Positions 1 through 64,000 of a stretch of DNA of 64,000 bases are shown here, piece after piece (the stretch's first letter is position 1; each line of letters starts with the position of its first letter). The stretch is from Roseateles aquatilis (GTDB lineage: Bacteria; Pseudomonadota; Gammaproteobacteria; Burkholderiales; Burkholderiaceae_C), in assembly GCF_002205645.1 (NCBI RefSeq), contig NZ_NIOF01000001.1, forward strand, positions 620,001 to 684,000, given 5' to 3'. Both the position numbers and the translations under genes were made by a program. Below the pieces are notes generated by a model that was given only the letters and a program-made list of their open reading frames with translations, was not told where the DNA came from and searched no databases.

Positions 1-338
1 TCCAGCGGCAGCATGACGTTCTCCAGCGCCGTCAGGTGCCCGAGCAACTGAAAGCTCTGGAACACGAAGCCGAGGTGCTCCCCGCGCAGCGCCGCGCGGC
101 CGTCCTCGTCCAGCACGAACATGTCCTGCCCGCGCAGCCGCACGGTGCCTTGCGTGGGCGTGTCCAGGCCCGCGAGGATGGACAGCAGCGTGCTCTTGCC
201 GGAGCCTGACGCGCCGACGATGGCGACGGATTCCTTGCCCTGCAGCTGAAAATTGATGTCATGCAGAATGGTCAGCACGCCGTCGGCGTCCCGCACCGAC
301 TTGCTGACATGATCGACTTCGAGGATGTTCTGAGCCAT
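1..338 (-). CDS. ABC transporter ATP-binding protein (YbbA/LolD-like), 3' end outside the window
   Basis: Only the first 112 residues are present; the gene runs off the left edge. It should hydrolyse ATP to drive a lipoprotein-type or MacB-type ABC exporter at the inner membrane. The Walker A motif GASGSGKST is at residues 42-50 and a Q-loop region (VFQSFQLLGHLTALENV) lies near residues 90-108, both typical of the LolD/YbbA/MacB subfamily. The ATG at 338-336 overlaps the start codon of the divergent esterase gene by two bases. The same divergent pair (ybbA and tesA) is known from enterobacteria, which supports the YbbA reading. The permease gene would lie to the left and cannot be seen. Confidence 0.88.
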   Translation of the reverse strand, partial: MAQNILEVDHVSKSVRDADGVLTILHDINFQLQGKESVAIVGASGSGKSTLLSILAGLDTPTQGTVRLRGQDMFVLDEDGRAALRGEHLGFVFQSFQLLGHLTALENVMLPL

Positions 339-1026
339 GAACCAACCGCAGATGCGCCGCCGTGAATGGATGTTGCACTGTAGCGCCTGTGTCCTGACCC
401 TGGCCGCGGCCGGGGCGACATCGGCGCCTGTCGCCGCGCAAGGCCGCACCGATGCGGCCGGGGGCGCCGCGCCGCGCCGCATCCTGGTGCTGGGCGACAG
501 CCTGTCGGCCGAGTACGGCCTGGCCCGCGGCAGCGGTTGGGTCGCGTTGCTGGACCAGCGCCTGCGATCGCAGAAGCTGCCCGCCGAGGTGATCAACGCC
601 AGCATCAGCGGCGACACGACCTCGGGTGGCCGCTCCCGCCTGCCCACGCTGCTCAAGCAGCACCGGCCCACCCACCTGATCATCGAGCTGGGCGGCAACG
701 ACGCGCTGCGCGGCCTGCCGCTGACGATGACTCGCGACAACCTCAAAGCGATGGTGCAGGCCGGCAAGGACGCCGGCGCGAAGGTGCTGATCATCGGCAT
801 GCAGATCCCGCCCAACATGGGCGCGAGCTACGCGCGCGATTTCGAGGGCAGCTTCAGGACCGTCGCGCAGGATGAGAAGGTGGCGCTGCAGCCCTTCCTG
901 CTGGCGGGCATCGCCGACCGCGCCGACATGCGCGACTGGTTCCAGGGCGACGGCATCCACCCGCTCGCCAAAGCCCATCCGCTGATGCTGGACAACGTGT
1001 GGAAGGTGCTGCGGCCGATGCTGTGA
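337..1026 (+). CDS. tesA: Arylesterase / lysophospholipase L1-like GDSL hydrolase (TesA type)
   Basis: 229 residues with an N-terminal arginine-rich and hydrophobic export signal (about residues 1-35, ending near PVAAQ), so probably periplasmic. The SGNH blocks are all visible: GDSLS at residues 53-57 with the nucleophile Ser55, Gly in ASISGDT near 91, GGND at 119-122, and the DGIH block at 205-208 with the catalytic Asp and His. Family members hydrolyse thioesters, aryl esters and lysophospholipids; the natural substrate here is not readable. Alternative starts at Met6 or Met12 would shorten the signal peptide. Its start codon overlaps that of the divergent ABC ATPase gene, as in the ybbA-tesA pair. 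Confidence 0.9.
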   Translation: MNQPQMRRREWMLHCSACVLTLAAAGATSAPVAAQGRTDAAGGAAPRRILVLGDSLSAEYGLARGSGWVALLDQRLRSQKLPAEVINASISGDTTSGGRSRLPTLLKQHRPTHLIIELGGNDALRGLPLTMTRDNLKAMVQAGKDAGAKVLIIGMQIPPNMGASYARDFEGSFRTVAQDEKVALQPFLLAGIADRADMRDWFQGDGIHPLAKAHPLMLDNVWKVLRPML

Positions 1027-1191
1027 GCGCGGGTCGGGGCGGCGCGCGGGCGCCTTGCGAGCGCGAAAAAGCTGCGGGCGGCTTCCGCTTAAACCTTCGC
1101 CGGTGGGCGCCTTCGTTCCCTAGACTCGCGCGTCCCTGCCTTCCGCCGCGAGTCCTGGACGGCTCGCCTTGTCTCAGCCCACGACCTCTCG

Positions 1192-2823
1192 ATGGCCATT
1201 TCCCTTCCCGCGCGTTCCGTGCTGCCCTCGTGGCTGGCGATGGGCCTGCTCGCGGCCGGCGCCGCCGTCGCGGTGGTGATGGGCCATGACGGCCGCCGCG
1301 CCGCGCAGGTCGCGATGCTGGTGCTGCCGCTGCTGCTCTGGCTGCGCTGGCCGGTCGCGAGCACCGGCTGGCGCCGTGTCCGCGCGGTCGCGGTCTTCGC
1401 GCTGCTCGCGGCGTTCCTGCTCGACGGCGCGGTGCGCGCCTACCTGGTGAAGCTCTATCAGGCCACGCCGGACAGCTCGCTGGTGCTCTCCGCCGCGGCC
1501 AACACCACGGCGCGCGAGATCCGCGAGTACCTCAGCTCGCAACTGTCCACGATGGCGCTCGCGATCGGCGTGGCGATCGTGGCGCTGGCGCTCACCGGCG
1601 TGGCCATCGCGGCGGCCACGCGCGATCAGGCGCCGCTGTCGCGCCCCGGGCGCATCGCCGTGATCGCGCTGCTGGTGGTCTGCAGCATCGGGTACCTCAG
1701 CAAGCCCTGGCGGCGCCACCATCCGCTCACGTTCTGGCCCACCTGGGCCGAGCAGGTCAAGGACCTGCGTCTGGCCTGGTCCGACCAGCAGGGCCAGCGC
1801 GACCAGTTGATGCGCAATGCGCGGGCCGCGTCGCCGACGATCGCCGCGGCCGGCCCCGCCACGGTCGTGCTGGTGCTGACCGACAGCGTCAACCGCGACA
1901 ACATGAGCCTGTACGGCTACGCCCGCCAGACCACGCCGCAGCTCGCGGCGCTGAGCGGCGAGGAGGCCGGCCGGCTGCTGACGCTGCGCCACGCCTGGTC
2001 GGTGGAGGCGGCCACCCTCGCCTCGCTGAGCGGCCTGTTCAGCTTCGGCGAGCGTGACGCGGACGACCCGGCCGGCCGCGCGCAGCACCTGCTGGCGCTC
2101 GCCCGCACCGCCGGCTACAAGATCTGGTGGATGAGCAATCACGACGATGTCGCCGTCGACCAGCAACACGCGCGGCTCGCCGACGAGGTCGAGATGATCA
2201 ACCGCCAGCCGGGCCGCTCCACCGCCTCGCTGGATGGTGAGCTGCTCGACTGCCTGGAGGAGGCGCTCGTCGATCCCACGCCGCGCAAGCTGATCGTCGT
2301 GCACCTGCTGGGCGCCCATCCGCATTACCGGCTGCGCCGCCCGCCCGGCGACCACCCCTTCGACGACGCGCCCGACGCCGTCGACGCCCGCATGATCCGC
2401 GACGGCCACCCCGTCTGGCTGCGCGAGTCGCGCCAGGACTACGACGCGGCGCTGCGCTACCACGACGACGTCGTCGCCCAGACGCTGCGGCTCACGCGCC
2501 GCCACGTGCCGGATGCCGGCCAGGGCGCGTGGATGTTCCTGTCCGACCATGGCCAGGAGGTCGGCCATGACATCGTGCACGCCGGCCACAGCCCGGGCAC
2601 CGCGGCGGGATACCGCATCCCCGCCCTGCTCTGGCGCAACGCGCCGGGCTTCGATGCCTCGCTCGCGTCGCGTCCGTTCCGCGCCGACTGGGCGGGCTGG
2701 ACGCTGGCGGAGCTGATGCACCTGCGCTGGACGGGCATGGCCGCCGACCGCAACGTGCTCGACCCCACCTACGCGTGGCGCCCACCCACGCTGCCGGCCC
2801 GGGTCTCGCGCTTCGACCGATAG
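1192..2823 (+). CDS. Sulfatase-fold membrane protein, phosphoethanolamine transferase-like
   Basis: 543 residues. The first 170 or so hold four to five hydrophobic segments (about 12-52, 64-80, 117-141 and 153-170), followed by an alkaline-phosphatase/sulfatase catalytic domain outside the membrane. The metal-site motif TDSVNRDNMSLYGY starts at residue 230, with Asp231 where EptA/MCR enzymes carry Glu. A candidate nucleophile Thr lies in EAATLASL near residue 280, HLLGAHPHY follows, and SDHGQEVG at 451-458 supplies the Asp-His metal ligands. The family moves phosphoethanolamine or similar groups onto lipid A or other glycans. The acceptor is unknown, and the divergent first motif leaves open another alkyl-phosphate transferase or hydrolase. 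It stands alone on this strand, 165 bases after the esterase. Confidence 0.75.
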   Translation: MAISLPARSVLPSWLAMGLLAAGAAVAVVMGHDGRRAAQVAMLVLPLLLWLRWPVASTGWRRVRAVAVFALLAAFLLDGAVRAYLVKLYQATPDSSLVLSAAANTTAREIREYLSSQLSTMALAIGVAIVALALTGVAIAAATRDQAPLSRPGRIAVIALLVVCSIGYLSKPWRRHHPLTFWPTWAEQVKDLRLAWSDQQGQRDQLMRNARAASPTIAAAGPATVVLVLTDSVNRDNMSLYGYARQTTPQLAALSGEEAGRLLTLRHAWSVEAATLASLSGLFSFGERDADDPAGRAQHLLALARTAGYKIWWMSNHDDVAVDQQHARLADEVEMINRQPGRSTASLDGELLDCLEEALVDPTPRKLIVVHLLGAHPHYRLRRPPGDHPFDDAPDAVDARMIRDGHPVWLRESRQDYDAALRYHDDVVAQTLRLTRRHVPDAGQGAWMFLSDHGQEVGHDIVHAGHSPGTAAGYRIPALLWRNAPGFDASLASRPFRADWAGWTLAELMHLRWTGMAADRNVLDPTYAWRPPTLPARVSRFDR

Positions 2824-2982
2824 CACGTCTTCGAGCGCCTTGGGGCGCCGTCAGGCGTCGTCGGACGGCGGTCCGGCAACCTCCGCGACCTGCCGCCCGC
2901 GTCGCTTGCATCACCCGCATCGGTTGCATCGCCCGCATCGGGCATTCCGCTTGCCTCCCCGTCGAAAACGAAGGAGTTCGGC

Positions 2983-4344
2983 ATGGCCGATGACAAGCCG
3001 GACCACGCGCCCGAGAACGACGCCGACGACGAGCCGGACCGCGCCTGGCCGGCCGCGGCCGACGGCGTCGCCGACGAGTCCGGCGGCAAGGCCTGGTGGA
3101 CCCAGCTCGGTCCGGGCCTGATCACCGGCGCCGCCGACGACGATCCGAGCGGCATCGCCACCTACTCCCAGGCCGGCGCGCAGTACGGCTACACCGTCGG
3201 CTGGACCATCCTGGTCACCTACCCGCTGATGGTCGGCATCCAGCTCGCCAGCGCGCGCATCGGCCGCATCACGGGCAAGGGGCTGACCGAAACCTTCGCC
3301 CGGCTGTGTCCGCGCTGGCTGGTGGTCGGCCTGGTGGCGCTGCTGGTCGTGGCCAACGTCATCAACCTGGGCGCCGATCTCGGCGCGATGGGCGATGCCG
3401 TGCACCTGGTCGCGGGTGGCGGCCACCCGGCCGTCTTCGTCGTCGCGATGGCGGTGCTGTCGCTGCTGCTGCAGATCTGGCTGCCGTATGAGCGCTACGT
3501 CAAGATCCTCAAGTGGCTGACGCTGTCGCTGCTGGCTTATGTCGGCGTCGGCTTCGCGGCCAAGGCGGACTGGACCGCGGCACTGACAGCGATGGTGTGG
3601 CCGGCGGCGCATTGGGATCGCGGCTACGCGACCACCGTCGTCGCCATCCTCGGCACGACCATCAGCCCCTACCTCTTCTTCTGGCAGGCCGACCAGGAGG
3701 CCCAGGAGATCAAGCGCATCGCCGCCGACCGCCCGCTGGCCTGCGCGCCCGAGCAAGCCCGGGCGCAGTTCCACCGGCTGCGCGTGGACACCATCGTCGG
3801 CATGGGCTTCTCCAACACCATCGCGTTCTTCATGATCGTCGCCACCGCCGCCACGCTGCACGCGCACGGCGTCCACGACATCGAGACCACCGCGCAGGCG
3901 GCGCAGGCGCTCAAGCCGATCGCCGGGGACTTCGCCTTCCTCCTCTTCGCCGCCGGCATCGTCGGCACGGGGCTGCTGGCGCTGCCGGTGCTGGCCGGCT
4001 CGGCCGCCTACGCGGTCGCGACGCTGATCGGCGTGCGGCGCGGCCTCGATCGGCCGCCGCGCAGCGCCAAGGCGTTCTACGCGATCCTCAGCGGCGCGAT
4101 GCTGATCGGGTTGGCGCTCAGCCTGTCGGGCTTCAACCCGATCAAGGCGCTGTACTGGTCGGCCGTCGTCAACGCGGTGATCTCGGTGCCGATCATGGTC
4201 GCGGTGATGATCGCCGCCTCGCACCCCCGCATCGTCGGCGACCTGCGCCTGCCCGCGTTGTGGCGCTGGCTGGGTTGGCTCGCCACCGCGGCGATGGCCC
4301 TGGCCACGATCGCGATGCTGGTGATGCAGGCGATGCCGGCCTGA
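2983..4344 (+). CDS. NRAMP family divalent metal transporter, divergent (NRMT-like) clade
   Basis: 453 residues with a charged acidic N-terminus (1-36) and about 11 membrane helices. The first helix carries ADDDPSGIATY at 51-61, the position of the NRAMP DPGN metal site: the Asp is kept but Gly-Asn is replaced by Ser-Gly. The sixth helix reads GTTISPYLFF, with SPY at 228-230 where transition-metal NRAMPs have the metal-selective MPH. Loss of the Asn and Met ligands is a feature of NRAMP-related proteins that carry Mg2+ or other hard ions, so Mn/Fe transport should not be assumed. An RBS-like AAGGAG (about 2970-2975) precedes the ATG. It is monocistronic and followed by a long non-coding stretch. 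Confidence 0.85.
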   Translation: MADDKPDHAPENDADDEPDRAWPAAADGVADESGGKAWWTQLGPGLITGAADDDPSGIATYSQAGAQYGYTVGWTILVTYPLMVGIQLASARIGRITGKGLTETFARLCPRWLVVGLVALLVVANVINLGADLGAMGDAVHLVAGGGHPAVFVVAMAVLSLLLQIWLPYERYVKILKWLTLSLLAYVGVGFAAKADWTAALTAMVWPAAHWDRGYATTVVAILGTTISPYLFFWQADQEAQEIKRIAADRPLACAPEQARAQFHRLRVDTIVGMGFSNTIAFFMIVATAATLHAHGVHDIETTAQAAQALKPIAGDFAFLLFAAGIVGTGLLALPVLAGSAAYAVATLIGVRRGLDRPPRSAKAFYAILSGAMLIGLALSLSGFNPIKALYWSAVVNAVISVPIMVAVMIAASHPRIVGDLRLPALWRWLGWLATAAMALATIAMLVMQAMPA

Positions 4345-6642
<2,298 letters not shown>

Positions 6643-6718
6643 TCCCCGACCGATCGCGCTCCGGCGCGCCGCCCTCGACGGCGGCGCGCCGGCTCCGCCA
6701 TTCCTGGAGACAACACCC

Positions 6719-8311
6719 ATGCGTCAATTCCTCGCTCTCACCGCCCTGTGCCTGGGCATGGCCGTGCTCACGCCGGCCGCCCACGCGGGCGACAAGGTCT
6801 GGATCAGCCTCGGCGACGCCGCGCTGACCGAGCTGCAGAAACACCGCCCCGCCGCGCGCGCCGTGGCCAGCGTGCAGGCCGACGCGGCGCAGGACGCGTC
6901 CGCGCTGTCCGTCACCGCCACGCGCGAAGGCATCCACCTCGTGGAGGTCGACGAGGACGCGCTGGCCTCGCTTAGCCACTCCATCCACGAGGCGCTGCGC
7001 CGCTGCGGCGGCTACATGTACCACCCGACCAAGGAGGCCGGCCTGGCCTCGCTGCGCCGCCACAGCACGCCGCTCGCCGCGCAGCGGCTGGCCGCCGCGG
7101 CGGTGGCCACGCGTCCGAGCTACGTGATCGACCAGCAGGCGGTGGTGACGCCGCTGCTGGCGCAGATGCAGGCCAGCAACATCGGCCAGACCATCGTCGA
7201 CCTGTCGGGCTACACCAACCGCTACTACACCAGCAGCAGCGGCGTGAACGCCTCCAACTGGCTGCGCCAGCGCTGGGCCACGCTGGCGGGCGCGCGCACC
7301 GACATCACGGTGGCGCAGTTCACCCACGCGGGCTGGGCGCAGAAGTCCGTCATCGCCACCATCCAGGGCACCGACAACGGCACCGAGGTGATCGTGATGG
7401 GCGCGCACCTGGACTCGATCAACCAGTCCGGCGGCTCCGCCGAGACCATGCGCGCGCCGGGCGCGGACGACGACGCCTCCGGCGTGGCCAGCCTGACCGA
7501 GGTGCTGCGCGCGTTCGTCACGGCCAACTACAAGCCGCGCCGCACCATCAAGCTGATGGCCTACGCCGCCGAGGAAGTGGGCCTGCGCGGCTCGCAGGAG
7601 ATCGCCAGCAGCTTCGCCGCCGCGGGCACCAACGTGGTCGGCGTGCTGCAGCTGGACATGACCAACTACAAGGGTGCGGCCAATGACATCTACATCTTCA
7701 GCGACTACACCGACAGCGCGCAGAACCAGTTCCTCACCGCCCTGATCCAGACCTACCTGCCGACACTGCGCGTGGGCACGGACCGCTGCGGGTACGGCTG
7801 CTCGGACCACGCCTCGTGGAACGCGCAGGGCTACTTCGCCAGCATGCCCTTCGAGTCCAGCTTCAGCGCCGACAACCCGTACATCCACACGGCCAACGAC
7901 ACCTACGCCAACATGGGCAGCCAGGCCGACCACGCGCTCAAGTTCGCGCGCCTGGCGGCGGCCTACGCGGTGGAACTGGGCAGCGACGGCCCCGGCACGG
8001 GACCCGGCCCGGTGGACCGCACGGAGAACTTCAGCGGCAGCCTCACGCGCGGGCAGAGCAAGAGCTTCGGTCCGTTCAAGGTCGCGGCCGGCGGCAGCCT
8101 CGCGGCCAGCACCACGGGCACCGGCGACATCGACCTCTACGCCCGCCGCGGCGCCGTGCCCACCACCACCACGTACACCTGCAAGTCGGACGGCGCCACC
8201 TCCACCGAAGGCTGCACCGTCGCGATGACGGCCAACGGCGACGTGTACGTGCTGGTGTCCGCCTACTCGGCGGGGAGCTATCAGCTGAAGGTGGTGTACC
8301 GCCCGCAATGA
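6719..8311 (+). CDS. Secreted M28 aminopeptidase (leucyl aminopeptidase type) with C-terminal PPC domain
   Basis: 530 residues with a signal peptide ending at AHAG (about residue 23) and an N-terminal propeptide. The two-zinc M28 site is complete: His230 in GAHLDS, the bridging Asp in GADDDASG (248-255), Glu285/Glu286 in AAEEVG, Asp313 in LQLDMTNY, and His364 in CSDHASW. This matches the Vibrio/Aeromonas leucyl aminopeptidase group. A PPC domain fills about 435-530 and resembles the tail of the M4 enzyme upstream, with related blocks around PTTTTY and KSDG. It would trim N-terminal residues from peptides released by the M4 protease. A GGAGA ribosome site (6704-6708) precedes the ATG. Confidence 0.93.
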
Positions 8312-8538
8312 CACCGTCGAGGGGGTGAACGATCCGGCTCGCCGCGCTCGCGGCGGGCCGGCGCGCCATGACATCCGACCCTGCCCCGGCGGACAAAAGT
8401 CGGATGGCGGAGCGCGCGCGCCGATGCCAGGATCCGTGCGTCGCCACAGGCGGCAAGCTCGCGGCGCCCGCGCGATCCACCGTCGGATCGCGCGGGCCCG
8501 GTCACCCCTCGGATTCGGATGCGGAAGGATTGCTGGCT

Positions 8539-10098
8539 ATGTTCACGAACATGCGTGTCGCCGTGAAGCTCGCCCTGGGATATGGCGTGGTGCTGCTGCT
8601 GATGGTGGGCATCCTGCTGCTGGGCATCACCAACATGATGCGCATGAACGAAGCCTCGGAGCGCATCCTCCATGAGCGTTATCCCAAGACCGTGATCGTG
8701 AACGACGCGATCGCCAGGACGCTCGACAACGGTCGATCGACACGCAACCTGCTGCTGGTGGACACGCCGGACGTCGTGGCGCGCAACGTAACCCTCATCC
8801 AGGAGAACCGGGCCAGGATCCGCCAGTTGCTGGCCGACCTGGACCCGCAAGTGCACGCGCCCAAGGGCCGCGAGCTGATGACGGCCATCCTCCGCCATCG
8901 CGACGCCCTGGAGCCCAAGTATGAGGAACTGATGACGCTGGCCCAGGCCGACCGGGCGCGGGCGATCGAGTTCCAGATGAACAGCTTCGCCACGACGAAC
9001 ACGGCGTTCGCCAAGGCGCTGCGCGACATGGCCGACTACCAGGGCGGGAAGATGGAGGAAGAAGGCGACGCGATCGAGGCGGCGAATCTGTCCGCGCGCA
9101 ATCAGATGCTGGGCGTGGGCCTCGTGGCGATGCTGGCCGCGCTGGCCCTGGCGGGCGCGACCATCCGCGGCCTGTCGCGGCAGCTCGGCGGCGAGCCCGC
9201 CGAGGCGGTGCAGGTGGCCAACGCCATCGCCGAAGGCGACCTCAACGCGCGCTTCCAGGTCCGCAGCGGCGATACCACCAGCGTCATCGCCGCCATGCGA
9301 CGCATGAACGACAACCTGGCGCAGATCGTGGGCCAGGTGCGCAACAGCAGCGACAGCATCGCCACCGGGTCCGAGCAGATCGCCACCGGCAATGCCGACC
9401 TGAGCCAGCGCACCGAGGAACAGGCCAGCAACCTGCAGCAGACGGCGGCGTCGATGGAGCAGCTGTCGAGCACCGTCAAGGTCAACGCCGAGACCACCCT
9501 GCAGGCCAACCAGCTGGCGGCGCAGGCCTCCGCCGCGGCCGCCAAGGGCGGCGAGGCCGTGGGCACCGTGGTGGCGACGATGCAGGACATCGCCACGTCA
9601 TCGCGGCGGATCGCCGACATCATCGGCGTGATCGACGCCATCGCCTTCCAGACCAACATCCTGGCACTGAACGCGGCCGTCGAGGCGGCGCGTGCCGGCG
9701 AGCAGGGCCGCGGCTTCGCCGTCGTGGCCGGCGAGGTGCGCAACCTGGCCGGGCGTGCGGCCGAGGCGGCGCGGGAGATCAAGTCGCTGATCGGCGCCAG
9801 CGTCGACAAGGTGGAGGTCGGCGCCCGGCAGGTCCACGACGCCGGCGCGTCGATGACGGAGATCGTCGCGCAGGTCGCGCGCGTGACGCAGTTGATCGGC
9901 GAGATCTCCCACGCCACGACCGAGCAGGCGTCGGGCATCGGCCAGGTGGGCGATGCCGTGATGCAGCTCGACCAGGTGACGCAGCAGAACGCGGCCCTGG
10001 TCGAGGAAAGCGCCGCCGCCGCCGAGAGCCTGAAGCACCAGGCCGCGCGGCTGGCGCAGGCGGTGAGCGTCTTCAAGATCGGGCAGCTCGCGCAGTGA
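8539..10098 (+). CDS. Methyl-accepting chemotaxis protein (4HB sensor, HAMP, MA domain)
   Basis: 519 residues from the ATG at 8539, which has a GGAAGGA ribosome site. An in-frame upstream ATG at 8368 would add 57 non-membrane residues and is not favoured. Transmembrane helices lie at about 9-31 and 191-210, with a four-helix-bundle periplasmic sensor between them, followed by HAMP. The highly conserved signalling hairpin has AFQTNILALNAAVEAARAGE and GFAVVAGEVRNLA. There is no C-terminal pentapeptide for CheR/CheB docking. The cheW gene follows 46 bases downstream, so receptor and coupling protein are probably co-transcribed. The ligand cannot be read from sequence. Confidence 0.95.
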   Translation: MFTNMRVAVKLALGYGVVLLLMVGILLLGITNMMRMNEASERILHERYPKTVIVNDAIARTLDNGRSTRNLLLVDTPDVVARNVTLIQENRARIRQLLADLDPQVHAPKGRELMTAILRHRDALEPKYEELMTLAQADRARAIEFQMNSFATTNTAFAKALRDMADYQGGKMEEEGDAIEAANLSARNQMLGVGLVAMLAALALAGATIRGLSRQLGGEPAEAVQVANAIAEGDLNARFQVRSGDTTSVIAAMRRMNDNLAQIVGQVRNSSDSIATGSEQIATGNADLSQRTEEQASNLQQTAASMEQLSSTVKVNAETTLQANQLAAQASAAAAKGGEAVGTVVATMQDIATSSRRIADIIGVIDAIAFQTNILALNAAVEAARAGEQGRGFAVVAGEVRNLAGRAAEAAREIKSLIGASVDKVEVGARQVHDAGASMTEIVAQVARVTQLIGEISHATTEQASGIGQVGDAVMQLDQVTQQNAALVEESAAAAESLKHQAARLAQAVSVFKIGQLAQ

Positions 10099-10110
10099 TC
10101 GCCCCCCTTC

Positions 10111-10134
10111 ATCCGAATCCGAATCCGAATCCGA
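10111..10134. repeat. Four exact tandem copies of ATCCGA
   Basis: A 24-base perfect hexanucleotide repeat in the spacer between the chemoreceptor gene and cheW; the last copy abuts the cheW ribosome site GAGGAA. A change in copy number would alter the spacing between the two genes but no reading frame. Confidence 0.9.
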
Positions 10135-10144
10135 GGAACCGCCG

Positions 10145-10696
10145 ATGAGCGTCGTCGTGAATGAATACCCCGCGCCGGAACTGGCCGCCGAGTTGATCGA
10201 GATCCCCTCGATCACCGCCAGACCGCCGACCATGCCCGAGGAGTTCCTCAGCTTCCGCCTGGGCGCGGAGGAGTACGGCATCGACATCCTGCACGTGCAG
10301 GAGATCCGCAGCTACGAGCCCCCCACCCGCATCGCCAACGCACCGCCCTTCATCAAGGGCGTGGTCAACCTGCGCGGCACCATCGTGCCCATCGTCGACC
10401 TGCGGCTGAAGCTGGGCTGCGCGTCGGCCGAGTACACGGACTTCACCGTGGTCATCGTGCTCAACGTCCGCTCGCGGATGATCGGCGCGGTGGTGGACGC
10501 GGTGTCGGACGTGCTCGCGCTGGGGCCGGAGGACATCAAGCCGGCACCGCGGATGAACGCGTCGGTGGACCCGGGCTACATCCTGGGCGTGGGCTGCGTG
10601 ACGAGCGGCGATGTCGACCGCATGCTCATCCTGACCGACATCGAGGCGCTGATGAGCAGCGCCGAGATGGGGTTGATGGGCGCCGCCCGCGGTTGA
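10145..10696 (+). CDS. cheW: CheW-type chemotaxis coupling protein
   Basis: 183 residues. A 35-residue N-terminal extension precedes a CheW/SH3-like domain from about residue 34 (FLSFRLGAEEYGIDI) through the signature NLRGTIVPIVDLR to the C-terminus. CheW links chemoreceptors to the CheA kinase. The start has a GAGGAA ribosome site eight bases upstream. It follows the chemoreceptor gene directly. No cheA, cheY, cheR or cheB is nearby, so the pair must plug into a chemosensory array encoded elsewhere. Confidence 0.93.
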   Translation: MSVVVNEYPAPELAAELIEIPSITARPPTMPEEFLSFRLGAEEYGIDILHVQEIRSYEPPTRIANAPPFIKGVVNLRGTIVPIVDLRLKLGCASAEYTDFTVVIVLNVRSRMIGAVVDAVSDVLALGPEDIKPAPRMNASVDPGYILGVGCVTSGDVDRMLILTDIEALMSSAEMGLMGAARG

Positions 10697-10808
10697 CGGC
10701 GGCCGGGAAGGTCCTGCGACGGTCCTCAGGCCTTCGGGCGGCCCCGGCGCCAGAGCGAGACCGTCAAGTACGCGAAAGCCGCGAGCGCCGCCGCCGTGAA
10801 ACCGCCGG

Positions 10809-12032
10809 CTACGGCCGATGGCCCGTGCGCTTCGGGATCCACCGTCCCAGCATCGCCGCCGCCGCCAGCGCCATCACGCCGGCCGCCGCGATGCCTCCCG
10901 CGAGCGACACCCCGGCCACCAGCACCGACAGCAGCGCCGGCCCGCACGAGCCGCCGACGTCCGACAGAAAGCGCCACACGCCCAGGAAGTAGGCGCGACC
11001 GTGGCGCGGCGCGTGGTCGGCGCCCAGCGTCATGATCAAGCCCGAGCCGATCCCGTTGCCGAAGCCGACCGCCGTCGCGGCCAGCAACAGCGACACGAAG
11101 CCGGTGGTGAACGGCATCCACAACATCGCCGCGCCGATGACGAGCATCGACGGCACGGCGACCCAGCGGCGGCCCTTCAGGTCCATGACCCGTCCGGCCG
11201 GATAGAACATCAGCATCTCGATGCCGCCGGCAATGCCGTAGATCAGCGACGCCAACGCCGGCGCGAGCGCCAGATGGTCCGCCCACAGCGGGATCGCGGC
11301 CTGGCGGGAGGCGCGCACGGCGCTCACCAGCAGGATGCCCAGGCCGAGGGTAAGGAACACGCGCCGATGGTCCGCCAGGATCGATCCCAGCGAGACCGGC
11401 GCCGGCGCGGCCTGCCCGCCGGCCAACGGCGGGCTGACCAGGTCGGGCAGCCGCGCGCCTACCGCCGCCGCGCACAGCACCCCGGCGATGCCGACCGCGA
11501 ACGCGGCCGAGATCCCGAACGCATGCACCGCCGCCGCCGACAGGAACGGCCCGATGAACATGCCGATGCGCATCACGCCGCCCAGCGTCGACAGCGCGCG
11601 GGCGCGGTAGACGACGGGCACGGCCTCCGTCAGATAACTCTGCCGCGCCAGGTTGTAGACCGCCTGCGACATGCCCACCATGAAGCAGCCCGCGGCGAAG
11701 GGAAACAGGCCCTGCGTGAAGACGCACAGCGCCATGCCCAGGGCGCTCCACAGGCCCGCGACGACGATGGCCCAGCGCTCGCCCCAGCGCATCGTGATGA
11801 ACGACGCCGGGATGTTGTTGAGCAGCGAGCCCAGGCCGATCAGCGTGACGATGAAGGCCGCCATCGACACCGAGGCGCCGAGGTCGCGCGCCATCAGCGG
11901 CACGATCGGCAGGATGGCGCCCTCCCCCAGCCCGAAGAGCAGCGACGGACCGAAAGCGGGGACGGCGATCCTGCGCAGCGAGAACTCGGCGGCGGTGCTG
12001 GGCTCGTCGGAGGTGGGGAGCGTGGACGACAT
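10809..12032 (-). CDS. MFS transporter, 12 helices
   Basis: 407 residues from the ATG at 12032. The open frame continues upstream but gives only basic non-membrane sequence there. About twelve hydrophobic helices are visible. After helix 2 there is MRWGERWAIV, where the MFS motif A usually lies, and a second copy reads GRVMDLKGRRW in the central half. The tail is short and basic. The family includes drug and sugar-phosphate exporters; nothing in sequence or neighbourhood fixes a substrate. It is divergent from the TPR-acetyltransferase gene (136-base gap) and convergent with cheW. No strong ribosome site precedes the chosen ATG, so the exact start is less sure. Confidence 0.85.
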   Translation of the reverse strand: MSSTLPTSDEPSTAAEFSLRRIAVPAFGPSLLFGLGEGAILPIVPLMARDLGASVSMAAFIVTLIGLGSLLNNIPASFITMRWGERWAIVVAGLWSALGMALCVFTQGLFPFAAGCFMVGMSQAVYNLARQSYLTEAVPVVYRARALSTLGGVMRIGMFIGPFLSAAAVHAFGISAAFAVGIAGVLCAAAVGARLPDLVSPPLAGGQAAPAPVSLGSILADHRRVFLTLGLGILLVSAVRASRQAAIPLWADHLALAPALASLIYGIAGGIEMLMFYPAGRVMDLKGRRWVAVPSMLVIGAAMLWMPFTTGFVSLLLAATAVGFGNGIGSGLIMTLGADHAPRHGRAYFLGVWRFLSDVGGSCGPALLSVLVAGVSLAGGIAAAGVMALAAAAMLGRWIPKRTGHRP

Positions 12033-12168
12033 GGGTCTGGGCGGCCGGACAAGGGACGGCGTGGCGGATGGCGGACGACGCGCGGAACAGGGAGTCTCGT
12101 TCAAACCGGCCGGTCGGCGCGCCGCGGTGCCCGGCATGTCGGCGCCTATCGCCCGGTAGACTGGTCCG

Positions 12169-13284
12169 ATGACCTCATCCGCATCGCCCGCCGCTCCGCT
12201 CCACGACGCCTGGACCCTGCGCATCGACGACGTCTGGCGTCGCGCGCCCGGCCTGGCCGGCGAGCAACTGATCGCCGAGATCGACGCGCTCGCGGCCGAG
12301 CGCCCATCCACCGACGCACGCGCCCTCTTCGAGCGTGCCTGCGCCCGCGACACCGCGGGCCGCGAGGCGGAGGCCGAAGGCTTCTACCGGGCGGCGCTCG
12401 AAAGCGGCGGCCTGGACCCCTACCGCCGCACGCGCGCGGTGATCCAGCTCGGCAGCACGCTGCGTTGGCTGGACCGCCTCGACGAGAGCGAGGCGATGCT
12501 GATCGGCGAGCTCACCCACCACCTGCAGCCCGGCAACGACCGCCCCTTGCACGACGAGGCCCGCGCGATCCTGGCGCTGACCTATGCGGCGCAGGGCCGC
12601 GGCAACGAAGCGGCGGGGCTGGCCCTCGCGGCCCTGGCGCCCCGGCTATCGCGCTACAACCGCTCGATGCTGGCCTGCGCGAAGCAACTGACCGGCGAGG
12701 TCTGGGACGGCGGCCCGGCGCCCACGACCGCCGCCGCCCCGGTGACCTTGACGGAGGGCGATCTCATCCTCCGTCCCTATCGCCCCGCCGACCTGGCCGA
12801 GTTCGTCACGGCCGTGCGCGAGTCCCATGCCTCGATCGGGCGCTGGATGAAGTGGGCGCATGCGGGGTTCTCGGAGGCCGACGGGGCCGCGTGGTTCGAC
12901 GCTTGCGCGCGCGGATGGGAAGCCCGCACGGCCTTCGAGTTCGGCATCTTCGACCGTGAAAGTGGCGCCTTCGTCGGCGGTGGCGGGCTCAACAGCCTGC
13001 ATGCGGCGCATCCGTTCTGCAATCTCGGCTACTGGGTGCGCGACTCGCGTCACCGCCAGGGCGCCGCGTCCGCCGCGGTGCGGGCGCTGAGCCGACACGC
13101 GTTCGAGGTGCTGAAGATGGCGCGCGTGGAGATCGTCGTCGCGGAAGGCAACGAGCCCAGCCTGGCCGTCGCCCGGCGATGCGGCGCGCAGCACGAGGGG
13201 CTGCTGAGGAATCGCATCCTCGGCGTGGACGGCCAGCCGTGGGATGCGCATATGTTTTCGCTGGTGGCGCCGGCGACGCGTTGA
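12169..13284 (+). CDS. Fusion of an N-terminal TPR domain to a GNAT acetyltransferase
   Basis: 371 residues. Residues 1-185 are alpha-helical with TPR character (ARALFERACARDTAGREAEA, then AILALTYAAQGRGNEAAGLA) and resemble the TPR_5 family. Residues 190-365 are a RimJ/RimL-type GNAT domain: LRPYRPADLAEF at its start, the acetyl-CoA loop RHRQGAASAAVRAL, and the late EGNEPSLAVARRCGAQHEG block. GNAT enzymes of this group acetylate protein N-termini or small amines. The TPR part could present the target protein, which is inference. The frame is open with no stop or shift between the domains, so the fusion is not an assembly artefact at the sequence level. The gene is convergent with an IclR regulator. 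Confidence 0.8.
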   Translation: MTSSASPAAPLHDAWTLRIDDVWRRAPGLAGEQLIAEIDALAAERPSTDARALFERACARDTAGREAEAEGFYRAALESGGLDPYRRTRAVIQLGSTLRWLDRLDESEAMLIGELTHHLQPGNDRPLHDEARAILALTYAAQGRGNEAAGLALAALAPRLSRYNRSMLACAKQLTGEVWDGGPAPTTAAAPVTLTEGDLILRPYRPADLAEFVTAVRESHASIGRWMKWAHAGFSEADGAAWFDACARGWEARTAFEFGIFDRESGAFVGGGGLNSLHAAHPFCNLGYWVRDSRHRQGAASAAVRALSRHAFEVLKMARVEIVVAEGNEPSLAVARRCGAQHEGLLRNRILGVDGQPWDAHMFSLVAPATR

Positions 13285-13301
13285 ACGTGGGGCGGGAGCG
13301 C

Positions 13302-14150
13302 TCACCCCGGAAACCGCCCGCCCATCTCCCGCATCAACCCTGCCGCCGCCACCGTGAGTCCACGCGCGACCGCGCCGTCCCAATCCGCATTGAAGGCCCC
13401 CGACGGCCCGATCGCCGTCAGCGCAAGCACCATGGCGGCGTCGCTGTCGAAGACCGGCGCGGCGAAGGCGCTGACGCCCTCGACGATGCCGTCGACCGAG
13501 CGATGCAGCGCCCGGCCGCGGATCTCGGCCAGCGTGCGCGAGAACTCCGCCCATGACGGCACCGTCTGCGGTCGGTCATGGCGGCCGACGCGCGCCAGGT
13601 CCAGCGGGCCCTTCTGCCGCGCATCGGCGAGCATGGCCTTGATCTCCGCCGCCGGCCGGTAGGCCGCGAACAGCGGACCGGAGGCCGTGTCCGACAGCGA
13701 CACCACCGTGCCGTGCCGCATCGTCACGTGCACCGCCGCCGGCGACGCCGCCGTGCGGACGATGGTCGCGCCGTTCGAGCCCCAGACCGCGATGGCCACC
13801 GTGTGGCCGATCTCCTGCGCCAGGTCCTCCAGCCGCGCCGTCGCCAGCCGGATCGGATCCAGCTGCTGCATGCCGATCAGGCCCATCTCCATCGCCAGCG
13901 GACCCAGGCCGTAATAGCCGGTCGCCGGATCCTGGCTCATCAGCCCCAGCTTGCAGAAGCTGACCAGGTAGGGATGCGCCTTGGCCGGGCTCATGTCCGC
14001 GGCCTGCGATAGCGTCTTCAGCGCCATCGGCTGGCCCCGCGCCGCAGCGGCCTTCAGCAGACGCCCCCCCACCTCGATGCTCTGGATGCCGCGGCGATCC
14101 TCGCGATCGTCCCGGTCTTCTCGGTCGGCGGCAGTGTCTTCGGTGCTCAT
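13302..14150 (-). CDS. IclR family regulator of the homogentisate cluster
   Basis: 282 residues from the ATG at 14150. After a charged N-terminus, an IclR winged helix-turn-helix spans about 20-85 (LSQAADMSPAKAHPYLVSF), and the effector-binding GAF-like domain runs from about 95 to the end with SDTASGPLFAAY. It is transcribed divergently from the aromatic operon starting at 14353, and such regulators usually bind the shared region. HmgR of Pseudomonas putida, an IclR repressor of hmgABC responding to homogentisate, is the obvious model; that this protein does the same is inference. The start is uncertain because no clear ribosome site precedes it and the frame is open further upstream. Confidence 0.85.
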   Translation of the reverse strand: MSTEDTAADREDRDDREDRRGIQSIEVGGRLLKAAAARGQPMALKTLSQAADMSPAKAHPYLVSFCKLGLMSQDPATGYYGLGPLAMEMGLIGMQQLDPIRLATARLEDLAQEIGHTVAIAVWGSNGATIVRTAASPAAVHVTMRHGTVVSLSDTASGPLFAAYRPAAEIKAMLADARQKGPLDLARVGRHDRPQTVPSWAEFSRTLAEIRGRALHRSVDGIVEGVSAFAAPVFDSDAAMVLALTAIGPSGAFNADWDGAVARGLTVAAAGLMREMGGRFPG

Positions 14151-14222
14151 GCTTGTGTCGGTGGAGGGCCCGGCGCAGTATCCGTCGCATTCCGCGAACC
14201 GCCCCCGCAAAGCCCGCACCAT

Positions 14223-14262
14223 CGACGAATGAATTCGATAATGTTGAATGGATTCCACGTCG
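14223..14262. promoter_or_regulatory. Imperfect dyad in the divergent IclR/aromatic operon promoter region
   Basis: An AT-richer stretch in a very GC-rich context. It is framed by CGACG on the left and CGTCG on the right, with AAT and ATTC elements arranged as an imperfect inverted repeat around GATAATG. Its place between the divergent regulator and operon makes it the best candidate for the IclR operator. The dyad is imperfect and no promoter hexamers were assigned. Confidence 0.3.
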
Positions 14263-14352
14263 GCGCTATATTCGCACCGCATTCGCGAGCAACGAACGCG
14301 TTCCGTTTTGTCTAACGACCTTCCCACAGGTCCGCAGGAAAGAGCCGCCGCC

Positions 14353-15327
14353 ATGACCCAGACCCGCCCGTCGACCACCAGGACATTCGCCAGCCACGCC
14401 GACGTCGAGGAGAAAAAGGTCTCCTTCGTCAAGCTCAGCGACAACGCCTACGCCTACACCGCCGAGGGCGACCCCAACACCGGGATCATCATCGGCGACG
14501 ACGCGGTGATGGTCATCGACACGCAGGCCACGCCGGTGATGGCGCAGGACGTCATCCGCCACATCCGCGCCGTCACCGACAAGCCCATCAAGTACGTCGT
14601 GCTGAGCCACTACCACGCGGTGCGCGTGCTGGGCGCGTCGGGCTACGCGCCCGAGCACATCATCGCCAGCCGCGATACCTACGACCTGATCGTCGAGCGC
14701 GGCGAGCAGGACAAGGCCAGCGAGATCGGCCGCTTCCCGCGCCTGTTCCGCAACGTCGAGTCGGTGCCGCCCGGCCTGACCTGGCCCACCCTCACCTTCA
14801 GCGGCACGATGAGCCTCTGGCTCGGCCAGCTGGAAGTGCAGCTGATTCAGCTCGGACGCGGTCACACCAAGGGCGACACGGTCGTGTGGTTGCCTCAGCA
14901 GAAGATCCTGTTCTCCGGCGACCTGGTGGAGTTCGACGCCACGCCCTATGCCGGCGACGCCTACTTTCGCGACTGGCCGCAGACGCTCGACAACATCGCC
15001 GCGCTGGAGCCGGTCGCCCTGGTGCCGGGCCGCGGCGCGGCGCTGACGACGCCCGACCGCGTCGCCCAGGGCCTGGCCGGCACGCGTGCGTTCATCGCCG
15101 ACCTGCACGCGTCGGTGACGGCGGGTGTCGCCGCCGGCAAGGACCTGACCGCCGTGTACCGCGAGACCCACGCGGCGATGAAGCAGAAGTACGGCCACTG
15201 GGTCATCTTCGACCACTGCATGCCCTTCGACGTGACCCGCTGCTACGACGAGGTCACCGCGCACCCCGATCCCCGCATCTGGACCGCCGAGCGCGATCTG
15301 GAGATGTGGAAATCGCTGGAAGGCTGA
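14353..15327 (+). CDS. Beta-lactamase-fold hydrolase with altered HxHxDH motif, first gene of the homogentisate operon
   Basis: 324 residues from the ATG at 14353, chosen for its AGGAAAG ribosome site; an ATG at 14248 in the same frame lacks one. The fold is clear: beta-strand and Asp in VMVIDTQAT, then LSHYHAVRVLGA at 85-96, later LGRGHTKGDTVVW and FSGDLVEFD. The canonical HxHxDH signature reads HYHAVR at 86-91, so the Asp and third His needed for the second metal are replaced by Val and Arg. It may bind one metal or act on a different substrate. It opens an operon ending in hmgA and a fumarylacetoacetase gene, so a thioester or lactone intermediate of aromatic breakdown is a reasonable but unproven substrate. 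Confidence 0.85.
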   Translation: MTQTRPSTTRTFASHADVEEKKVSFVKLSDNAYAYTAEGDPNTGIIIGDDAVMVIDTQATPVMAQDVIRHIRAVTDKPIKYVVLSHYHAVRVLGASGYAPEHIIASRDTYDLIVERGEQDKASEIGRFPRLFRNVESVPPGLTWPTLTFSGTMSLWLGQLEVQLIQLGRGHTKGDTVVWLPQQKILFSGDLVEFDATPYAGDAYFRDWPQTLDNIAALEPVALVPGRGAALTTPDRVAQGLAGTRAFIADLHASVTAGVAAGKDLTAVYRETHAAMKQKYGHWVIFDHCMPFDVTRCYDEVTAHPDPRIWTAERDLEMWKSLEG

Positions 15328-15357
15328 GGCCCCGGCTCGACCGCCATCAGCGCCGCC

Positions 15358-17253
15358 ATGAACACTGGCATGAGCACCGGCATCCACGCCCCGACCGGGA
15401 CCGCGAGCCAACCCGTGATCGGCGCCGCACGCGCCGCCCGGATCGACTCCGCGGCCGATGCATCGACCGACACCGCTGGCGACACGACGCCGGATGGCGC
15501 CATCGACTACCAGCAGGTCGTCTACCCGTATCGACGCAGCGTCGATCAGGATGGCCCCTTTCCGGCGCGCCATCCCGTCGTCGTGGTCGGCGCGGGGCCG
15601 GTGGGGCTGACGGCGGCGATCGACCTCGCGCTGCAAGGCGTGCCGGTCGTGCTGCTGAACAACGACGGCCGCCTGTCCGTCGGCTCGCGCGCGCTGTGCT
15701 TCGCGAAACGGACGCTGGAGATCTTCGACCGCCTGGGCTGCGGCCAGCGCATCGTCGACAAGGGCGTGTCCTGGGGCGTCGGCCGCGTGTTCTTCCGTGA
15801 CGAGCAGGTCTATCAATTCGATCTGCTCGCCGAAGCCGGCCACCAGCGTCCGGCCTTCGTGAACCTGCAGCAGTACTACGTCGAGGGCTTCCTGGTCGAG
15901 CGCGCGCTCGGGCTGCCACTGATCGATCTGCGCTGGCATCACGGCGTCGTCGGGGTCGAGCAGCGCGAGGACCACGTCGAACTGCGGGTGGAGACGCCCG
16001 AGGGCCCTTACACGCTGCATGCGGCCCATGTCGTCGCCTGCGACGGCTCGCGCTCCACGGTGCGCCGCGCCATCGGACAGGAGAGCCACGGCCGCACCTT
16101 CAAGGACCGCTTCCTGATCGCCGACGTGCGCATGAACGCGCCCTTCCCCGCCGAGCGCTGGTTCTGGTTCGACCCGCCCTTCCACCCCGGCCAGAGCGTG
16201 CTGCTGCATCGCCAGCCGGACGGCGTGTGGCGCATTGATTTCCAGCTCGGCTGGGACGCGGATCCGGAGCTCGAGAAGCGCCCCGAACGCATCCTGCCGC
16301 GCGTGCGCACGCTCATGCATCAAGCGTCGATCGCCGCCGGCGGCGACGGCGTCGTGCCCGACATCGAGCTGGTGTGGGCCAGCGTCTACACCTTCTCCTG
16401 CATGCGCATGGACAGCTTCCGCCACGGCCGCGTGCTCTTCGCCGGCGACGCGGCGCATGGCGTGTCACCGTTCGGCGCGCGTGGCGCCAACTCGGGCGTG
16501 CAGGACGCGGAGAACCTGGCCTGGAAGCTGGCCGCCGTCGTGCAGGGGCGAGCGCCGCAGGCGCTGCTCGACAGCTACGCGCGGGAACGCGAGTTCGCGG
16601 CCGACGAGAACCTGCGCCACTCCAGCCGCTCCACCGACTTCATCACGCCCAAGAGCGAGATCAGCCGCGTCTTCCGCGACGCGACGCTGACGCTGGCCAA
16701 GGACTTCGCCTTCGCGCGGCGGCTGGTCAACAGCGGACGGCTGTCGGTGCCGGCGGTGCTGACGGCGTCGTCGTTGAATGCCGATGACCAGGGAAACGTC
16801 GGAGATGTCCGACCTGGACAAGAGGTCCCGCATGCCGACGGCGCGGCGAGCCCCAGGCACGCCAACGACGCCGCGGCCTTCGACGGCGCGATGCGCCCCG
16901 GCGCGCCGGCGGTGGACGCGCCGATTCGCCGCGACGGCCACGAGGGATGGCTGCTGCGGCTCACCCGGCCGGGACGCTTCACCGCGATCGTCTTCGAGGA
17001 TGACGAGGCCGGGGCCGGGACTGCCGCCGCCGCACTGAGCGCGGTCGCCCAGGGTTTCGAAGGGCTGGAGGATCCGGTCGTGATCACGATCGCCGAGGCC
17101 GCCGATGTCGACGGCCTGATCCGCGCCCGTTACGACGGCCGCCCCGGCACCGTGGTGCTGCTGCGCCCCGATCAACACGTCTGCGCGCGCTGGCGCGATC
17201 CGACGCCGGCGTCGATCTGCGCGGCGGTGCGGCGCGCGCTGGCGCACGCATGA
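15358..17253 (+). CDS. FAD-dependent aromatic monooxygenase (MhaA-like 3-hydroxyphenylacetate 6-hydroxylase candidate)
   Basis: 631 residues. A group A flavoprotein hydroxylase with the dinucleotide motif VVGAGPVGLTAA (GAGPVG at 78-83), the central ACDGSRSTVRRAIG block, and the FAD ribityl motif FAGDAAHGVSPFGARGANSG (Gly363-Asp364). A thioredoxin-like C-terminal extension follows. The next gene encodes a DUF2783 protein and the next but one encodes HmgA. In Pseudomonas putida, mhaA and the small mhaB encode a two-component 3-hydroxyphenylacetate 6-hydroxylase that makes homogentisate, which fits this order. The substrate is inferred from context; related enzymes act on 3-hydroxyphenylpropionate or resorcinol-type rings. 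The start could also be Met5. Confidence 0.85.
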   Translation: MNTGMSTGIHAPTGTASQPVIGAARAARIDSAADASTDTAGDTTPDGAIDYQQVVYPYRRSVDQDGPFPARHPVVVVGAGPVGLTAAIDLALQGVPVVLLNNDGRLSVGSRALCFAKRTLEIFDRLGCGQRIVDKGVSWGVGRVFFRDEQVYQFDLLAEAGHQRPAFVNLQQYYVEGFLVERALGLPLIDLRWHHGVVGVEQREDHVELRVETPEGPYTLHAAHVVACDGSRSTVRRAIGQESHGRTFKDRFLIADVRMNAPFPAERWFWFDPPFHPGQSVLLHRQPDGVWRIDFQLGWDADPELEKRPERILPRVRTLMHQASIAAGGDGVVPDIELVWASVYTFSCMRMDSFRHGRVLFAGDAAHGVSPFGARGANSGVQDAENLAWKLAAVVQGRAPQALLDSYAREREFAADENLRHSSRSTDFITPKSEISRVFRDATLTLAKDFAFARRLVNSGRLSVPAVLTASSLNADDQGNVGDVRPGQEVPHADGAASPRHANDAAAFDGAMRPGAPAVDAPIRRDGHEGWLLRLTRPGRFTAIVFEDDEAGAGTAAAALSAVAQGFEGLEDPVVITIAEAADVDGLIRARYDGRPGTVVLLRPDQHVCARWRDPTPASICAAVRRALAHA

Positions 17254-17266
17254 GGAGGCACGCCGC

Positions 17267-17506
17267 ATGCCGCTGATCACCACACCGAATCTCGAAGCCG
17301 GCGACGACTTCTATGCCGCGTTGCTGGAGGCGCATCAAGCGCTGACACCGGCGGCCAGCATGGCCTTCAACGCCCGCCTGATCCTGTTGATGGCCAATCA
17401 CATCGGGCGGCAGGACGTGCTGGCGGAGGCCCTGGCCGCCGCGGCAATGGCCGACGCCGCACCAGATTCCGCACCAGATTCCGAATCCCCGAGAGGACCC
17501 GCATGA
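17267..17506 (+). CDS. DUF2783 small protein (MhaB-like coupling protein)
   Basis: 79 residues, soluble and mostly helical, with the family blocks [18 protein letters not shown] and [14 protein letters not shown] strong GAGGAGG site precedes the ATG, and the end overlaps the hmgA start by four bases (ATGA). DUF2783 proteins are found next to flavin hydroxylases of this type; in P. putida the equivalent MhaB is needed for efficient hydroxylation by MhaA. That it couples NADH oxidation to hydroxylation here is inference from family and position. The last 15 residues are low complexity (DSAPDSES). Confidence 0.8.
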
Positions 17507-18888
17507 ACGCTCCAGAAACCATCACCCCGACCGCCGCGTCGACCGCCGCCTTGCCCCCCGGTTCCGACCGGCCCGCGTTGCGTTATCAAAGCGGTTTCGG
17601 CAACCAGTTCGAGACCGAGGCCGTGCCCGGTGCGTTGCCCAAGGGTCGCAACAGCCCGCAACGCGCGCCGCTGGATCTCTATCCGGAACTGCTGTCGGGC
17701 AGCGCCTTCACCGCGCCGCGCGTGGAGAACCGCCGCACCTGGTTGTATCGCCGGCAACCGTCGGTGGTGACCGGCGCCTTCCACGCCTACGAGCAGCCGT
17801 TCTGGACCAGCGGCGCGGCCGGCGGCGTCGCGGCGCCGCCCGATCCGCTGCGCTGGCATCCGTTCCCCATGCCCGGCGAGGCGGCGGCCGGCGCGTCGGC
17901 GCAAGGCGTCGACTTCGTCGACAGCATCAAGACCCTCGTCAGCAACGGCGATCCCGACGCGCAGACCGGCATGGCCGCGCTGATCTATGCCTTCAACCGG
18001 CCGATGACCGGACGCGCGCTGATGAACGCCGACGGCGAGATGCTGATCGTCCCGCAGCAAGGCGGCCTGCGCCTGGTGACCGAGATGGGCCTGCTCGACG
18101 TCGTGCCCGGCGAGATCGCGTTGATCCCGCGCGGCGTCACCTTCCGCGTCGACGCGCACGACGGCGCCGCGCGCGGCTACATCTGCGAGAACTACGGGGC
18201 GGCCTTCCGCCTGCCGGAGCTGGGCCCGATCGGCTCCAACGGCCTGGCCAACCCGCGCGACTTCCTAGCGCCGGTGGCCGCGCATGACGCCCACGCCGAC
18301 GGCCCCTGCGAGGTCATCCGCAAGACCGGCGGCGCGCTGTGGCGCAACCAGCAGTCCGTGACGCCGTTCAACGTCGTTGCCTGGCACGGCAACCTGACGC
18401 CGCTGAAGTACGACACGGCGCACTTCATGACGATCGGCTCGATCAGCTTCGACCATCCAGATCCGTCGATCTTCACCGTGCTCACATCGCCCACCGACAC
18501 GCATGGCACGGCCAACTGCGATTTCGTGATCTTCCCGCCGCGCTGGCTGGTCCAGGAGGACACCTTCCGTCCGCCCTGGTACCACCGCAACGTGATGAGC
18601 GAGTTCATGGGCCTCATCCACGGCCAGTACGATGCCAAGCCCGAGGGCTTCCGTCCCGGCGGCGCGAGCCTGCACAACTGCCTGGTCCCGCACGGCCCGG
18701 ATGCCGATGCCTTCGAGGCCGCGAGCACGCGCGCGCTGACGCCGCAGAAGCTGGACCATACGCTGGCATTCATGTTCGAGAGCCGTTGGCGCTTCCGCCC
18801 GTCGGCCTGGGCGCTGCAGGGCGGCTCGCTCGACACGAACTACGCCGCCTGCTGGAGCGGCCTCAAGGACAATTTCAAGGCGACGTGA
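17503..18888 (+). CDS. hmgA: Homogentisate 1,2-dioxygenase
   Basis: 461 residues, the usual length. It opens the ring of homogentisate with O2 to give maleylacetoacetate. The N-terminal signature [13 protein letters not shown] is present. The non-haem iron ligands can be placed by spacing against the human enzyme: His361 and Glu367 in [14 protein letters not shown] and His397 in VPHG, keeping the 6- and 30-residue intervals. It is translationally coupled to the DUF2783 gene by a four-base overlap, and the fumarylacetoacetase gene follows 49 bases later. Tyrosine and phenylalanine breakdown feed the same step, so the gene may serve more than the hydroxyphenylacetate branch. Confidence 0.97.
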
Positions 18889-18937
18889 ACGGCACGCCCG
18901 CCCTTCCCTTCAACGACCGCGACCGCATCGGATCCCC

Positions 18938-20272
18938 ATGACCGCTTCCCACGACATCGACCACACCCACGACCCCGCGCTGCGCAGTTGGGTGGCTTCC
19001 GCCAACACGCCCGACACCGACTTCCCGATCCAGAACCTGCCACTGGGCATGTTCCGCCGCGCCGGCACGACCGGCTCGTTCCGGCCCGCCACGGCGATCG
19101 GCGACCAGGTCCTGGACCTGATCGGCGCGGCCGAGCTGGGCGTGCTCTCCGACGCGCTCGGTGCCGTGCTGCGCACCTGCGAGGGCATGGGCCTGAACCC
19201 GCTGATGTCCGTCGGTCCCGACTTCCGGCGCCAACTGCGCCATGAGCTGGTCGCCGCGCTGAACGCGGACGCGGGGCCGACCTCGTCCCAGACCCTGGCG
19301 CCGGCGCTGACGCCGCTGGCCGACGTCGAATTGACGCTGCCCTGCCGCATCAGCGACTACACCGACTTCTACACCGGCATCCATCACGCCACGACGGTGG
19401 GCAAGCTGTTCCGCCCCGACAACCCGCTGCTGCCCAACTACAAGTGGGTGCCGATCGGGTATCACGGCCGTGCGTCGTCGATCGGCGTCAGCGGGCAGAC
19501 CTTCCGCCGCCCGGTGGGCCAGACCAAGGCCCCCGACGCCGAGACGCCGAGCTTCGGCCCCTGCAAGCGGCTCGACTACGAGCTGGAAGTCGGCGCGCTG
19601 GTCGGCACCGGCAACGAAAGCGGCCAGCCGATCGCCATCGGCGACGCGGAGCGCCACCTCTTCGGCCTGGTGCTGCTCAACGACTGGTCCGCGCGGGACA
19701 TGCAGGCCTGGGAATACCAGCCACTGGGACCCTTCCTGGCGAAGAGCTTCGCCACGACGATCTCGCCCTGGGTGGTGACGATGGAGGCGCTGGCGCCCTT
19801 CCGCCGCGCCTTCACGCGGCCGGACGGCGACCCGCGGCCGCTGCCCTACCTCGACAGCCCGGCCAACCGCGAGCAAGGCGCCATCGCGGTGCAACTTGAA
19901 GTCCACCTGCAAACCCGGGCGATGCGTGACGCGGGCGAGGCGCCGACGAAGCTCATGTGCTCGGACTTCGCGGAGTCGTACTGGACCGTGGCGCAGATGC
20001 TGACGCACCACGCCAGCAACGGCTGCAACATGCAGCCGGGCGACCTCTTCGGATCGGGCACGCAATCGGGACCCACGCCGGAGCAAGGCGGCTCGCTGCT
20101 GGAGCTGACCCAAGGCGGCAAGCAGGCCATCACCCTGCCCAACGGCGAGCAACGCACCTTCCTGCAGGACGGTGACAGCGTCGCGCTGGTCGGCCGTTGC
20201 GAAGCCCCGGGCCGGCGCTCGATCGGTTTCGGCCCCTGCATCGGCACGGTGGCGCCGGCAGTGACGGGCTGA
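18938..20272 (+). CDS. fahA: Fumarylacetoacetase
   Basis: 444 residues. It hydrolyses fumarylacetoacetate to fumarate and acetoacetate, the last step of homogentisate breakdown. The FAH N-terminal domain covers about 15-120. The catalytic domain shows DYTDFYTGIHHAT (metal Asp and catalytic His), PIGYHGRASS, ELEVGALVG (metal Glu pair), LLNDWSARDMQAWEY (metal Asp) and LAKSFATTISPWVV (active-site Lys). It is the last gene of the operon. The intermediate isomerase is not adjacent but is encoded at 45270-45908 on the other strand. A hairpin at 20473-20497 lies between this gene and the convergent DUF6600 gene. Confidence 0.96.
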   Translation: MTASHDIDHTHDPALRSWVASANTPDTDFPIQNLPLGMFRRAGTTGSFRPATAIGDQVLDLIGAAELGVLSDALGAVLRTCEGMGLNPLMSVGPDFRRQLRHELVAALNADAGPTSSQTLAPALTPLADVELTLPCRISDYTDFYTGIHHATTVGKLFRPDNPLLPNYKWVPIGYHGRASSIGVSGQTFRRPVGQTKAPDAETPSFGPCKRLDYELEVGALVGTGNESGQPIAIGDAERHLFGLVLLNDWSARDMQAWEYQPLGPFLAKSFATTISPWVVTMEALAPFRRAFTRPDGDPRPLPYLDSPANREQGAIAVQLEVHLQTRAMRDAGEAPTKLMCSDFAESYWTVAQMLTHHASNGCNMQPGDLFGSGTQSGPTPEQGGSLLELTQGGKQAITLPNGEQRTFLQDGDSVALVGRCEAPGRRSIGFGPCIGTVAPAVTG

Positions 20273-20472
20273 CCCGCAGGTCTTCCCCAGATCAATCCAG
20301 CCCCGCCACGCTGGCCCACCCCTCTACCCTCGCCGCCCTGTCCCCCCGAGCTCAAGACCTTCAGCCAGCCAGCGCGTCCCAGTCGGTTTCTGCCTGGTTG
20401 AATGACTCGATGAATGGCTCGGTGATGTGAGCGGAGGGAGTCGGGGGGCGGCTGCCGATTTGGCGAGCGTAT

Positions 20473-20497
20473 GAGGAAGCCGTCCCCCGGCTTCCTC
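20473..20497. terminator. Hairpin between convergent genes (10-bp perfect stem)
   Basis: GAGGAAGCCG pairs with CGGCTTCCTC around a TCCCC loop. It sits between fahA (+) and the FecR/DUF6600 gene (-) and could end either transcript. There is no T-run on either side, so intrinsic termination is uncertain. Confidence 0.4.
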
Positions 20498-20563
20498 CGC
20501 TGCGCTCCACCGCGGCGCACGCGGCGCATGCGGCACGAACGTGCCGTCGTGCGCGAAGAAGCC

Positions 20564-22600
20564 TCAACGCTCCTGCTGCTTGAACCCGTTCTCGCGCGAT
20601 CCGGGCGGCGGCCCCTTGGGTGGTTCCACGCGTGGGGCTTGAGGGGCTTGGGGCGGTGGGCGGGGAGCTTCGACGCGCGGGGGTTGCGGCATGGGGCGAG
20701 GCGCCTCGACGCGCGGCTGTTCAACGCGGGGCTGCTCGACCCTGGGCTGCTCCACGCGGGGCTCGAAGCGGGGTTGTTCCACGCGGGGTTGGGGCTCGAA
20801 GCGGGGCCGCTCGACGCGGGGTTGCTCCACGCGCGGCTGCTCGATCCGCGGCTGTTCCACGCGCGGTTGTTCCACACGGGGCTGCTCGTTGCGCAGCGGT
20901 TCGACGCGGGGCGGCGGGAGACGCACGGGCTCGTCGCGTCGGACCGGATCGGCGCGCATCCCTTCATTGCCACGATCCCCTCGATCGCCGCGATTGCGAT
21001 CCCCCTCGCCGCGACCGTCCGGGCCCGGGCGATTGCGCCACGCCTCACGATCGCCTTCACGGCGGTCCTGCGGGCGCTGGGCATCCGGCCCGCGTTGCGG
21101 CGTCACCGTGTGATTCGCGGGCACGTTCGGAACGGCATTGCCGTTGTTGCCATTGCCCTGCGGAACGACCGTCGCCGTGTTCGGCTCGGGACGGATGACG
21201 CCCCGCGTCGGCCGCGTGCCGCCCTCGTCCGGCCGATCCGGCCGCCCGTCGTGGTTACGGTCGACGAATGGGCGGCCGTCCGGACGACCATCCACCTGAC
21301 CACCCGGGCGCGGCGGCCACGAGCGTTGCGGCTGCAACGCCGCGGCCGGCAGCGGTGCCGTCACCGGACGCTGCGTGTAGAGCGGCCCATGCTCACGCTC
21401 GTTGCGATAGGACGGCGGCGGGCCGCCCGGCCGCACGACCGTCGCGGGATTCGGATCCGGATTGACACGGCGCCAGTAAGCCTGGCTGTAGCGGCCCGGC
21501 GGCTGCCAGGCCTCGCGCGGCGCCAGCGGCACCCAGCCGCCATACCGCGGCGGCGGCGGACGGCGTCCACCGACCACGATGCCCACGCTCACGCCCGCGC
21601 CGCCGACCCAACCGACCATCGCCGGCGAATACGCGGGGCGGCGCACATACGGTCCCGGCACCCAGCACCAGCGGTCGCGCCAGTAGGCCCAGCGACCGTA
21701 ATGGAACGGCGCGAAGCCCCAGGGCATGTCGTCCACCCAGGTCCAGCCCCAACGCCCGCTCCAGGCCCATCGCCCGTAGCGATACGGGGCCCAGTCGGCC
21801 ACGACGACCGCCGGCACCCACACCGCGCCGTAGTCCGGGCTCTGTTCCCAGACACCGTACTGACCGAGATCCTCGGCGCCGGTCATCTCAGGCGACACAT
21901 AGGCCGCGGCCGTGGGCGGCGGTGACACGGTATCCCGCGCGTCCTCCAGCATCAGGCGCGCGAAACCATCGCGTTCCAGCGGCTGGCGCTCGGTGCGCGG
22001 GCCGTTGTCCCACCAGAACTCGGCTTGCTCATTCGTCGCCAGCCAGACCGGCTGCGCGTCCGTCGCGCGCGAATCGAAGCGCAACTTGCCTTGCCACGAC
22101 TGCGCCTCGCTGCCGCGTCCCAGTTGCGTGACGCGGTACAGGCCCTCCCGCTCGAAACCGAAGCGGCCTTCCAGCGTGCGCAGCGACCACTCGTCGGCGG
22201 ACTCCTGGTTGCGCAGCCGCAGGCCGACGGCGCCCTTCACGATCTGCACCGAAATGCGGTTGTCCGCGAGCGCGTTGAACTCGATCTCGCTGCGCTGGTC
22301 CATCCACAGCGTGGCGGACCCGATGGTGATGGTGGCGCCGCCGCCATCGTCGGCGCGCAGCCGATCGCCCTCGCCCACGGTCTGGTTGCGGCGCACCTCG
22401 GTCCATTCGCGCGCATCGGCGTCATAGAGCCAGACAGCGCCGGAGAGCTCGGCGATCCGGCCGGCGCGGGTCGGCGGATCGGCCAGCGCCAGGCCATGGA
22501 CCATCAACGCCGCCAGCGCGACCAGCGCGGCGATCCACCATCGCAACGACGGCAGCCGCGGCAACGGCCGCGGCAGGGAGTGATTCAGCGCATCAGTCAT
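20564..22600 (-). CDS. FecR / DUF6600 envelope protein with proline-rich pentapeptide-repeat tail
   Basis: 678 residues with a signal peptide (hydrophobic 21-39, cleavage near ALA at 38-40). A FecR-like beta domain covers about 45-150 (LSGAVWLY, GDRLRADDGGGATI). The middle, about 235-350, is rich in aromatic residues (WVPAVVVADWAPYRYGRW, RDRWCWVPGPYV), as in DUF6600 proteins. After that the chain is Pro/Arg/Asp-rich, and the last 130 residues hold many copies of a degenerate RVEQP pentapeptide. It is probably periplasmic or surface-exposed; the DUF6600 role is unknown. GGAAGG precedes the ATG. Length polymorphism by slippage in the repeat is likely between strains. Confidence 0.8.
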   Translation of the reverse strand: MTDALNHSLPRPLPRLPSLRWWIAALVALAALMVHGLALADPPTRAGRIAELSGAVWLYDADAREWTEVRRNQTVGEGDRLRADDGGGATITIGSATLWMDQRSEIEFNALADNRISVQIVKGAVGLRLRNQESADEWSLRTLEGRFGFEREGLYRVTQLGRGSEAQSWQGKLRFDSRATDAQPVWLATNEQAEFWWDNGPRTERQPLERDGFARLMLEDARDTVSPPPTAAAYVSPEMTGAEDLGQYGVWEQSPDYGAVWVPAVVVADWAPYRYGRWAWSGRWGWTWVDDMPWGFAPFHYGRWAYWRDRWCWVPGPYVRRPAYSPAMVGWVGGAGVSVGIVVGGRRPPPPRYGGWVPLAPREAWQPPGRYSQAYWRRVNPDPNPATVVRPGGPPPSYRNEREHGPLYTQRPVTAPLPAAALQPQRSWPPRPGGQVDGRPDGRPFVDRNHDGRPDRPDEGGTRPTRGVIRPEPNTATVVPQGNGNNGNAVPNVPANHTVTPQRGPDAQRPQDRREGDREAWRNRPGPDGRGEGDRNRGDRGDRGNEGMRADPVRRDEPVRLPPPRVEPLRNEQPRVEQPRVEQPRIEQPRVEQPRVERPRFEPQPRVEQPRFEPRVEQPRVEQPRVEQPRVEAPRPMPQPPRVEAPRPPPQAPQAPRVEPPKGPPPGSRENGFKQQER
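20618..20915. repeat. Degenerate 15-base tandem repeats encoding RVEQP units
   Basis: On the minus strand 15-base units of the form CGCGTGGAGCAGCCC recur roughly 15-20 times with substitutions, some shortened, and read RVEQP, RIEQP, RFEP or RVEAP. The repeat is coding and in frame with the DUF6600 gene. Regular spacing without unique spacers rules out a CRISPR array. Confidence 0.85.
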
Positions 22601-22721
22601 GGGGAGGACCTTCCAGCGGGATCAGAACTTAACGCCGTCGCGACATCCCGGTGCACGTGTGCTTACAACTTGACGCCGTGTTGCCGGAGCGTCAAGCGCT
22701 CGGATCCCGGGCCCGGCCACG

Positions 22722-23258
22722 TCAATCGTCGGTGTTCGGATCCAGCCCGGGGAACAGGATCTCGGTGAAGCCGAAGCGGCTGAAGTCCTTGATCCGCATG
22801 GGATACAGCGTGCCGATCAGATGGTCGCATTCATGCTGGACGACGCGGGCGTGGAAGCCCTCGGCCTCGCGATCGATCGCCTGACCCTGGGCATCGACGC
22901 CCTGATAGCGGATCCGGCTGAGCCGCGGCACCACGCCGCGCAGCCCCGGCACCGACAGGCAGCCTTCCCAGCCCTCTTCCGTCGCGTCGGACAGCGGCGT
23001 GATGACGGGATTGATCAGCACCGTCATCGGCACCGGCGGCGCGTCCGGATAGCGCTCGTTGCGCTGGAATCCGAACACAACGACCTGCAGGTCGACGCCG
23101 ATCTGCGGCGCGGCGAGCCCGGCCCCATTGGCGGCCTTCATCGTGTCGAACATGTCTTCGAGCAACGCATTCAGCTCAGGCGTGTCGAGCGCCTGCACCG
23201 GTTGCGCGTGGCGCAGCAGGCGGGGGTCGCCCATTTTGAGAATTTCACGAACGGCCAT
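22722..23258 (-). CDS. def: Peptide deformylase
   Basis: 178 residues from the ATG at 23258, which has an AAAGGA ribosome site; the longer open frame upstream has none. It removes the formyl group from nascent N-terminal methionine using a bound metal ion. The three family motifs are intact: [11 protein letters not shown] at 44-54, EGCLS at 98-102 with Cys100, and HECDH at 142-146. The neighbours (DUF6600 protein and a divergent hydrolase) are not translation genes, so this may be a second deformylase copy instead of the def-fmt locus. That cannot be settled from one window. Confidence 0.95.
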
Positions 23259-23426
23259 AGCGGGGTCCTTTGCTGCGAAGTCGCGGCGGCTGGGCGCGCG
23301 GGTCAAACGCGTGACGCACTGGCGCGGCGTCATCGCGTAACCTGTGGCGCCACATGTCGCGCCGTCCGGGCGCGTCCTGTCGCGCCCTCTGCGGACCATT
23401 CTAAGAACCCCAGCACGGAGACACCC

Positions 23427-24431
23427 TTGGCCCCCTCGACTCCCCTGCCCGCCTCATCGGCACTGCCCGGCTACCTCGAGCCGCTGGACCATGGCGTCTA
23501 CGCGATCGACACGGCATTCCAGCGCGATCACTTCGACGCCGCCTTCCTGATCGTGGACAGCGGCCGGGCCGCCTTCATCGACACCGGCACCCGCCATGCG
23601 CTGCCGCGGCTGCTCGGCGCGCTGGAGGCGCTGGGGCTGCCGCTCGACGCGGTGGACTGGGTCATTCCCACCCACGTCCACCTGGACCATGCCGGCGGTG
23701 TCGGCCCGCTGATGGCTGCGCTGCCGGGCGCCATGCTGCTGGTGCATCCACGCGGCCTGCGCCACATGGTCGATCCGTCGGCGCTATGGGCCGGCGCGCT
23801 GGCCGTCTACGGCGAGGCCGAGATGCGCCGCTCCTACGGCGAGCTGGTCGGCGTCCCCGAAGCCCGCGCCCAGGCCAGCACCGACGACCAGCGCATCACG
23901 CTGGGCTCGCGCACGCTTCGCCTGATCGACACTCCCGGCCACGCGCGTCACCACCACTGCATCTGGGATGAGACCAGCGGCGGCTGGTTCACCGGGGACA
24001 CCTTCGGCCTGTCGTATCGCGAGTTCGACGACCCGGTGCGAGGCGAATGGATCATGCCCACGAGCACGCCGGTGCAGTTCGAGCCGGATGCCTTGCGCGC
24101 CTCGGTACGGCGGATGCTGGAGACGCAGCCGTCGCGCATGTACGTCACGCACTACAGCCGGATCGGACGCGATGCCGCGGATATCGAGCGGCTGGCGGCG
24201 CTGCTGCTGGCGCAGGTCGACGAGATGGAAGCGATCGCGCTGCGCCTGAAGGACGCGCCGGACCGGCATGCGGCGCTCAAGCGGGAGCTGCTGGCGCTCT
24301 ACCAGCGCCGTGCCGTCGAGCACCTCGGCGACCGGCTGCCGCCGACGCGCATCGCCGCGCTGCTGGCGATGGACGTGGAGTTGAATGCGCAGGGGTTGGG
24401 GGTGTGGTTGGACAAGAGTCGCCGCCAATGA
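23427..24431 (+). CDS. Beta-lactamase-fold metallo-hydrolase (complete HxHxDH)
   Basis: 334 residues if translation starts at the TTG at 23427, which has an ACGGAG site eight bases upstream. The open frame extends much further 5' but reads antisense to def there. The motif [10 protein letters not shown] (His83, His85, Asp87, His88) is complete, followed by [20 protein letters not shown] and VTHYSRIG, as expected for a two-metal glyoxalase II-like hydrolase. Residues 260-334 are helical. The substrate is unknown. The gene ends against ntrC, with a shared hairpin between them. A TTG start is unusual but nothing better is in the right place. Confidence 0.85.
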
Positions 24432-24433
24432 AA

Positions 24434-24454
24434 ACGGCGGCCGTCGGCCGCCGT
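24434..24454. terminator. Bidirectional hairpin between the hydrolase gene and ntrC
   Basis: ACGGCGGCC and GGCCGCCGT form a 9-bp stem around GTC in the 63-base gap between two convergent genes. The AAAA before it would give a short U-run for the ntrC transcript. Confidence 0.65.
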
Positions 24455-24494
24455 CGAATCCCGTCGCCGCGCTTGCAGCGCGGCGAATCCGTGC

Positions 24495-25979
<1,485 letters not shown>

Positions 25980-26021
25980 CTATGGCTCCCCTTTCCCCCG
26001 TTGTCGGCTTGTGGCCGCGGC

Positions 26022-27110
26022 TCAGGGCAAAGGCAGGGTGATTCGAAAATCGGTCCGACCCGGTTGACTGTCACAGTCGATCATCCCCTGGTGCTGTTGG
26101 GCGATCGTCTGCGCCAGCGTCAGCCCGAGGCCGGAGCCGCCATCCCTTCCCGATACCAATGGGAAGAAGATGCGGTCCTTGATCTCCTCGGGCACGCCTG
26201 GGCCGTTGTCTTCGATATGCAATTCCAATGCCAAGCGCCACCGCTGCTTGCCGATCGTCACCTGGCGCGCGACCCGCGTGCGTAGCGCGATGACCGCGTC
26301 GCCCTGCGCGATGCGCTCGTGCAGCGCCTGTGCCGCGTTCTGCGCGATGTTGAGCACCGCCTGGATCAACTGCTCGCGATCGCCACGGAAGTCGGGCAGC
26401 GAGATGTCGTAGTCCCGCAGCAGCTTGAGCCCGCGCGGGTACTGCGCCAGCACCAGCGTGCGCACGCGCTCGCAGACCTCGTGGATGTTGACGTCCCCCA
26501 CCACCTGCGCCCGCCGGTGCGGCGCCAGCAGGCGGTCGACCAGCGATTGCAGCCGGTCGGCCTCGTGGATGATGACGACGGTGTACTCCTCCAGCTCGGC
26601 CCACAGGTCCGTCGGCTCCAGCTCCAGCGCCAGCAACTGCGCCGCGCCACGGATGCCGCCGAGCGGGTTCTTGATCTCGTGCGCCAGGTTGCGGGTCAGC
26701 TCCTTGGTCGAGCGGACCTGGTCGAGGTTGCGCTCCTCGCGATCCTGGCGGGTCTGCTGAGCGTTCTCGATCAACTCGATGACCAGCCGCTGCGGGTCGT
26801 CGGTCTGGCTGACGATCACGTGCACCGGCATCAGGTCGTCATGGGCGCGTGGACCGCGGCGGATCATGGCGTCGAAACGGCTGCTGGAGAACGCGTTGCG
26901 GCTGACTTCCTCCAGCGCCTCGACAAGGCGCCCGGTGTCGGTGAACCATTCGAGCAGGTTGCTGCCCTGCACCGCGCGTCGCGGCAGGTTGAACAGCGTC
27001 TCGACGGCGGTGTTGGCGAACTCGCAGGTGCCGTCAGGCTTGACCACCGCCACCAGCGTGGCCAGGAGGTCGAAACATTGGTAGTTCGCTTCGAGCGGAG
27101 TGGGCTTCAT
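26022..27110 (-). CDS. ntrB: Nitrogen sensor kinase NtrB
   Basis: 362 residues and no membrane segments, so cytoplasmic. A PAS domain covers about 10-115, the dimerisation/phospho-acceptor motif NLAHEIKNPLGG carries His144, and the ATPase domain has NIAQNAAQAL (N box), EDNGPGVP (G1) and GGSGLGLTLA (G2). NtrB phosphorylates NtrC when the PII protein reports nitrogen shortage, and acts as a phosphatase otherwise. The ntrC gene follows in the same direction. A DUF4124 gene and then glnA lie upstream in the same direction, the common glnA-ntrB-ntrC layout with one gene inserted. Confidence 0.96.
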   Translation of the reverse strand: MKPTPLEANYQCFDLLATLVAVVKPDGTCEFANTAVETLFNLPRRAVQGSNLLEWFTDTGRLVEALEEVSRNAFSSSRFDAMIRRGPRAHDDLMPVHVIVSQTDDPQRLVIELIENAQQTRQDREERNLDQVRSTKELTRNLAHEIKNPLGGIRGAAQLLALELEPTDLWAELEEYTVVIIHEADRLQSLVDRLLAPHRRAQVVGDVNIHEVCERVRTLVLAQYPRGLKLLRDYDISLPDFRGDREQLIQAVLNIAQNAAQALHERIAQGDAVIALRTRVARQVTIGKQRWRLALELHIEDNGPGVPEEIKDRIFFPLVSGRDGGSGLGLTLAQTIAQQHQGMIDCDSQPGRTDFRITLPLP

Positions 27111-27158
27111 CGTGCTGCAGCGCCTGCGCGCGACCCAGCCGCCATCGCCGCATCCCGA

Positions 27159-27704
27159 TCAGGGCGGCAGCTTGCCGAGCTCGCGCTTGATGGCTTGAAC
27201 GTCGCTTTCCTGGCGCGCCACGCTGGCCTTGAGCTCGGCGGTGCGGTCCAGGTACTTCTGATAGTTGCGCTCGTCGCCGCGGCGCTCGGGCTGGCCGTTG
27301 TTGTACTCCTGCTGGAGCTTGGCCAGGCGGCTCTCGGCCTCGCGCAGTTCCTGCTCCAGCACGCGGCGGCGGTCGTCGTCCCGGACGCGCTGGTCCTTGG
27401 GGTCGACACGCAATTCACCTTGCGTCCCCGAGGCGGAGACCACCGGCGCCTTCGGCTTCACCGGCGAGAACACCGTGATCGGCGTGCCCTCGATGCTGCG
27501 GCAGCCCTTGTCGGCGGCTTCCTTGGGCGTCATCGCGTCGGTGTACAGCACCGGCGGGCCGGGACAGCGGTACACCACCGCCTGCGCCGACGCCGATCCG
27601 GCCGCGACGACCGTCAACAGCGCGACGGCCCATCGGCTCGGCGCACCCCTTGCGCTCATCGCGCCAGGCAACGAACGTCCCACCCATTTGATCCGCAGCG
27701 TCAT
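27159..27704 (-). CDS. DUF4124 domain periplasmic protein with coiled-coil tail
   Basis: 181 residues from the ATG at 27704 (AGGGA site upstream); Met16 is an alternative. A signal peptide ends near SASA (about 40). The DUF4124-like part reads VYRCPGPPVLYTDAMTPKEA with a later Cys in KGCRSIEG. Residues 105-175 are strongly charged and helical (RRRVLEQELREAESRLAKLQ), suggesting a coiled coil. DUF4124 proteins are common periplasmic proteins of unknown function in betaproteobacteria. It lies between glnA and ntrB in the same direction. The terminator at 27857-27879 separates it from glnA, so it may have its own promoter. Confidence 0.8.
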   Translation of the reverse strand: MTLRIKWVGRSLPGAMSARGAPSRWAVALLTVVAAGSASAQAVVYRCPGPPVLYTDAMTPKEAADKGCRSIEGTPITVFSPVKPKAPVVSASGTQGELRVDPKDQRVRDDDRRRVLEQELREAESRLAKLQQEYNNGQPERRGDERNYQKYLDRTAELKASVARQESDVQAIKRELGKLPP

Positions 27705-27856
27705 CTGCAATCCCTGCTTCCAACTGACCAGAGTCTGCTGCGATTGTGACCCAAGGCGACAGGCCCGGCCGCGAGGCCGCGAGCGCGCGCTGTTGCCAGG
27801 TGTACCGACCGGAAGCGGCGTCGGCGCGATCCGTGACATCGCGCCGATCGGCCACG

Positions 27857-27879
27857 AAAAAGGACGGCCGGAGCCGTCC
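27857..27879 (-). terminator. Intrinsic terminator of glnA
   Basis: Read on the minus strand, a GGACGGC / GCCGTCC 7-bp stem with a four-base loop is followed directly by TTTTT. It lies 69 bases after the glnA stop codon. Confidence 0.85.
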
Positions 27880-27947
27880 CTTGCGTGCCGAGGCGAACTG
27901 CGGAACGAGCCGTGCCAAGGGGGCCATGGCGCGCTCCGCGCTCGCGA

Positions 27948-29366
27948 TCACAGCGCGTAGTACATGTCGAATTCGACCGGGTGCGTCGTCATGCGGAAGC
28001 GCTGGACTTCCTGCATCTTCAGATCGATGTAGGCATCGATGTAGGAGTCGGTGAACACGCCGCCCTTGGTCAGGAACGCGCGGTCCTTGTCCAGGTACTC
28101 CAGCGCCTGGTCCAGGCTGTGGCAGACGGTCGGGATCTTCGCGTCTTCTTCCGGCGGCAGGTGGTACAGGTCCTTCGTGGCGGCTTCGCCCGGATGGATC
28201 TTGTTCTCCACGCCGTCCAGGCCCGCCATCAGCAGCGCGGCGAAGGCCAGGTACGGGTTGGCGGAAGGATCCGGGAAACGCGCCTCGATGCGGCGGCCCT
28301 TGGGGTTCGCGACATACGGGATGCGGATCGAGGCCGAGCGGTTCTTGGCCGAGTAGGCCAGCTTCACCGGCGCTTCGTAGCCGGGCACCAGGCGCTTGTA
28401 CGAGTTGGTGCCGGGGTTGGTGATGGCATTCAGCGCGCGGGCATGCTTGATGATGCCGCCGATGTAGTACAGCGCGAAGTCGCTCAGGCCCGCATAGCCG
28501 TCACCGGCGAACAGGTTCTTGCCGTCCTTCCAGACCGACTGGTGCACGTGCATGCCGGAGCCGTTGTCGCCCACGATGGGCTTGGGCATGAACGTGGCGG
28601 TCTTGCCGTAGGCATGCGCGACGTTCTGGATGATGTACTTCTGCAGCTGCAGCCAGTCGGCGCGCTGGACCAGCGAGCTGAACTTGGTGCCGATTTCCAT
28701 CTGGCCCGCGGTCGCCACCTCGTGGTGGTGGACTTCGACGGGGATGCCCATCTGTTCCAGGATCAGGCACATCTCCGAGCGCATGTCCTGGCCGCTGTCG
28801 ACCGGGGGCACCGGGAAGTAGCCGCCCTTGACGGTGGGACGGTAGCCGCTGTTGCCGTGCTCGTATTCCTTGCCGGTGTTCCAGGCCGCCTCTTCCGATT
28901 CGATCTTGACGAACGAGCCGGACATGTCGACGTTCCAGCGCACGCTGTCGAAGATGAAGAACTCGGGTTCCGGACCGAAGTAGGCGGTGTCGCCCAGGCC
29001 GGAGGACTTCAGGTAGGCCTCGGCGCGGCGAGCCAGCGAGCGCGGGTCGCGCTCGTAGGCCTTGCCGTCGGTCGGATCGATGACGTCGCAGCTCAGGATC
29101 AGCGTCGGCTCTTCGAAGAACGGGTCGATGTTGGCCGTGTTCGGGTCCGGCATCAGCAGCATGTCCGAGGCTTCGATGCCCTTCCAGCCGGCGATCGAGG
29201 AGCCGTCGAAGGCATGGCCCGACTGGAACTTGTCTTCGTCGAACGCGGACACGGGCACGGTCACGTGCTGTTCTTTGCCGCGCGTGTCGGTGAAGCGGAA
29301 GTCAACGAACTTGACCTCGTGCTCCTGGACCAGGTTCATCACGTCGGCGACGGTCTTGGTGGCCAT
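27948..29366 (-). CDS. glnA: Glutamine synthetase type I
   Basis: 472 residues from the ATG at 29366, which has an AGGAG site; a TTG codon directly before it is in frame but not needed. The enzyme makes glutamine from glutamate, ammonia and ATP. Typical GSI blocks are present: [36 protein letters not shown], the [14 protein letters not shown] block NRSASIRIP, and the adenylylation site LYHLPPEE with Tyr401. This is the adenylylated (GlnE-controlled) class. A sigma-54 promoter with NtrC-like sites lies upstream, and an intrinsic terminator follows. Confidence 0.98.
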
Positions 29367-29518
29367 CAATCACTCCTAGGGGGCTGGATGAGAAAGAAAG
29401 ATTCGGCGGGCCGATGCCCGATTCGGCTTGACGGCTGGAAGGGGTCAGGTCGCCCAGGACCCCGTCCGGATCCGCCACCGGGTTCTCGCCGGCCGCGGAC
29501 ATCAAGCGCGGACTATTT

Positions 29519-29534
29519 AGCAGTTTGCATGCCA
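29519..29534 (-). promoter_or_regulatory. Sigma-54 promoter of glnA
   Basis: On the minus strand the sequence is TGGCATGCAAACTGCT. It has the invariant GG and GC separated by exactly ten bases and matches the TGGCAC-N5-TTGC consensus at most positions. Transcription would start about 140 bases before the glnA ATG. The ntrB-ntrC genes downstream make sigma-54 control expected. Confidence 0.65.
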
Positions 29535-29560
29535 ACGGATGGCAGAACGGTGACGGGCAG

Positions 29561-29575
29561 GCGCCAGACCGGTGC
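29561..29575 (-). promoter_or_regulatory. NtrC-binding-like site close to the sigma-54 promoter
   Basis: GCGCC-AGACC-GGTGC fits the NtrC dyad form GCRCY-N5-RGYGC. It lies about 27 bases upstream of the -24 element, closer than typical enhancers, so it could be a low-affinity or governing site. Confidence 0.45.
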
Positions 29576-29692
29576 ATGACGCGGCGATCCCCGATGCGGC
29601 GCGCGCCACGCGAGGGCACGCGACCTCACGCCCGGGAGACCGGCGTCGGACCGGTCACGGCCGCCGTCGCGCAGCGGCTCCGAAGCGGTGCA

Positions 29693-30487
29693 TCATCGCA
29701 CCAATTCAGTGCCTATGACAGCACCAAATTGGACGACGCCTGAGCGCAGCGCCGCATAGGCGGCCTCCATCGTGGCGGCGTCGCCCTTGACGCCCAGTTC
29801 GATGTGGCGACCCCATTGCGGATGGTCGACGCTGGGCAGCGAAAAGACCTTGATGCCGGGGAAGTCCGCCTCCACACGCTCCATCAGCGGCGTCAGCGTC
29901 GCCTCCATCGCGCCCTGCACGATCAGCGAGCGCTCGCGCGTGCCGACGGGCTGGTGCAGCGCGGCATGGCGTTCGTCCAGCACCCACTCGATCATCGGAT
30001 GGGCCATCACCGGGAAGCCGGGCACGAAGTAGACGGTGCCGACCGAGAAGCCGGGGATCTTGTTGTACGGGTTCGGAATGATGGCGGCGCCGGCCGGGAA
30101 CACGCCCATCTCCATCCGGCGCCGCGTGTCGGGGTGATCGCGTTGCGGCTCGGTGCCCTGCTCCGCCGCCATTTGCTGGACGCGTTGCCAGATGGACTCG
30201 GCGGCCTCGGGGTGCAGTTGCAAATCACGGCCGAGCGCGGCGGCGGCGGCCTGCCGCGTGTGGTCGTCCGGCGTGGCGCCGATGCCGCCGCAGCTGAACA
30301 CCAAGTCGCCGCTGCCGAACGCGGCGGCGAGTTCCACGATCAGTTGCTCGCGATCGTCGCCGAGGTACTTCGCCCAGGACAGCGACAGTCCGCGCGCGCC
30401 GAGCAGCTCGATCACCTTCGCCAGGTGCTTGTCCTGGCGCTTACCGGACAGGATCTCGTCGCCGATGATGATGAGGCCGATGTTCAT
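29693..30487 (-). CDS. Molybdopterin-binding domain protein (CinA N-terminal / MoaB-like)
   Basis: 264 residues. The MoCF_biosynth fold covers about 1-165: IGLIIIGDEILSGKRQDKH at the N-terminus and FSCGGIGATPDDHTRQAAA, the binding-loop signature of CinA, MoaB and MogA. A helical C-terminal part follows, without the CinA nicotinamide-nucleotide amidase domain. Proteins of this size are annotated as competence/damage-inducible protein A-like; ADP-ribose pyrophosphatase activity is known for some CinA N-domains, but the role here is open. The 3' end overlaps candidate NtrC sites for glnA. The EI24 gene lies upstream in the same direction with a 32-base gap. Confidence 0.88.
   Translation of the reverse strand: MNIGLIIIGDEILSGKRQDKHLAKVIELLGARGLSLSWAKYLGDDREQLIVELAAAFGSGDLVFSCGGIGATPDDHTRQAAAAALGRDLQLHPEAAESIWQRVQQMAAEQGTEPQRDHPDTRRRMEMGVFPAGAAIIPNPYNKIPGFSVGTVYFVPGFPVMAHPMIEWVLDERHAALHQPVGTRERSLIVQGAMEATLTPLMERVEADFPGIKVFSLPSVDHPQWGRHIELGVKGDAATMEAAYAALRSGVVQFGAVIGTELVR
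29698..29712 (-). promoter_or_regulatory. NtrC enhancer candidate overlapping the 3' end of the upstream gene
   Basis: GCACC-AATTC-AGTGC is an exact match to GCACY-N5-RGTGC. It sits about 165 bases upstream of the sigma-54 element, a usual enhancer distance, and overlaps the last codons of the CinA-like gene. Further half-sites GGTGCA (29687) and GCACC (29721) flank it. Confidence 0.5.
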
Positions 30488-30519
30488 GCGAAGGGGTCCT
30501 CGGAAAACTCAGGGGAGCC

Positions 30520-31461
30520 TCAGGGATTGAGCGGCCTGGGCCGGTCGAGCGCGGGCGGGCCGGGCTCGGGGTCGTCGGCGATCAGCGGCGGGGCGGTCGC
30601 GTAGTTGGCCGGCAGCGCATCCATCACCGGATCGGGGGCGCGTTCGGCGTGGGTGTCGGCGCGGCGCATCTCCTGCAGCGCGGCCAGCGCGTAATGCGCG
30701 AACCACAACGAGCTGAAGGCGAAGACCAGCGTCGACAGGAACACGAAGACCAGGATGAAGAGCGGCGCGAAGACGAAGGCCAAGGCGCCCAGCGCCCAGA
30801 TCGCCGCCGGCGCGGCGCCCAGGTAACCGGTCACCAGCCCGAGCGCCAGCAGCGGCAGGCGGTGCTCGGCGAGCAGCCGGCGCCGCTCCGCGCCGGACGC
30901 GAAATCGGCGAGCACGTCGAAGGTGAACACGCGATACGACAGCCAGCCCAGCACCAGCGGCGGCACGATCAGCGCGACCGGCGGAATGAGCCAGAACGGC
31001 AGCGACAGCACCAGCGCGATCAGCGCGATCAGCGTGTGCCCCAGCCCCCACGACAGGCCGGCGATGAAGCCGGCGCCGTGCTTGCGCTCCAGGCCCGCGA
31101 AGCGGCGCTGCGCGACCAGATCGGCCATCGACGGCGTCATCATCGTCGCCACCAGCAACAGGCACAGCACGACCAGCACCGGCGCCGCCATCGCCACCAC
31201 GATGATGGGCGCGATGACCGTGCGGAAGCCGCTGGCGCCCAGGCTGTCCAGCCACTTCAGCAGGCTGTCCACCAGGCTCCACGATTCCAGTGTCGCGCGG
31301 ACGGCCGCCACGGCGCCTTCCCAGAAGAAGTAGCCCAGCCCGAACGACAGCACGCCCAGCAGGATCAGCGGCAGCAGCGACCAGCCAATGACCCGCGGAT
31401 GCAGGCAGTACGCCATCGCGCGCCAGAAGGAGTCCGCGACACGGCTCATCGGCTTGATCAT
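30520..31461 (-). CDS. EI24 domain (CysZ-like) membrane protein
   Basis: 313 residues with about six to seven hydrophobic segments (25-47, 85-110, 135-180, 205-255) typical of the EI24/CysZ family; the soluble tail (270-313) is Pro/Asp-rich. CysZ itself is a sulfate permease, but most betaproteobacterial EI24 proteins have no tested function. The start codon overlaps the stop of the upstream sterol desaturase family gene by one base (TGATG), so the two are translationally coupled. The CinA-like gene follows closely, making a three-gene transcript likely. Confidence 0.83.
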   Translation of the reverse strand: MIKPMSRVADSFWRAMAYCLHPRVIGWSLLPLILLGVLSFGLGYFFWEGAVAAVRATLESWSLVDSLLKWLDSLGASGFRTVIAPIIVVAMAAPVLVVLCLLLVATMMTPSMADLVAQRRFAGLERKHGAGFIAGLSWGLGHTLIALIALVLSLPFWLIPPVALIVPPLVLGWLSYRVFTFDVLADFASGAERRRLLAEHRLPLLALGLVTGYLGAAPAAIWALGALAFVFAPLFILVFVFLSTLVFAFSSLWFAHYALAALQEMRRADTHAERAPDPVMDALPANYATAPPLIADDPEPGPPALDRPRPLNP

Positions 31462-32516
31462 CAGTCGTTCCCTCCGGCCGGCGCGCCACCGGCGATGTTG
31501 GTCTTGGATGCGGACGAGGCCGCGGCGCCGCCGCCCGGCGCGGACGCGATCTTGTCACGTCCGGCGAGCCGCTTCAGACCCAGCCACTGCTGCGCCCAGA
31601 AGCCGCGGCCATAGTCGCGCCCGCCCTCTTCCGGCAACTGGTCGCGCACGCCGGTCGGGTCCCAGCGGTTCTCGAAACTGGCGGTGCGGAACAGCACGTC
31701 CCAGATCGGCAGCATCACCGCGAAGTTGTGGCCACCCAGCGTGCCGCGGCCGAAGCCTTCGTGGCCGATGCCGATCGAATGATGCAGGCGGTGGAAGCGC
31801 GGGCTCACGAGCAGACGCTCGCCGATCAGGCCGAAGCTGACCCGCAGGTTCGCGTGCTGCAGGTTCTCCAGCAACTGCGAGATCGCCACCAGCGCGACGA
31901 ACTGGCCCGGGCCGACGCCGATCAGACGCGCCACCAACACGACGGCGCCGTCGATCAGCAGGTCGTCGAGCAAGTGGTTGCGGCTGTCGCTCCACATCGT
32001 CATCTGGCGCTGGCTGTGGTGCAGCGAATGCAGCGCCCACCACCAGTTCCACGAATGCTGCGCGCGATGCAACCAGTACTGCAGCAGATCGAAGACGACG
32101 AGGTAGAGCGCGAAGCTGACCCACGCCGTGTCGGTCACGCCGGGCCAGATCGCGTCCAGCTGGAAGGTCGGGATGCCCCACAGCCGCATCTGGCCGACGA
32201 CCGCGTCGAAGGCCGGCTCCAGCGAGAAGAACGTCGCCAGCCGGAACAGCCCCAGCCGCTGGATCAGCGTGTAGACGATGTCGACGCGGATGGCGTGGCG
32301 ATCGGTGACCGCCTCGGCCGGCCGCCAGCGCTGCAGCGAGCCGATCACCGCCAGCATCACCACGATCTGGATCATGCCGACCAGCAGCCAGCCGGTCGCG
32401 TCGAAGGCGTCCTCCAGCAGGTTGCCGTAGCCGAGCCCGAAGACGATCGGCTGAATGACGCTTTCGAACAGCGCCTGCTGCGCCTGTCCGAACAGATCGG
32501 TGAACCAGTCCATCAC
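31461..32516 (-). CDS. Sterol desaturase / fatty acid hydroxylase family membrane protein
   Basis: About 351 residues, starting at GTG 32516 (nine bases after GGAGG) or at the next codon ATG 32513. Four to five membrane helices. The di-iron histidine clusters of the family are present: HRAQHSWNWWWALHSLHHS and, after another helix, RFHRLHHSIGIGHEG. Members insert O2 into lipid alkyl chains or sterols. The bacterial substrate here is unknown; ornithine-lipid or fatty-acid hydroxylation is possible. The one-base overlap with the EI24 gene downstream suggests a shared membrane role. Confidence 0.88.
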   Translation of the reverse strand: MMDWFTDLFGQAQQALFESVIQPIVFGLGYGNLLEDAFDATGWLLVGMIQIVVMLAVIGSLQRWRPAEAVTDRHAIRVDIVYTLIQRLGLFRLATFFSLEPAFDAVVGQMRLWGIPTFQLDAIWPGVTDTAWVSFALYLVVFDLLQYWLHRAQHSWNWWWALHSLHHSQRQMTMWSDSRNHLLDDLLIDGAVVLVARLIGVGPGQFVALVAISQLLENLQHANLRVSFGLIGERLLVSPRFHRLHHSIGIGHEGFGRGTLGGHNFAVMLPIWDVLFRTASFENRWDPTGVRDQLPEEGGRDYGRGFWAQQWLGLKRLAGRDKIASAPGGGAAASSASKTNIAGGAPAGGND

Positions 32517-32597
32517 GAGATCAGGCCTCCATCCTCGATAAGGTCCATGCGTGCGCGCGTCGACGTCAACTTCACTTCCACGTGAACGCCGCCGACA

Positions 32598-33446
32598 TCA
32601 ACGCGCCTTGCCCGCCTTCAGCGCGAATGCCTCGGCCGGCTTGCGCATCCACGCGACGTAGTCCGGATGATCGCGCAACGGCGCGAAGCACATGCCGCGG
32701 GACTTCAAGCCCTGCAGCAGCGGCTCCAGCACCGTCGGCGCCCACGGGTCCTGGCGCGACCAGATGCCCAGGTGCGCCATCAGGATATCGCCCGGCTTGA
32801 TGCGTCGCAGCGCCTGCTCCAGCAGCGCCTGGTTGGGGAACTTGTCGCTCGGCAGTTCGTCGCCGAGGAAGCCGCCCGCGCTCCAGCCGACATGGCGGAA
32901 GCCGCAGGCCTGCGCCGCCGCCAGCAGCGCCGGCGAGGTGCGCCCGGCGGGCGCGCGGAAGATCATCGACATCGGCCGACCGGTCATTTCCAGGAAGCGC
33001 TGCGCGGGACGCTTCAGGTCCTCGCAGTACTCGGCCGCGGTCATCACGACGGTCTGGGGCACCTGCTCGCCGGCGGCGCGGCGGAAGCGGAACCTGTTGT
33101 CCGGCAGGTCCGCCGACCAGGCGTCGTGGTACCAGGTGTGCGAGCCGAAGTCGTGGCCCTGCTCCGCCAATGACTTCCACCACGGCGCCCACTTGTCGTC
33201 GAGCGTCTGGCCGCCGTCCATCGTCGGCTCCTGCGCCAGGAAGAAGGTGGCCTTGGCGTCGAAACGCTTGAGGGTGTCGACGATCAACGGCGCGACGCCC
33301 ATGTGGCCGGTGTCGAAGGTGAGGTACACGGGCTTGTCGCACGCGGCCGGCGTCGGAGACTGCGCTTGCGGTTGCGCCCCCAGGGTGGCGAAGGACAGGC
33401 CGAGCACCAGCGCGGCACCGCGACACAGGACGGACGGGATCTTCAC
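32598..33446 (-). CDS. Polysaccharide deacetylase (NodB domain), secreted
   Basis: 282 residues with a signal peptide (about 1-24, GLSFATLGA). The NodB homology domain shows motif 1 as TFDTGH (43-48; catalytic Asp45, with Thr in place of the usual second Asp), motif 2 as SHTWYH with zinc ligands His103 and His107, motif 3 as RAPAGRT, and a late HLGIW block. The enzyme removes acetyl groups from a glycan such as peptidoglycan or an exopolysaccharide. The second Asp of TFDDG normally binds the metal, so its loss may change metal use. It is 28 bases downstream of a beta-propeller gene in the same direction. Confidence 0.87.
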   Translation of the reverse strand: MKIPSVLCRGAALVLGLSFATLGAQPQAQSPTPAACDKPVYLTFDTGHMGVAPLIVDTLKRFDAKATFFLAQEPTMDGGQTLDDKWAPWWKSLAEQGHDFGSHTWYHDAWSADLPDNRFRFRRAAGEQVPQTVVMTAAEYCEDLKRPAQRFLEMTGRPMSMIFRAPAGRTSPALLAAAQACGFRHVGWSAGGFLGDELPSDKFPNQALLEQALRRIKPGDILMAHLGIWSRQDPWAPTVLEPLLQGLKSRGMCFAPLRDHPDYVAWMRKPAEAFALKAGKAR

Positions 33447-33474
33447 GGGACTGCCTTCGTCTGCGCGCGGGCGG

Positions 33475-34500
33475 TCACTGGCGCGGCATCTGGTCGAGCG
33501 TCCAGACGCCGTGTGGCGACTTGCCGACCTTCACCTGCTGCAGGATCTGCTTGGTCTGCAGGTCCATGATCGTCAGCTTGCGAGCCCAGCGCGACGTGAA
33601 CATCAGCGTGCGGCCGTCGGGCAGGATCTCCATGTCATCGGGACCGCCGGGCGCCTTCAGCGTGTCGACGACGGTGAAGTCCGCCAGCGAGATCTTGCTG
33701 ATGGTGTTGGCCGCGCGGTTGCTGACCAGCACATGGCGCTTGTCGCCGAGCGCGCGGAAGGAGTGCGCGCCGTCGCCGGTCTCCAGCTTCTTGACCAGCC
33801 GGGGCTGCGCGCCGCTGACGTCATAGACCTCGACGCTGCGCTCGCCGGTCAGCGCGACCAGCAAGTGCTTGTCGTCGGGCGTCAGGTACAGGTCGGCGGG
33901 CAGCTTGCCGACGGGGATCTTCCAGCGCGGCGCCATCGTGTTCAGGTCGATCGCGAGCAACTCGCTGCTGTCCTGCAGGCTGGCGTAGACGACGGAGCTC
34001 CTGCTGTCGATCGACAGGTGGCTGGGCGTCTTCGGCGCCGAGAAGCGCTTGAACAGCGCCAGCGGCTCTGTCGCGTTCTGCGGCTGCCACTTGTAGATGT
34101 CGACGTGGTCCAGCCGGTTGCCGGCCAGCACCAGCCACTTCATGTCGGGCGAGAAGCGCAGGTGGTACGGATCAGGAATGCCGCGCACGGTGCGCTGCAC
34201 CTCGGCGGTCACCGGATCGAGGAAGGTCAACGAATCGCCCAGCGCGTTCGCCACGACCATCGTCTTGCGGTCGGGCGTCAGGTACAGGTGATGCGGCTCC
34301 TTGCCGGTCGGGATGCGCTTGATCTCGCGGAAGCCCTTGGGGTCGATCACGCTGATGTCGGCGTCGAGCGAGTTCAGCACGAAGATCGGGCTGGTGGCGC
34401 CGTTGCCGGTCGTCGCCGAGGCGGGCGTGCCGGCGAACGATGCGACGAGACCGAAGGACAGGGCCAGGGCGGCGAACGGCCGCGCAGAACTGAACAGCAT
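33475..34500 (-). CDS. YncE-like seven-bladed beta-propeller, exported
   Basis: 341 residues from the ATG at 34500, preceded by GAGGAA; the frame is open to a TTG four codons earlier. A signal peptide ends near ASA (about 28). The rest is made of about seven repeats with blocks such as PHHLYLTPDRKTMVVAN, PYHLRFSPDMKWLVLAG and PADLYLTPDDKHLLVA, the YVTN/lactonase-like propeller pattern. It probably sits in the periplasm. Related proteins bind DNA, c-type cytochromes or cell-wall components, so no function is assigned. The deacetylase gene follows at 28 bases, so both may act on the same surface polymer. Confidence 0.85.
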   Translation of the reverse strand: MLFSSARPFAALALSFGLVASFAGTPASATTGNGATSPIFVLNSLDADISVIDPKGFREIKRIPTGKEPHHLYLTPDRKTMVVANALGDSLTFLDPVTAEVQRTVRGIPDPYHLRFSPDMKWLVLAGNRLDHVDIYKWQPQNATEPLALFKRFSAPKTPSHLSIDSRSSVVYASLQDSSELLAIDLNTMAPRWKIPVGKLPADLYLTPDDKHLLVALTGERSVEVYDVSGAQPRLVKKLETGDGAHSFRALGDKRHVLVSNRAANTISKISLADFTVVDTLKAPGGPDDMEILPDGRTLMFTSRWARKLTIMDLQTKQILQQVKVGKSPHGVWTLDQMPRQ

Positions 34501-34705
34501 GGAGTTCCTCAACAGGGGGATGCGCGACGCGCGTGGCCCCGGTCGAGGACGAGGGCGGCAACGACGCAGCGCGCGCAGCCCTCAAGTGTAGGCGGGTTGA
34601 CCCTGAGCCCGAGACTGAAGAAGGCCGTCGATGCCCCGGTTCATGCAGGGCCCGGCGCGCCCAGTGCACAAGTCTTGAGGCGGCCTGAACGTCCGCGCCG
34701 CACGC

Positions 34706-34736
34706 CAGACTTGCCGCCAGCATTGCGGCAAGTCTG
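34706..34736. repeat. Perfect 12-bp inverted repeat with 7-base loop
   Basis: CAGACTTGCCGC pairs with GCGGCAAGTCTG around CAGCATT in the 277-base gap between the AIM24 gene and the propeller gene. It could end the AIM24 transcript or be an operator for the propeller operon; no U-run follows on either strand. Confidence 0.6.
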
Positions 34737-34777
34737 CGCACGGGGAATCGGACGGGCGACAGGATCGCCCGCCGCGC

Positions 34778-35590
34778 TCACTCGTCGTCGCCGCCGAGGA
34801 TGCCGCCGAGCAGGCCACCTGCCGCGAAGCCGCCCAGGATCGAGCCCTCTTCACGCGAGCCGCCACGCTGCGGCGCGGCCGCGAACACGCGCGACGCCAG
34901 GCGCGAGAACGGCAGGCTCTGCAGCCAGACCTCGCCAGGGCCGGTCATCTTCGCGAGGAACAGGCCCTCGCCACCGAACAGGGCGGTCTTGATCTTGCCC
35001 ACGTACTGGATCTCGAAGCTCACGTTCGGCGTGTAGGCCACGACGCAGCCGGTGTCCACCAGCACCGTCTGCCCCGGCTGGAGCGTACGACGAACCACGG
35101 TACCCCCCGCATGCACGAAGGCCAGCCCATCACCATCGAGCTTCTGCATGATGAACCCTTCGCCACCGAAGAAGCCAGTCGACAGGCGCTGCTGGATCGC
35201 GATCCCCAGCGAGACGCCGCGGGCCGCGCAAAGGAACGCGTCCTTCTGGCAGATCAGCGTACCGCCGAGTTGGCGCAGATCCATGGGGAGGATCTTGCCC
35301 GGATAGGGCGCCGCGAAAGCGACCCGCTGTTTGCCATGGGTCTGATTCGTGTAGATCGTGGTGAACAGAGACTCTCCGGTCACCAGCCGCTTGCCGGCGC
35401 CCAGCAACTTCCCGAAGAACCCGCCCTGATTGGCGGACCCGTCGCCGAACACCGTGTCCATGCCGATGCCGGCATCCATGAACATCATGCTGCCGGCTTC
35501 GCCGATCGCAGCCTCGCCGGGGTCGAGTTCGACCTCGACGAACTGCATCTCGGCGCCCTTGATTTCGTAGTCAACAACATCCATGGCCAT
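34778..35590 (-). CDS. AIM24 / TIGR00266 family protein
   Basis: 270 residues from the ATG at 35590; AGAGGG lies about ten bases upstream, and a second ATG two codons later or an upstream GTG are possible. No signal peptide. The family pattern is clear: LDPGEAAIGEAGSMMFMD near the N-terminus, repeated beta-strand elements with GGEGFIMQKLDGDG and GGEGLFLAKMTGPGEV, and a glycine-rich tail GGFAAGGLLGGILGG. AIM24 proteins are beta-helical trimers; the mitochondrial member shapes inner-membrane organisation, while bacterial roles are not established. It stands alone, divergent from the IclR gene at 35665. Confidence 0.9.
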   Translation of the reverse strand: MAMDVVDYEIKGAEMQFVEVELDPGEAAIGEAGSMMFMDAGIGMDTVFGDGSANQGGFFGKLLGAGKRLVTGESLFTTIYTNQTHGKQRVAFAAPYPGKILPMDLRQLGGTLICQKDAFLCAARGVSLGIAIQQRLSTGFFGGEGFIMQKLDGDGLAFVHAGGTVVRRTLQPGQTVLVDTGCVVAYTPNVSFEIQYVGKIKTALFGGEGLFLAKMTGPGEVWLQSLPFSRLASRVFAAAPQRGGSREEGSILGGFAAGGLLGGILGGDDE

Positions 35591-35664
35591 GGTGATCACC
35601 CTCTGTCACATCTCAAAGAACGGGGCGCGATGTTAACGTTTCGCGGCCTTTCTATACTGCGGTC

Positions 35665-36468
35665 ATGACGCCCATGTCTTCTGACGAAAGCGCAACAATC
35701 CTCAAGCCCGGCGACAGCTACGTGCAGTCATTTGCCCGGGGTTTGTCGGTGATCCGGGCCTTCGGCGCGGACGCTCCCCGGCAGACGCTCACCGAAGTCG
35801 CCCGCCGCTGCGGGCTCACCCGCGCCGGCGCCCGGCGCATCCTCCTGACCCTGCAGACGCTCGGCTACGTGCGCGCCGAGGGCCGGCTCTTCGAGCTCAC
35901 GCCGAAGATCCTCGATCTCGGGTTCGCGTACCTCTCCTCGCAGCCGCTGTGGCAATTCGCCGAGCCCCTGGTGCTGCAACTGTCCAGCGACCTGAAGGAG
36001 TCCAGCTCCATCGCCGTGCTCGACGGCGCGGACATCGTCTTCGTCGTGCGTGTGCCGGCCCGCAAGGTCATGAGCACGACCATCGGCGTCGGCAGCCGCT
36101 TGCCCGCCTGGGCGACGGCCATCGGCCGGGTGCTGCTGGCCTCGCTGCCGGTGGAGGAGCGCGAGGTGCAGGTGGCGCGGACCGATCTGGTCCCGTTCAC
36201 CGCCCTCACGGTGCGCTCGCACGACGACCTGCGCGCCCAGGTCGAGCAGGCGCGTCGCCAGCACTGGTGCCTGGTGGACCAGGAGCTGGAGGACGGGGTC
36301 GTGTCGGTCGCGGTGCCGATCACCGGTCGAGATGGCAAGGTGATCGCCGCGGTCAACCTCAGCACGCATGCTGGCCGCACGCCGCCGCAGTTGCTGCTGG
36401 ATCAAGGCCTGCCGCGGCTGCAGGAGACGGCTCAGAGCATCTCCCGACTGCTGCAGATCAAGGGCTGA
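35665..36468 (+). CDS. IclR family regulator, PcaR/PcaU/PobR-like
   Basis: 267 residues. The N-terminal winged helix-turn-helix covers about 18-80 (SFARGLSVIRAFGADAPRQT, TEVARRCGLTRAGARRILL), and the effector domain runs to the end. The start SYVQSFARGL and the VPARKVMSTTIGVGSRLPA block are typical of the PcaR/PobR branch, which controls protocatechuate and 4-hydroxybenzoate pathways. No such pathway gene is adjacent, so the targets are unknown. It ends at a very strong terminator shared with the convergent aspartate decarboxylase gene. Confidence 0.88.
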   Translation: MTPMSSDESATILKPGDSYVQSFARGLSVIRAFGADAPRQTLTEVARRCGLTRAGARRILLTLQTLGYVRAEGRLFELTPKILDLGFAYLSSQPLWQFAEPLVLQLSSDLKESSSIAVLDGADIVFVVRVPARKVMSTTIGVGSRLPAWATAIGRVLLASLPVEEREVQVARTDLVPFTALTVRSHDDLRAQVEQARRQHWCLVDQELEDGVVSVAVPITGRDGKVIAAVNLSTHAGRTPPQLLLDQGLPRLQETAQSISRLLQIKG

Positions 36469-36511
36469 TCGACCGCGCCGCGGGCTTGCACGCCGCGTCA
36501 TTCGAGAAACG

Positions 36512-36545
36512 AGGCGGGCCGCGTTGAACACAACGCGGCCCGCCT
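36512..36545. terminator. Strong terminator between the IclR and aspartate decarboxylase genes
   Basis: A perfect 15-bp stem (AGGCGGGCCGCGTTG with its complement) around AACA, followed by TTCATT on the plus strand. It lies between convergent genes and can serve both. Confidence 0.88.
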
Positions 36546-36590
36546 TTCATTCGACCGCGCCCGGGAGGGCGATCGTGTCATTCGTGTCGG

Positions 36591-38219
<1,629 letters not shown>

Positions 38220-39905
38220 TCAAGCGAAAGCGATGATCAACGGCCCCAGCAACGTCAGGAAGACGTTCGCGAGGGCATAGGTGATGGCGAAGGGAACGGT
38301 CGGCACGTTGTTGCCGGCCTTGTCCAGTACTTCGCCGAACGCGGGATTCGCGCTGCGCGCGCCGCTCAGGGCGCCGGCGAAGACCGCGACGTTGTCGTAG
38401 CGCAGCACGTACCGACCGAAGAGCATCGCGATCAGCAGCGGGATCACGGTGACCAGCACGCCCAGCAGGAACAGCTTGATCCCCTGATCCATGATGGTGT
38501 GCACCGCCTGCTGGCCGGATTGCAGGCCCACCATCGCGACGAAGCCCGCCAGGCCCAGGTCGCGCATCAGCGTCGACGCGGCGGTGGGCAGGTTGCCCGC
38601 GGTATGCCGGCGGCTGCGCCACCACCCGAACAGCAGGCCGCTCAGCAGCGCCCCGCCGCCGCTGCCCAGGGTGATGGGCACCGGCCCCGCGCGCACCACG
38701 AGCAAGCCGATCAGCAGGCCCACGGTGATGCCGAAGCCATGGAACACGAAATCGGTCTTGTCGCTGGGAAGGACCACCGGCCCCACCGACTGCGCGGCGC
38801 GCTGGATGTCGGCGCTGGCGCCGAACAAGGTCACCATGTCCCCCGGCAGCACCACCGTCTCCGGCCGGATCGGCACCGGCGAGCCCGCGCGCAGCAGCGC
38901 CAGCGCGTAGACGCCGTGCCTCACGCCCTCGGACAGGTTGGTGATGATCTCGCCCACCGGGCGATTCAGGTACTGCGGGTTGGCGATGGACACGTCGCGC
39001 TTGACCATCACCAGGTCCATGCCTTCGGTGCTGTGGTCCTCCTCGCCGATCACGCCGGCCTGCGCCACGACGGCCCGCCGACGCCCGACGAGCAGGATGC
39101 GGTCGCCGACCTCCAGCGCCAACTGTCCCGCGACGCCGATCTCGGCGCCGTCGCGCTGCAGGCGCTCCACGGTCACGGCGCCCACGGGGCCGCTGCTCTC
39201 CACACCTTGCACGGTCAGGCCCGCCTGGGTGACGCGGATGACGCGGCCCACAATGTCCGGCAGCGCGTTCGATTCGTCCACCCCGTACAGGCGCACGCCC
39301 TTGAGCTGCTCCTGCTCCGCCTGGACCGCGTCCTCGCGGATCTTGCGCCTCGTGAACCACTCCAGCAGATTCACGCAGATGAGGATGGCGCCGAACGATC
39401 CGAAGATGTAGGTGACGGCATAACCGATGGCCACGTTGGCCTGCATCGTCTGCACGGCTTCAGGGGACAGGCCGAGCTTCTCGATCGCGGAGCCGGCCGT
39501 GCCGATGATGGCGGACTGCGTCATGCCGCCCGCGGCAAGCCCCGCCGCCAGGCCCTTGTCCAGGCCGAACACCCGGGCGATCACCAGCACGGTGAGCAGC
39601 CCCGACAGCGCCACCACGACCGCCATGGAGATCTCGCGCAGCGATTGGCGCCCCAGCGAGCGGAAGAACTGCGGACCGCTCTCGAAGCCGACCGCGTAGA
39701 TGAACAACGCGAACAGCACGGCCTTGATGCCGGAGTCGATGTGGACGCCGACCTGGCTCACGGCCACGGCCGCCAGCAGGGAGCCCGCCACGCCGCCGAG
39801 CTGAAAGGAGCCGAACTTGAACTTGCCGATCCAGTAGCCGATGGCCAAGGACAGGAACAGCGCGAGCTCGGGAGACTGGTGAAAAACGGATTGGATGAAC
39901 GCCAA
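38220..39905 (-). CDS. aspT: Aspartate:alanine antiporter AspT
   Basis: 561 residues starting at TTG 39905, preceded by AGGGAG. Upstream ATG codons in the frame give a non-membrane leader, whereas the TTG start gives the usual short N-terminus before helix 1 (SPELALFLSLAIGYWIGKF). The AAE exchanger pattern shows two membrane halves of about five helices around a central hydrophilic region (about 180-355) with two TrkA_C-like segments (GDRILLVGRRRAVV, GDMVTLFGASADI). The conserved GxxxG-type helix AGLAAGGMTQSAIIGTAGSAI and its counterpart GALSGARSANPAFG are present. It swaps external aspartate(1-) for internal alanine(0), working with AspD downstream. Confidence 0.93.
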   Translation of the reverse strand: MAFIQSVFHQSPELALFLSLAIGYWIGKFKFGSFQLGGVAGSLLAAVAVSQVGVHIDSGIKAVLFALFIYAVGFESGPQFFRSLGRQSLREISMAVVVALSGLLTVLVIARVFGLDKGLAAGLAAGGMTQSAIIGTAGSAIEKLGLSPEAVQTMQANVAIGYAVTYIFGSFGAILICVNLLEWFTRRKIREDAVQAEQEQLKGVRLYGVDESNALPDIVGRVIRVTQAGLTVQGVESSGPVGAVTVERLQRDGAEIGVAGQLALEVGDRILLVGRRRAVVAQAGVIGEEDHSTEGMDLVMVKRDVSIANPQYLNRPVGEIITNLSEGVRHGVYALALLRAGSPVPIRPETVVLPGDMVTLFGASADIQRAAQSVGPVVLPSDKTDFVFHGFGITVGLLIGLLVVRAGPVPITLGSGGGALLSGLLFGWWRSRRHTAGNLPTAASTLMRDLGLAGFVAMVGLQSGQQAVHTIMDQGIKLFLLGVLVTVIPLLIAMLFGRYVLRYDNVAVFAGALSGARSANPAFGEVLDKAGNNVPTVPFAITYALANVFLTLLGPLIIAFA

Positions 39906-40069
39906 TTTTTTCTCCCTGTTTGCGACCCAGACTAACGCAAGCCCCGTCGTCATCGGCCATATCCCCAGGCGCGCATGGCCCTTCACTCAACACTTGACCC
40001 CGTCGGGGCGGCGGGGTTATATACCGGCGCGCGAGACGACCCGGCGCGGACGCGGCCCGCGGCTGGACG

Positions 40070-40098
40070 AAAAAAAGGCTGCCCGAGGGCAGCCTTTT
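40070..40098 (-). terminator. Intrinsic terminator of the phaCAB operon
   Basis: A perfect inverted repeat AAAAGGCTGCCC / GGGCAGCCTTTT. On the minus strand a U-run follows the stem. It starts 21 bases after the phaB stop codon. Confidence 0.92.
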
Positions 40099-40118
40099 CG
40101 CGGGCGCGAGGCTGAGGA

Positions 40119-40856
40119 TCAGCCCATGTGCAGGCCGCCGTTGCAGCTGAAGTCCGCGCCGGTGGTGAAGCCGGAATGGTCACCCGCCAGCCAGCCCACG
40201 ATGGAGGCGATCTCCTCGGGCTGGCCGAGGCGTCGCACGGGGATGCCGGCGATGATCTTCTCCAGCACGTCGGGCCGCACGGCCTTGACCATGTCGGTGC
40301 CGATGTAGCCCGGGCTGACGGTGTTCACGGTCACGCCCTTGTGCGCCAGTTCCTGCGCCAGCGCCATCGTGAAGCCGTGCATGCCGGCCTTGGCCGCCGA
40401 GTAGTTGGTCTGCCCCGCCTGGCCCTTCTCGCCGTTGACCGACGAGATGTTGATCACCCGCCCCCAGCCCTTGTCCACCATGCCCGGCACCACCTGCTTG
40501 GTGACGTTGAACATGCTGGTCAGGTTGGTGCTGATGACGGCGTCCCACTCGTCGCGCGTCATCTTCAGGAACATGCGGTCCTTGGTGATGCCGGCGTTGT
40601 TGACGAGGACGTCGATCGGGCCGTGCTCGGAGATCGACTTGTCGAACGCGGCCACGGTGGAGTCCCATTCCGCGACGTTGCCGACCGACGCGTAAAAGGT
40701 GTAGCCCTGCTCGGACTGTTCGGCCAGCCATTTGGCGTGGTCGCGGCTCGGACCGCAACCGGCGATGACCTTGAAACCTTCCTTGTGGAGGCGCTGGCAG
40801 ATGGCGGTACCGATGCCGCCCATGCCTCCGGTGACGTATGCAACTTTCTGAGTCAT
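40119..40856 (-). CDS. phaB: Acetoacetyl-CoA reductase (NADPH)
   Basis: 245 residues from the ATG at 40856, with a strong AGGAGG site ten bases upstream. A short-chain dehydrogenase with TGGMGGIGTAICQ (cofactor loop), NNAGITKD, the catalytic Ser in NISSVNGEKGQAG, and YSAAKAG (Tyr-x-x-x-Lys). The match to the PhaB signature (MTQKVAYVTGGMGGIG, VNTVSPGYIGTDMV) is very close. It reduces acetoacetyl-CoA to (R)-3-hydroxybutyryl-CoA for polyhydroxybutyrate. It is the third gene of phaC-phaA-phaB and is followed by a strong terminator. Confidence 0.96.
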   Translation of the reverse strand: MTQKVAYVTGGMGGIGTAICQRLHKEGFKVIAGCGPSRDHAKWLAEQSEQGYTFYASVGNVAEWDSTVAAFDKSISEHGPIDVLVNNAGITKDRMFLKMTRDEWDAVISTNLTSMFNVTKQVVPGMVDKGWGRVINISSVNGEKGQAGQTNYSAAKAGMHGFTMALAQELAHKGVTVNTVSPGYIGTDMVKAVRPDVLEKIIAGIPVRRLGQPEEIASIVGWLAGDHSGFTTGADFSCNGGLHMG

Positions 40857-40944
40857 TTTGCTTGCCTCCTGTCGGGCTCCCCGGGTCGCCGCGCCCGCGT
40901 CCGGAGAGCCTGGAATGTGACCACCTATCGACGCGATGAAATCC

Positions 40945-42132
40945 TCAGCGCTCGACGCAGAGCGCCACGCCCATGCCGCCGCCGATGCACAGGCTGGCGA
41001 TGCCCTTCTTGGCATCGCGCTTGATCATCTCGTGCAGCAGCGTGACCAGGATGCGGGCGCCGGACGCGCCGATCGGATGGCCCAGCGCGATCGCGCCGCC
41101 GTTGACGTTGACCTTGTTCAGATCCCAGCCCATCTCCTGATGCACCGCGCAGGCCTGCGCGGCGAAGGCCTCGTTGATCTCGAGCAGGTCCAGATCCTTG
41201 GGCTGCCAGCCGGCGCGCGCCAGCGCCTTCCTCGACGCGGGCACCGGGCCCATGCCCATGGTCTTGGGATCGACGCCGGCGCTCGCGTAGGACGCGATGC
41301 GCGCCAGCGGCGTCAGGCCCAGCGACCTGGCCTTGGCGTCGGTCATCAGCACCAGGCCGGCGGCGCCGTCGTTCAGGCCGGAGGCGTTGCCCGCGGTCAC
41401 CGAGCCGGCCTTGTCGAAGGCGGGCTTCAGGCCGGACAGCGCCTCGGCATTGGTCTTGCGGTTGATGAACTCGTCGGCGGAGAAGACGATCGGATCGCCC
41501 TTCTTCTGCGGGATCGTGACCGGCACGATCTCGGCGGTGAAGCGGCCCGCGTCCTGCGCGGCGGCGGCCTTCTGCTGGCTGGCCAGCGCCAGCTCGTCCT
41601 GCTGCGCGCGGTTGATGTGGTGCTCCTTGGCCACGTTCTCGGCGGTGATGCCCATGTGGTACTGGTTGTACACGTCCCACAGGCCGTCCACGATCATCGT
41701 GTCGATCAGCTTCCAGTCGCCCATGCGCTGGCCGTCGCGCGAGCCCGGCAGCACGTGCGGGGACAGGCTCATGCTCTCCTGGCCTCCGGCGATGATGATG
41801 TCGGAGTCCCCGTCGCGGATCGCCTGCGCGGCCAGCATGACCGCCTTCAGGCCGGAACCGCAGACCTTGTTGATGGTCATGCCGGGCACGCTGACCGGCA
41901 GGCCCGCCTTGATGACGGCCTGGCGCGCCGGGTTCTGGCCGACGCCGGCCGTCAGCACCTGGCCCAGGATGACTTCGTTGATCTGGTCCGCCTGCAGCCC
42001 GCTGCGACGCAGCAGCTCCTGGATGACCAGCGCGCCCAGCTCGCTGGCCGGCGTCTTGGACAGCGTGCCTCCGAACTTGCCGATCGGCGTGCGCGCGGCT
42101 GCGACGATGACGATGTCTTGCGGTGAACTCAT
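40945..42132 (-). CDS. phaA: Acetyl-CoA acetyltransferase (beta-ketothiolase)
   Basis: 395 residues from the ATG at 42132 (AGAGGAG site). The open frame continues upstream into phaC antisense sequence but is not coding there. Catalytic residues are in place: the nucleophile Cys in [12 protein letters not shown], the His in [19 protein letters not shown], and the second Cys in [13 protein letters not shown]. It condenses two acetyl-CoA to acetoacetyl-CoA. As the middle gene of phaCAB it feeds PhaB and PhaC. The pyruvate dehydrogenase genes that make its substrate lie about 10 kb away. Confidence 0.96.
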
Positions 42133-42254
42133 GACTCGCTCCTCTAGGGGTTTCGGTACTGCTGCAACAGCGGGAATGAAATCGGTCTCTGTCTGTCGTG
42201 GGCCGGCGTTGGCGGTCGAATGACGCGAGGTCGGTCGAGGGCTTGGCCGGCGCC

Positions 42255-44000
42255 TCAGGCGCGTTGTTTCACATATCGACCGGGCGCCGGCTCGACGGCC
42301 CGGTGCTCGCGGTTGCCCGGCGCGCGCGGAGCCGCCTTCAGCGGACCCGCGTGGCCGGCCAGCCACTGCGACCAGTCGGGCCACCAGCTGCCGGGGTGCT
42401 CGGCGGCGGTGGTCAGCCATTGCTGGGAATCGGCCGGCAGCGCGGCGCCCTTCCCGATCCAATGGCTGCGTTTCTTCTTCTCCGGCGGATTGATCACACC
42501 GGCGATGTGGCCGGACGCACCCAGCACGAAACGCTTCTTGCCGCTGAACACCTGCGTGCTGCGGTAGGCGGCGTCCCAGGGCACGATGTGGTCCTCGCGC
42601 GAGCCGTAGATGTAGACCGGCGCCTTGATCGCGCCCAGGTCCACCGACTCGCCGCAGACGGTCAGGCGGCCGGGGACCTTGAGGTCGTTCTGCAGGTAGG
42701 TGTGGCGCAGGTACCAGCAGTACATCGGCCCCGGCAGATGCGTCGCGTCGCCGTTCCAGTACAGCAGGTCGAACGCGGGCGGCGCGTCGCCCTTCAGGTA
42801 GTTGCCGACCACATAGTTCCAGACCAGGTCGTTCGGGCGCAGGAAGCTGAAGGTGGTGGCGAGCTCCTGGCCATGCAGCAGGCCGGGGCCGCCGTTGGCC
42901 TGCGCGCCGATGGTCACCTCGCGCAGGCGCACCGACGGCTCGTCGACAAACAGGTCCAGCACGCCGTTGCTGCTGAAGTCGATCAGCGTGGTGAGCAGCG
43001 TGACGCTCGCGGCCGGATGCTCGCCGCGCGCCGCCAGCACCGCCAGCGCCGTCGACAGGATCGTGCCGCCGACGCAGAAGCCCAGCGTGTTGATCGTGTC
43101 GGCCCCGGTGATCTCGCGCGCGACCTCGATGGCCTTGATGGCGGCCTGGCCGATGTAGTCGTCCCAGGTCCAGTGCACGCAGCTCGCGTCGGGGTTGCGC
43201 CAGCTCACCACGAAGGTGCGGTGGCCCTGAGCGACCGCGTAGCGGATCAGCGAGTTCTCCGGCTGCAGGTCGAGGATGTAGTACTTGTTGATGCAGGGCG
43301 GCACCATCAGCAGCGGTCGCGCATGCACCTTGGCGGTGAGCGGCTTGTACTCGAGCAGCTGGAAGAATTCGTTCTCGAAGACGACGTCGCCCGCGGTCGT
43401 CGCGACATTGCGGCCGACCTCGAAGGCGGTCTCGTCGGTCTGCGAGACGTGGCCGCGCTGCGCGTCGGCGATCAGCAACTGCACGCCGCGGGCGATGCTC
43501 TCGCCCTGCGTGCTCAGCGCGCGCTGCTGGGCCTCGGGATTCAGCGCCAGGAAATTGCTGGGCGAGGCCGCGTCGATGAATTGCTGGACCGCGAAACGCA
43601 CGCGCGCCCGCGATTTCTCGTCCCCCTGCACCTGCTCGGCCATCTGCTGCAGCGTGCGCGCGTTCAGCAGGTAGAGCTGCGCGGTGAAATGCGCCAGCCG
43701 GTTGTCGTTCCACGACGCATCGGCGAAGCGGCGATCCTTCAACGGCGCGGGCGCCGCATGGGCGCCGTGCTCGTGGGACTCGGCGATCGCGGTGTTCCAG
43801 AGCCGGCCCGCCTGCTGCAGGTAATCGGACTGCAACTGCGACCACGCCTCGGGCGCGATCTGCATCGCCTGCAATTGCCGCAGCGCATCGCCGAAGCCCT
43901 GCGTCAACCCCGCCGCGGCCTGCCTGGCCTGGTTGGTCAGATGCTCGAAATCATGGAATCCAGAACCGGCGGTGCCGGCGGTGGCGTTGTTCGCGCTCAT
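42255..44000 (-). CDS. phaC: Class I polyhydroxyalkanoate synthase
   Basis: 581 residues from the ATG at 44000 (GAGGAG site). It polymerises (R)-3-hydroxyacyl-CoA into storage granules. The lipase-like box GFCVGG carries the catalytic Cys309. The catalytic Asp is in [12 protein letters not shown] and the His in [13 protein letters not shown]. The N-terminal region has the class I signature [25 protein letters not shown]. It is the first gene of phaC-phaA-phaB, and its promoter must lie in the 176-base gap shared with the small membrane protein gene at 44177. Confidence 0.96.
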
Positions 44001-44176
44001 GTGTCTCCTCGATCGGGCCTGAGCAAGAAGCTTGCCACAACGGATCGAGGGATCCACCGGACAGGCTTCGCATATGCTCAAGCGCTTTGTAGCCCGTTCA
44101 GCTTACCCCCGCGTGACGCTCGCGTCTCGATGCTCGGTGGATTTTGGGGCTCTCGCTTACCCGTCCTTGATGCCGC

Positions 44177-44521
44177 ATGTACCTCGTTCCGATCGCATGG
44201 ATGTATGTCGTGCTGATGATGGCCCTGGCCGAAGCCTTCAGCACGCAGGGCACGGTGCTCGGCGCGATCGTCACGTTCGTGCTGTACGGGCTGCTGCCGC
44301 TCTCCATCGTGATGTACCTGATGGGGACGCCTCGCCGCCGCGCGGCCAGGAGGAAGGCCGAAGCCGAGGAAGCCGCCGCGGCCGCCTTGAACGCGGCCCC
44401 GGTCGCGGATTCGGGCTCGGGCTCGGGCTCGTCCCCACCTTCAGCGCAACCGGATGACGGCGGCCATGCGCCCGCTGCGCAAGCCGTCGACGCGCTCGTG
44501 ACGGAACGAAAAGTACCGTGA
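44177..44521 (+). CDS. Small two-helix membrane protein of unknown function
   Basis: 114 residues. Two hydrophobic helices (about 3-21 and 27-49, ending YLMGTPRRRAARR) are followed by a charged, Ala/Ser/Gly-rich tail with an SGSGSGS stretch. I recall similar short proteins beginning MYLVPIAWMYVVLMMA in related Burkholderiales, but no function is known to me. The last 81 bases overlap the 3' end of pgeF on the other strand, where pgeF is the conserved partner, so the tail is probably free to vary. It is divergent from phaC. Confidence 0.7.
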   Translation: MYLVPIAWMYVVLMMALAEAFSTQGTVLGAIVTFVLYGLLPLSIVMYLMGTPRRRAARRKAEAEEAAAAALNAAPVADSGSGSGSSPPSAQPDDGGHAPAAQAVDALVTERKVP

Positions 44522-45280
44522 CGGCTCGCTGAGCGTGCACCCGCCGCCGCCGCGAATCTCGACCAATCCCAGCGGCGCCAGTCGCCGCCGAGCCAGGCCG
44601 TGGAGGTCGGCCAACCAGCGCGGCTCGCCCGACGCGTTGGGCTGGAAGCGAAACAGCGGCTGGTCGTGATGCAGCGGCGCCACGCCGAAGGCGTCGAGCA
44701 CGTCCGCGCCGACCTCGAATCGATCAGGCCCGATGCAGGCGCCCATCCAGGCCTGGATGGGGCCGTCGCCGCCGGCTTCCCGCATCGCGGCGACGGTGTT
44801 CTCCAGGACGCCCCCGGCCAGCCCGCGCCAGCCCGCATGCGCGGCGCCGACGACACCCGATCCGGCAAACAGCACCGGCAGGCAATCCGCCACCATCACC
44901 GCGCAGGCGAGCGCGGGATCGGTGCTGATGCTCGCGTCGGCGGGCTCGGGATCGGCGCCGGGCAGCGCGTGCTCGGGTCGCAGACGCAGCACGGCCGTTC
45001 CGTGCACCTGCTTCAGGAACACCGGCACCCCGCCGATGGCCATCGCCACCCGATGCCGGTTCCGCGCCACGTTCGCCGGATCGTCGCCGACCGAGCGGCC
45101 AAGGTTCATGCTGGCCAGCCCTGCCAGCGCCGCACCGTCGCCGTCATCGGCGACTGTCCCGCTGACGCCGCCGGCACGGGTGGTCATGAACGCGTCGACC
45201 TGGGGGGCGTGCCAATCGGGCCGCAGCCAGTCCAGATGCGGCGTGGCCTGGAAGTCCTCGCTCGACGCCTCACTCCGCAT
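44441..45280 (-). CDS. pgeF: Peptidoglycan editing factor PgeF (YfiH / DUF152 family)
   Basis: 279 residues from the ATG at 45280, which overlaps the maiA stop region by 11 bases; an ATG at 45316 lies inside maiA. Family motifs are complete: QVHGTAV (metal His), ADCLPVLFA (Cys), HAGWRGLAGG (His), GACIGPDRFEV, and the C-terminal RSGRMAAVI. Proteins of this family were called polyphenol oxidases, but in E. coli YfiH is a purine-nucleoside/cell-wall editing enzyme that removes UDP-MurNAc-Ser errors. It lies directly downstream of maiA, probably on the same transcript. Confidence 0.92.
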   Translation of the reverse strand: MRSEASSEDFQATPHLDWLRPDWHAPQVDAFMTTRAGGVSGTVADDGDGAALAGLASMNLGRSVGDDPANVARNRHRVAMAIGGVPVFLKQVHGTAVLRLRPEHALPGADPEPADASISTDPALACAVMVADCLPVLFAGSGVVGAAHAGWRGLAGGVLENTVAAMREAGGDGPIQAWMGACIGPDRFEVGADVLDAFGVAPLHHDQPLFRFQPNASGEPRWLADLHGLARRRLAPLGLVEIRGGGGCTLSEPSRYFSFRHERVDGLRSGRMAAVIRLR

Positions 45281-45908
45281 CGGGACAGGCGCTGGGCTGG
45301 GTCTGGCTGAAGGCATCGAGCGTCATGCAGTGCTCATGGATACGCATGACGGTCGGCACGTGGTCCAGCCGGCAATCGAAGCGCTGCGCGTTGAAGATCT
45401 GCGGCACGAGCACGCAGTCCGCCATCGTCGGCGTGTCGCCGAAGCAGCACAGGCCCGATCGACGCTCCGTCTGCAGGCGTTGCTCGACCACCGCCAGGCC
45501 GCTCTCGACCCAGTGCTGGTACCAACGGGTCTTGTTGTCGTCGCTGACACCGAGGTCCTTGACCAGGTAGCGCAACACGCGCAGGTTGTTGAGCGGATGG
45601 ACCTCGCAGGCGATGTCCTGGGACAGCGCGCGGATGTAGGCGCGGCAGAGGGCATCGCCGGGCAGCAGCGGGGGTTCGGGATGCACCTCGTCGAGGTACT
45701 CGATGATGGCCATCGACTGCGTGACCACCGCGTCGCCATCCTTCAACAAGGGCACGAGGCGCGAGGCGGACACGGCGGCGTACGACTCGTTGAACTGCTC
45801 GTTCCTGGCGAGATGGACGGACTTGTAGTCGAAGTCCAGGCCCTTGAGCGCCAGCGCGATGCGCACGCGATACGAGGCCGACGAACGGAAATAGTTGTAG
45901 AGCTCCAT
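45270..45908 (-). CDS. maiA: Maleylacetoacetate isomerase (zeta-class GST)
   Basis: 212 residues from the ATG at 45908 (a GTG six codons earlier is possible). The zeta-GST signature SSASYRVRIALALKG is at the N-terminus, where SSxSxRVRIAL binds glutathione. DGDAVVTQSMAIIEYLDE gives the thioredoxin-fold glutathione contact, and the helical domain contains CEVHPLNNLRVL. It isomerises maleylacetoacetate to fumarylacetoacetate and so closes the gap between HmgA and fumarylacetoacetase, whose genes lie 25 kb away. Here it is paired with pgeF, so it is under separate control from the rest of the pathway. Confidence 0.93.
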   Translation of the reverse strand: MELYNYFRSSASYRVRIALALKGLDFDYKSVHLARNEQFNESYAAVSASRLVPLLKDGDAVVTQSMAIIEYLDEVHPEPPLLPGDALCRAYIRALSQDIACEVHPLNNLRVLRYLVKDLGVSDDNKTRWYQHWVESGLAVVEQRLQTERRSGLCCFGDTPTMADCVLVPQIFNAQRFDCRLDHVPTVMRIHEHCMTLDAFSQTQPSACPDAE

Positions 45909-45949
45909 GGCCGACGATGATGCCACGCGAGGCCGCTACACTGCGCCCC

Positions 45950-46498
45950 ATGTTCCAAGCCCGGCGCTATCAACATTGCTCCACCTGCGGCGGCCAGATC
46001 GAATACCGCATCCCGGCTGACGACAACCGGGAACGCGCCACCTGCACCGTGTGCGGGGCGATCCACTACGAGAACCCGCTGAACGTCGTCGGCACGCTGC
46101 CGATCTACGGCGAGCAGGTGCTGCTGTGCAAGCGCGCGATCGAGCCGCGGCTCGGCAAGTGGACGCTGCCGGCGGGTTTCATGGAGCTCGGCGAGACCAT
46201 CGCCGAAGGCGCGAAACGCGAAACCGACGAGGAAGCCGGCGCGCAGATCGAGCTGCAGGAGCTGTACTGCGTGATGAACGTGGTGCGCGTCGGCCAGGTC
46301 CATCTGTTCCACCGCGCCAGGCTGCTGAGCCCGGTGTTCGATCCCGGCCCGGAGACGCTGGAAGCGAAGCTGTTCCACGAGCATGAGGTGCCATGGGATG
46401 AGCTGGCCTTCCACACCGTTCGCGAAACGCTGCAGCGCTTCTTCGAGGATCGTCGCGGTGGCAACGGCTATCCGTTGCACGTGGCGGATATCGCCTGA
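45950..46498 (+). CDS. NUDIX hydrolase with N-terminal zinc ribbon
   Basis: 182 residues from the ATG at 45950. A Cys4-type zinc ribbon (CSTCGG and CTVCGAIHY, about 8-37) is followed by the NUDIX domain, whose box reads GFMELGETIAEGAKRETDEEAG with all the acidic residues in place. Many members with this ribbon hydrolyse NADH, FAD or ADP-ribose; the conserved YENPLNVVGTLP just before the domain is shared with that group. It is divergent from maiA with a 41-base gap, leaving very little room for separate promoters. Confidence 0.9.
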   Translation: MFQARRYQHCSTCGGQIEYRIPADDNRERATCTVCGAIHYENPLNVVGTLPIYGEQVLLCKRAIEPRLGKWTLPAGFMELGETIAEGAKRETDEEAGAQIELQELYCVMNVVRVGQVHLFHRARLLSPVFDPGPETLEAKLFHEHEVPWDELAFHTVRETLQRFFEDRRGGNGYPLHVADIA

Positions 46499-46509
46499 TC
46501 GTTCAACGA

Positions 46510-46881
46510 TCAGGACCATCGGGGACGCTCCCGCGACGAGGGACTCTGGACCAGTCGTTCGTCGAACGTGGCCACGGCCTCCTCGTGTGGCACGACGTCA
46601 CCCCGAAGCGCCGCCTTCACACCGTTGTCCTCTTGGCGCGCTATGAGCACCTCATGCAAGGTCACGTCCGGCTCTTCGGGATCGGTGCGCTCGACCCAGC
46701 GCTTGACGAGATGCTCGACCAGCTCGTTCATGTCGACGCTGATGCGACTGGCCAGCGCTTCGACGCGGGCCTTGAGTCGCTCGTCGATCTGGACGTGGAA
46801 ATCCGTGCGCGGCTGGGCCTCCACGGCCGCGTCAGCGCACACGGTGTTCTGCGCCAACACCTGATTTCGAACTCGCATCAT
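46510..46881 (-). CDS. Antitoxin-like protein B, second paralogue in a three-gene toxin-antitoxin unit
   Basis: 123 residues. A ribbon-helix-helix-like N-terminal part (FHVQIDERLKARVEALASRI) is followed by an acidic helical segment and the block ALRGDVVPHEE. It is clearly paralogous to the protein at 47162-47494: over 84 gap-free positions about 40 are identical by hand count. The ATG at 46881 overlaps the toxin stop (ATGA), so it is translationally coupled downstream of the toxin. An antitoxin normally comes before or after the toxin, not on both sides. The N-terminal 26 residues are unique to this copy. Its function is inferred only from the linked toxin. Confidence 0.75.
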   Translation of the reverse strand: MMRVRNQVLAQNTVCADAAVEAQPRTDFHVQIDERLKARVEALASRISVDMNELVEHLVKRWVERTDPEEPDVTLHEVLIARQEDNGVKAALRGDVVPHEEAVATFDERLVQSPSSRERPRWS

Positions 46882-47165
46882 TGCTCACCGGCGCCATGCG
46901 GCCGGAGTTGCGACGTGTGCCAGAACGACATGACCAGAATCGCCGCCTTGGCGATCACATAGTGAATCACGTAGTTCTCCTGAACGCCCTTCTCTCGCCG
47001 GCCGCGCTTGATCGCCTTGCCCAGGAAGGGAAACTGCTCCAACAGCCGTGACTGCTTCAGGCAGTCGCGCAACAGCACTTCCGCAGCGCGCGGGTTGCGG
47101 GCCGCGACGTACTCGTACTGATGTTGAAGTTGGGCAAGGGCTCGGCGGGTCCACGCGACCCTCAC
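46878..47165 (-). CDS. RelE/ParE superfamily toxin
   Basis: 95 residues from the GTG at 47165, which overlaps the stop of antitoxin-like gene A (GTGA). The ParE/RelE pattern is present: WTRRALAQLQHQYEYVAARN at the N-terminus, FPFLGKAIKRGRREKGVQEN in the middle, YVIHYVIAKAAILVMSFWHTSQ at the C-terminal strand. Family toxins inhibit DNA gyrase (ParE) or cleave mRNA on the ribosome (RelE); the sequence alone does not decide, though the motif layout favours ParE. It is flanked on both sides, in the same direction and with four-base overlaps, by two paralogous antitoxin-like genes. Confidence 0.85.
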   Translation of the reverse strand: MRVAWTRRALAQLQHQYEYVAARNPRAAEVLLRDCLKQSRLLEQFPFLGKAIKRGRREKGVQENYVIHYVIAKAAILVMSFWHTSQLRPHGAGEQ

Positions 47166-47494
47166 CGTTTCAGCCCCTGACGCTGTCGCGCATCCGTCAG
47201 CATGGCGTTGAAGGCGGCATCGAACTCGTCTTGCGGGACGAGATCGCCACGGAGCGCCTCCTTCATGGCCTGATCGTGCCGGAGTTCCAGCAGAGCCTCG
47301 GCTTCACTGACATCGGGGCTGTCGGGGGCCACCCTCAACAACCAGTCTTCGATCAAGCTCGACACCAACTCGTCGACGCCCACATGGATCCGCTGCGCGA
47401 TCGTCTCGATGCGCGCCTTGAGCTGCTCATCGATCTGGACGTTGAAGTTGGCGAGAGGCATGTAGGGTTCGATGGACTGAAAGACCGCGACCAT
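47162..47494 (-). CDS. Antitoxin-like protein A, first gene of the three-gene unit
   Basis: 110 residues from the ATG at 47494; Met12 is an alternative start that would begin at the conserved part. FNVQIDEQLKARIETIAQRI looks like a ribbon-helix-helix DNA-binding unit, followed by an acidic helical tail with ALRGDLVPQDEFDAAF, a typical toxin-binding form. It overlaps the toxin gene by four bases and is paralogous to protein B at 46510-46881. As the promoter-proximal gene it is the likely cognate antitoxin and autorepressor; this is inference. Confidence 0.78.
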   Translation of the reverse strand: MVAVFQSIEPYMPLANFNVQIDEQLKARIETIAQRIHVGVDELVSSLIEDWLLRVAPDSPDVSEAEALLELRHDQAMKEALRGDLVPQDEFDAAFNAMLTDARQRQGLKR

Positions 47495-47602
47495 TCTGCA
47501 CCTGCTCTTTCAACAACAAGAGGAAGGCGCGAATTCTGAGAGCTTCCGGGCGCATTGCAAGAGTGCTGAACGGCCCTCAAGCGTTGCACCGACTTCAACG
47601 AG

Positions 47603-49531
47603 TCAGGGCTTGATGCCCTGCGCCGATGCCCACGGCCCGGTGATCCCGTCGAGCTCGCAGTCCCACAACGCCTGCGCGTCGAGCGCATCGGTGACGCCTT
47701 CGGCGTACACCTTCAGCGCCAGGCTGCGCAGCATCACGACCAGGCTGCGCACGAACGCCGCGCGGCTAACGTCAGCCGACACCCCGGATACCACGGCGCT
47801 GTCGAGCTTCACGTAGTCCAGGCCCGCCTGGAAAAGACGATCAATTTGAGCCAGTCCCGCACCGGCGTGCTCCAGCCCCAACTGCACCCCGAGCGGACGC
47901 AGTTGCCGCCCCAGTTCCTGCAGCGCCTCGAAGTGCTGCACCGCCGCGGGCTCCGCGAGTTCGAGGCCGATCAGCCGCCGCACCGCCGCCGGCGCGGCCT
48001 GCACCAGCTCGCGCGCCCGGGCGATGAAGCTGCCGTCGTTCAGCGAGGCCGGCGCGACATTCACGCAGCGCGCGCGATGGTCCTGCTGCGAGGCCTGCAG
48101 CGCCAGCGCCAGGGCTTGCAGATCGGCCTCGGCGCTGAGCCGGTGGCGCAGCGCCAGCGGCAGCCAGCGCGCGGCCGGCTCGAAATCACCGACCGGATTC
48201 AGCTTCAACTGCAGCGGGCATTCCAGGTGCAGGACCTGGCGATCACGCCCGATCAGCGGGAACTCCAGCAGGCGGCTGCGCTGCTGTTGCAACGCGTCGG
48301 AAATCAAGGCGCGCCAGGCGCGTTCGCCCTGGGCGACTTCCTCCGAGGGCGGCGCCTCGCGCAACTCCAGCACCACGCCCTCGCCCAGCTCCGCGCGCGC
48401 CAGCGCCGCATCCGCCGCGGCGAACCACGCGCCCATCGGCTGATCGCGCATCAGCTCGACCGCGCCCATCGCGACGCCGACACCGGGGCCCAGGTTCTGC
48501 AGCCCGGCGCGCAAGGCCTCGGCCAGCGCGTGCGCGGTATCGCCGACGACGCCCGGCGCCGGCAGCCACAAGGCGAAGTCCGACCCGTTCAGGCGTCCCG
48601 CCAGACAACCCCGGACCTGCTCGGGATACACCCGCAAGGCCTGCGCGATCGCCATCAGCGCCTGGTCGGTCGCGCCGTGGCCCAACCGCTGATTCAGGCC
48701 CTGCAAGTCCTTCAGCCGAAGCAGCACCAGCCCCGCTCGCAGCGGCCCGTCGTCGCGCTCCAGCGCCGAGCTCAGCTCCGCCACGAACTGCCGACGATGC
48801 GACAGGCCCGTCAGCTCGTCGCACAGCAGTTGGTGATGCAGCGTGCGCAGCTGCTCGGCCTGCGCCTCGAACATCTGCCGGGTGCGCAGCACCATCGTGT
48901 TCATCGCGCTGGTGAGCTTGCGCATCTCCGGCACGCGTGGCTCCAGCACCGTCTCGAAACGTCCTTGCGACACGCCCTCGGCCTGCTGCACGGCGGTGTC
49001 CAGCGGCCGGCGCACCCGCGACAGCACCGCCGCCGCCGCCACGCCGGTCAGCACGCCCACCAGCAGCAGCCACGACGCGGTGCTCAGCGTCGAGCGCCAC
49101 AGCGCCTCGTGCACATACCCGGTCTGGCCGCGCAGCTCGACTTCGCCGATCGACTTCCAGCCGTCCGACACCTTGGCCACGCCCGGCGCCACGTCCAGCG
49201 GCAGCAAGGCCGCGAACCAACCCGGCGCGCGCGGCGCCTGCGGCGTTTCCAGATGACGCTCGAAGACCTGCGCGCCCTTGGCGTCGCGCCAACGCACGCT
49301 CTCGTACGCGCCCGCGTCGAACTGCGCCGAGATCAGCAGCGACATCAACTCCGCGTCGCCCTTCTGCTGCGACAGCGCCAGCGCCAGCGCGCTCGCGTTG
49401 TCGGCGTTCTTCAGTTGCGCCTGCGTCTGCAGCAGGTCGCGCAAGGACCAGGCGCTCACCGCGACGCCCCCCAGCGCCGAAGCCAGCACGGCGCCCAGGA
49501 CCAGGCACCAGATTTGTCTTATCAAGGACAT
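47603..49531 (-). CDS. lapD: LapD-like c-di-GMP receptor (degenerate GGDEF and EAL)
   Basis: 642 residues from the ATG at 49531. Membrane helices at about 5-27 and 152-170 enclose a periplasmic LapD_MoxY_N-type domain, followed by HAMP (171-225), GGDEF and EAL domains. Both catalytic signatures are broken: NGSDF at 315-319 in place of GGDEF, and ECP at 437-439 where EAL is expected. It should therefore bind c-di-GMP and signal across the membrane instead of making or breaking it. LapD sequesters the protease LapG when c-di-GMP is high, keeping surface adhesins attached. The lapG gene is directly upstream, 55 bases away. Confidence 0.88.
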   Translation of the reverse strand: MSLIRQIWCLVLGAVLASALGGVAVSAWSLRDLLQTQAQLKNADNASALALALSQQKGDAELMSLLISAQFDAGAYESVRWRDAKGAQVFERHLETPQAPRAPGWFAALLPLDVAPGVAKVSDGWKSIGEVELRGQTGYVHEALWRSTLSTASWLLLVGVLTGVAAAAVLSRVRRPLDTAVQQAEGVSQGRFETVLEPRVPEMRKLTSAMNTMVLRTRQMFEAQAEQLRTLHHQLLCDELTGLSHRRQFVAELSSALERDDGPLRAGLVLLRLKDLQGLNQRLGHGATDQALMAIAQALRVYPEQVRGCLAGRLNGSDFALWLPAPGVVGDTAHALAEALRAGLQNLGPGVGVAMGAVELMRDQPMGAWFAAADAALARAELGEGVVLELREAPPSEEVAQGERAWRALISDALQQQRSRLLEFPLIGRDRQVLHLECPLQLKLNPVGDFEPAARWLPLALRHRLSAEADLQALALALQASQQDHRARCVNVAPASLNDGSFIARARELVQAAPAAVRRLIGLELAEPAAVQHFEALQELGRQLRPLGVQLGLEHAGAGLAQIDRLFQAGLDYVKLDSAVVSGVSADVSRAAFVRSLVVMLRSLALKVYAEGVTDALDAQALWDCELDGITGPWASAQGIKP

Positions 49532-49586
49532 GTCGTGAATTCTCCGTTGCCCATTCTCTCGCCCGCGGCGCCGGCACCCGATCGCA

Positions 49587-50261
49587 TCAGAAGCCCTCCG
49601 CCTTCGCCTTCGCCAGCAGGTCGCGCCACATCGACAGGCGCACCAGCGGGTTGCCCGCGGTCGTGGCGCCGACACCCGTCCACAAGCCCTCGCCATTGAA
49701 GCTGAACACCGGCGTCAGGTCCGGCCTGAGCGACGCGGGCCGGATCTCGGGGTTGATATTGTCCAGAATCAGGGGCTCCGCGTCCGGCTGCGGATAGTAG
49801 GCCAGGACCATGTGCGCCTGCGGCCGGCCCTGGAACTGCGCCCGCACGTAGACCATGCGCAGCTTGGCCGGCGCCACGCCCGCCGATTGCAGGCTCATGT
49901 ACTTGGCGATCGCGTAGTCCTCGCAGTCCCCGGCGCCCTTGTCGAGCATCTCCAGCGGCGTGGCCCAGTAGTCGATCTGACCCCAGACCTCCATGTCGTC
50001 CTTGAAGGCGATGCGCTGGTTGAAGAAGTTGTTGACCAGCGCGAGCCGGTCGCGCTCGTCGGGCAGCGCGGCCGCGCGCTCGGCCATCTGGATCATGGCG
50101 CGCACCTGCGCCTGCGTCCTGGGCGACAGCTTGGCGGCGGATTCGGTCAGCCGGTCCTTGTCCCAGCCCCAGGCCGCCGCCGACCACAGCCCCGCCACGC
50201 ACGCCAGCGCGCACAGGACCGGCCGGGCCCTGCGCGACAGATGGATGGCGAAACGTGACAT
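49587..50261 (-). CDS. lapG: LapG-like periplasmic cysteine protease (transglutaminase-like)
   Basis: 224 residues from the ATG at 50261; the frame is open further upstream. A signal peptide covers about 1-31. The BTLCP catalytic triad is complete: Cys113 in GAGDCEDYAIAKY, His150 in QAHMVLAYY and Asp167 in LILDNINPEI. LapG cleaves the N-terminus of large RTX adhesins, releasing biofilm cells when c-di-GMP falls. It is followed by lapD. No large adhesin gene is in the window, so the substrate is encoded elsewhere. It is divergent from the HDOD gene. Confidence 0.9.
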   Translation of the reverse strand: MSRFAIHLSRRARPVLCALACVAGLWSAAAWGWDKDRLTESAAKLSPRTQAQVRAMIQMAERAAALPDERDRLALVNNFFNQRIAFKDDMEVWGQIDYWATPLEMLDKGAGDCEDYAIAKYMSLQSAGVAPAKLRMVYVRAQFQGRPQAHMVLAYYPQPDAEPLILDNINPEIRPASLRPDLTPVFSFNGEGLWTGVGATTAGNPLVRLSMWRDLLAKAKAEGF

Positions 50262-50388
50262 GCGCAGCAATGTATCTGCCTGCGCGCGCGGTCGAGGGCG
50301 AACAACGACGCCGACGCGGACAAGCGGCAATTTGCCGCAGCCGCGTCACGCGTGTGTCGACGGAGCGCCGGGATAATCCGGGCCTCAC

Positions 50389-51255
50389 ATGAAGACCCAA
50401 GCCGTCCACCAGGAACTGGACCGCGCGCGCGCCGCCGGGCCGCTGCGCCAGATCCAGATTCCCCCTTGTCCGGAGCTGCTGCGGCGCCTGCGCGCCGCGA
50501 TGGCGCTGCCACAGCCCGACCTGAACGAAGTGGGCCGCATCGCCGCCGCCGACGTGGCCATGTCCGCCACGCTGCTGCGCGTGGCCAACAGCCCGCTGCA
50601 CCTGGTGGCGGGCAACGTGCCCTGCACCACCGTCGGCCAGGCGATGTACCGGCTCGGGCTGGACGAGAGCGCCGCGCTGATGCAGGCCTTCCTGGTCCGG
50701 CACGCCATCCCGGTCAACAGCCCGCACCTGCTGCGCTTTTGGCAGCGCTCCACCAAGCGCGCCGTCGCGATGGGCTTCATCGCCGGCCAGTTGCCCGGCA
50801 TGCGCGTCGACCTGGCGCAGAGCTACGGCCTGTTCTGCCATGTCGGCATGCCGGTGCTGCTGCAAAGCGTACGCGGCTACGGCGCGACGATGGTCGAGGC
50901 CGCGGCCCGCATCGACCGCCCCTTCATCGCCACCGAGAACGCCAATCACCGCACCGACCACGCCGTCGTCGGCGCGCTGGTGATCAAGGTCTGGCATCTG
51001 GCGCCGGAGCTGATGACGGCGATCCGGCTGCACCACGACTTCGACGCGTTGCGCGACGAGGGCGTCGATCCCGAGACCCGCACGCTCATTGCCGCCGGCC
51101 TGATCGCCGAGCACCTGATGCGCCGCCACGAAGGCCTGGACGAGGACGCCGACTGGGCCGGCAACCGCCATGCGGCGCTGGCCTGGCTGCACTTGTCGGA
51201 GGACGAGCTGGAGCAGTGGGACGAGGCGCTGCGTCCGCTGCTGGACGAGGCCTGA
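50389..51255 (+). CDS. HDOD domain signalling protein
   Basis: 288 residues. The HDOD domain fills most of the protein: PCPELLRRLRAAMALPQPDL, then AADVAMSATLLRVANSPL, and GLFCHVGMPVLLQS in the middle. The domain resembles HD phosphohydrolases but usually lacks their metal residues, and is found in regulators of motility, c-di-GMP and stress. No partner domain is attached. It is divergent from lapG over a 127-base gap, so a link with adhesin release is possible but unproven. Confidence 0.87.
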   Translation: MKTQAVHQELDRARAAGPLRQIQIPPCPELLRRLRAAMALPQPDLNEVGRIAAADVAMSATLLRVANSPLHLVAGNVPCTTVGQAMYRLGLDESAALMQAFLVRHAIPVNSPHLLRFWQRSTKRAVAMGFIAGQLPGMRVDLAQSYGLFCHVGMPVLLQSVRGYGATMVEAAARIDRPFIATENANHRTDHAVVGALVIKVWHLAPELMTAIRLHHDFDALRDEGVDPETRTLIAAGLIAEHLMRRHEGLDEDADWAGNRHAALAWLHLSEDELEQWDEALRPLLDEA

Positions 51256-51387
51256 CCGGCCCGCCCGACCCGGCGAGCGCGCCCGATGGGCCGCATCGAC
51301 CGGAAGGACCTGCGGACCTGATGACGTTGATCGCGTCGACGGCCCGGCGGGTCCGAGGCGGACGCCGCGGCGGCGCCCATGCGCGCG

Positions 51388-52269
51388 TCAGCCCCGCACC
51401 GCGACGCGGGCCGCCGCCAGGTCCCAACGCGCGCAGCCGACGCTCTTGAAGATGCGCGTGCGGCCGTCGTCGACGGGCCGCTCGCCCATGACGAGGTCCT
51501 CCAGCGAGGCCTGCGGCTCGAAGCGGCCCGCGGCCATCAGGTCGCCCGCCTCGGCCTGGGCGCCGACCGGGTCGTCGACCCAGACCTGCGCGTCGCGGAC
51601 CAGCTCCGGCGGCAACTCCACCATGTCGTCGCGGAACGCGCCGACGCCGATCACCACCGCCCCTTCGCCGACACCCGGCCGCAGCACCGGCACGCGGCTG
51701 GTCGTGGCGCAGACGACGACGTCCCAGGCGTGACGCGTCTGGGACTCGGCCGGCAGCGGCTCGACGCCGAGCTCCTCCACGAAGGCCGGCACCGACTGAT
51801 GTCCCTGCACATGGACGGTCGCCTGCGGGTGCAGCGCCATCAGCGCCTCCACATGCGCCCGCGCCTGCACGCCGCCGCCCACGACCAGCACACGGCGCGG
51901 CGCCTTGCGGGCCAAGTACTGCAGGGCGAGCATGCTGACCGCCGCCGTGCGGCGCGCCGTCAGCGCGGGGCCGTCCAGCACCGCCAGGCGTTGCCCGTTG
52001 CGGCTGTCCAGCACGATGACTTCGCCGGCGATGGTCGGCAGGCCCAGCGCCGCGTTGAGCGGGTGCACGCTGACGAGCTTGGTGATCGACAGGCTGTCGC
52101 TCAGGCAAGGCATCACCAGCAGCACGCCGTCCTGGCGCAACGGCAGCACCTGCCTCGGCGGACAGTTCAGGCGGCCGTCGCGATGCTCGCGACAGACCAG
52201 CCCGATCTCTTCCATCAGCGGCGTCCACGGCAGCGCGCGCGCGGTGGCGGCGGCGTCGAGCAGAGGCAT
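51388..52269 (-). CDS. Ornithine cyclodeaminase / mu-crystallin family protein
   Basis: 293 residues. The Rossmann cofactor motif VVGGGVQARAHVEAL is central, with TARRTAAVSMLALQYLA before it and VVVCATTSRVPVL and GVGAFRDDMVELP after it. The N-terminal part (CPPRQVLPL, ITKLVSVHP) carries the substrate Arg/Lys pattern of the family. Members deaminate ornithine to proline or reduce cyclic imino acids such as delta1-pyrroline- or piperideine-2-carboxylate; the second reading is more common for members of this type. It lies 16 bases after the lpdA stop, in the same direction, possibly by read-through from the dehydrogenase operon. Confidence 0.87.
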   Translation of the reverse strand: MPLLDAAATARALPWTPLMEEIGLVCREHRDGRLNCPPRQVLPLRQDGVLLVMPCLSDSLSITKLVSVHPLNAALGLPTIAGEVIVLDSRNGQRLAVLDGPALTARRTAAVSMLALQYLARKAPRRVLVVGGGVQARAHVEALMALHPQATVHVQGHQSVPAFVEELGVEPLPAESQTRHAWDVVVCATTSRVPVLRPGVGEGAVVIGVGAFRDDMVELPPELVRDAQVWVDDPVGAQAEAGDLMAAGRFEPQASLEDLVMGERPVDDGRTRIFKSVGCARWDLAAARVAVRG

Positions 52270-52285
52270 CCGCCGGGTCGTCCGC

Positions 52286-54091
52286 TTACTTGCGCGCCGG
52301 CGGCACGTCGGTGCAGGACCCGTGCGCCACTTCCGCGGCCAGGCCGATGCTCTCGCCCAGCGTCGGATGCGGGTGGATGGTCTTGCCGATGTCGACGGCG
52401 TCGGCGCCCATCTCGATGGCCAGCGCGATCTCCCCGATCATGTCGCCCGCATGCGTGCCGACGATGCCGCCGCCGATGATGCGGTGCGTCTCCTCGTCGA
52501 ACAGCAGCTTGGTGAAGCCCTCGTCACGACCGTTGGCGATCGCGCGGCCCGAGGCGCTCCAGGGCAGCAGCCCCTTCTTCACCTTGATGCCGCGCGCCTT
52601 GGCCTCGTCCTCGGTCACGCCGACCCAGGCCACTTCCGGATCGGTGTAAGCCACGCTCGGGATCACGCGCGCGTCGAAGCGCGACCTGGCCAGCGCCTCG
52701 TCGCCGAGCAGTTCGCCCGCGATGACTTCCGCCGCCACGTGGCCCTCGTGCACCGCCTTGTGCGCCAGCATCGGCTGGCCGACCACATCGCCGATCGCGA
52801 AGACGTTGGGGACGTTGGTCCGCATCTGCACGTCGACCGGGATGAAGCCGCGGTCGGTCACGACCACGCCGGCCTTGTCCGCGCCGATCTTCTTGCCGTT
52901 GGGGCTGCGGCCGACGGCCTGCAGCACCAGGTCGTAGACCTGCGGCTCCTTCGGGGCGCCCTCGCCTTCGAACGTGACCTTGATGCCTTCCGGCGTCGCC
53001 TCCGCCGACACGGTCTTCGTGTTCAGCATGATGTTGTCGAAGCGCGGCGCGTTCATCTTCTGCCACACCTTGACCAGGTCGCGGTCGGCGCCGGTCATCA
53101 GCGTGGGCAGCATTTCCACGACGTCCAGGCGCGCGCCCAGCGTCGAGTACACCGTGCCCATCTCCAGGCCGATGATGCCGCCGCCGACGATCAGCATGCG
53201 CTTGGGCTTGCTGGTCAGTTCCAGCGCGCCGGTCGAGTCGATCACGCGCGGGTCGTTCGGCATGAACGGCAGACGCACCGCCTGCGAGCCCGCGGCGATG
53301 ATGATCTTCTTGAACTTCAGCGTCTGGGTCTTGCCGGTGCGCTCCTGCGCCTGGCCGGCGGTTTCCTCGACGGACAGGTGGTTCGCGTCGAGCAGCGTGC
53401 CGTAGCCGCGCACGACCGTGACCTTGCGGCCCTTGGCCATGAAGGCCAGGCCGCCGGTCAGCTTGCCGACGACCTTCTGCTTGTGCGCGAGCAACTTGGG
53501 CAGCTCGACCGTGGGTTCGCCGAAGGCGACGCCCAGGTCGGCGAAGTGCTTGACCTCGTCCATCACCGCCGCCACGTGCAGCAGCGCCTTGGACGGGATG
53601 CAGCCCACGTTCAGGCAGACGCCGCCCAGCGTGGCGTAGCGCTCGACGATCGCGACCTTCAGGCCCAGGTCGGCCGCGCGGAACGCCGCCGAATAACCGC
53701 CGGGGCCGCCGCCGAGGACGACCACGTCGTATTCACCGTCCGCCGCGCCGCCGTAGGTCGCGGCTTGCGGCGCCGGTGCCGCGGGCGCCGCCGGAGCGGG
53801 CGTCGCGGCGGCGGGCGCCGGGACCGGCGCGGCCGGCGCGGGCGCGGCAGCCGCGTCGCTGTCCAGCACGATCAGCAGGTCGCCCTGGTTCAGCTTGTCG
53901 CCCAGCTTGACCTTGAGCTCCTTGACCACGCCCGCCGCGGAGGACGGGATCTCCATCGAGGCCTTGTCGGACTCGACGGTGACCAGGCTCTGCTCCTGCT
54001 TGACCGTGTCGCCGACCTTGACCAGGACCTCGATGATCGCGACGTCCTTGAAGTCTCCGATGTCGGGAACCTTGACTTCGATTTGTGCCAT
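52286..54091 (-). CDS. lpdA: Dihydrolipoyl dehydrogenase (E3) with N-terminal lipoyl domain
   Basis: 601 residues. Residues 1-80 are a lipoyl domain with Lys43 in SDKAS, nearly the same as the first lipoyl domain of the E2 gene upstream (74 of 86 positions identical by hand count). A flexible Ala/Pro linker (about 80-120) leads to the flavoprotein disulfide reductase: [13 protein letters not shown] (FAD), the redox disulfide Cys159 and Cys164 in [24 protein letters not shown] (NAD) and the C-terminal HPHPTLGE with the His-Glu pair. It reoxidises dihydrolipoyl groups of the pyruvate dehydrogenase complex. A large hairpin lies between aceF and this gene. Confidence 0.97.
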
Positions 54092-54130
54092 CTGATGTCT
54101 CTCGCAATCTGTTTCTTAGCGCGCCCGGCC

Positions 54131-54162
54131 GGCGCCCGGCCGCCACGAGGCGGCCGGGCGCC
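54131..54162. other. Strong 14-bp hairpin in the aceF-lpdA spacer
   Basis: GGCGCCCGGCCGCC pairs perfectly with GGCGGCCGGGCGCC around ACGA. It lies in the 107-base gap between aceF and lpdA, inside an operon, without a U-run. It may protect the aceEF transcript end or lower lpdA expression. Confidence 0.7.
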
Positions 54163-54198
54163 CGCCCGGCGTGGGGCAGTGCCCTGCCCCCGGATGCA

Positions 54199-55860
54199 TC
54201 ACAACGCGATGCGGCGGAAGTCCGCCAGCAAGGACGCGAAGTACACGTTGAAGCGCGCGGCCGCGGCACCGTCGATGACACGGTGGTCCCAGCTCAGCGA
54301 CAGCGGCAGGATCAGGCGCGGCTGGAACTGCTTGCCGTCCCACACGGGCTGCGTCGAGGACTTGCACACGCCCATGATCGCGACTTCCGGCGCGTTGATG
54401 ATCGGCGTGAAGTAGGTGCCGCCGATGCCGCCCAGCGACGAGATCGAGAAGCAGCCGCCGGTCATGTCGGCCGGGCCGAGCTTGCCGTCGCGGGCCTTCT
54501 TGGCCAGCTCCGACATCTCCTGGCTGATCTGGAAGATGCCCTTCTTGTCGCAATCGCGGATCACCGGCACGACCAGGCCGTTCGGCGTGTCGGCGGCGAA
54601 ACCGATGTGGAAGTAGTTCTTCAACACCAGCGTGTCACCGTCCAGCGAGGCGTTGAACTCGGGGAACTTCTTCAGCGCCGCGACGGTCGCCTTGATCATG
54701 AAGGCCAGCATCGTGACCTTGATGCCGGACTTCTCGTTCTCCTTGTTCAGCTGGACGCGGAAGGCTTCCAGCTCGGTGATGTCCGCGTCGTCATGGTTGG
54801 TGACGTGCGGGATCGTGACCCAGTTGCGATGCAGGTTGGCGCCGCTGATCTTCTTGATGCGCGAGAGGTCCTTGCGCTCGACCGGGCCGAACTTCTCGAA
54901 GTCGACCTTGGGCCAGGGCAGCAGGCCCGGGAAGGCGCCACCGCCGCCAGCGCCCGCCGGAGCGGCCGCCTTTTGCGCGACGGTCTGCGTCGTGCCGGCC
55001 ATCACCGCCTTGACGAAGCCCTGCACATCGGTCTCGGTGATGCGGCCCTTGGCGCCGGAGCCCTTGACCTCTTCCAGCGGCACGCCCAGTTCGCGGGCCA
55101 GCTTGCGGATGGTCGGGGACGCGTGCGGCAGCCGGCCGGTCGGCTGGGTCGGTTCGTGCGGCGGCAGCGCGGCGGTCGGGACCTGGCGGTCCGTCGGCGC
55201 GGGGGCGCTGGCGGTCGCCGGAGCCGGCGCGGCCGCGGCCTGGGCCGGCGCGGCAGCCGGCGCCGCGGATGCGGCGGGCGCGCCGCCGACGGCGTCGATC
55301 ACCGCGATCTTGCTGCCCTTGGCCACCTTGTCGCCGAGCTTGACCAACAGCGCCTTGATCACGCCGCCGTGAGACGACGGGATCTCCATCGAGGCCTTGT
55401 CGGACTCGACGGTGATCAGGCTCTGCTCCTGCTTGACGGTGTCGCCGACCTTGACCAGCACCTCGATCACCGCGACCTCGTCGAAATCGCCGATGTCGGG
55501 CACGACGATGTCGACCGGTCCGGCGGAGGCCGCAGGCGCGGCGGCCGGTGCCGCCTGCGGTGCCGGGGCAGCCGCCGCGGGAGCCGGAGCCGCGGCCGGC
55601 GCGGGGGCCGGCGCCGCGGCCGCGTCGCTCTCGAGGATGACGATCAGGTCGCCCTCGTTGAGCTTGTCGCCCAGCTTGACCTTGATCTCCTTGACCACGC
55701 CCGCCGTCGAGGACGGGATCTCCATCGAGGCCTTGTCGGACTCGACCGTGACCAGGCTCTGCTCCGCCTTCACCGTGTCGCCGGGCTTGACCAGCAACTC
55801 GATGATCGCGACATCCTTGAAGTCCCCGATGTCAGGAACCTTGACTTCCACCAATGCCAT
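54199..55860 (-). CDS. aceF: Pyruvate dehydrogenase E2 (dihydrolipoyl acetyltransferase)
   Basis: 553 residues. Two lipoyl domains (1-80 with Lys43 and 116-190 with Lys155) are joined by long Ala/Pro linkers. An E3/E1-binding domain lies at about 250-285 (SPTIRKLARELGVPLEEVKG), and the acetyltransferase core ends with the catalytic SLSWDHRVIDGAAAARF. It transfers acetyl groups from E1 to CoA. It is the middle gene of aceE-aceF-lpdA and follows aceE by 24 bases. A third lipoyl domain is fused to E3, so the complex has three lipoyl domains per E2-E3 set. Confidence 0.97.
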   Translation of the reverse strand: MALVEVKVPDIGDFKDVAIIELLVKPGDTVKAEQSLVTVESDKASMEIPSSTAGVVKEIKVKLGDKLNEGDLIVILESDAAAAPAPAPAAAPAPAAAAPAPQAAPAAAPAASAGPVDIVVPDIGDFDEVAVIEVLVKVGDTVKQEQSLITVESDKASMEIPSSHGGVIKALLVKLGDKVAKGSKIAVIDAVGGAPAASAAPAAAPAQAAAAPAPATASAPAPTDRQVPTAALPPHEPTQPTGRLPHASPTIRKLARELGVPLEEVKGSGAKGRITETDVQGFVKAVMAGTTQTVAQKAAAPAGAGGGGAFPGLLPWPKVDFEKFGPVERKDLSRIKKISGANLHRNWVTIPHVTNHDDADITELEAFRVQLNKENEKSGIKVTMLAFMIKATVAALKKFPEFNASLDGDTLVLKNYFHIGFAADTPNGLVVPVIRDCDKKGIFQISQEMSELAKKARDGKLGPADMTGGCFSISSLGGIGGTYFTPIINAPEVAIMGVCKSSTQPVWDGKQFQPRLILPLSLSWDHRVIDGAAAARFNVYFASLLADFRRIAL

Positions 55861-55884
55861 AACTGATGTCTCCGTCGCCGCCGC

Positions 55885-58602
55885 TTACGCGTACAGGGGG
55901 TTGATTTTGTCGACGTTGATGCCGTACTTCTTGATCGCTTCCGCGACCTTGGCCTGCGGCAGCTTGCCTTCGTCGGCCAGGCTCTTCAGCGCGGCCACGA
56001 CGATGTAATGACGGTTGATCTCGAAGTGCTCGCGCAGCTTGGAGCGGAAGTCGCTGCGGCCGAAGCCGTCGGTGCCCAGCACCTTGTACGAGCGGCCTGC
56101 CGGGATGAAGGCGCGGATCTGCTCCGCGTAGTTCTTCATGTAGTCGGTCGACGCGACGATCGGACCCTGCACCTTGCTCAGTTGCTGGGTCACGTACGGC
56201 ACGCAGGCCAGCTCGGTCGGGTGCAGCAGGTTCCAGCGCTCGGCGTTCTGGCCGTCGCGGGCCAGCTCGTTGAAGCTGGGGCAGGACCAGACGTTGGCGC
56301 CCACGCCCCACTCGGACTCGAGCAGCTTCTTGGCGGCCTGGCTCTCGCGCAGGATGGTGCCGGAGCCCAGCAGATTCACCGTCAGCGGCTGCGCGCCCTG
56401 CGGCTGCACGGCCTCTTCCAGCAGGTACATGCCCTTGAGGATCTGCTCCTCGGTGCCGGCCTTCAGGCCCGGCATCGGGTAGTTCTCGTTGAGCAGTGTC
56501 AGGTAGAAGTAGACGTTCTCCTGGTTCTCGACCATGCGCTTGAGGCCCGAGTGCAGGATCACCGCGACTTCATGCGCGAAGGTCGGGTCGTAGCTGATGC
56601 AGTTCGGGATCGTGCCGGCCAGGATGTGGCTGTGGCCGTCCTCGTGCTGCAGGCCCTCGCCGTTCAGCGTGGTCCGGCCGGACGTGCCGCCCAGCAGGAA
56701 GCCGCGCGCCTGCATGTCGCCCGCCGCCCAGGCCAGGTCGCCGATGCGCTGGAAGCCGAACATCGAGTAGTAGACGTAGAACGGCACCATCACCCGGTTG
56801 TTCGTCGAGTACGAGGTCGCCGCGGCGATCCAGCTGGCCATGCCGCCGGCCTCGTTGATGCCTTCCTGCAGGATCTGGCCGGCCTTGTCCTCGCGGTAGT
56901 ACATGACCTGGTCCTTGTCGACCGGCGTGTAGTTCTGACCCGCGGGGTTGTAGATGCCGATCTGGCGGAACAGGCCTTCCATGCCGAAGGTACGCGCCTC
57001 GTCGACCAGGATGGGCACCGTGCGCGGGCCCAGTTCCTTGTCGCGCAGCAGCGTCGTCAGGAAGCGGACGTAGGCCTGCGTGGTGGAGATCTCGCGGCCT
57101 TCGGCGGTCGGGTCCAGCACGGCCTGGAAGGTGGCCAGGTCCGGCACCTTCAGCGCCTCGTCGGCCTGCGGGCGGCGCTTGGGCAGGTAGCCGCCCAGCG
57201 TCTTGCGGCGCTCCAGCAGGTACTGCATCTCGGGCGTGTCGTCGGCCGGCTTGTAGAACGGGATCTTGGCCAGCTCGCCGTCCGGGATGGGGATGTTGAA
57301 GCGGTCGCGGAAGGCCTTGATGTCCTCGTCCTGCAGCTTCTTGGTCTGGTGGGCGGTGTTCTTGCCTTCACCGATCTTGCCCATGCCGTAACCCTTGACG
57401 GTCTTGATCAGCATGACGGTCGGCTGGCCGACGGTGTTGACGGCCTTGTGATACGCCGCGTAGACCTTCTGCGGGTCGTGGCCGCCGCGGTTCAGGCGCC
57501 AGATGTCCTCGTCGGACATGTTCTCGACCATCTTCAGCAGCTCGGGGTGCTTGCCGAAGAAATGCTTGCGCACGAACGCGCCGTCATTGGCCTTGTAGGC
57601 CTGGTAGTCGCCGTCCAGCGTCTCCATCATGACCTTGCGCAGCAGCTCCTGCTTGTCGCGCGCCAGCAGCGGGTCCCAGTAGGAGCCCCAGATCAGCTTG
57701 ATCACGTTCCAGCCGGAGCCGCGGAACTCGCCCTCCAGCTCCTGGATGATCTTGCCGTTGCCGCGCACCGGGCCGTCCAGGCGCTGCAGGTTGCAATTGA
57801 CGACGAAGATCAGGTTGTCCAGCTTCTCGCGCGCGGCCAGGCCGATGGCGCCCAGGCTTTCCGGCTCGTCCATCTCGCCGTCGCCCAGGAAGACCCAGAC
57901 CTTGCGCTTGGAGGTGTCGGCGATGCCGCGGGCGTGCAGGTACTTCAGGAAACGCGCCTGGTAGATCGCCATCAGCGGGCCCAGGCCCATGGACACCGTC
58001 GGGAATTGCCAGAACTCGGGCATCAGCTTCGGGTGCGGATAGCTCGACAGGCCCTTGCCGTCGACTTCCTGGCGGAAGCTGTTCAACTGGTCCTCGGTGA
58101 TGCGGCCTTCCAGGAAGGCGCGGGCGTAGATGCCGGGCGCGCTGTGGCCCTGGATGTAGAGCAGGTCGCCGCCGTGCACGCCGTCGTCGCCGTGCCAGAA
58201 ATGGTTGAACCCGCAGCCCAGCATCGTCGCCAGCGAGGCGAAGCTGGAGATGTGGCCGCCCAGGTCGCCGCCGTCCTCAGGATGCAGGCGGTTGGCGCGC
58301 ACCACCATCGCCATCGCGTTCCAGCGCATGAAGGCGCGCAGGCGCTCCTCGATCTCGATGTTGCCGGGGAAGCGCTCTTCCTTGTCGGCCGGGATGGTGT
58401 TGACGTAAGCGGTGGTGGCCGAGAACGGCACGTCGATGCCCGCCTGGCGGGCGTGGTCGATCAGCGTCTCGAGCAGGAAGTGGGCGCGGTCGCCGCCCTC
58501 CTCACCGATGACGGCGGACAGGGCGTCCAGCCATTCCTTGGTCTCGAGAGCGTCGGTGTCATTGGCGGCTGCGCCGAGGAACGACTGGGGCTGCGCGGAC
58601 AT
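55885..58602 (-). CDS. aceE: Pyruvate dehydrogenase E1 (homodimeric)
   Basis: 905 residues from the ATG at 58602, with a CAGGAG site; an ATG seven codons upstream lacks one. It decarboxylates pyruvate with thiamine diphosphate and passes the acetyl group to E2. The homodimeric E1 pattern is clear: HISSFASLATMLGCGFNHFW, the ThDP motif starting GDGEMDEPES and ending in NCNLQRLDGPVRGNGK, VKGYGMGKIGEGKNTAHQ, GRTTLNGEGLQHEDGHSH. It is the first gene of aceE-aceF-lpdA and is divergent from a PAS kinase/regulator pair, which is a candidate controller. Confidence 0.98.
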   Translation of the reverse strand: MSAQPQSFLGAAANDTDALETKEWLDALSAVIGEEGGDRAHFLLETLIDHARQAGIDVPFSATTAYVNTIPADKEERFPGNIEIEERLRAFMRWNAMAMVVRANRLHPEDGGDLGGHISSFASLATMLGCGFNHFWHGDDGVHGGDLLYIQGHSAPGIYARAFLEGRITEDQLNSFRQEVDGKGLSSYPHPKLMPEFWQFPTVSMGLGPLMAIYQARFLKYLHARGIADTSKRKVWVFLGDGEMDEPESLGAIGLAAREKLDNLIFVVNCNLQRLDGPVRGNGKIIQELEGEFRGSGWNVIKLIWGSYWDPLLARDKQELLRKVMMETLDGDYQAYKANDGAFVRKHFFGKHPELLKMVENMSDEDIWRLNRGGHDPQKVYAAYHKAVNTVGQPTVMLIKTVKGYGMGKIGEGKNTAHQTKKLQDEDIKAFRDRFNIPIPDGELAKIPFYKPADDTPEMQYLLERRKTLGGYLPKRRPQADEALKVPDLATFQAVLDPTAEGREISTTQAYVRFLTTLLRDKELGPRTVPILVDEARTFGMEGLFRQIGIYNPAGQNYTPVDKDQVMYYREDKAGQILQEGINEAGGMASWIAAATSYSTNNRVMVPFYVYYSMFGFQRIGDLAWAAGDMQARGFLLGGTSGRTTLNGEGLQHEDGHSHILAGTIPNCISYDPTFAHEVAVILHSGLKRMVENQENVYFYLTLLNENYPMPGLKAGTEEQILKGMYLLEEAVQPQGAQPLTVNLLGSGTILRESQAAKKLLESEWGVGANVWSCPSFNELARDGQNAERWNLLHPTELACVPYVTQQLSKVQGPIVASTDYMKNYAEQIRAFIPAGRSYKVLGTDGFGRSDFRSKLREHFEINRHYIVVAALKSLADEGKLPQAKVAEAIKKYGINVDKINPLYA

Positions 58603-58919
58603 GTCTTGTCTCCTGTTTCTCAATCACCGGCCTTCGGCGGGCCTGCGCGGATCCGGCCTGGATCCGACGCGGGGCCGTCGCCGCGCGCAAGCCTGAGCTT
58701 ACGTAATTGCGCGCGAAGCGACACCCGCCGGAAGGGCTATGGCGGCGGAGTGTCGCATAAGGCTTGCATTTTCCAAATAGCGCGACGCGTTTTCATATTA
58801 TGAGATTTTCCAGTTGAGCGGAGAGCCGCGCCGGGTCGTTTTCCTTTCACGATGCGATCAGGGAATGCCCGGATCCGGCGCGCCCGAGCGGCGGCGAATC
58901 GGCTTGGATAATCGCGCCC
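58603..58919. promoter_or_regulatory. Divergent promoter region, aceE / PAS kinase
   Basis: 317 bases without genes. Most are GC-rich, but 58764-58812 is a distinct AT-rich island (TTGCATTTTCCAAATAG, then TTTTCATATTATGAGATTTTCC) of the kind that marks promoters in this genome. ATTTTCCA/G occurs twice within it, about 40 bases apart. I could not settle individual -35/-10 boxes, nor which strand they serve. Confidence 0.45.
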
Positions 58920-61499
58920 ATGTTGTCCCGCCTCGATGTCCAAGGCTTTCTGCGCCGCGTCCTGAATCCCGTCAAGCGTCTGGTTTCGGCGTGGTGGCGT
59001 CGGCAATCGCCATCGCGGCAGGACCGGTTCGCGACGCTGGGACCCTTGCTGTCGGTGGTGCTGTTCCTGGCGGCGATCGTTTCGGCCTTCTGGTACCTGC
59101 GCAACGAGGAAATCGAGCGCGAGGCCGAGGCCGTCAAGCGCGACACCGAGATGGCGCAGCAGCAGATCCGCTCGCGCCTGATCGACAACGAGGACCAGTT
59201 GATCCCGCTGCAGCGCGACCTGGCCAATCGCGCCATCGACAACCTCGAATTCACGCAGCGCGCGATGGCGATCGCGCGCAACCGTCCCGAGATCACCCAC
59301 ATCACCTGGCTGAACGCGCGGCGCGAGCGGCGCGTCAGCGTCGCCGCGATCGGCGAGCAGGCCGACTCGCTGATGACGCTGGACGGCAATGACCCGTCCA
59401 TGCCCAACGGCCACGCCAACAGCGAGCCCGAGCGCGCCTTCCAGTCGGCGCGGGACCGGCGCACGCGGGTCTATTCGGCGTCCTTTGCCGACGCCAACAA
59501 CACCACCGTCTTCCAGCTCCAGCTGCCGCTGAGCGACCGCAACGGCTTCGCCGGCGTGCTGATCGCCGAGTATGCGGTCGAGGGCCTGCTGCGCTACTCC
59601 GTCGCCAACGAGCTGACCTCGCGCCACGCCGTGGCGGTGCTGGACCCGCGCGAGCAGGTCGTGGCCAGTACCGTCACGCCGATGCCGGGGCGTCGCATCA
59701 CGCGCGCGCCGATCTTCTACGAAGTGCCGATGGCGCCCGCGCCCGGCCTGGTGCTGCGCGGCCAGGGCTACCGCACGTCGATCGGACTGATCTCCAACAC
59801 GCTGTTCTGGATGGTGATGGCGCTGTCGGTGCTGACCGTGTGGATGCTGCTGGGCACCTGGAAGCACATGCGGCGCCGGGCGCAGGTCCAGAACGCGCTG
59901 GCGGCGGAAACCAACTTCCGGCGCGCGATGGAGAACTCCATGCTGACGGGCATGCGCGCGATGGACCTGGAGACGCGCATCAGCTACGTCAACCCGGCCT
60001 TCTGCGCGATGACCGGCTTCGCCGAGTCCGAGCTGATCGGCCGCAAGCCGCCCTTCCCTTACTGGCCGCCCGACCGCTACGAGGAGAACCTGCGCCTGCT
60101 GCAGCAGGAAATGCAGGGCCGCAGCCCGGCCGGCGGCTCCGAGGTCAAGGTGATGCGCAAGGACGGCAGCATTTTCGACGCGCGCATGTACGTCTCGCCG
60201 CTGATCGACCCCAAGGGCAAGCAGAACGGCTGGATGACCTCGATGACCAACATCACCGAGGCCAAGCGCGTGCGCGACCAGCTGTCGGCCTCGCACGAGC
60301 GCTTCACCACGGTGCTGGAGGGGCTGGACGCGGCGGTGTCGGTGCTGTCGGTGCAGCAGGGCGAGTTGCTCTTCGCCAACCGCAGCTACCGGTTGTGGTT
60401 CGGCGCCGACCCGAAGGGGCACGCGATGCTGGCCGGCTCGCAGTTGACCGGCACCACCAGCAAGGAAGAGCCGGACGAGGAGGTCGACGACTACGGCGGC
60501 CTGCCCGCGCAGCACCTGACCGAGATCGGCGGCGACTCGCGCGAGGTCTTCATCACGCAGTTGGACATGTGGTTCGACGTCCGCGCCCGCTATCTGCAAT
60601 GGACCGACGGCCGGCTGGCGCAGATGCTGATCGCCACCGACATCACCGCGCGTCGCCATGCCGAGGCGCAGCAGCAGCAGCAGGCCGAGAAGGCGCAGGT
60701 CACCAGTCGCCTGATCACCATGGGCGAGATGGCCTCCAGCGTCGCCCACGAGCTGAACCAGCCGCTGACCGCGATCAGCAACTACTGCAACGGGATGGTC
60801 TCGCGCGTGCGCGGTGACAACATCGCCAAGGACGATTTGCTCGCGGCGCTGGAGAAGACCGCCAAGCAGGCTCAGCGCGCCGGGCAGATCATCCACCGCA
60901 TCCGCGCCTTCGTGAAACGCAGCGAGCCGCAGCGGCAGCCGGCCTTCGCGGCGTCCATCGTCGAGGACTCGGTCGAGCTGGCCGGCATCGAGCTGCGCCG
61001 GCGCAACGTGCAGATCCACACCTACGTCGCGCAGCGGCTGCCGGTGATGCGGGTCGACCCCATCCTGATCGAGCAGGTGCTGCTGAACCTGCTCAAGAAC
61101 GCGGCCGAAGCCATCGACAACGCGGCGCTGCCGCCGTCGCGCCGCCACATCGAATTGCGCGTCGTGCCCAAGCACACCGCCGAGCTGGGCGCCAACATCG
61201 AGTTCTCCGTGACCGACATGGGCCCCGGCCTGCCGGTCGAGGTCATCGAGCGCATGTACGAGGCCTTCTTCTCCACCAAAGCCGATGGACTGGGCATCGG
61301 CCTAGGGTTATGCCGGTCCATCATCGAGTCCCACCAGGGCAGGATTCGCGCCGAGAACCTCTACAATGGCGCGTCCATCGTCGGGTGTCGGTTCGCGTTC
61401 ACGATCCCTGTGGACATTCCCCGACCTGAGCCCCACGTCCCGAGTCCTGACAAGGACGCCGGCACGGGCACTGCTCACAACACCGCAGCAACACCATGA
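58920..61499 (+). CDS. Membrane PAS sensor histidine kinase (FixL/DctB-like)
   Basis: 859 residues. Membrane helices at about 41-60 and 288-310 flank a large periplasmic sensor domain. Two PAS domains follow (about 328-450 and 455-575; AMENSMLTGMRAMDLETRIS and VLEGLDAAVSVLS), then the phospho-acceptor motif MASSVAHELNQPLTAISNY with His610 and an ATPase domain (LLKNAAEAIDN, DMGPGLP, GLGIGLGLCRSI). The regulator gene overlaps its end by four bases (ATGA). The pair is divergent from aceE. The signal is unknown; a role in sensing carbon supply near the pyruvate dehydrogenase genes is inference. Confidence 0.92.
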   Translation: MLSRLDVQGFLRRVLNPVKRLVSAWWRRQSPSRQDRFATLGPLLSVVLFLAAIVSAFWYLRNEEIEREAEAVKRDTEMAQQQIRSRLIDNEDQLIPLQRDLANRAIDNLEFTQRAMAIARNRPEITHITWLNARRERRVSVAAIGEQADSLMTLDGNDPSMPNGHANSEPERAFQSARDRRTRVYSASFADANNTTVFQLQLPLSDRNGFAGVLIAEYAVEGLLRYSVANELTSRHAVAVLDPREQVVASTVTPMPGRRITRAPIFYEVPMAPAPGLVLRGQGYRTSIGLISNTLFWMVMALSVLTVWMLLGTWKHMRRRAQVQNALAAETNFRRAMENSMLTGMRAMDLETRISYVNPAFCAMTGFAESELIGRKPPFPYWPPDRYEENLRLLQQEMQGRSPAGGSEVKVMRKDGSIFDARMYVSPLIDPKGKQNGWMTSMTNITEAKRVRDQLSASHERFTTVLEGLDAAVSVLSVQQGELLFANRSYRLWFGADPKGHAMLAGSQLTGTTSKEEPDEEVDDYGGLPAQHLTEIGGDSREVFITQLDMWFDVRARYLQWTDGRLAQMLIATDITARRHAEAQQQQQAEKAQVTSRLITMGEMASSVAHELNQPLTAISNYCNGMVSRVRGDNIAKDDLLAALEKTAKQAQRAGQIIHRIRAFVKRSEPQRQPAFAASIVEDSVELAGIELRRRNVQIHTYVAQRLPVMRVDPILIEQVLLNLLKNAAEAIDNAALPPSRRHIELRVVPKHTAELGANIEFSVTDMGPGLPVEVIERMYEAFFSTKADGLGIGLGLCRSIIESHQGRIRAENLYNGASIVGCRFAFTIPVDIPRPEPHVPSPDKDAGTGTAHNTAATP

Positions 61500-62131
61500 G
61501 CCTGATTCCGAAGAAGGGTAACGTCTACGTCGTGGATGACGACGAGGCCGTACGAGACTCCTTGCAGTGGCTGCTGGAGGGCAAGGACTACCGGGTCAAG
61601 TGCTACGACTCCGCCGAGAGCTTCCTCAGCCGCTACGACCCGCGCGAAGTGGCCTGCCTGATCGCCGACATCCGCATGGACGGCATGAGCGGCCTGGACC
61701 TGCAGGACAAGCTGATCGAACGCAAGAGCCCGCTGCCCATCGTCTTCATCACCGGCCACGGCGACGTGCCGATGGCGGTGCAGACGATGAAAAAGGGCGC
61801 GGTCGACTTCATCGAGAAGCCGTTCAAGGAAGAAGAGCTGCTGAACCTCGTCGAGCGCATGCTGGACCAGGCCCGCGGCGCCTTCGCCACGCAGCAGGAA
61901 GCGGCCAGCCGCGACGCCCTGCTGTCGCGCCTGACGACACGCGAGGCGCAGGTGCTGGAGCGCATCGTCGCCGGCCGCCTGAACAAGCAGATCGCCGACG
62001 ACCTGGGCATCAGCATCAAGACGGTGGAAGCGCATCGCGCCAACATCATGGAGAAGCTCAACGCCAACACCGTGGCCGATCTGCTCAAGATCGCGCTCGG
62101 CGCGAACACCGCCGGCGCCAAGGCAGGCTGA
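61496..62131 (+). CDS. FixJ/NarL-type response regulator
   Basis: 211 residues. Receiver domain 8-125 with acidic pocket VVDDDEAV, phospho-acceptor Asp58 in IADIRMDG and the KPF lysine near 110 (FIEKPFKEEELL). A LuxR-type helix-turn-helix spans about 140-205 (LTTREAQVLERIVAGRLNKQ, KTVEAHRANIMEKL). It is the cognate partner of the upstream kinase by four-base overlap. Receivers with FixJ-type output bind dimeric promoter sites; the divergent aceE promoter region is the nearest candidate target. A terminator follows. Confidence 0.94.
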   Translation: MSLIPKKGNVYVVDDDEAVRDSLQWLLEGKDYRVKCYDSAESFLSRYDPREVACLIADIRMDGMSGLDLQDKLIERKSPLPIVFITGHGDVPMAVQTMKKGAVDFIEKPFKEEELLNLVERMLDQARGAFATQQEAASRDALLSRLTTREAQVLERIVAGRLNKQIADDLGISIKTVEAHRANIMEKLNANTVADLLKIALGANTAGAKAG

Positions 62132-62149
62132 GTTTCCCCCGCATCCCCC

Positions 62150-62178
62150 GAGGCCGCCCTGTGCGGCCTCTTTCATTT
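62150..62178 (+). terminator. Intrinsic terminator after the response regulator gene
   Basis: GAGGCCGC / GCGGCCTC, an 8-bp stem with a CCTGT loop, followed by TTTCATTT, 18 bases after the stop codon and before folD. Confidence 0.85.
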
Positions 62179-62200
62179 CCGAGCCCTGGAGTACCGCACC

Positions 62201-63067
62201 ATGACCGCCCAACTGATCGACGGCAACGCCCTGTCCAAGCAACTGCGCGCCGACGTCGCCACGCGCGCCGCCGCCCTGACCGCCCGCGGCGTCAGGCCGG
62301 GGCTGGCGGTGGTGCTGGTGGGCGACAGCCCCGCCAGCCAGGTCTACGTGCGCAACAAGGTCAAGGCCTGCGAGGACGCCGGCATGCATTCCGTGCTGGA
62401 GAAGTACGACGCCGCGCTGACCGAGGCCGAGCTGCTGGCCCGTGTCGACGCGCTGAACCAGGACCCCGCCATCCACGGCATCCTCGTGCAACTGCCACTG
62501 CCGCGCCACATCGACGCGCACAAGGTCATCGAGGCGATCGCGCCGGAGAAGGACGTGGACGGTTTCCACGTCGCCAGCGCGGGCGCGCTGATGGTGGGCC
62601 AGGACGGCTTCAAGCCCTGCACGCCCTACGGCTGCATGAAGATGCTGGAGTTCATCGGCTATGACCCCAAGGGCAAGCACGCGGTGGTGATCGGCCGCAG
62701 CAACATCGTCGGCAAGCCGATGGCGATGCTGCTGCTGCAGGCCAACGCGACGGTCACCGTGTGCCACAGCGCGACGCCGGACCTGGCGCACTTCACGCGG
62801 CAGGCCGACATCGTGGTGGCCGCCGTCGGCAAGCGCGACGTGCTGACCCGGGACATGGTCAAGCCCGGCGCCGTGGTCATCGACGTGGGCATGAACCGCG
62901 ACGACGCAGGCAAGCTCTGCGGCGACGTCGACTTCGACGGCGTGAAGGAAGTGGCCGGCTGGATCACGCCGGTGCCGGGCGGCGTCGGCCCGATGACCAT
63001 CACGATGCTGCTGGTCAACACCATCGAATCGGCTGAACGCGCCGAGCGAGCCGCCTCGGCACGCTGA
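62201..63067 (+). CDS. folD: Bifunctional methylenetetrahydrofolate dehydrogenase/cyclohydrolase
   Basis: 288 residues. It interconverts methylene-, methenyl- and formyl-tetrahydrofolate with NADP. The catalytic Tyr-x-x-x-Lys is in [12 protein letters not shown] near residue 50. Other family blocks are [31 protein letters not shown], the cofactor loop [14 protein letters not shown] and the C-terminal [11 protein letters not shown]. It stands alone between a terminator and the M3 peptidase gene, with CTGGAG before the ATG. Confidence 0.97.
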
Positions 63068-63239
63068 TTGCCCGTCGGCGGCCGACCGGACGCCGCCGCA
63101 TCCCTGTTGCGTCGGACCGGCCCCGCGCCGGCCGCCGCGTCGATAGCCAGCCTTGAAGGCCGCGATAGAAACCCCAAAAGCTGGGCGGCCATAAACGCTG
63201 ACACACTGTTCCGGCTCCCATCAGACTCACGAGGCCTGC

Positions 63240-64000
63240 ATGACCGACCTTTCCGCCGCGCCCAATCCGCTGCTCTCCACCGCATCGCTGCCGGACTTCT
63301 CCGCCATCGACCCGTTGCACATCCAGCCCGCGATCGCGGAGCTGCTCGCGCAGGCGCAACACGCGCTCGAGGAAGTCACGGCCGATGGCGCGCCGGCCGA
63401 TTACGACCATCTGTCGCGGGTGCTCAACGTGGCGACCGAGCGGCTGGGCACGGCCTGGGGTGCCGTCGGCCATCTGAACGCGGTCGCCAACACGCCGGCG
63501 CTGCGCGAGGCCTACAACGCGGCGCTGCCGGCGGTGACCGAGTTCTCCACCGCGCTGGGCGCCAACGAGGCCTTGTACGCCAAGTACAAGGTGATCGCGA
63601 CGCAGCCCGGCCTGACGCCGGAGCGCACGCAGTTGCTCAAGCACGCGATGCGCGACTTTGTGCTGTCCGGCGCCGAGTTGCATGGCGAAGCCAAGGAGCG
63701 CTTCGCCCGGATCCAGGAGCGCAGCGCGGAACTCGGCCAGGCCTTCTCCGAGCACGTGATGGACGCCACCGACGGCTGGGCCTATTACGCCACCGCGGAC
63801 GAGCTCGCCGGCGTGCCGGCGGACGTCGTCGCCAACGCGCGCGCCGCCGCCGACAAGGACCGCGAGGAAGGCAAGGAACAGGCGCTGATCCCCGGCGCCC
63901 ACAAGCTGAGCCTACACTTCCCCGTCTACATGCCGGTGATGCAGTACGCCGACGACCGCGCGCTGCGCGAGCGCCTTTACCGCGCCTACGCCACGCGCGC
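63240..64000 (+). CDS. prlC: M3 oligopeptidase (oligopeptidase A type), 3' end outside the window
   Basis: The first 253 residues of an M3 zinc oligopeptidase; the HEXXH catalytic domain lies beyond the right edge. The N-terminal part matches PrlC/oligopeptidase A: NPLLSTASLPDFSAIDPLHI, then LSRVLNVATERLGTAWGAVGHL and LSGAELHGEAKERFARIQER. The enzyme degrades short peptides, including cleaved signal peptides, in the cytoplasm. The ATG at 63240 follows the 172-base gap after folD. In many Burkholderiales folD and prlC are neighbours, as here. Confidence 0.9.
   Translation, partial: MTDLSAAPNPLLSTASLPDFSAIDPLHIQPAIAELLAQAQHALEEVTADGAPADYDHLSRVLNVATERLGTAWGAVGHLNAVANTPALREAYNAALPAVTEFSTALGANEALYAKYKVIATQPGLTPERTQLLKHAMRDFVLSGAELHGEAKERFARIQERSAELGQAFSEHVMDATDGWAYYATADELAGVPADVVANARAAADKDREEGKEQALIPGAHKLSLHFPVYMPVMQYADDRALRERLYRAYATR

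Follow-up and report, generated by a model that had tools for sequence, protein, structure and literature searches.

Type II toxin-antitoxin pairs of the ParDE and RelBE kind have an antitoxin gene, usually of the RHH/CopG type, directly upstream of a PF05016 toxin gene and overlapping it. In the SpoIISABC system of Bacillus, one toxin and two related antitoxins are encoded together, and the two antitoxins are described as having arisen by gene duplication (PMC4926146, PMC6562991); SpoIISA is a membrane toxin, to which both antitoxins were reported to bind (PMC6562991). Orphan or anti-addiction antitoxins, which lack a toxin of their own and are found where a pair used to be or where a related one stands, have also been described (PMC7192599, PMC7354431). 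They are reported to be common, degraded pairs being one proposed source (PMC7192599), and anti-addiction was demonstrated for one CcdA, its common use by orphan antitoxins still having to be demonstrated (PMC7354431). In the main text of a recent survey of the RelE/ParE superfamily, the expressions "two antitoxins", "second antitoxin" and "orphan" do not occur (PMC11980606). Among open-licence PMC papers, we found no RelE/ParE operon with the order antitoxin-toxin-antitoxin.

A locus with this order is present in a stretch of 64,000 nucleotides from Roseateles aquatilis (hereafter, the window), where antitoxin A, toxin T, and antitoxin-like B are encoded in succession. The locus is a new arrangement of known parts, namely a pair of a known kind beside a probable orphan relative. 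It differs from ParDE and RelBE pairs in that a second, homologous antitoxin gene follows the toxin gene, and in that the family of A and B is a narrow one without an above-cut-off match in Pfam or NCBIfam. It resembles SpoIISABC in having one toxin and two related antitoxins, whereas B, judged from its sequence, looks like an older resident and not like a copy of A. Unlike other orphan antitoxins, B is located within what appears to be the operon of a different pair from its own family.

Gene layout and protein families

Antitoxin A (47494-47162; 110 aa, start ATG), a member of an RHH-like family, toxin T (47165-46878; 95 aa, start GTG) of the ParE/RelE superfamily, and antitoxin-like B (46881-46510; up to 123 aa, start ATG), a probable orphan antitoxin, are all encoded on the minus strand in the order A-T-B. 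The ORF reading of the window gave an overlap of GTGA between A and T and of ATGA between T and B, in agreement with the coordinates and overlaps of the first-pass annotation. If B starts at a second in-frame ATG, at 46878, its overlap with T shrinks to one base, and the database versions of the proteins start later (A, 99 aa in P0001; B, 122 and 115 aa in P0003 and P0004); the exact starts of A and B as called are not certain. The GGTGAG before the start codons of B could be a ribosome site. Domain matches agreed with the flanking genes named in the first-pass annotation: downstream, a convergent gene encodes a Zn-ribbon/NUDIX protein, and upstream, a lapD-like gene encodes a LapD_MoxY_N-GGDEF-EAL protein. 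A perfect dyad, TGATCGTT-G-AACGATCA, extends over 46496-46512 across the stop codons of B and the convergent NUDIX gene. A promoter and terminator scan of 46300-47800 yielded no match, a defence-library scan gave nothing convincing, and a search for a plasmid origin found no DNA match in the plasmid collection.

T scored 41.2 bits against Pfam PF05016 (ParE_toxin), above the gathering cut-off of 23, and 23.1 bits against NCBIfam RelE_StbE (TIGR02385), below the curated cut-off of 27.9. With A directly upstream of T and the two ORFs overlapping, the A-T pair has the layout of a type II operon. A single-sequence model of T consisted of helices only and was of poor confidence (pLDDT 69.5, pTM 0.51), and no PDB sequence matched T at E<=0.01. 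The plasmid collection contained T relatives at 32.6-34.1% identity in 13 records, and a second, distant relative of T was seen elsewhere in the same genome (L074, G000:C45:54814-55074; 29% identity, E 2.5e-5). Protein searches with T and with A matched only the window's own proteins, and that with B matched 19 proteins. Two of these are again the window's, and four of the other 17 have a named source, namely Mitsuaria sp., Roseateles sp. (two), and a Rubrivivax MAG; these searches required shared five-residue words, and distant relatives can therefore be missed.

BLASTP aligned A and B without gaps at 41/87 identical residues (E 3e-27 as a single comparison), close to the earlier hand count of about 40 in 84. 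The description of the locus as a RelE/ParE-type toxin between two homologous antitoxin-like genes is supported. Neither A nor B alone matched Pfam or NCBIfam above cut-off. In alignment A2, 10 of the 19 members, B not among them, matched RHH_1 at E<=0.1 (best 0.0015), and profile matches of the family to CopG regulators in the PDB were weak (E 0.13 and 0.32 at best). The model of B had helices at 26-46, 51-66, 75-93, and 99-112 and no strand (pTM 0.29); a fold search of the PDB with this low-confidence model returned one match at E<=10 and none at E<=0.001. The motif FxVQIDE, which is expected to be the DNA-contacting strand, was present in A, in B, and in 10 of the 11 other rows compared, being missing in the antitoxin of genus genome G350; A has the form FNVQIDE, as in G403. 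The antitoxin tree was weakly resolved, with 12 of its 20 inner branches open. A joined P0020 and P0021 (88/92) and B joined the G350 antitoxin (83/54), both on long, unstarred branches. The group tally of this tree for the two window rows, which sets them against three site-2 rows alone, was left out of the assessment. Among viral sequences, 91 stretches fitted the pattern of the antitoxin and none was confirmed as a relative.

Two further observations concern the same family. P0018 (176 aa) is apparently a member whose C-terminal half is broken up and to which a second RHH-like segment has been joined; judged by eye, it may be a further example of two adjoining antitoxin units. At other sites in three genus genomes (L046, L048, and L037), a distant relative of A and B is followed by an overlapping ParE-like ORF, and the start region, MNA-L-RID, resembles that at the lapD site.

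The lapD-NUDIX site across the genus

The interval between lapD and the NUDIX gene was read in all 16 genus genomes, the window's own included, and the two genes adjoin in every one of them. The toxin-antitoxin content of the site differs from species to species. In the window genome, the interval is 1110 bp long and holds A-T-B. It holds an antitoxin and its own PF05016 toxin in G403 (744 bp), an antitoxin and the C-terminal remnant of a toxin in G406 (516 bp), an antitoxin alone in G408 (468 bp), and a diverged antitoxin alone in G350 (467 bp). The 384-bp interval of G402 (L056) contains a partly kept leader followed by an 87-aa ORF without a Pfam match at E<=0.05, that of G407 (417 bp) has no family match, and those of the nine remaining genomes are 31-82 bp long; the lapD match ends early in G405 and G127, so that the sizes given for these two take in some lapD codons. 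The end of the 87-aa ORF in G402 is somewhat like an antitoxin tail, and no recognisable toxin accompanies it.

The toxin at the site in G403 (L040) likewise belongs to PF05016 and is identical to T in 35 of 90 residues. In G406, the toxin has been lost except for its end: the remnant shares 12 of 15 residues with the C-terminal end of T (score 69, shuffled maximum 42) and also resembles the G403 toxin (score 59, shuffled maximum 48), neither score being reached in 300 base shuffles. No toxin remnant above shuffles was found in the intervals of G408, G350, G402, and G407; in G408 and G350, the toxin has presumably been lost.

The leader between the lapD stop and the start of A (47495..47602, minus strand) matches the corresponding leaders of five other genus genomes with 71-84% identity. 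The identity to G403, G406, G408, and G350 was 83-84%, close to the 85-89% of the lapD 3' end, which is what inheritance of the leader together with the site would produce; the G402 leader, at 71%, fell below its lapD 3' end (85%). A pattern search allowing up to three mismatches found one copy of the 3' part of the leader in the whole of the window's own genome. At 47505..47522 (minus strand), the leader contains a short inverted repeat, CTCTT...AAGAG, within CTCTTG-N4-TGAAAGAG, which is a candidate operator. This pattern occurs once in the window with up to two mismatches (0.07 expected; at least one in 7 of 100 shuffles), and a version of it is found in the site loci of all five antitoxin-bearing genomes and is absent from the G402 locus.

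Counting the window genome, the leader stands beside lapD in 6 of the 16 genomes and a family antitoxin in 5 of them; the A2 profile matched six genus genomes, five of them at this site. The site is variable between species, but the proposal of the first-pass annotation that the whole three-gene unit is a recent insertion is not supported by these counts. In a tree of the lapD 3' end and the NUDIX gene, the five other leader carriers and the empty G400 formed one group (81), and the window genome fell outside it beside the empty G288 with weak support (66). The distribution fits an old arrival at the site with later losses, separate arrivals are possible, and A-T itself may be a recent arrival.

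The other 15 genus genomes have at most one family member each at the site. The first-pass annotation had considered that relatives might carry the A/T pair without B; the reverse was found, none of these 15 genomes having A-T and four having a B-type antitoxin without A and T. Indeed, A-T was found in no genome other than that of the window. In a wider set of 399 genomes from the bacterial family, the window's own among them, 3 were matched by the B sequence and 6 by the A2 profile, strongly only the window genome and G350. The A-T-B order, which the first-pass annotation had suggested looking for in other genomes, was found neither in the 15 other genus genomes nor at 29 loci of T relatives (L004-L032). 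The A2 profile had matches at 4 of these loci, all of them to ORFs that end where the toxin begins, with no downstream match; because the antitoxin upstream went undetected by this profile in the remaining 25, one of a different RHH type located downstream would escape it as well. In each of the 21 loci that were read, an ORF ended no more than 10 bases from the toxin start; by eye, the majority of these ORFs are RHH-like, and an informal reading of the downstream ORFs by eye saw no antitoxin-like one.

Origin and possible roles of B

Over a core of 69 residues, B is identical to the antitoxin at the same site in G406 at 59/69 positions, in G403 at 55/69, and in G350 at 42/68, compared with 34/69 for A. 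B is therefore not a recent copy of A, and its core suggests that it continues the resident antitoxin type of the site, A being the divergent one. Pairwise dN/dS against four site orthologs was 0.10-0.24 for B and 0.13-0.44 for A, several of the dS values being near saturation.

The stretch from B to the NUDIX gene contains no ORF. Since B is followed by no toxin gene and the relative G403 has a pair at the same site, B has the position of an orphan antitoxin; since T lies upstream of B, it is an orphan only if T is the partner of A. A search for a toxin remnant behind B gave scores matched by 297 of 300 shuffles against T and by 252 of 300 against the G403 toxin. Before B, a nine-base match to the leader was found, but 46 to 273 of 300 base shuffles scored as high, depending on the genome compared. 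As B has no leader of its own and the 3' part of the leader is single-copy in the genome, B probably depends on the A-T promoter.

In our view, B is probably the antitoxin that remains from an older pair resident at the site, the toxin of which has been lost, and the divergent A-T pair has come to stand between it and the shared leader. A and T would form an ordinary type II pair, in which A dimerises through its RHH-like N-terminal part, binds the leader, and represses, while its C-terminal part wraps T. B would be the antitoxin of an older pair at the lapD-NUDIX site, its former toxin having disappeared as in G406. With the divergent A-T pair in place between the leader and B, transcription from the A-T promoter would continue into B, whose translation would be coupled to that of T. 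The first approximately 22 and last approximately 15 codons of B, where the family's usual N-terminal start and tail are replaced, have no clear counterpart, which counts against this account of A-T stacked upstream of B. Further points against it are the lack of a toxin trace behind B, of a remnant in G408 and G350, and of A-T in any other genome found, together with the poorly resolved antitoxin tree and the weakly supported place of the window genome beside the empty G288.

These replaced ends could also mean that B is a decaying remnant without function, a reading that we regard as somewhat unlikely. Decay at the same site has precedents in G406, which keeps only a toxin remnant, and in G350, in which the antitoxin has diverged. 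B is nevertheless an intact ORF, and its low dN/dS against the four orthologs argues for constraint, even if this average spans any toxin-bearing past and some dS values are near saturation.

A working second neutraliser, with both antitoxins binding T and providing an antitoxin surplus, would be compatible with the stacking of A-T upstream of a resident B, and seems unlikely on balance. B retains the ALRGD-VP segment, a constrained core, and the ATGA coupling to T; two similar antitoxins were reported both to act on SpoIISA (PMC6562991), and in Klebsiella, two antitoxins with 71% identity were reported both to inhibit one HigB toxin (PMC7192599). The identity of A and B is well under that of the Klebsiella case, and the partner toxins of the family are themselves only 35/90 identical to each other. 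C-terminal tails are expected to decide toxin binding, and that of B is identical to the tail of A in 6 of 16 residues, to that of G403 in 5, and to that of G406 in 8. This difference from A, together with the replaced end, speaks weakly against a second neutraliser, because the tail of B is about as far from the site orthologs as from A; the tail comparison is hence indecisive on the binding of T by B.

B might instead act on the operator, the two antitoxins sharing or dividing repression, with A serving mostly to neutralise T and B mostly to repress, possibly by way of A-B heterodimers; this appears improbable. The leader motif also occurs in species with an antitoxin whose N part resembles that of B, and nearly all rows compared share FxVQIDE with A and B. 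The presence of FNVQIDE in A means, however, that A alone would suffice, and the model of B, with no strand and no PDB match at the stricter threshold, lends no help.

Finally, a recent tandem duplication of A, the origin of B that the gap-free A/B alignment had suggested, is rejected as hardly credible, since B is far closer to site orthologs of other species than to A, the distance of A to each of the 12 rows compared is much the same (30/68 to 38/69), and the synonymous differences between A and B are saturated; only rapid change or conversion of A could rescue it.

Possible tail exchange and the states of the site

P0020 and P0021 are identical in 67 of 69 residues of the N part up to ALRGD and in only 6 of 16 residues of the tail. 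The P0021 tail shares 12 of 16 residues with that of G403 and continues into a piece resembling the end of T, a score that none of 500 shuffles reached. These varying tails suggest an exchange of tails, perhaps with toxins along with them, and hint at tail swapping as a route to changed partner specificity. A bolder reading, which we hold to be distinctly unlikely, is that the lapD-NUDIX site is an exchange locus of toxin-antitoxin modules, at which the leader and the antitoxin's RHH half are retained, and the toxin and the antitoxin's C-terminal tail undergo exchange or loss. In the window, two allelic antitoxins would then be stacked in one operon, sharing the operator and dividing neutralisation and repression between them.

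A single syntenic site of this genus thus presents many states, namely empty, pair, remnant, lone antitoxin, and pair with orphan. It offers a means of asking if antitoxins persist longer than their toxins by chance, or because they protect against or regulate later arrivals.
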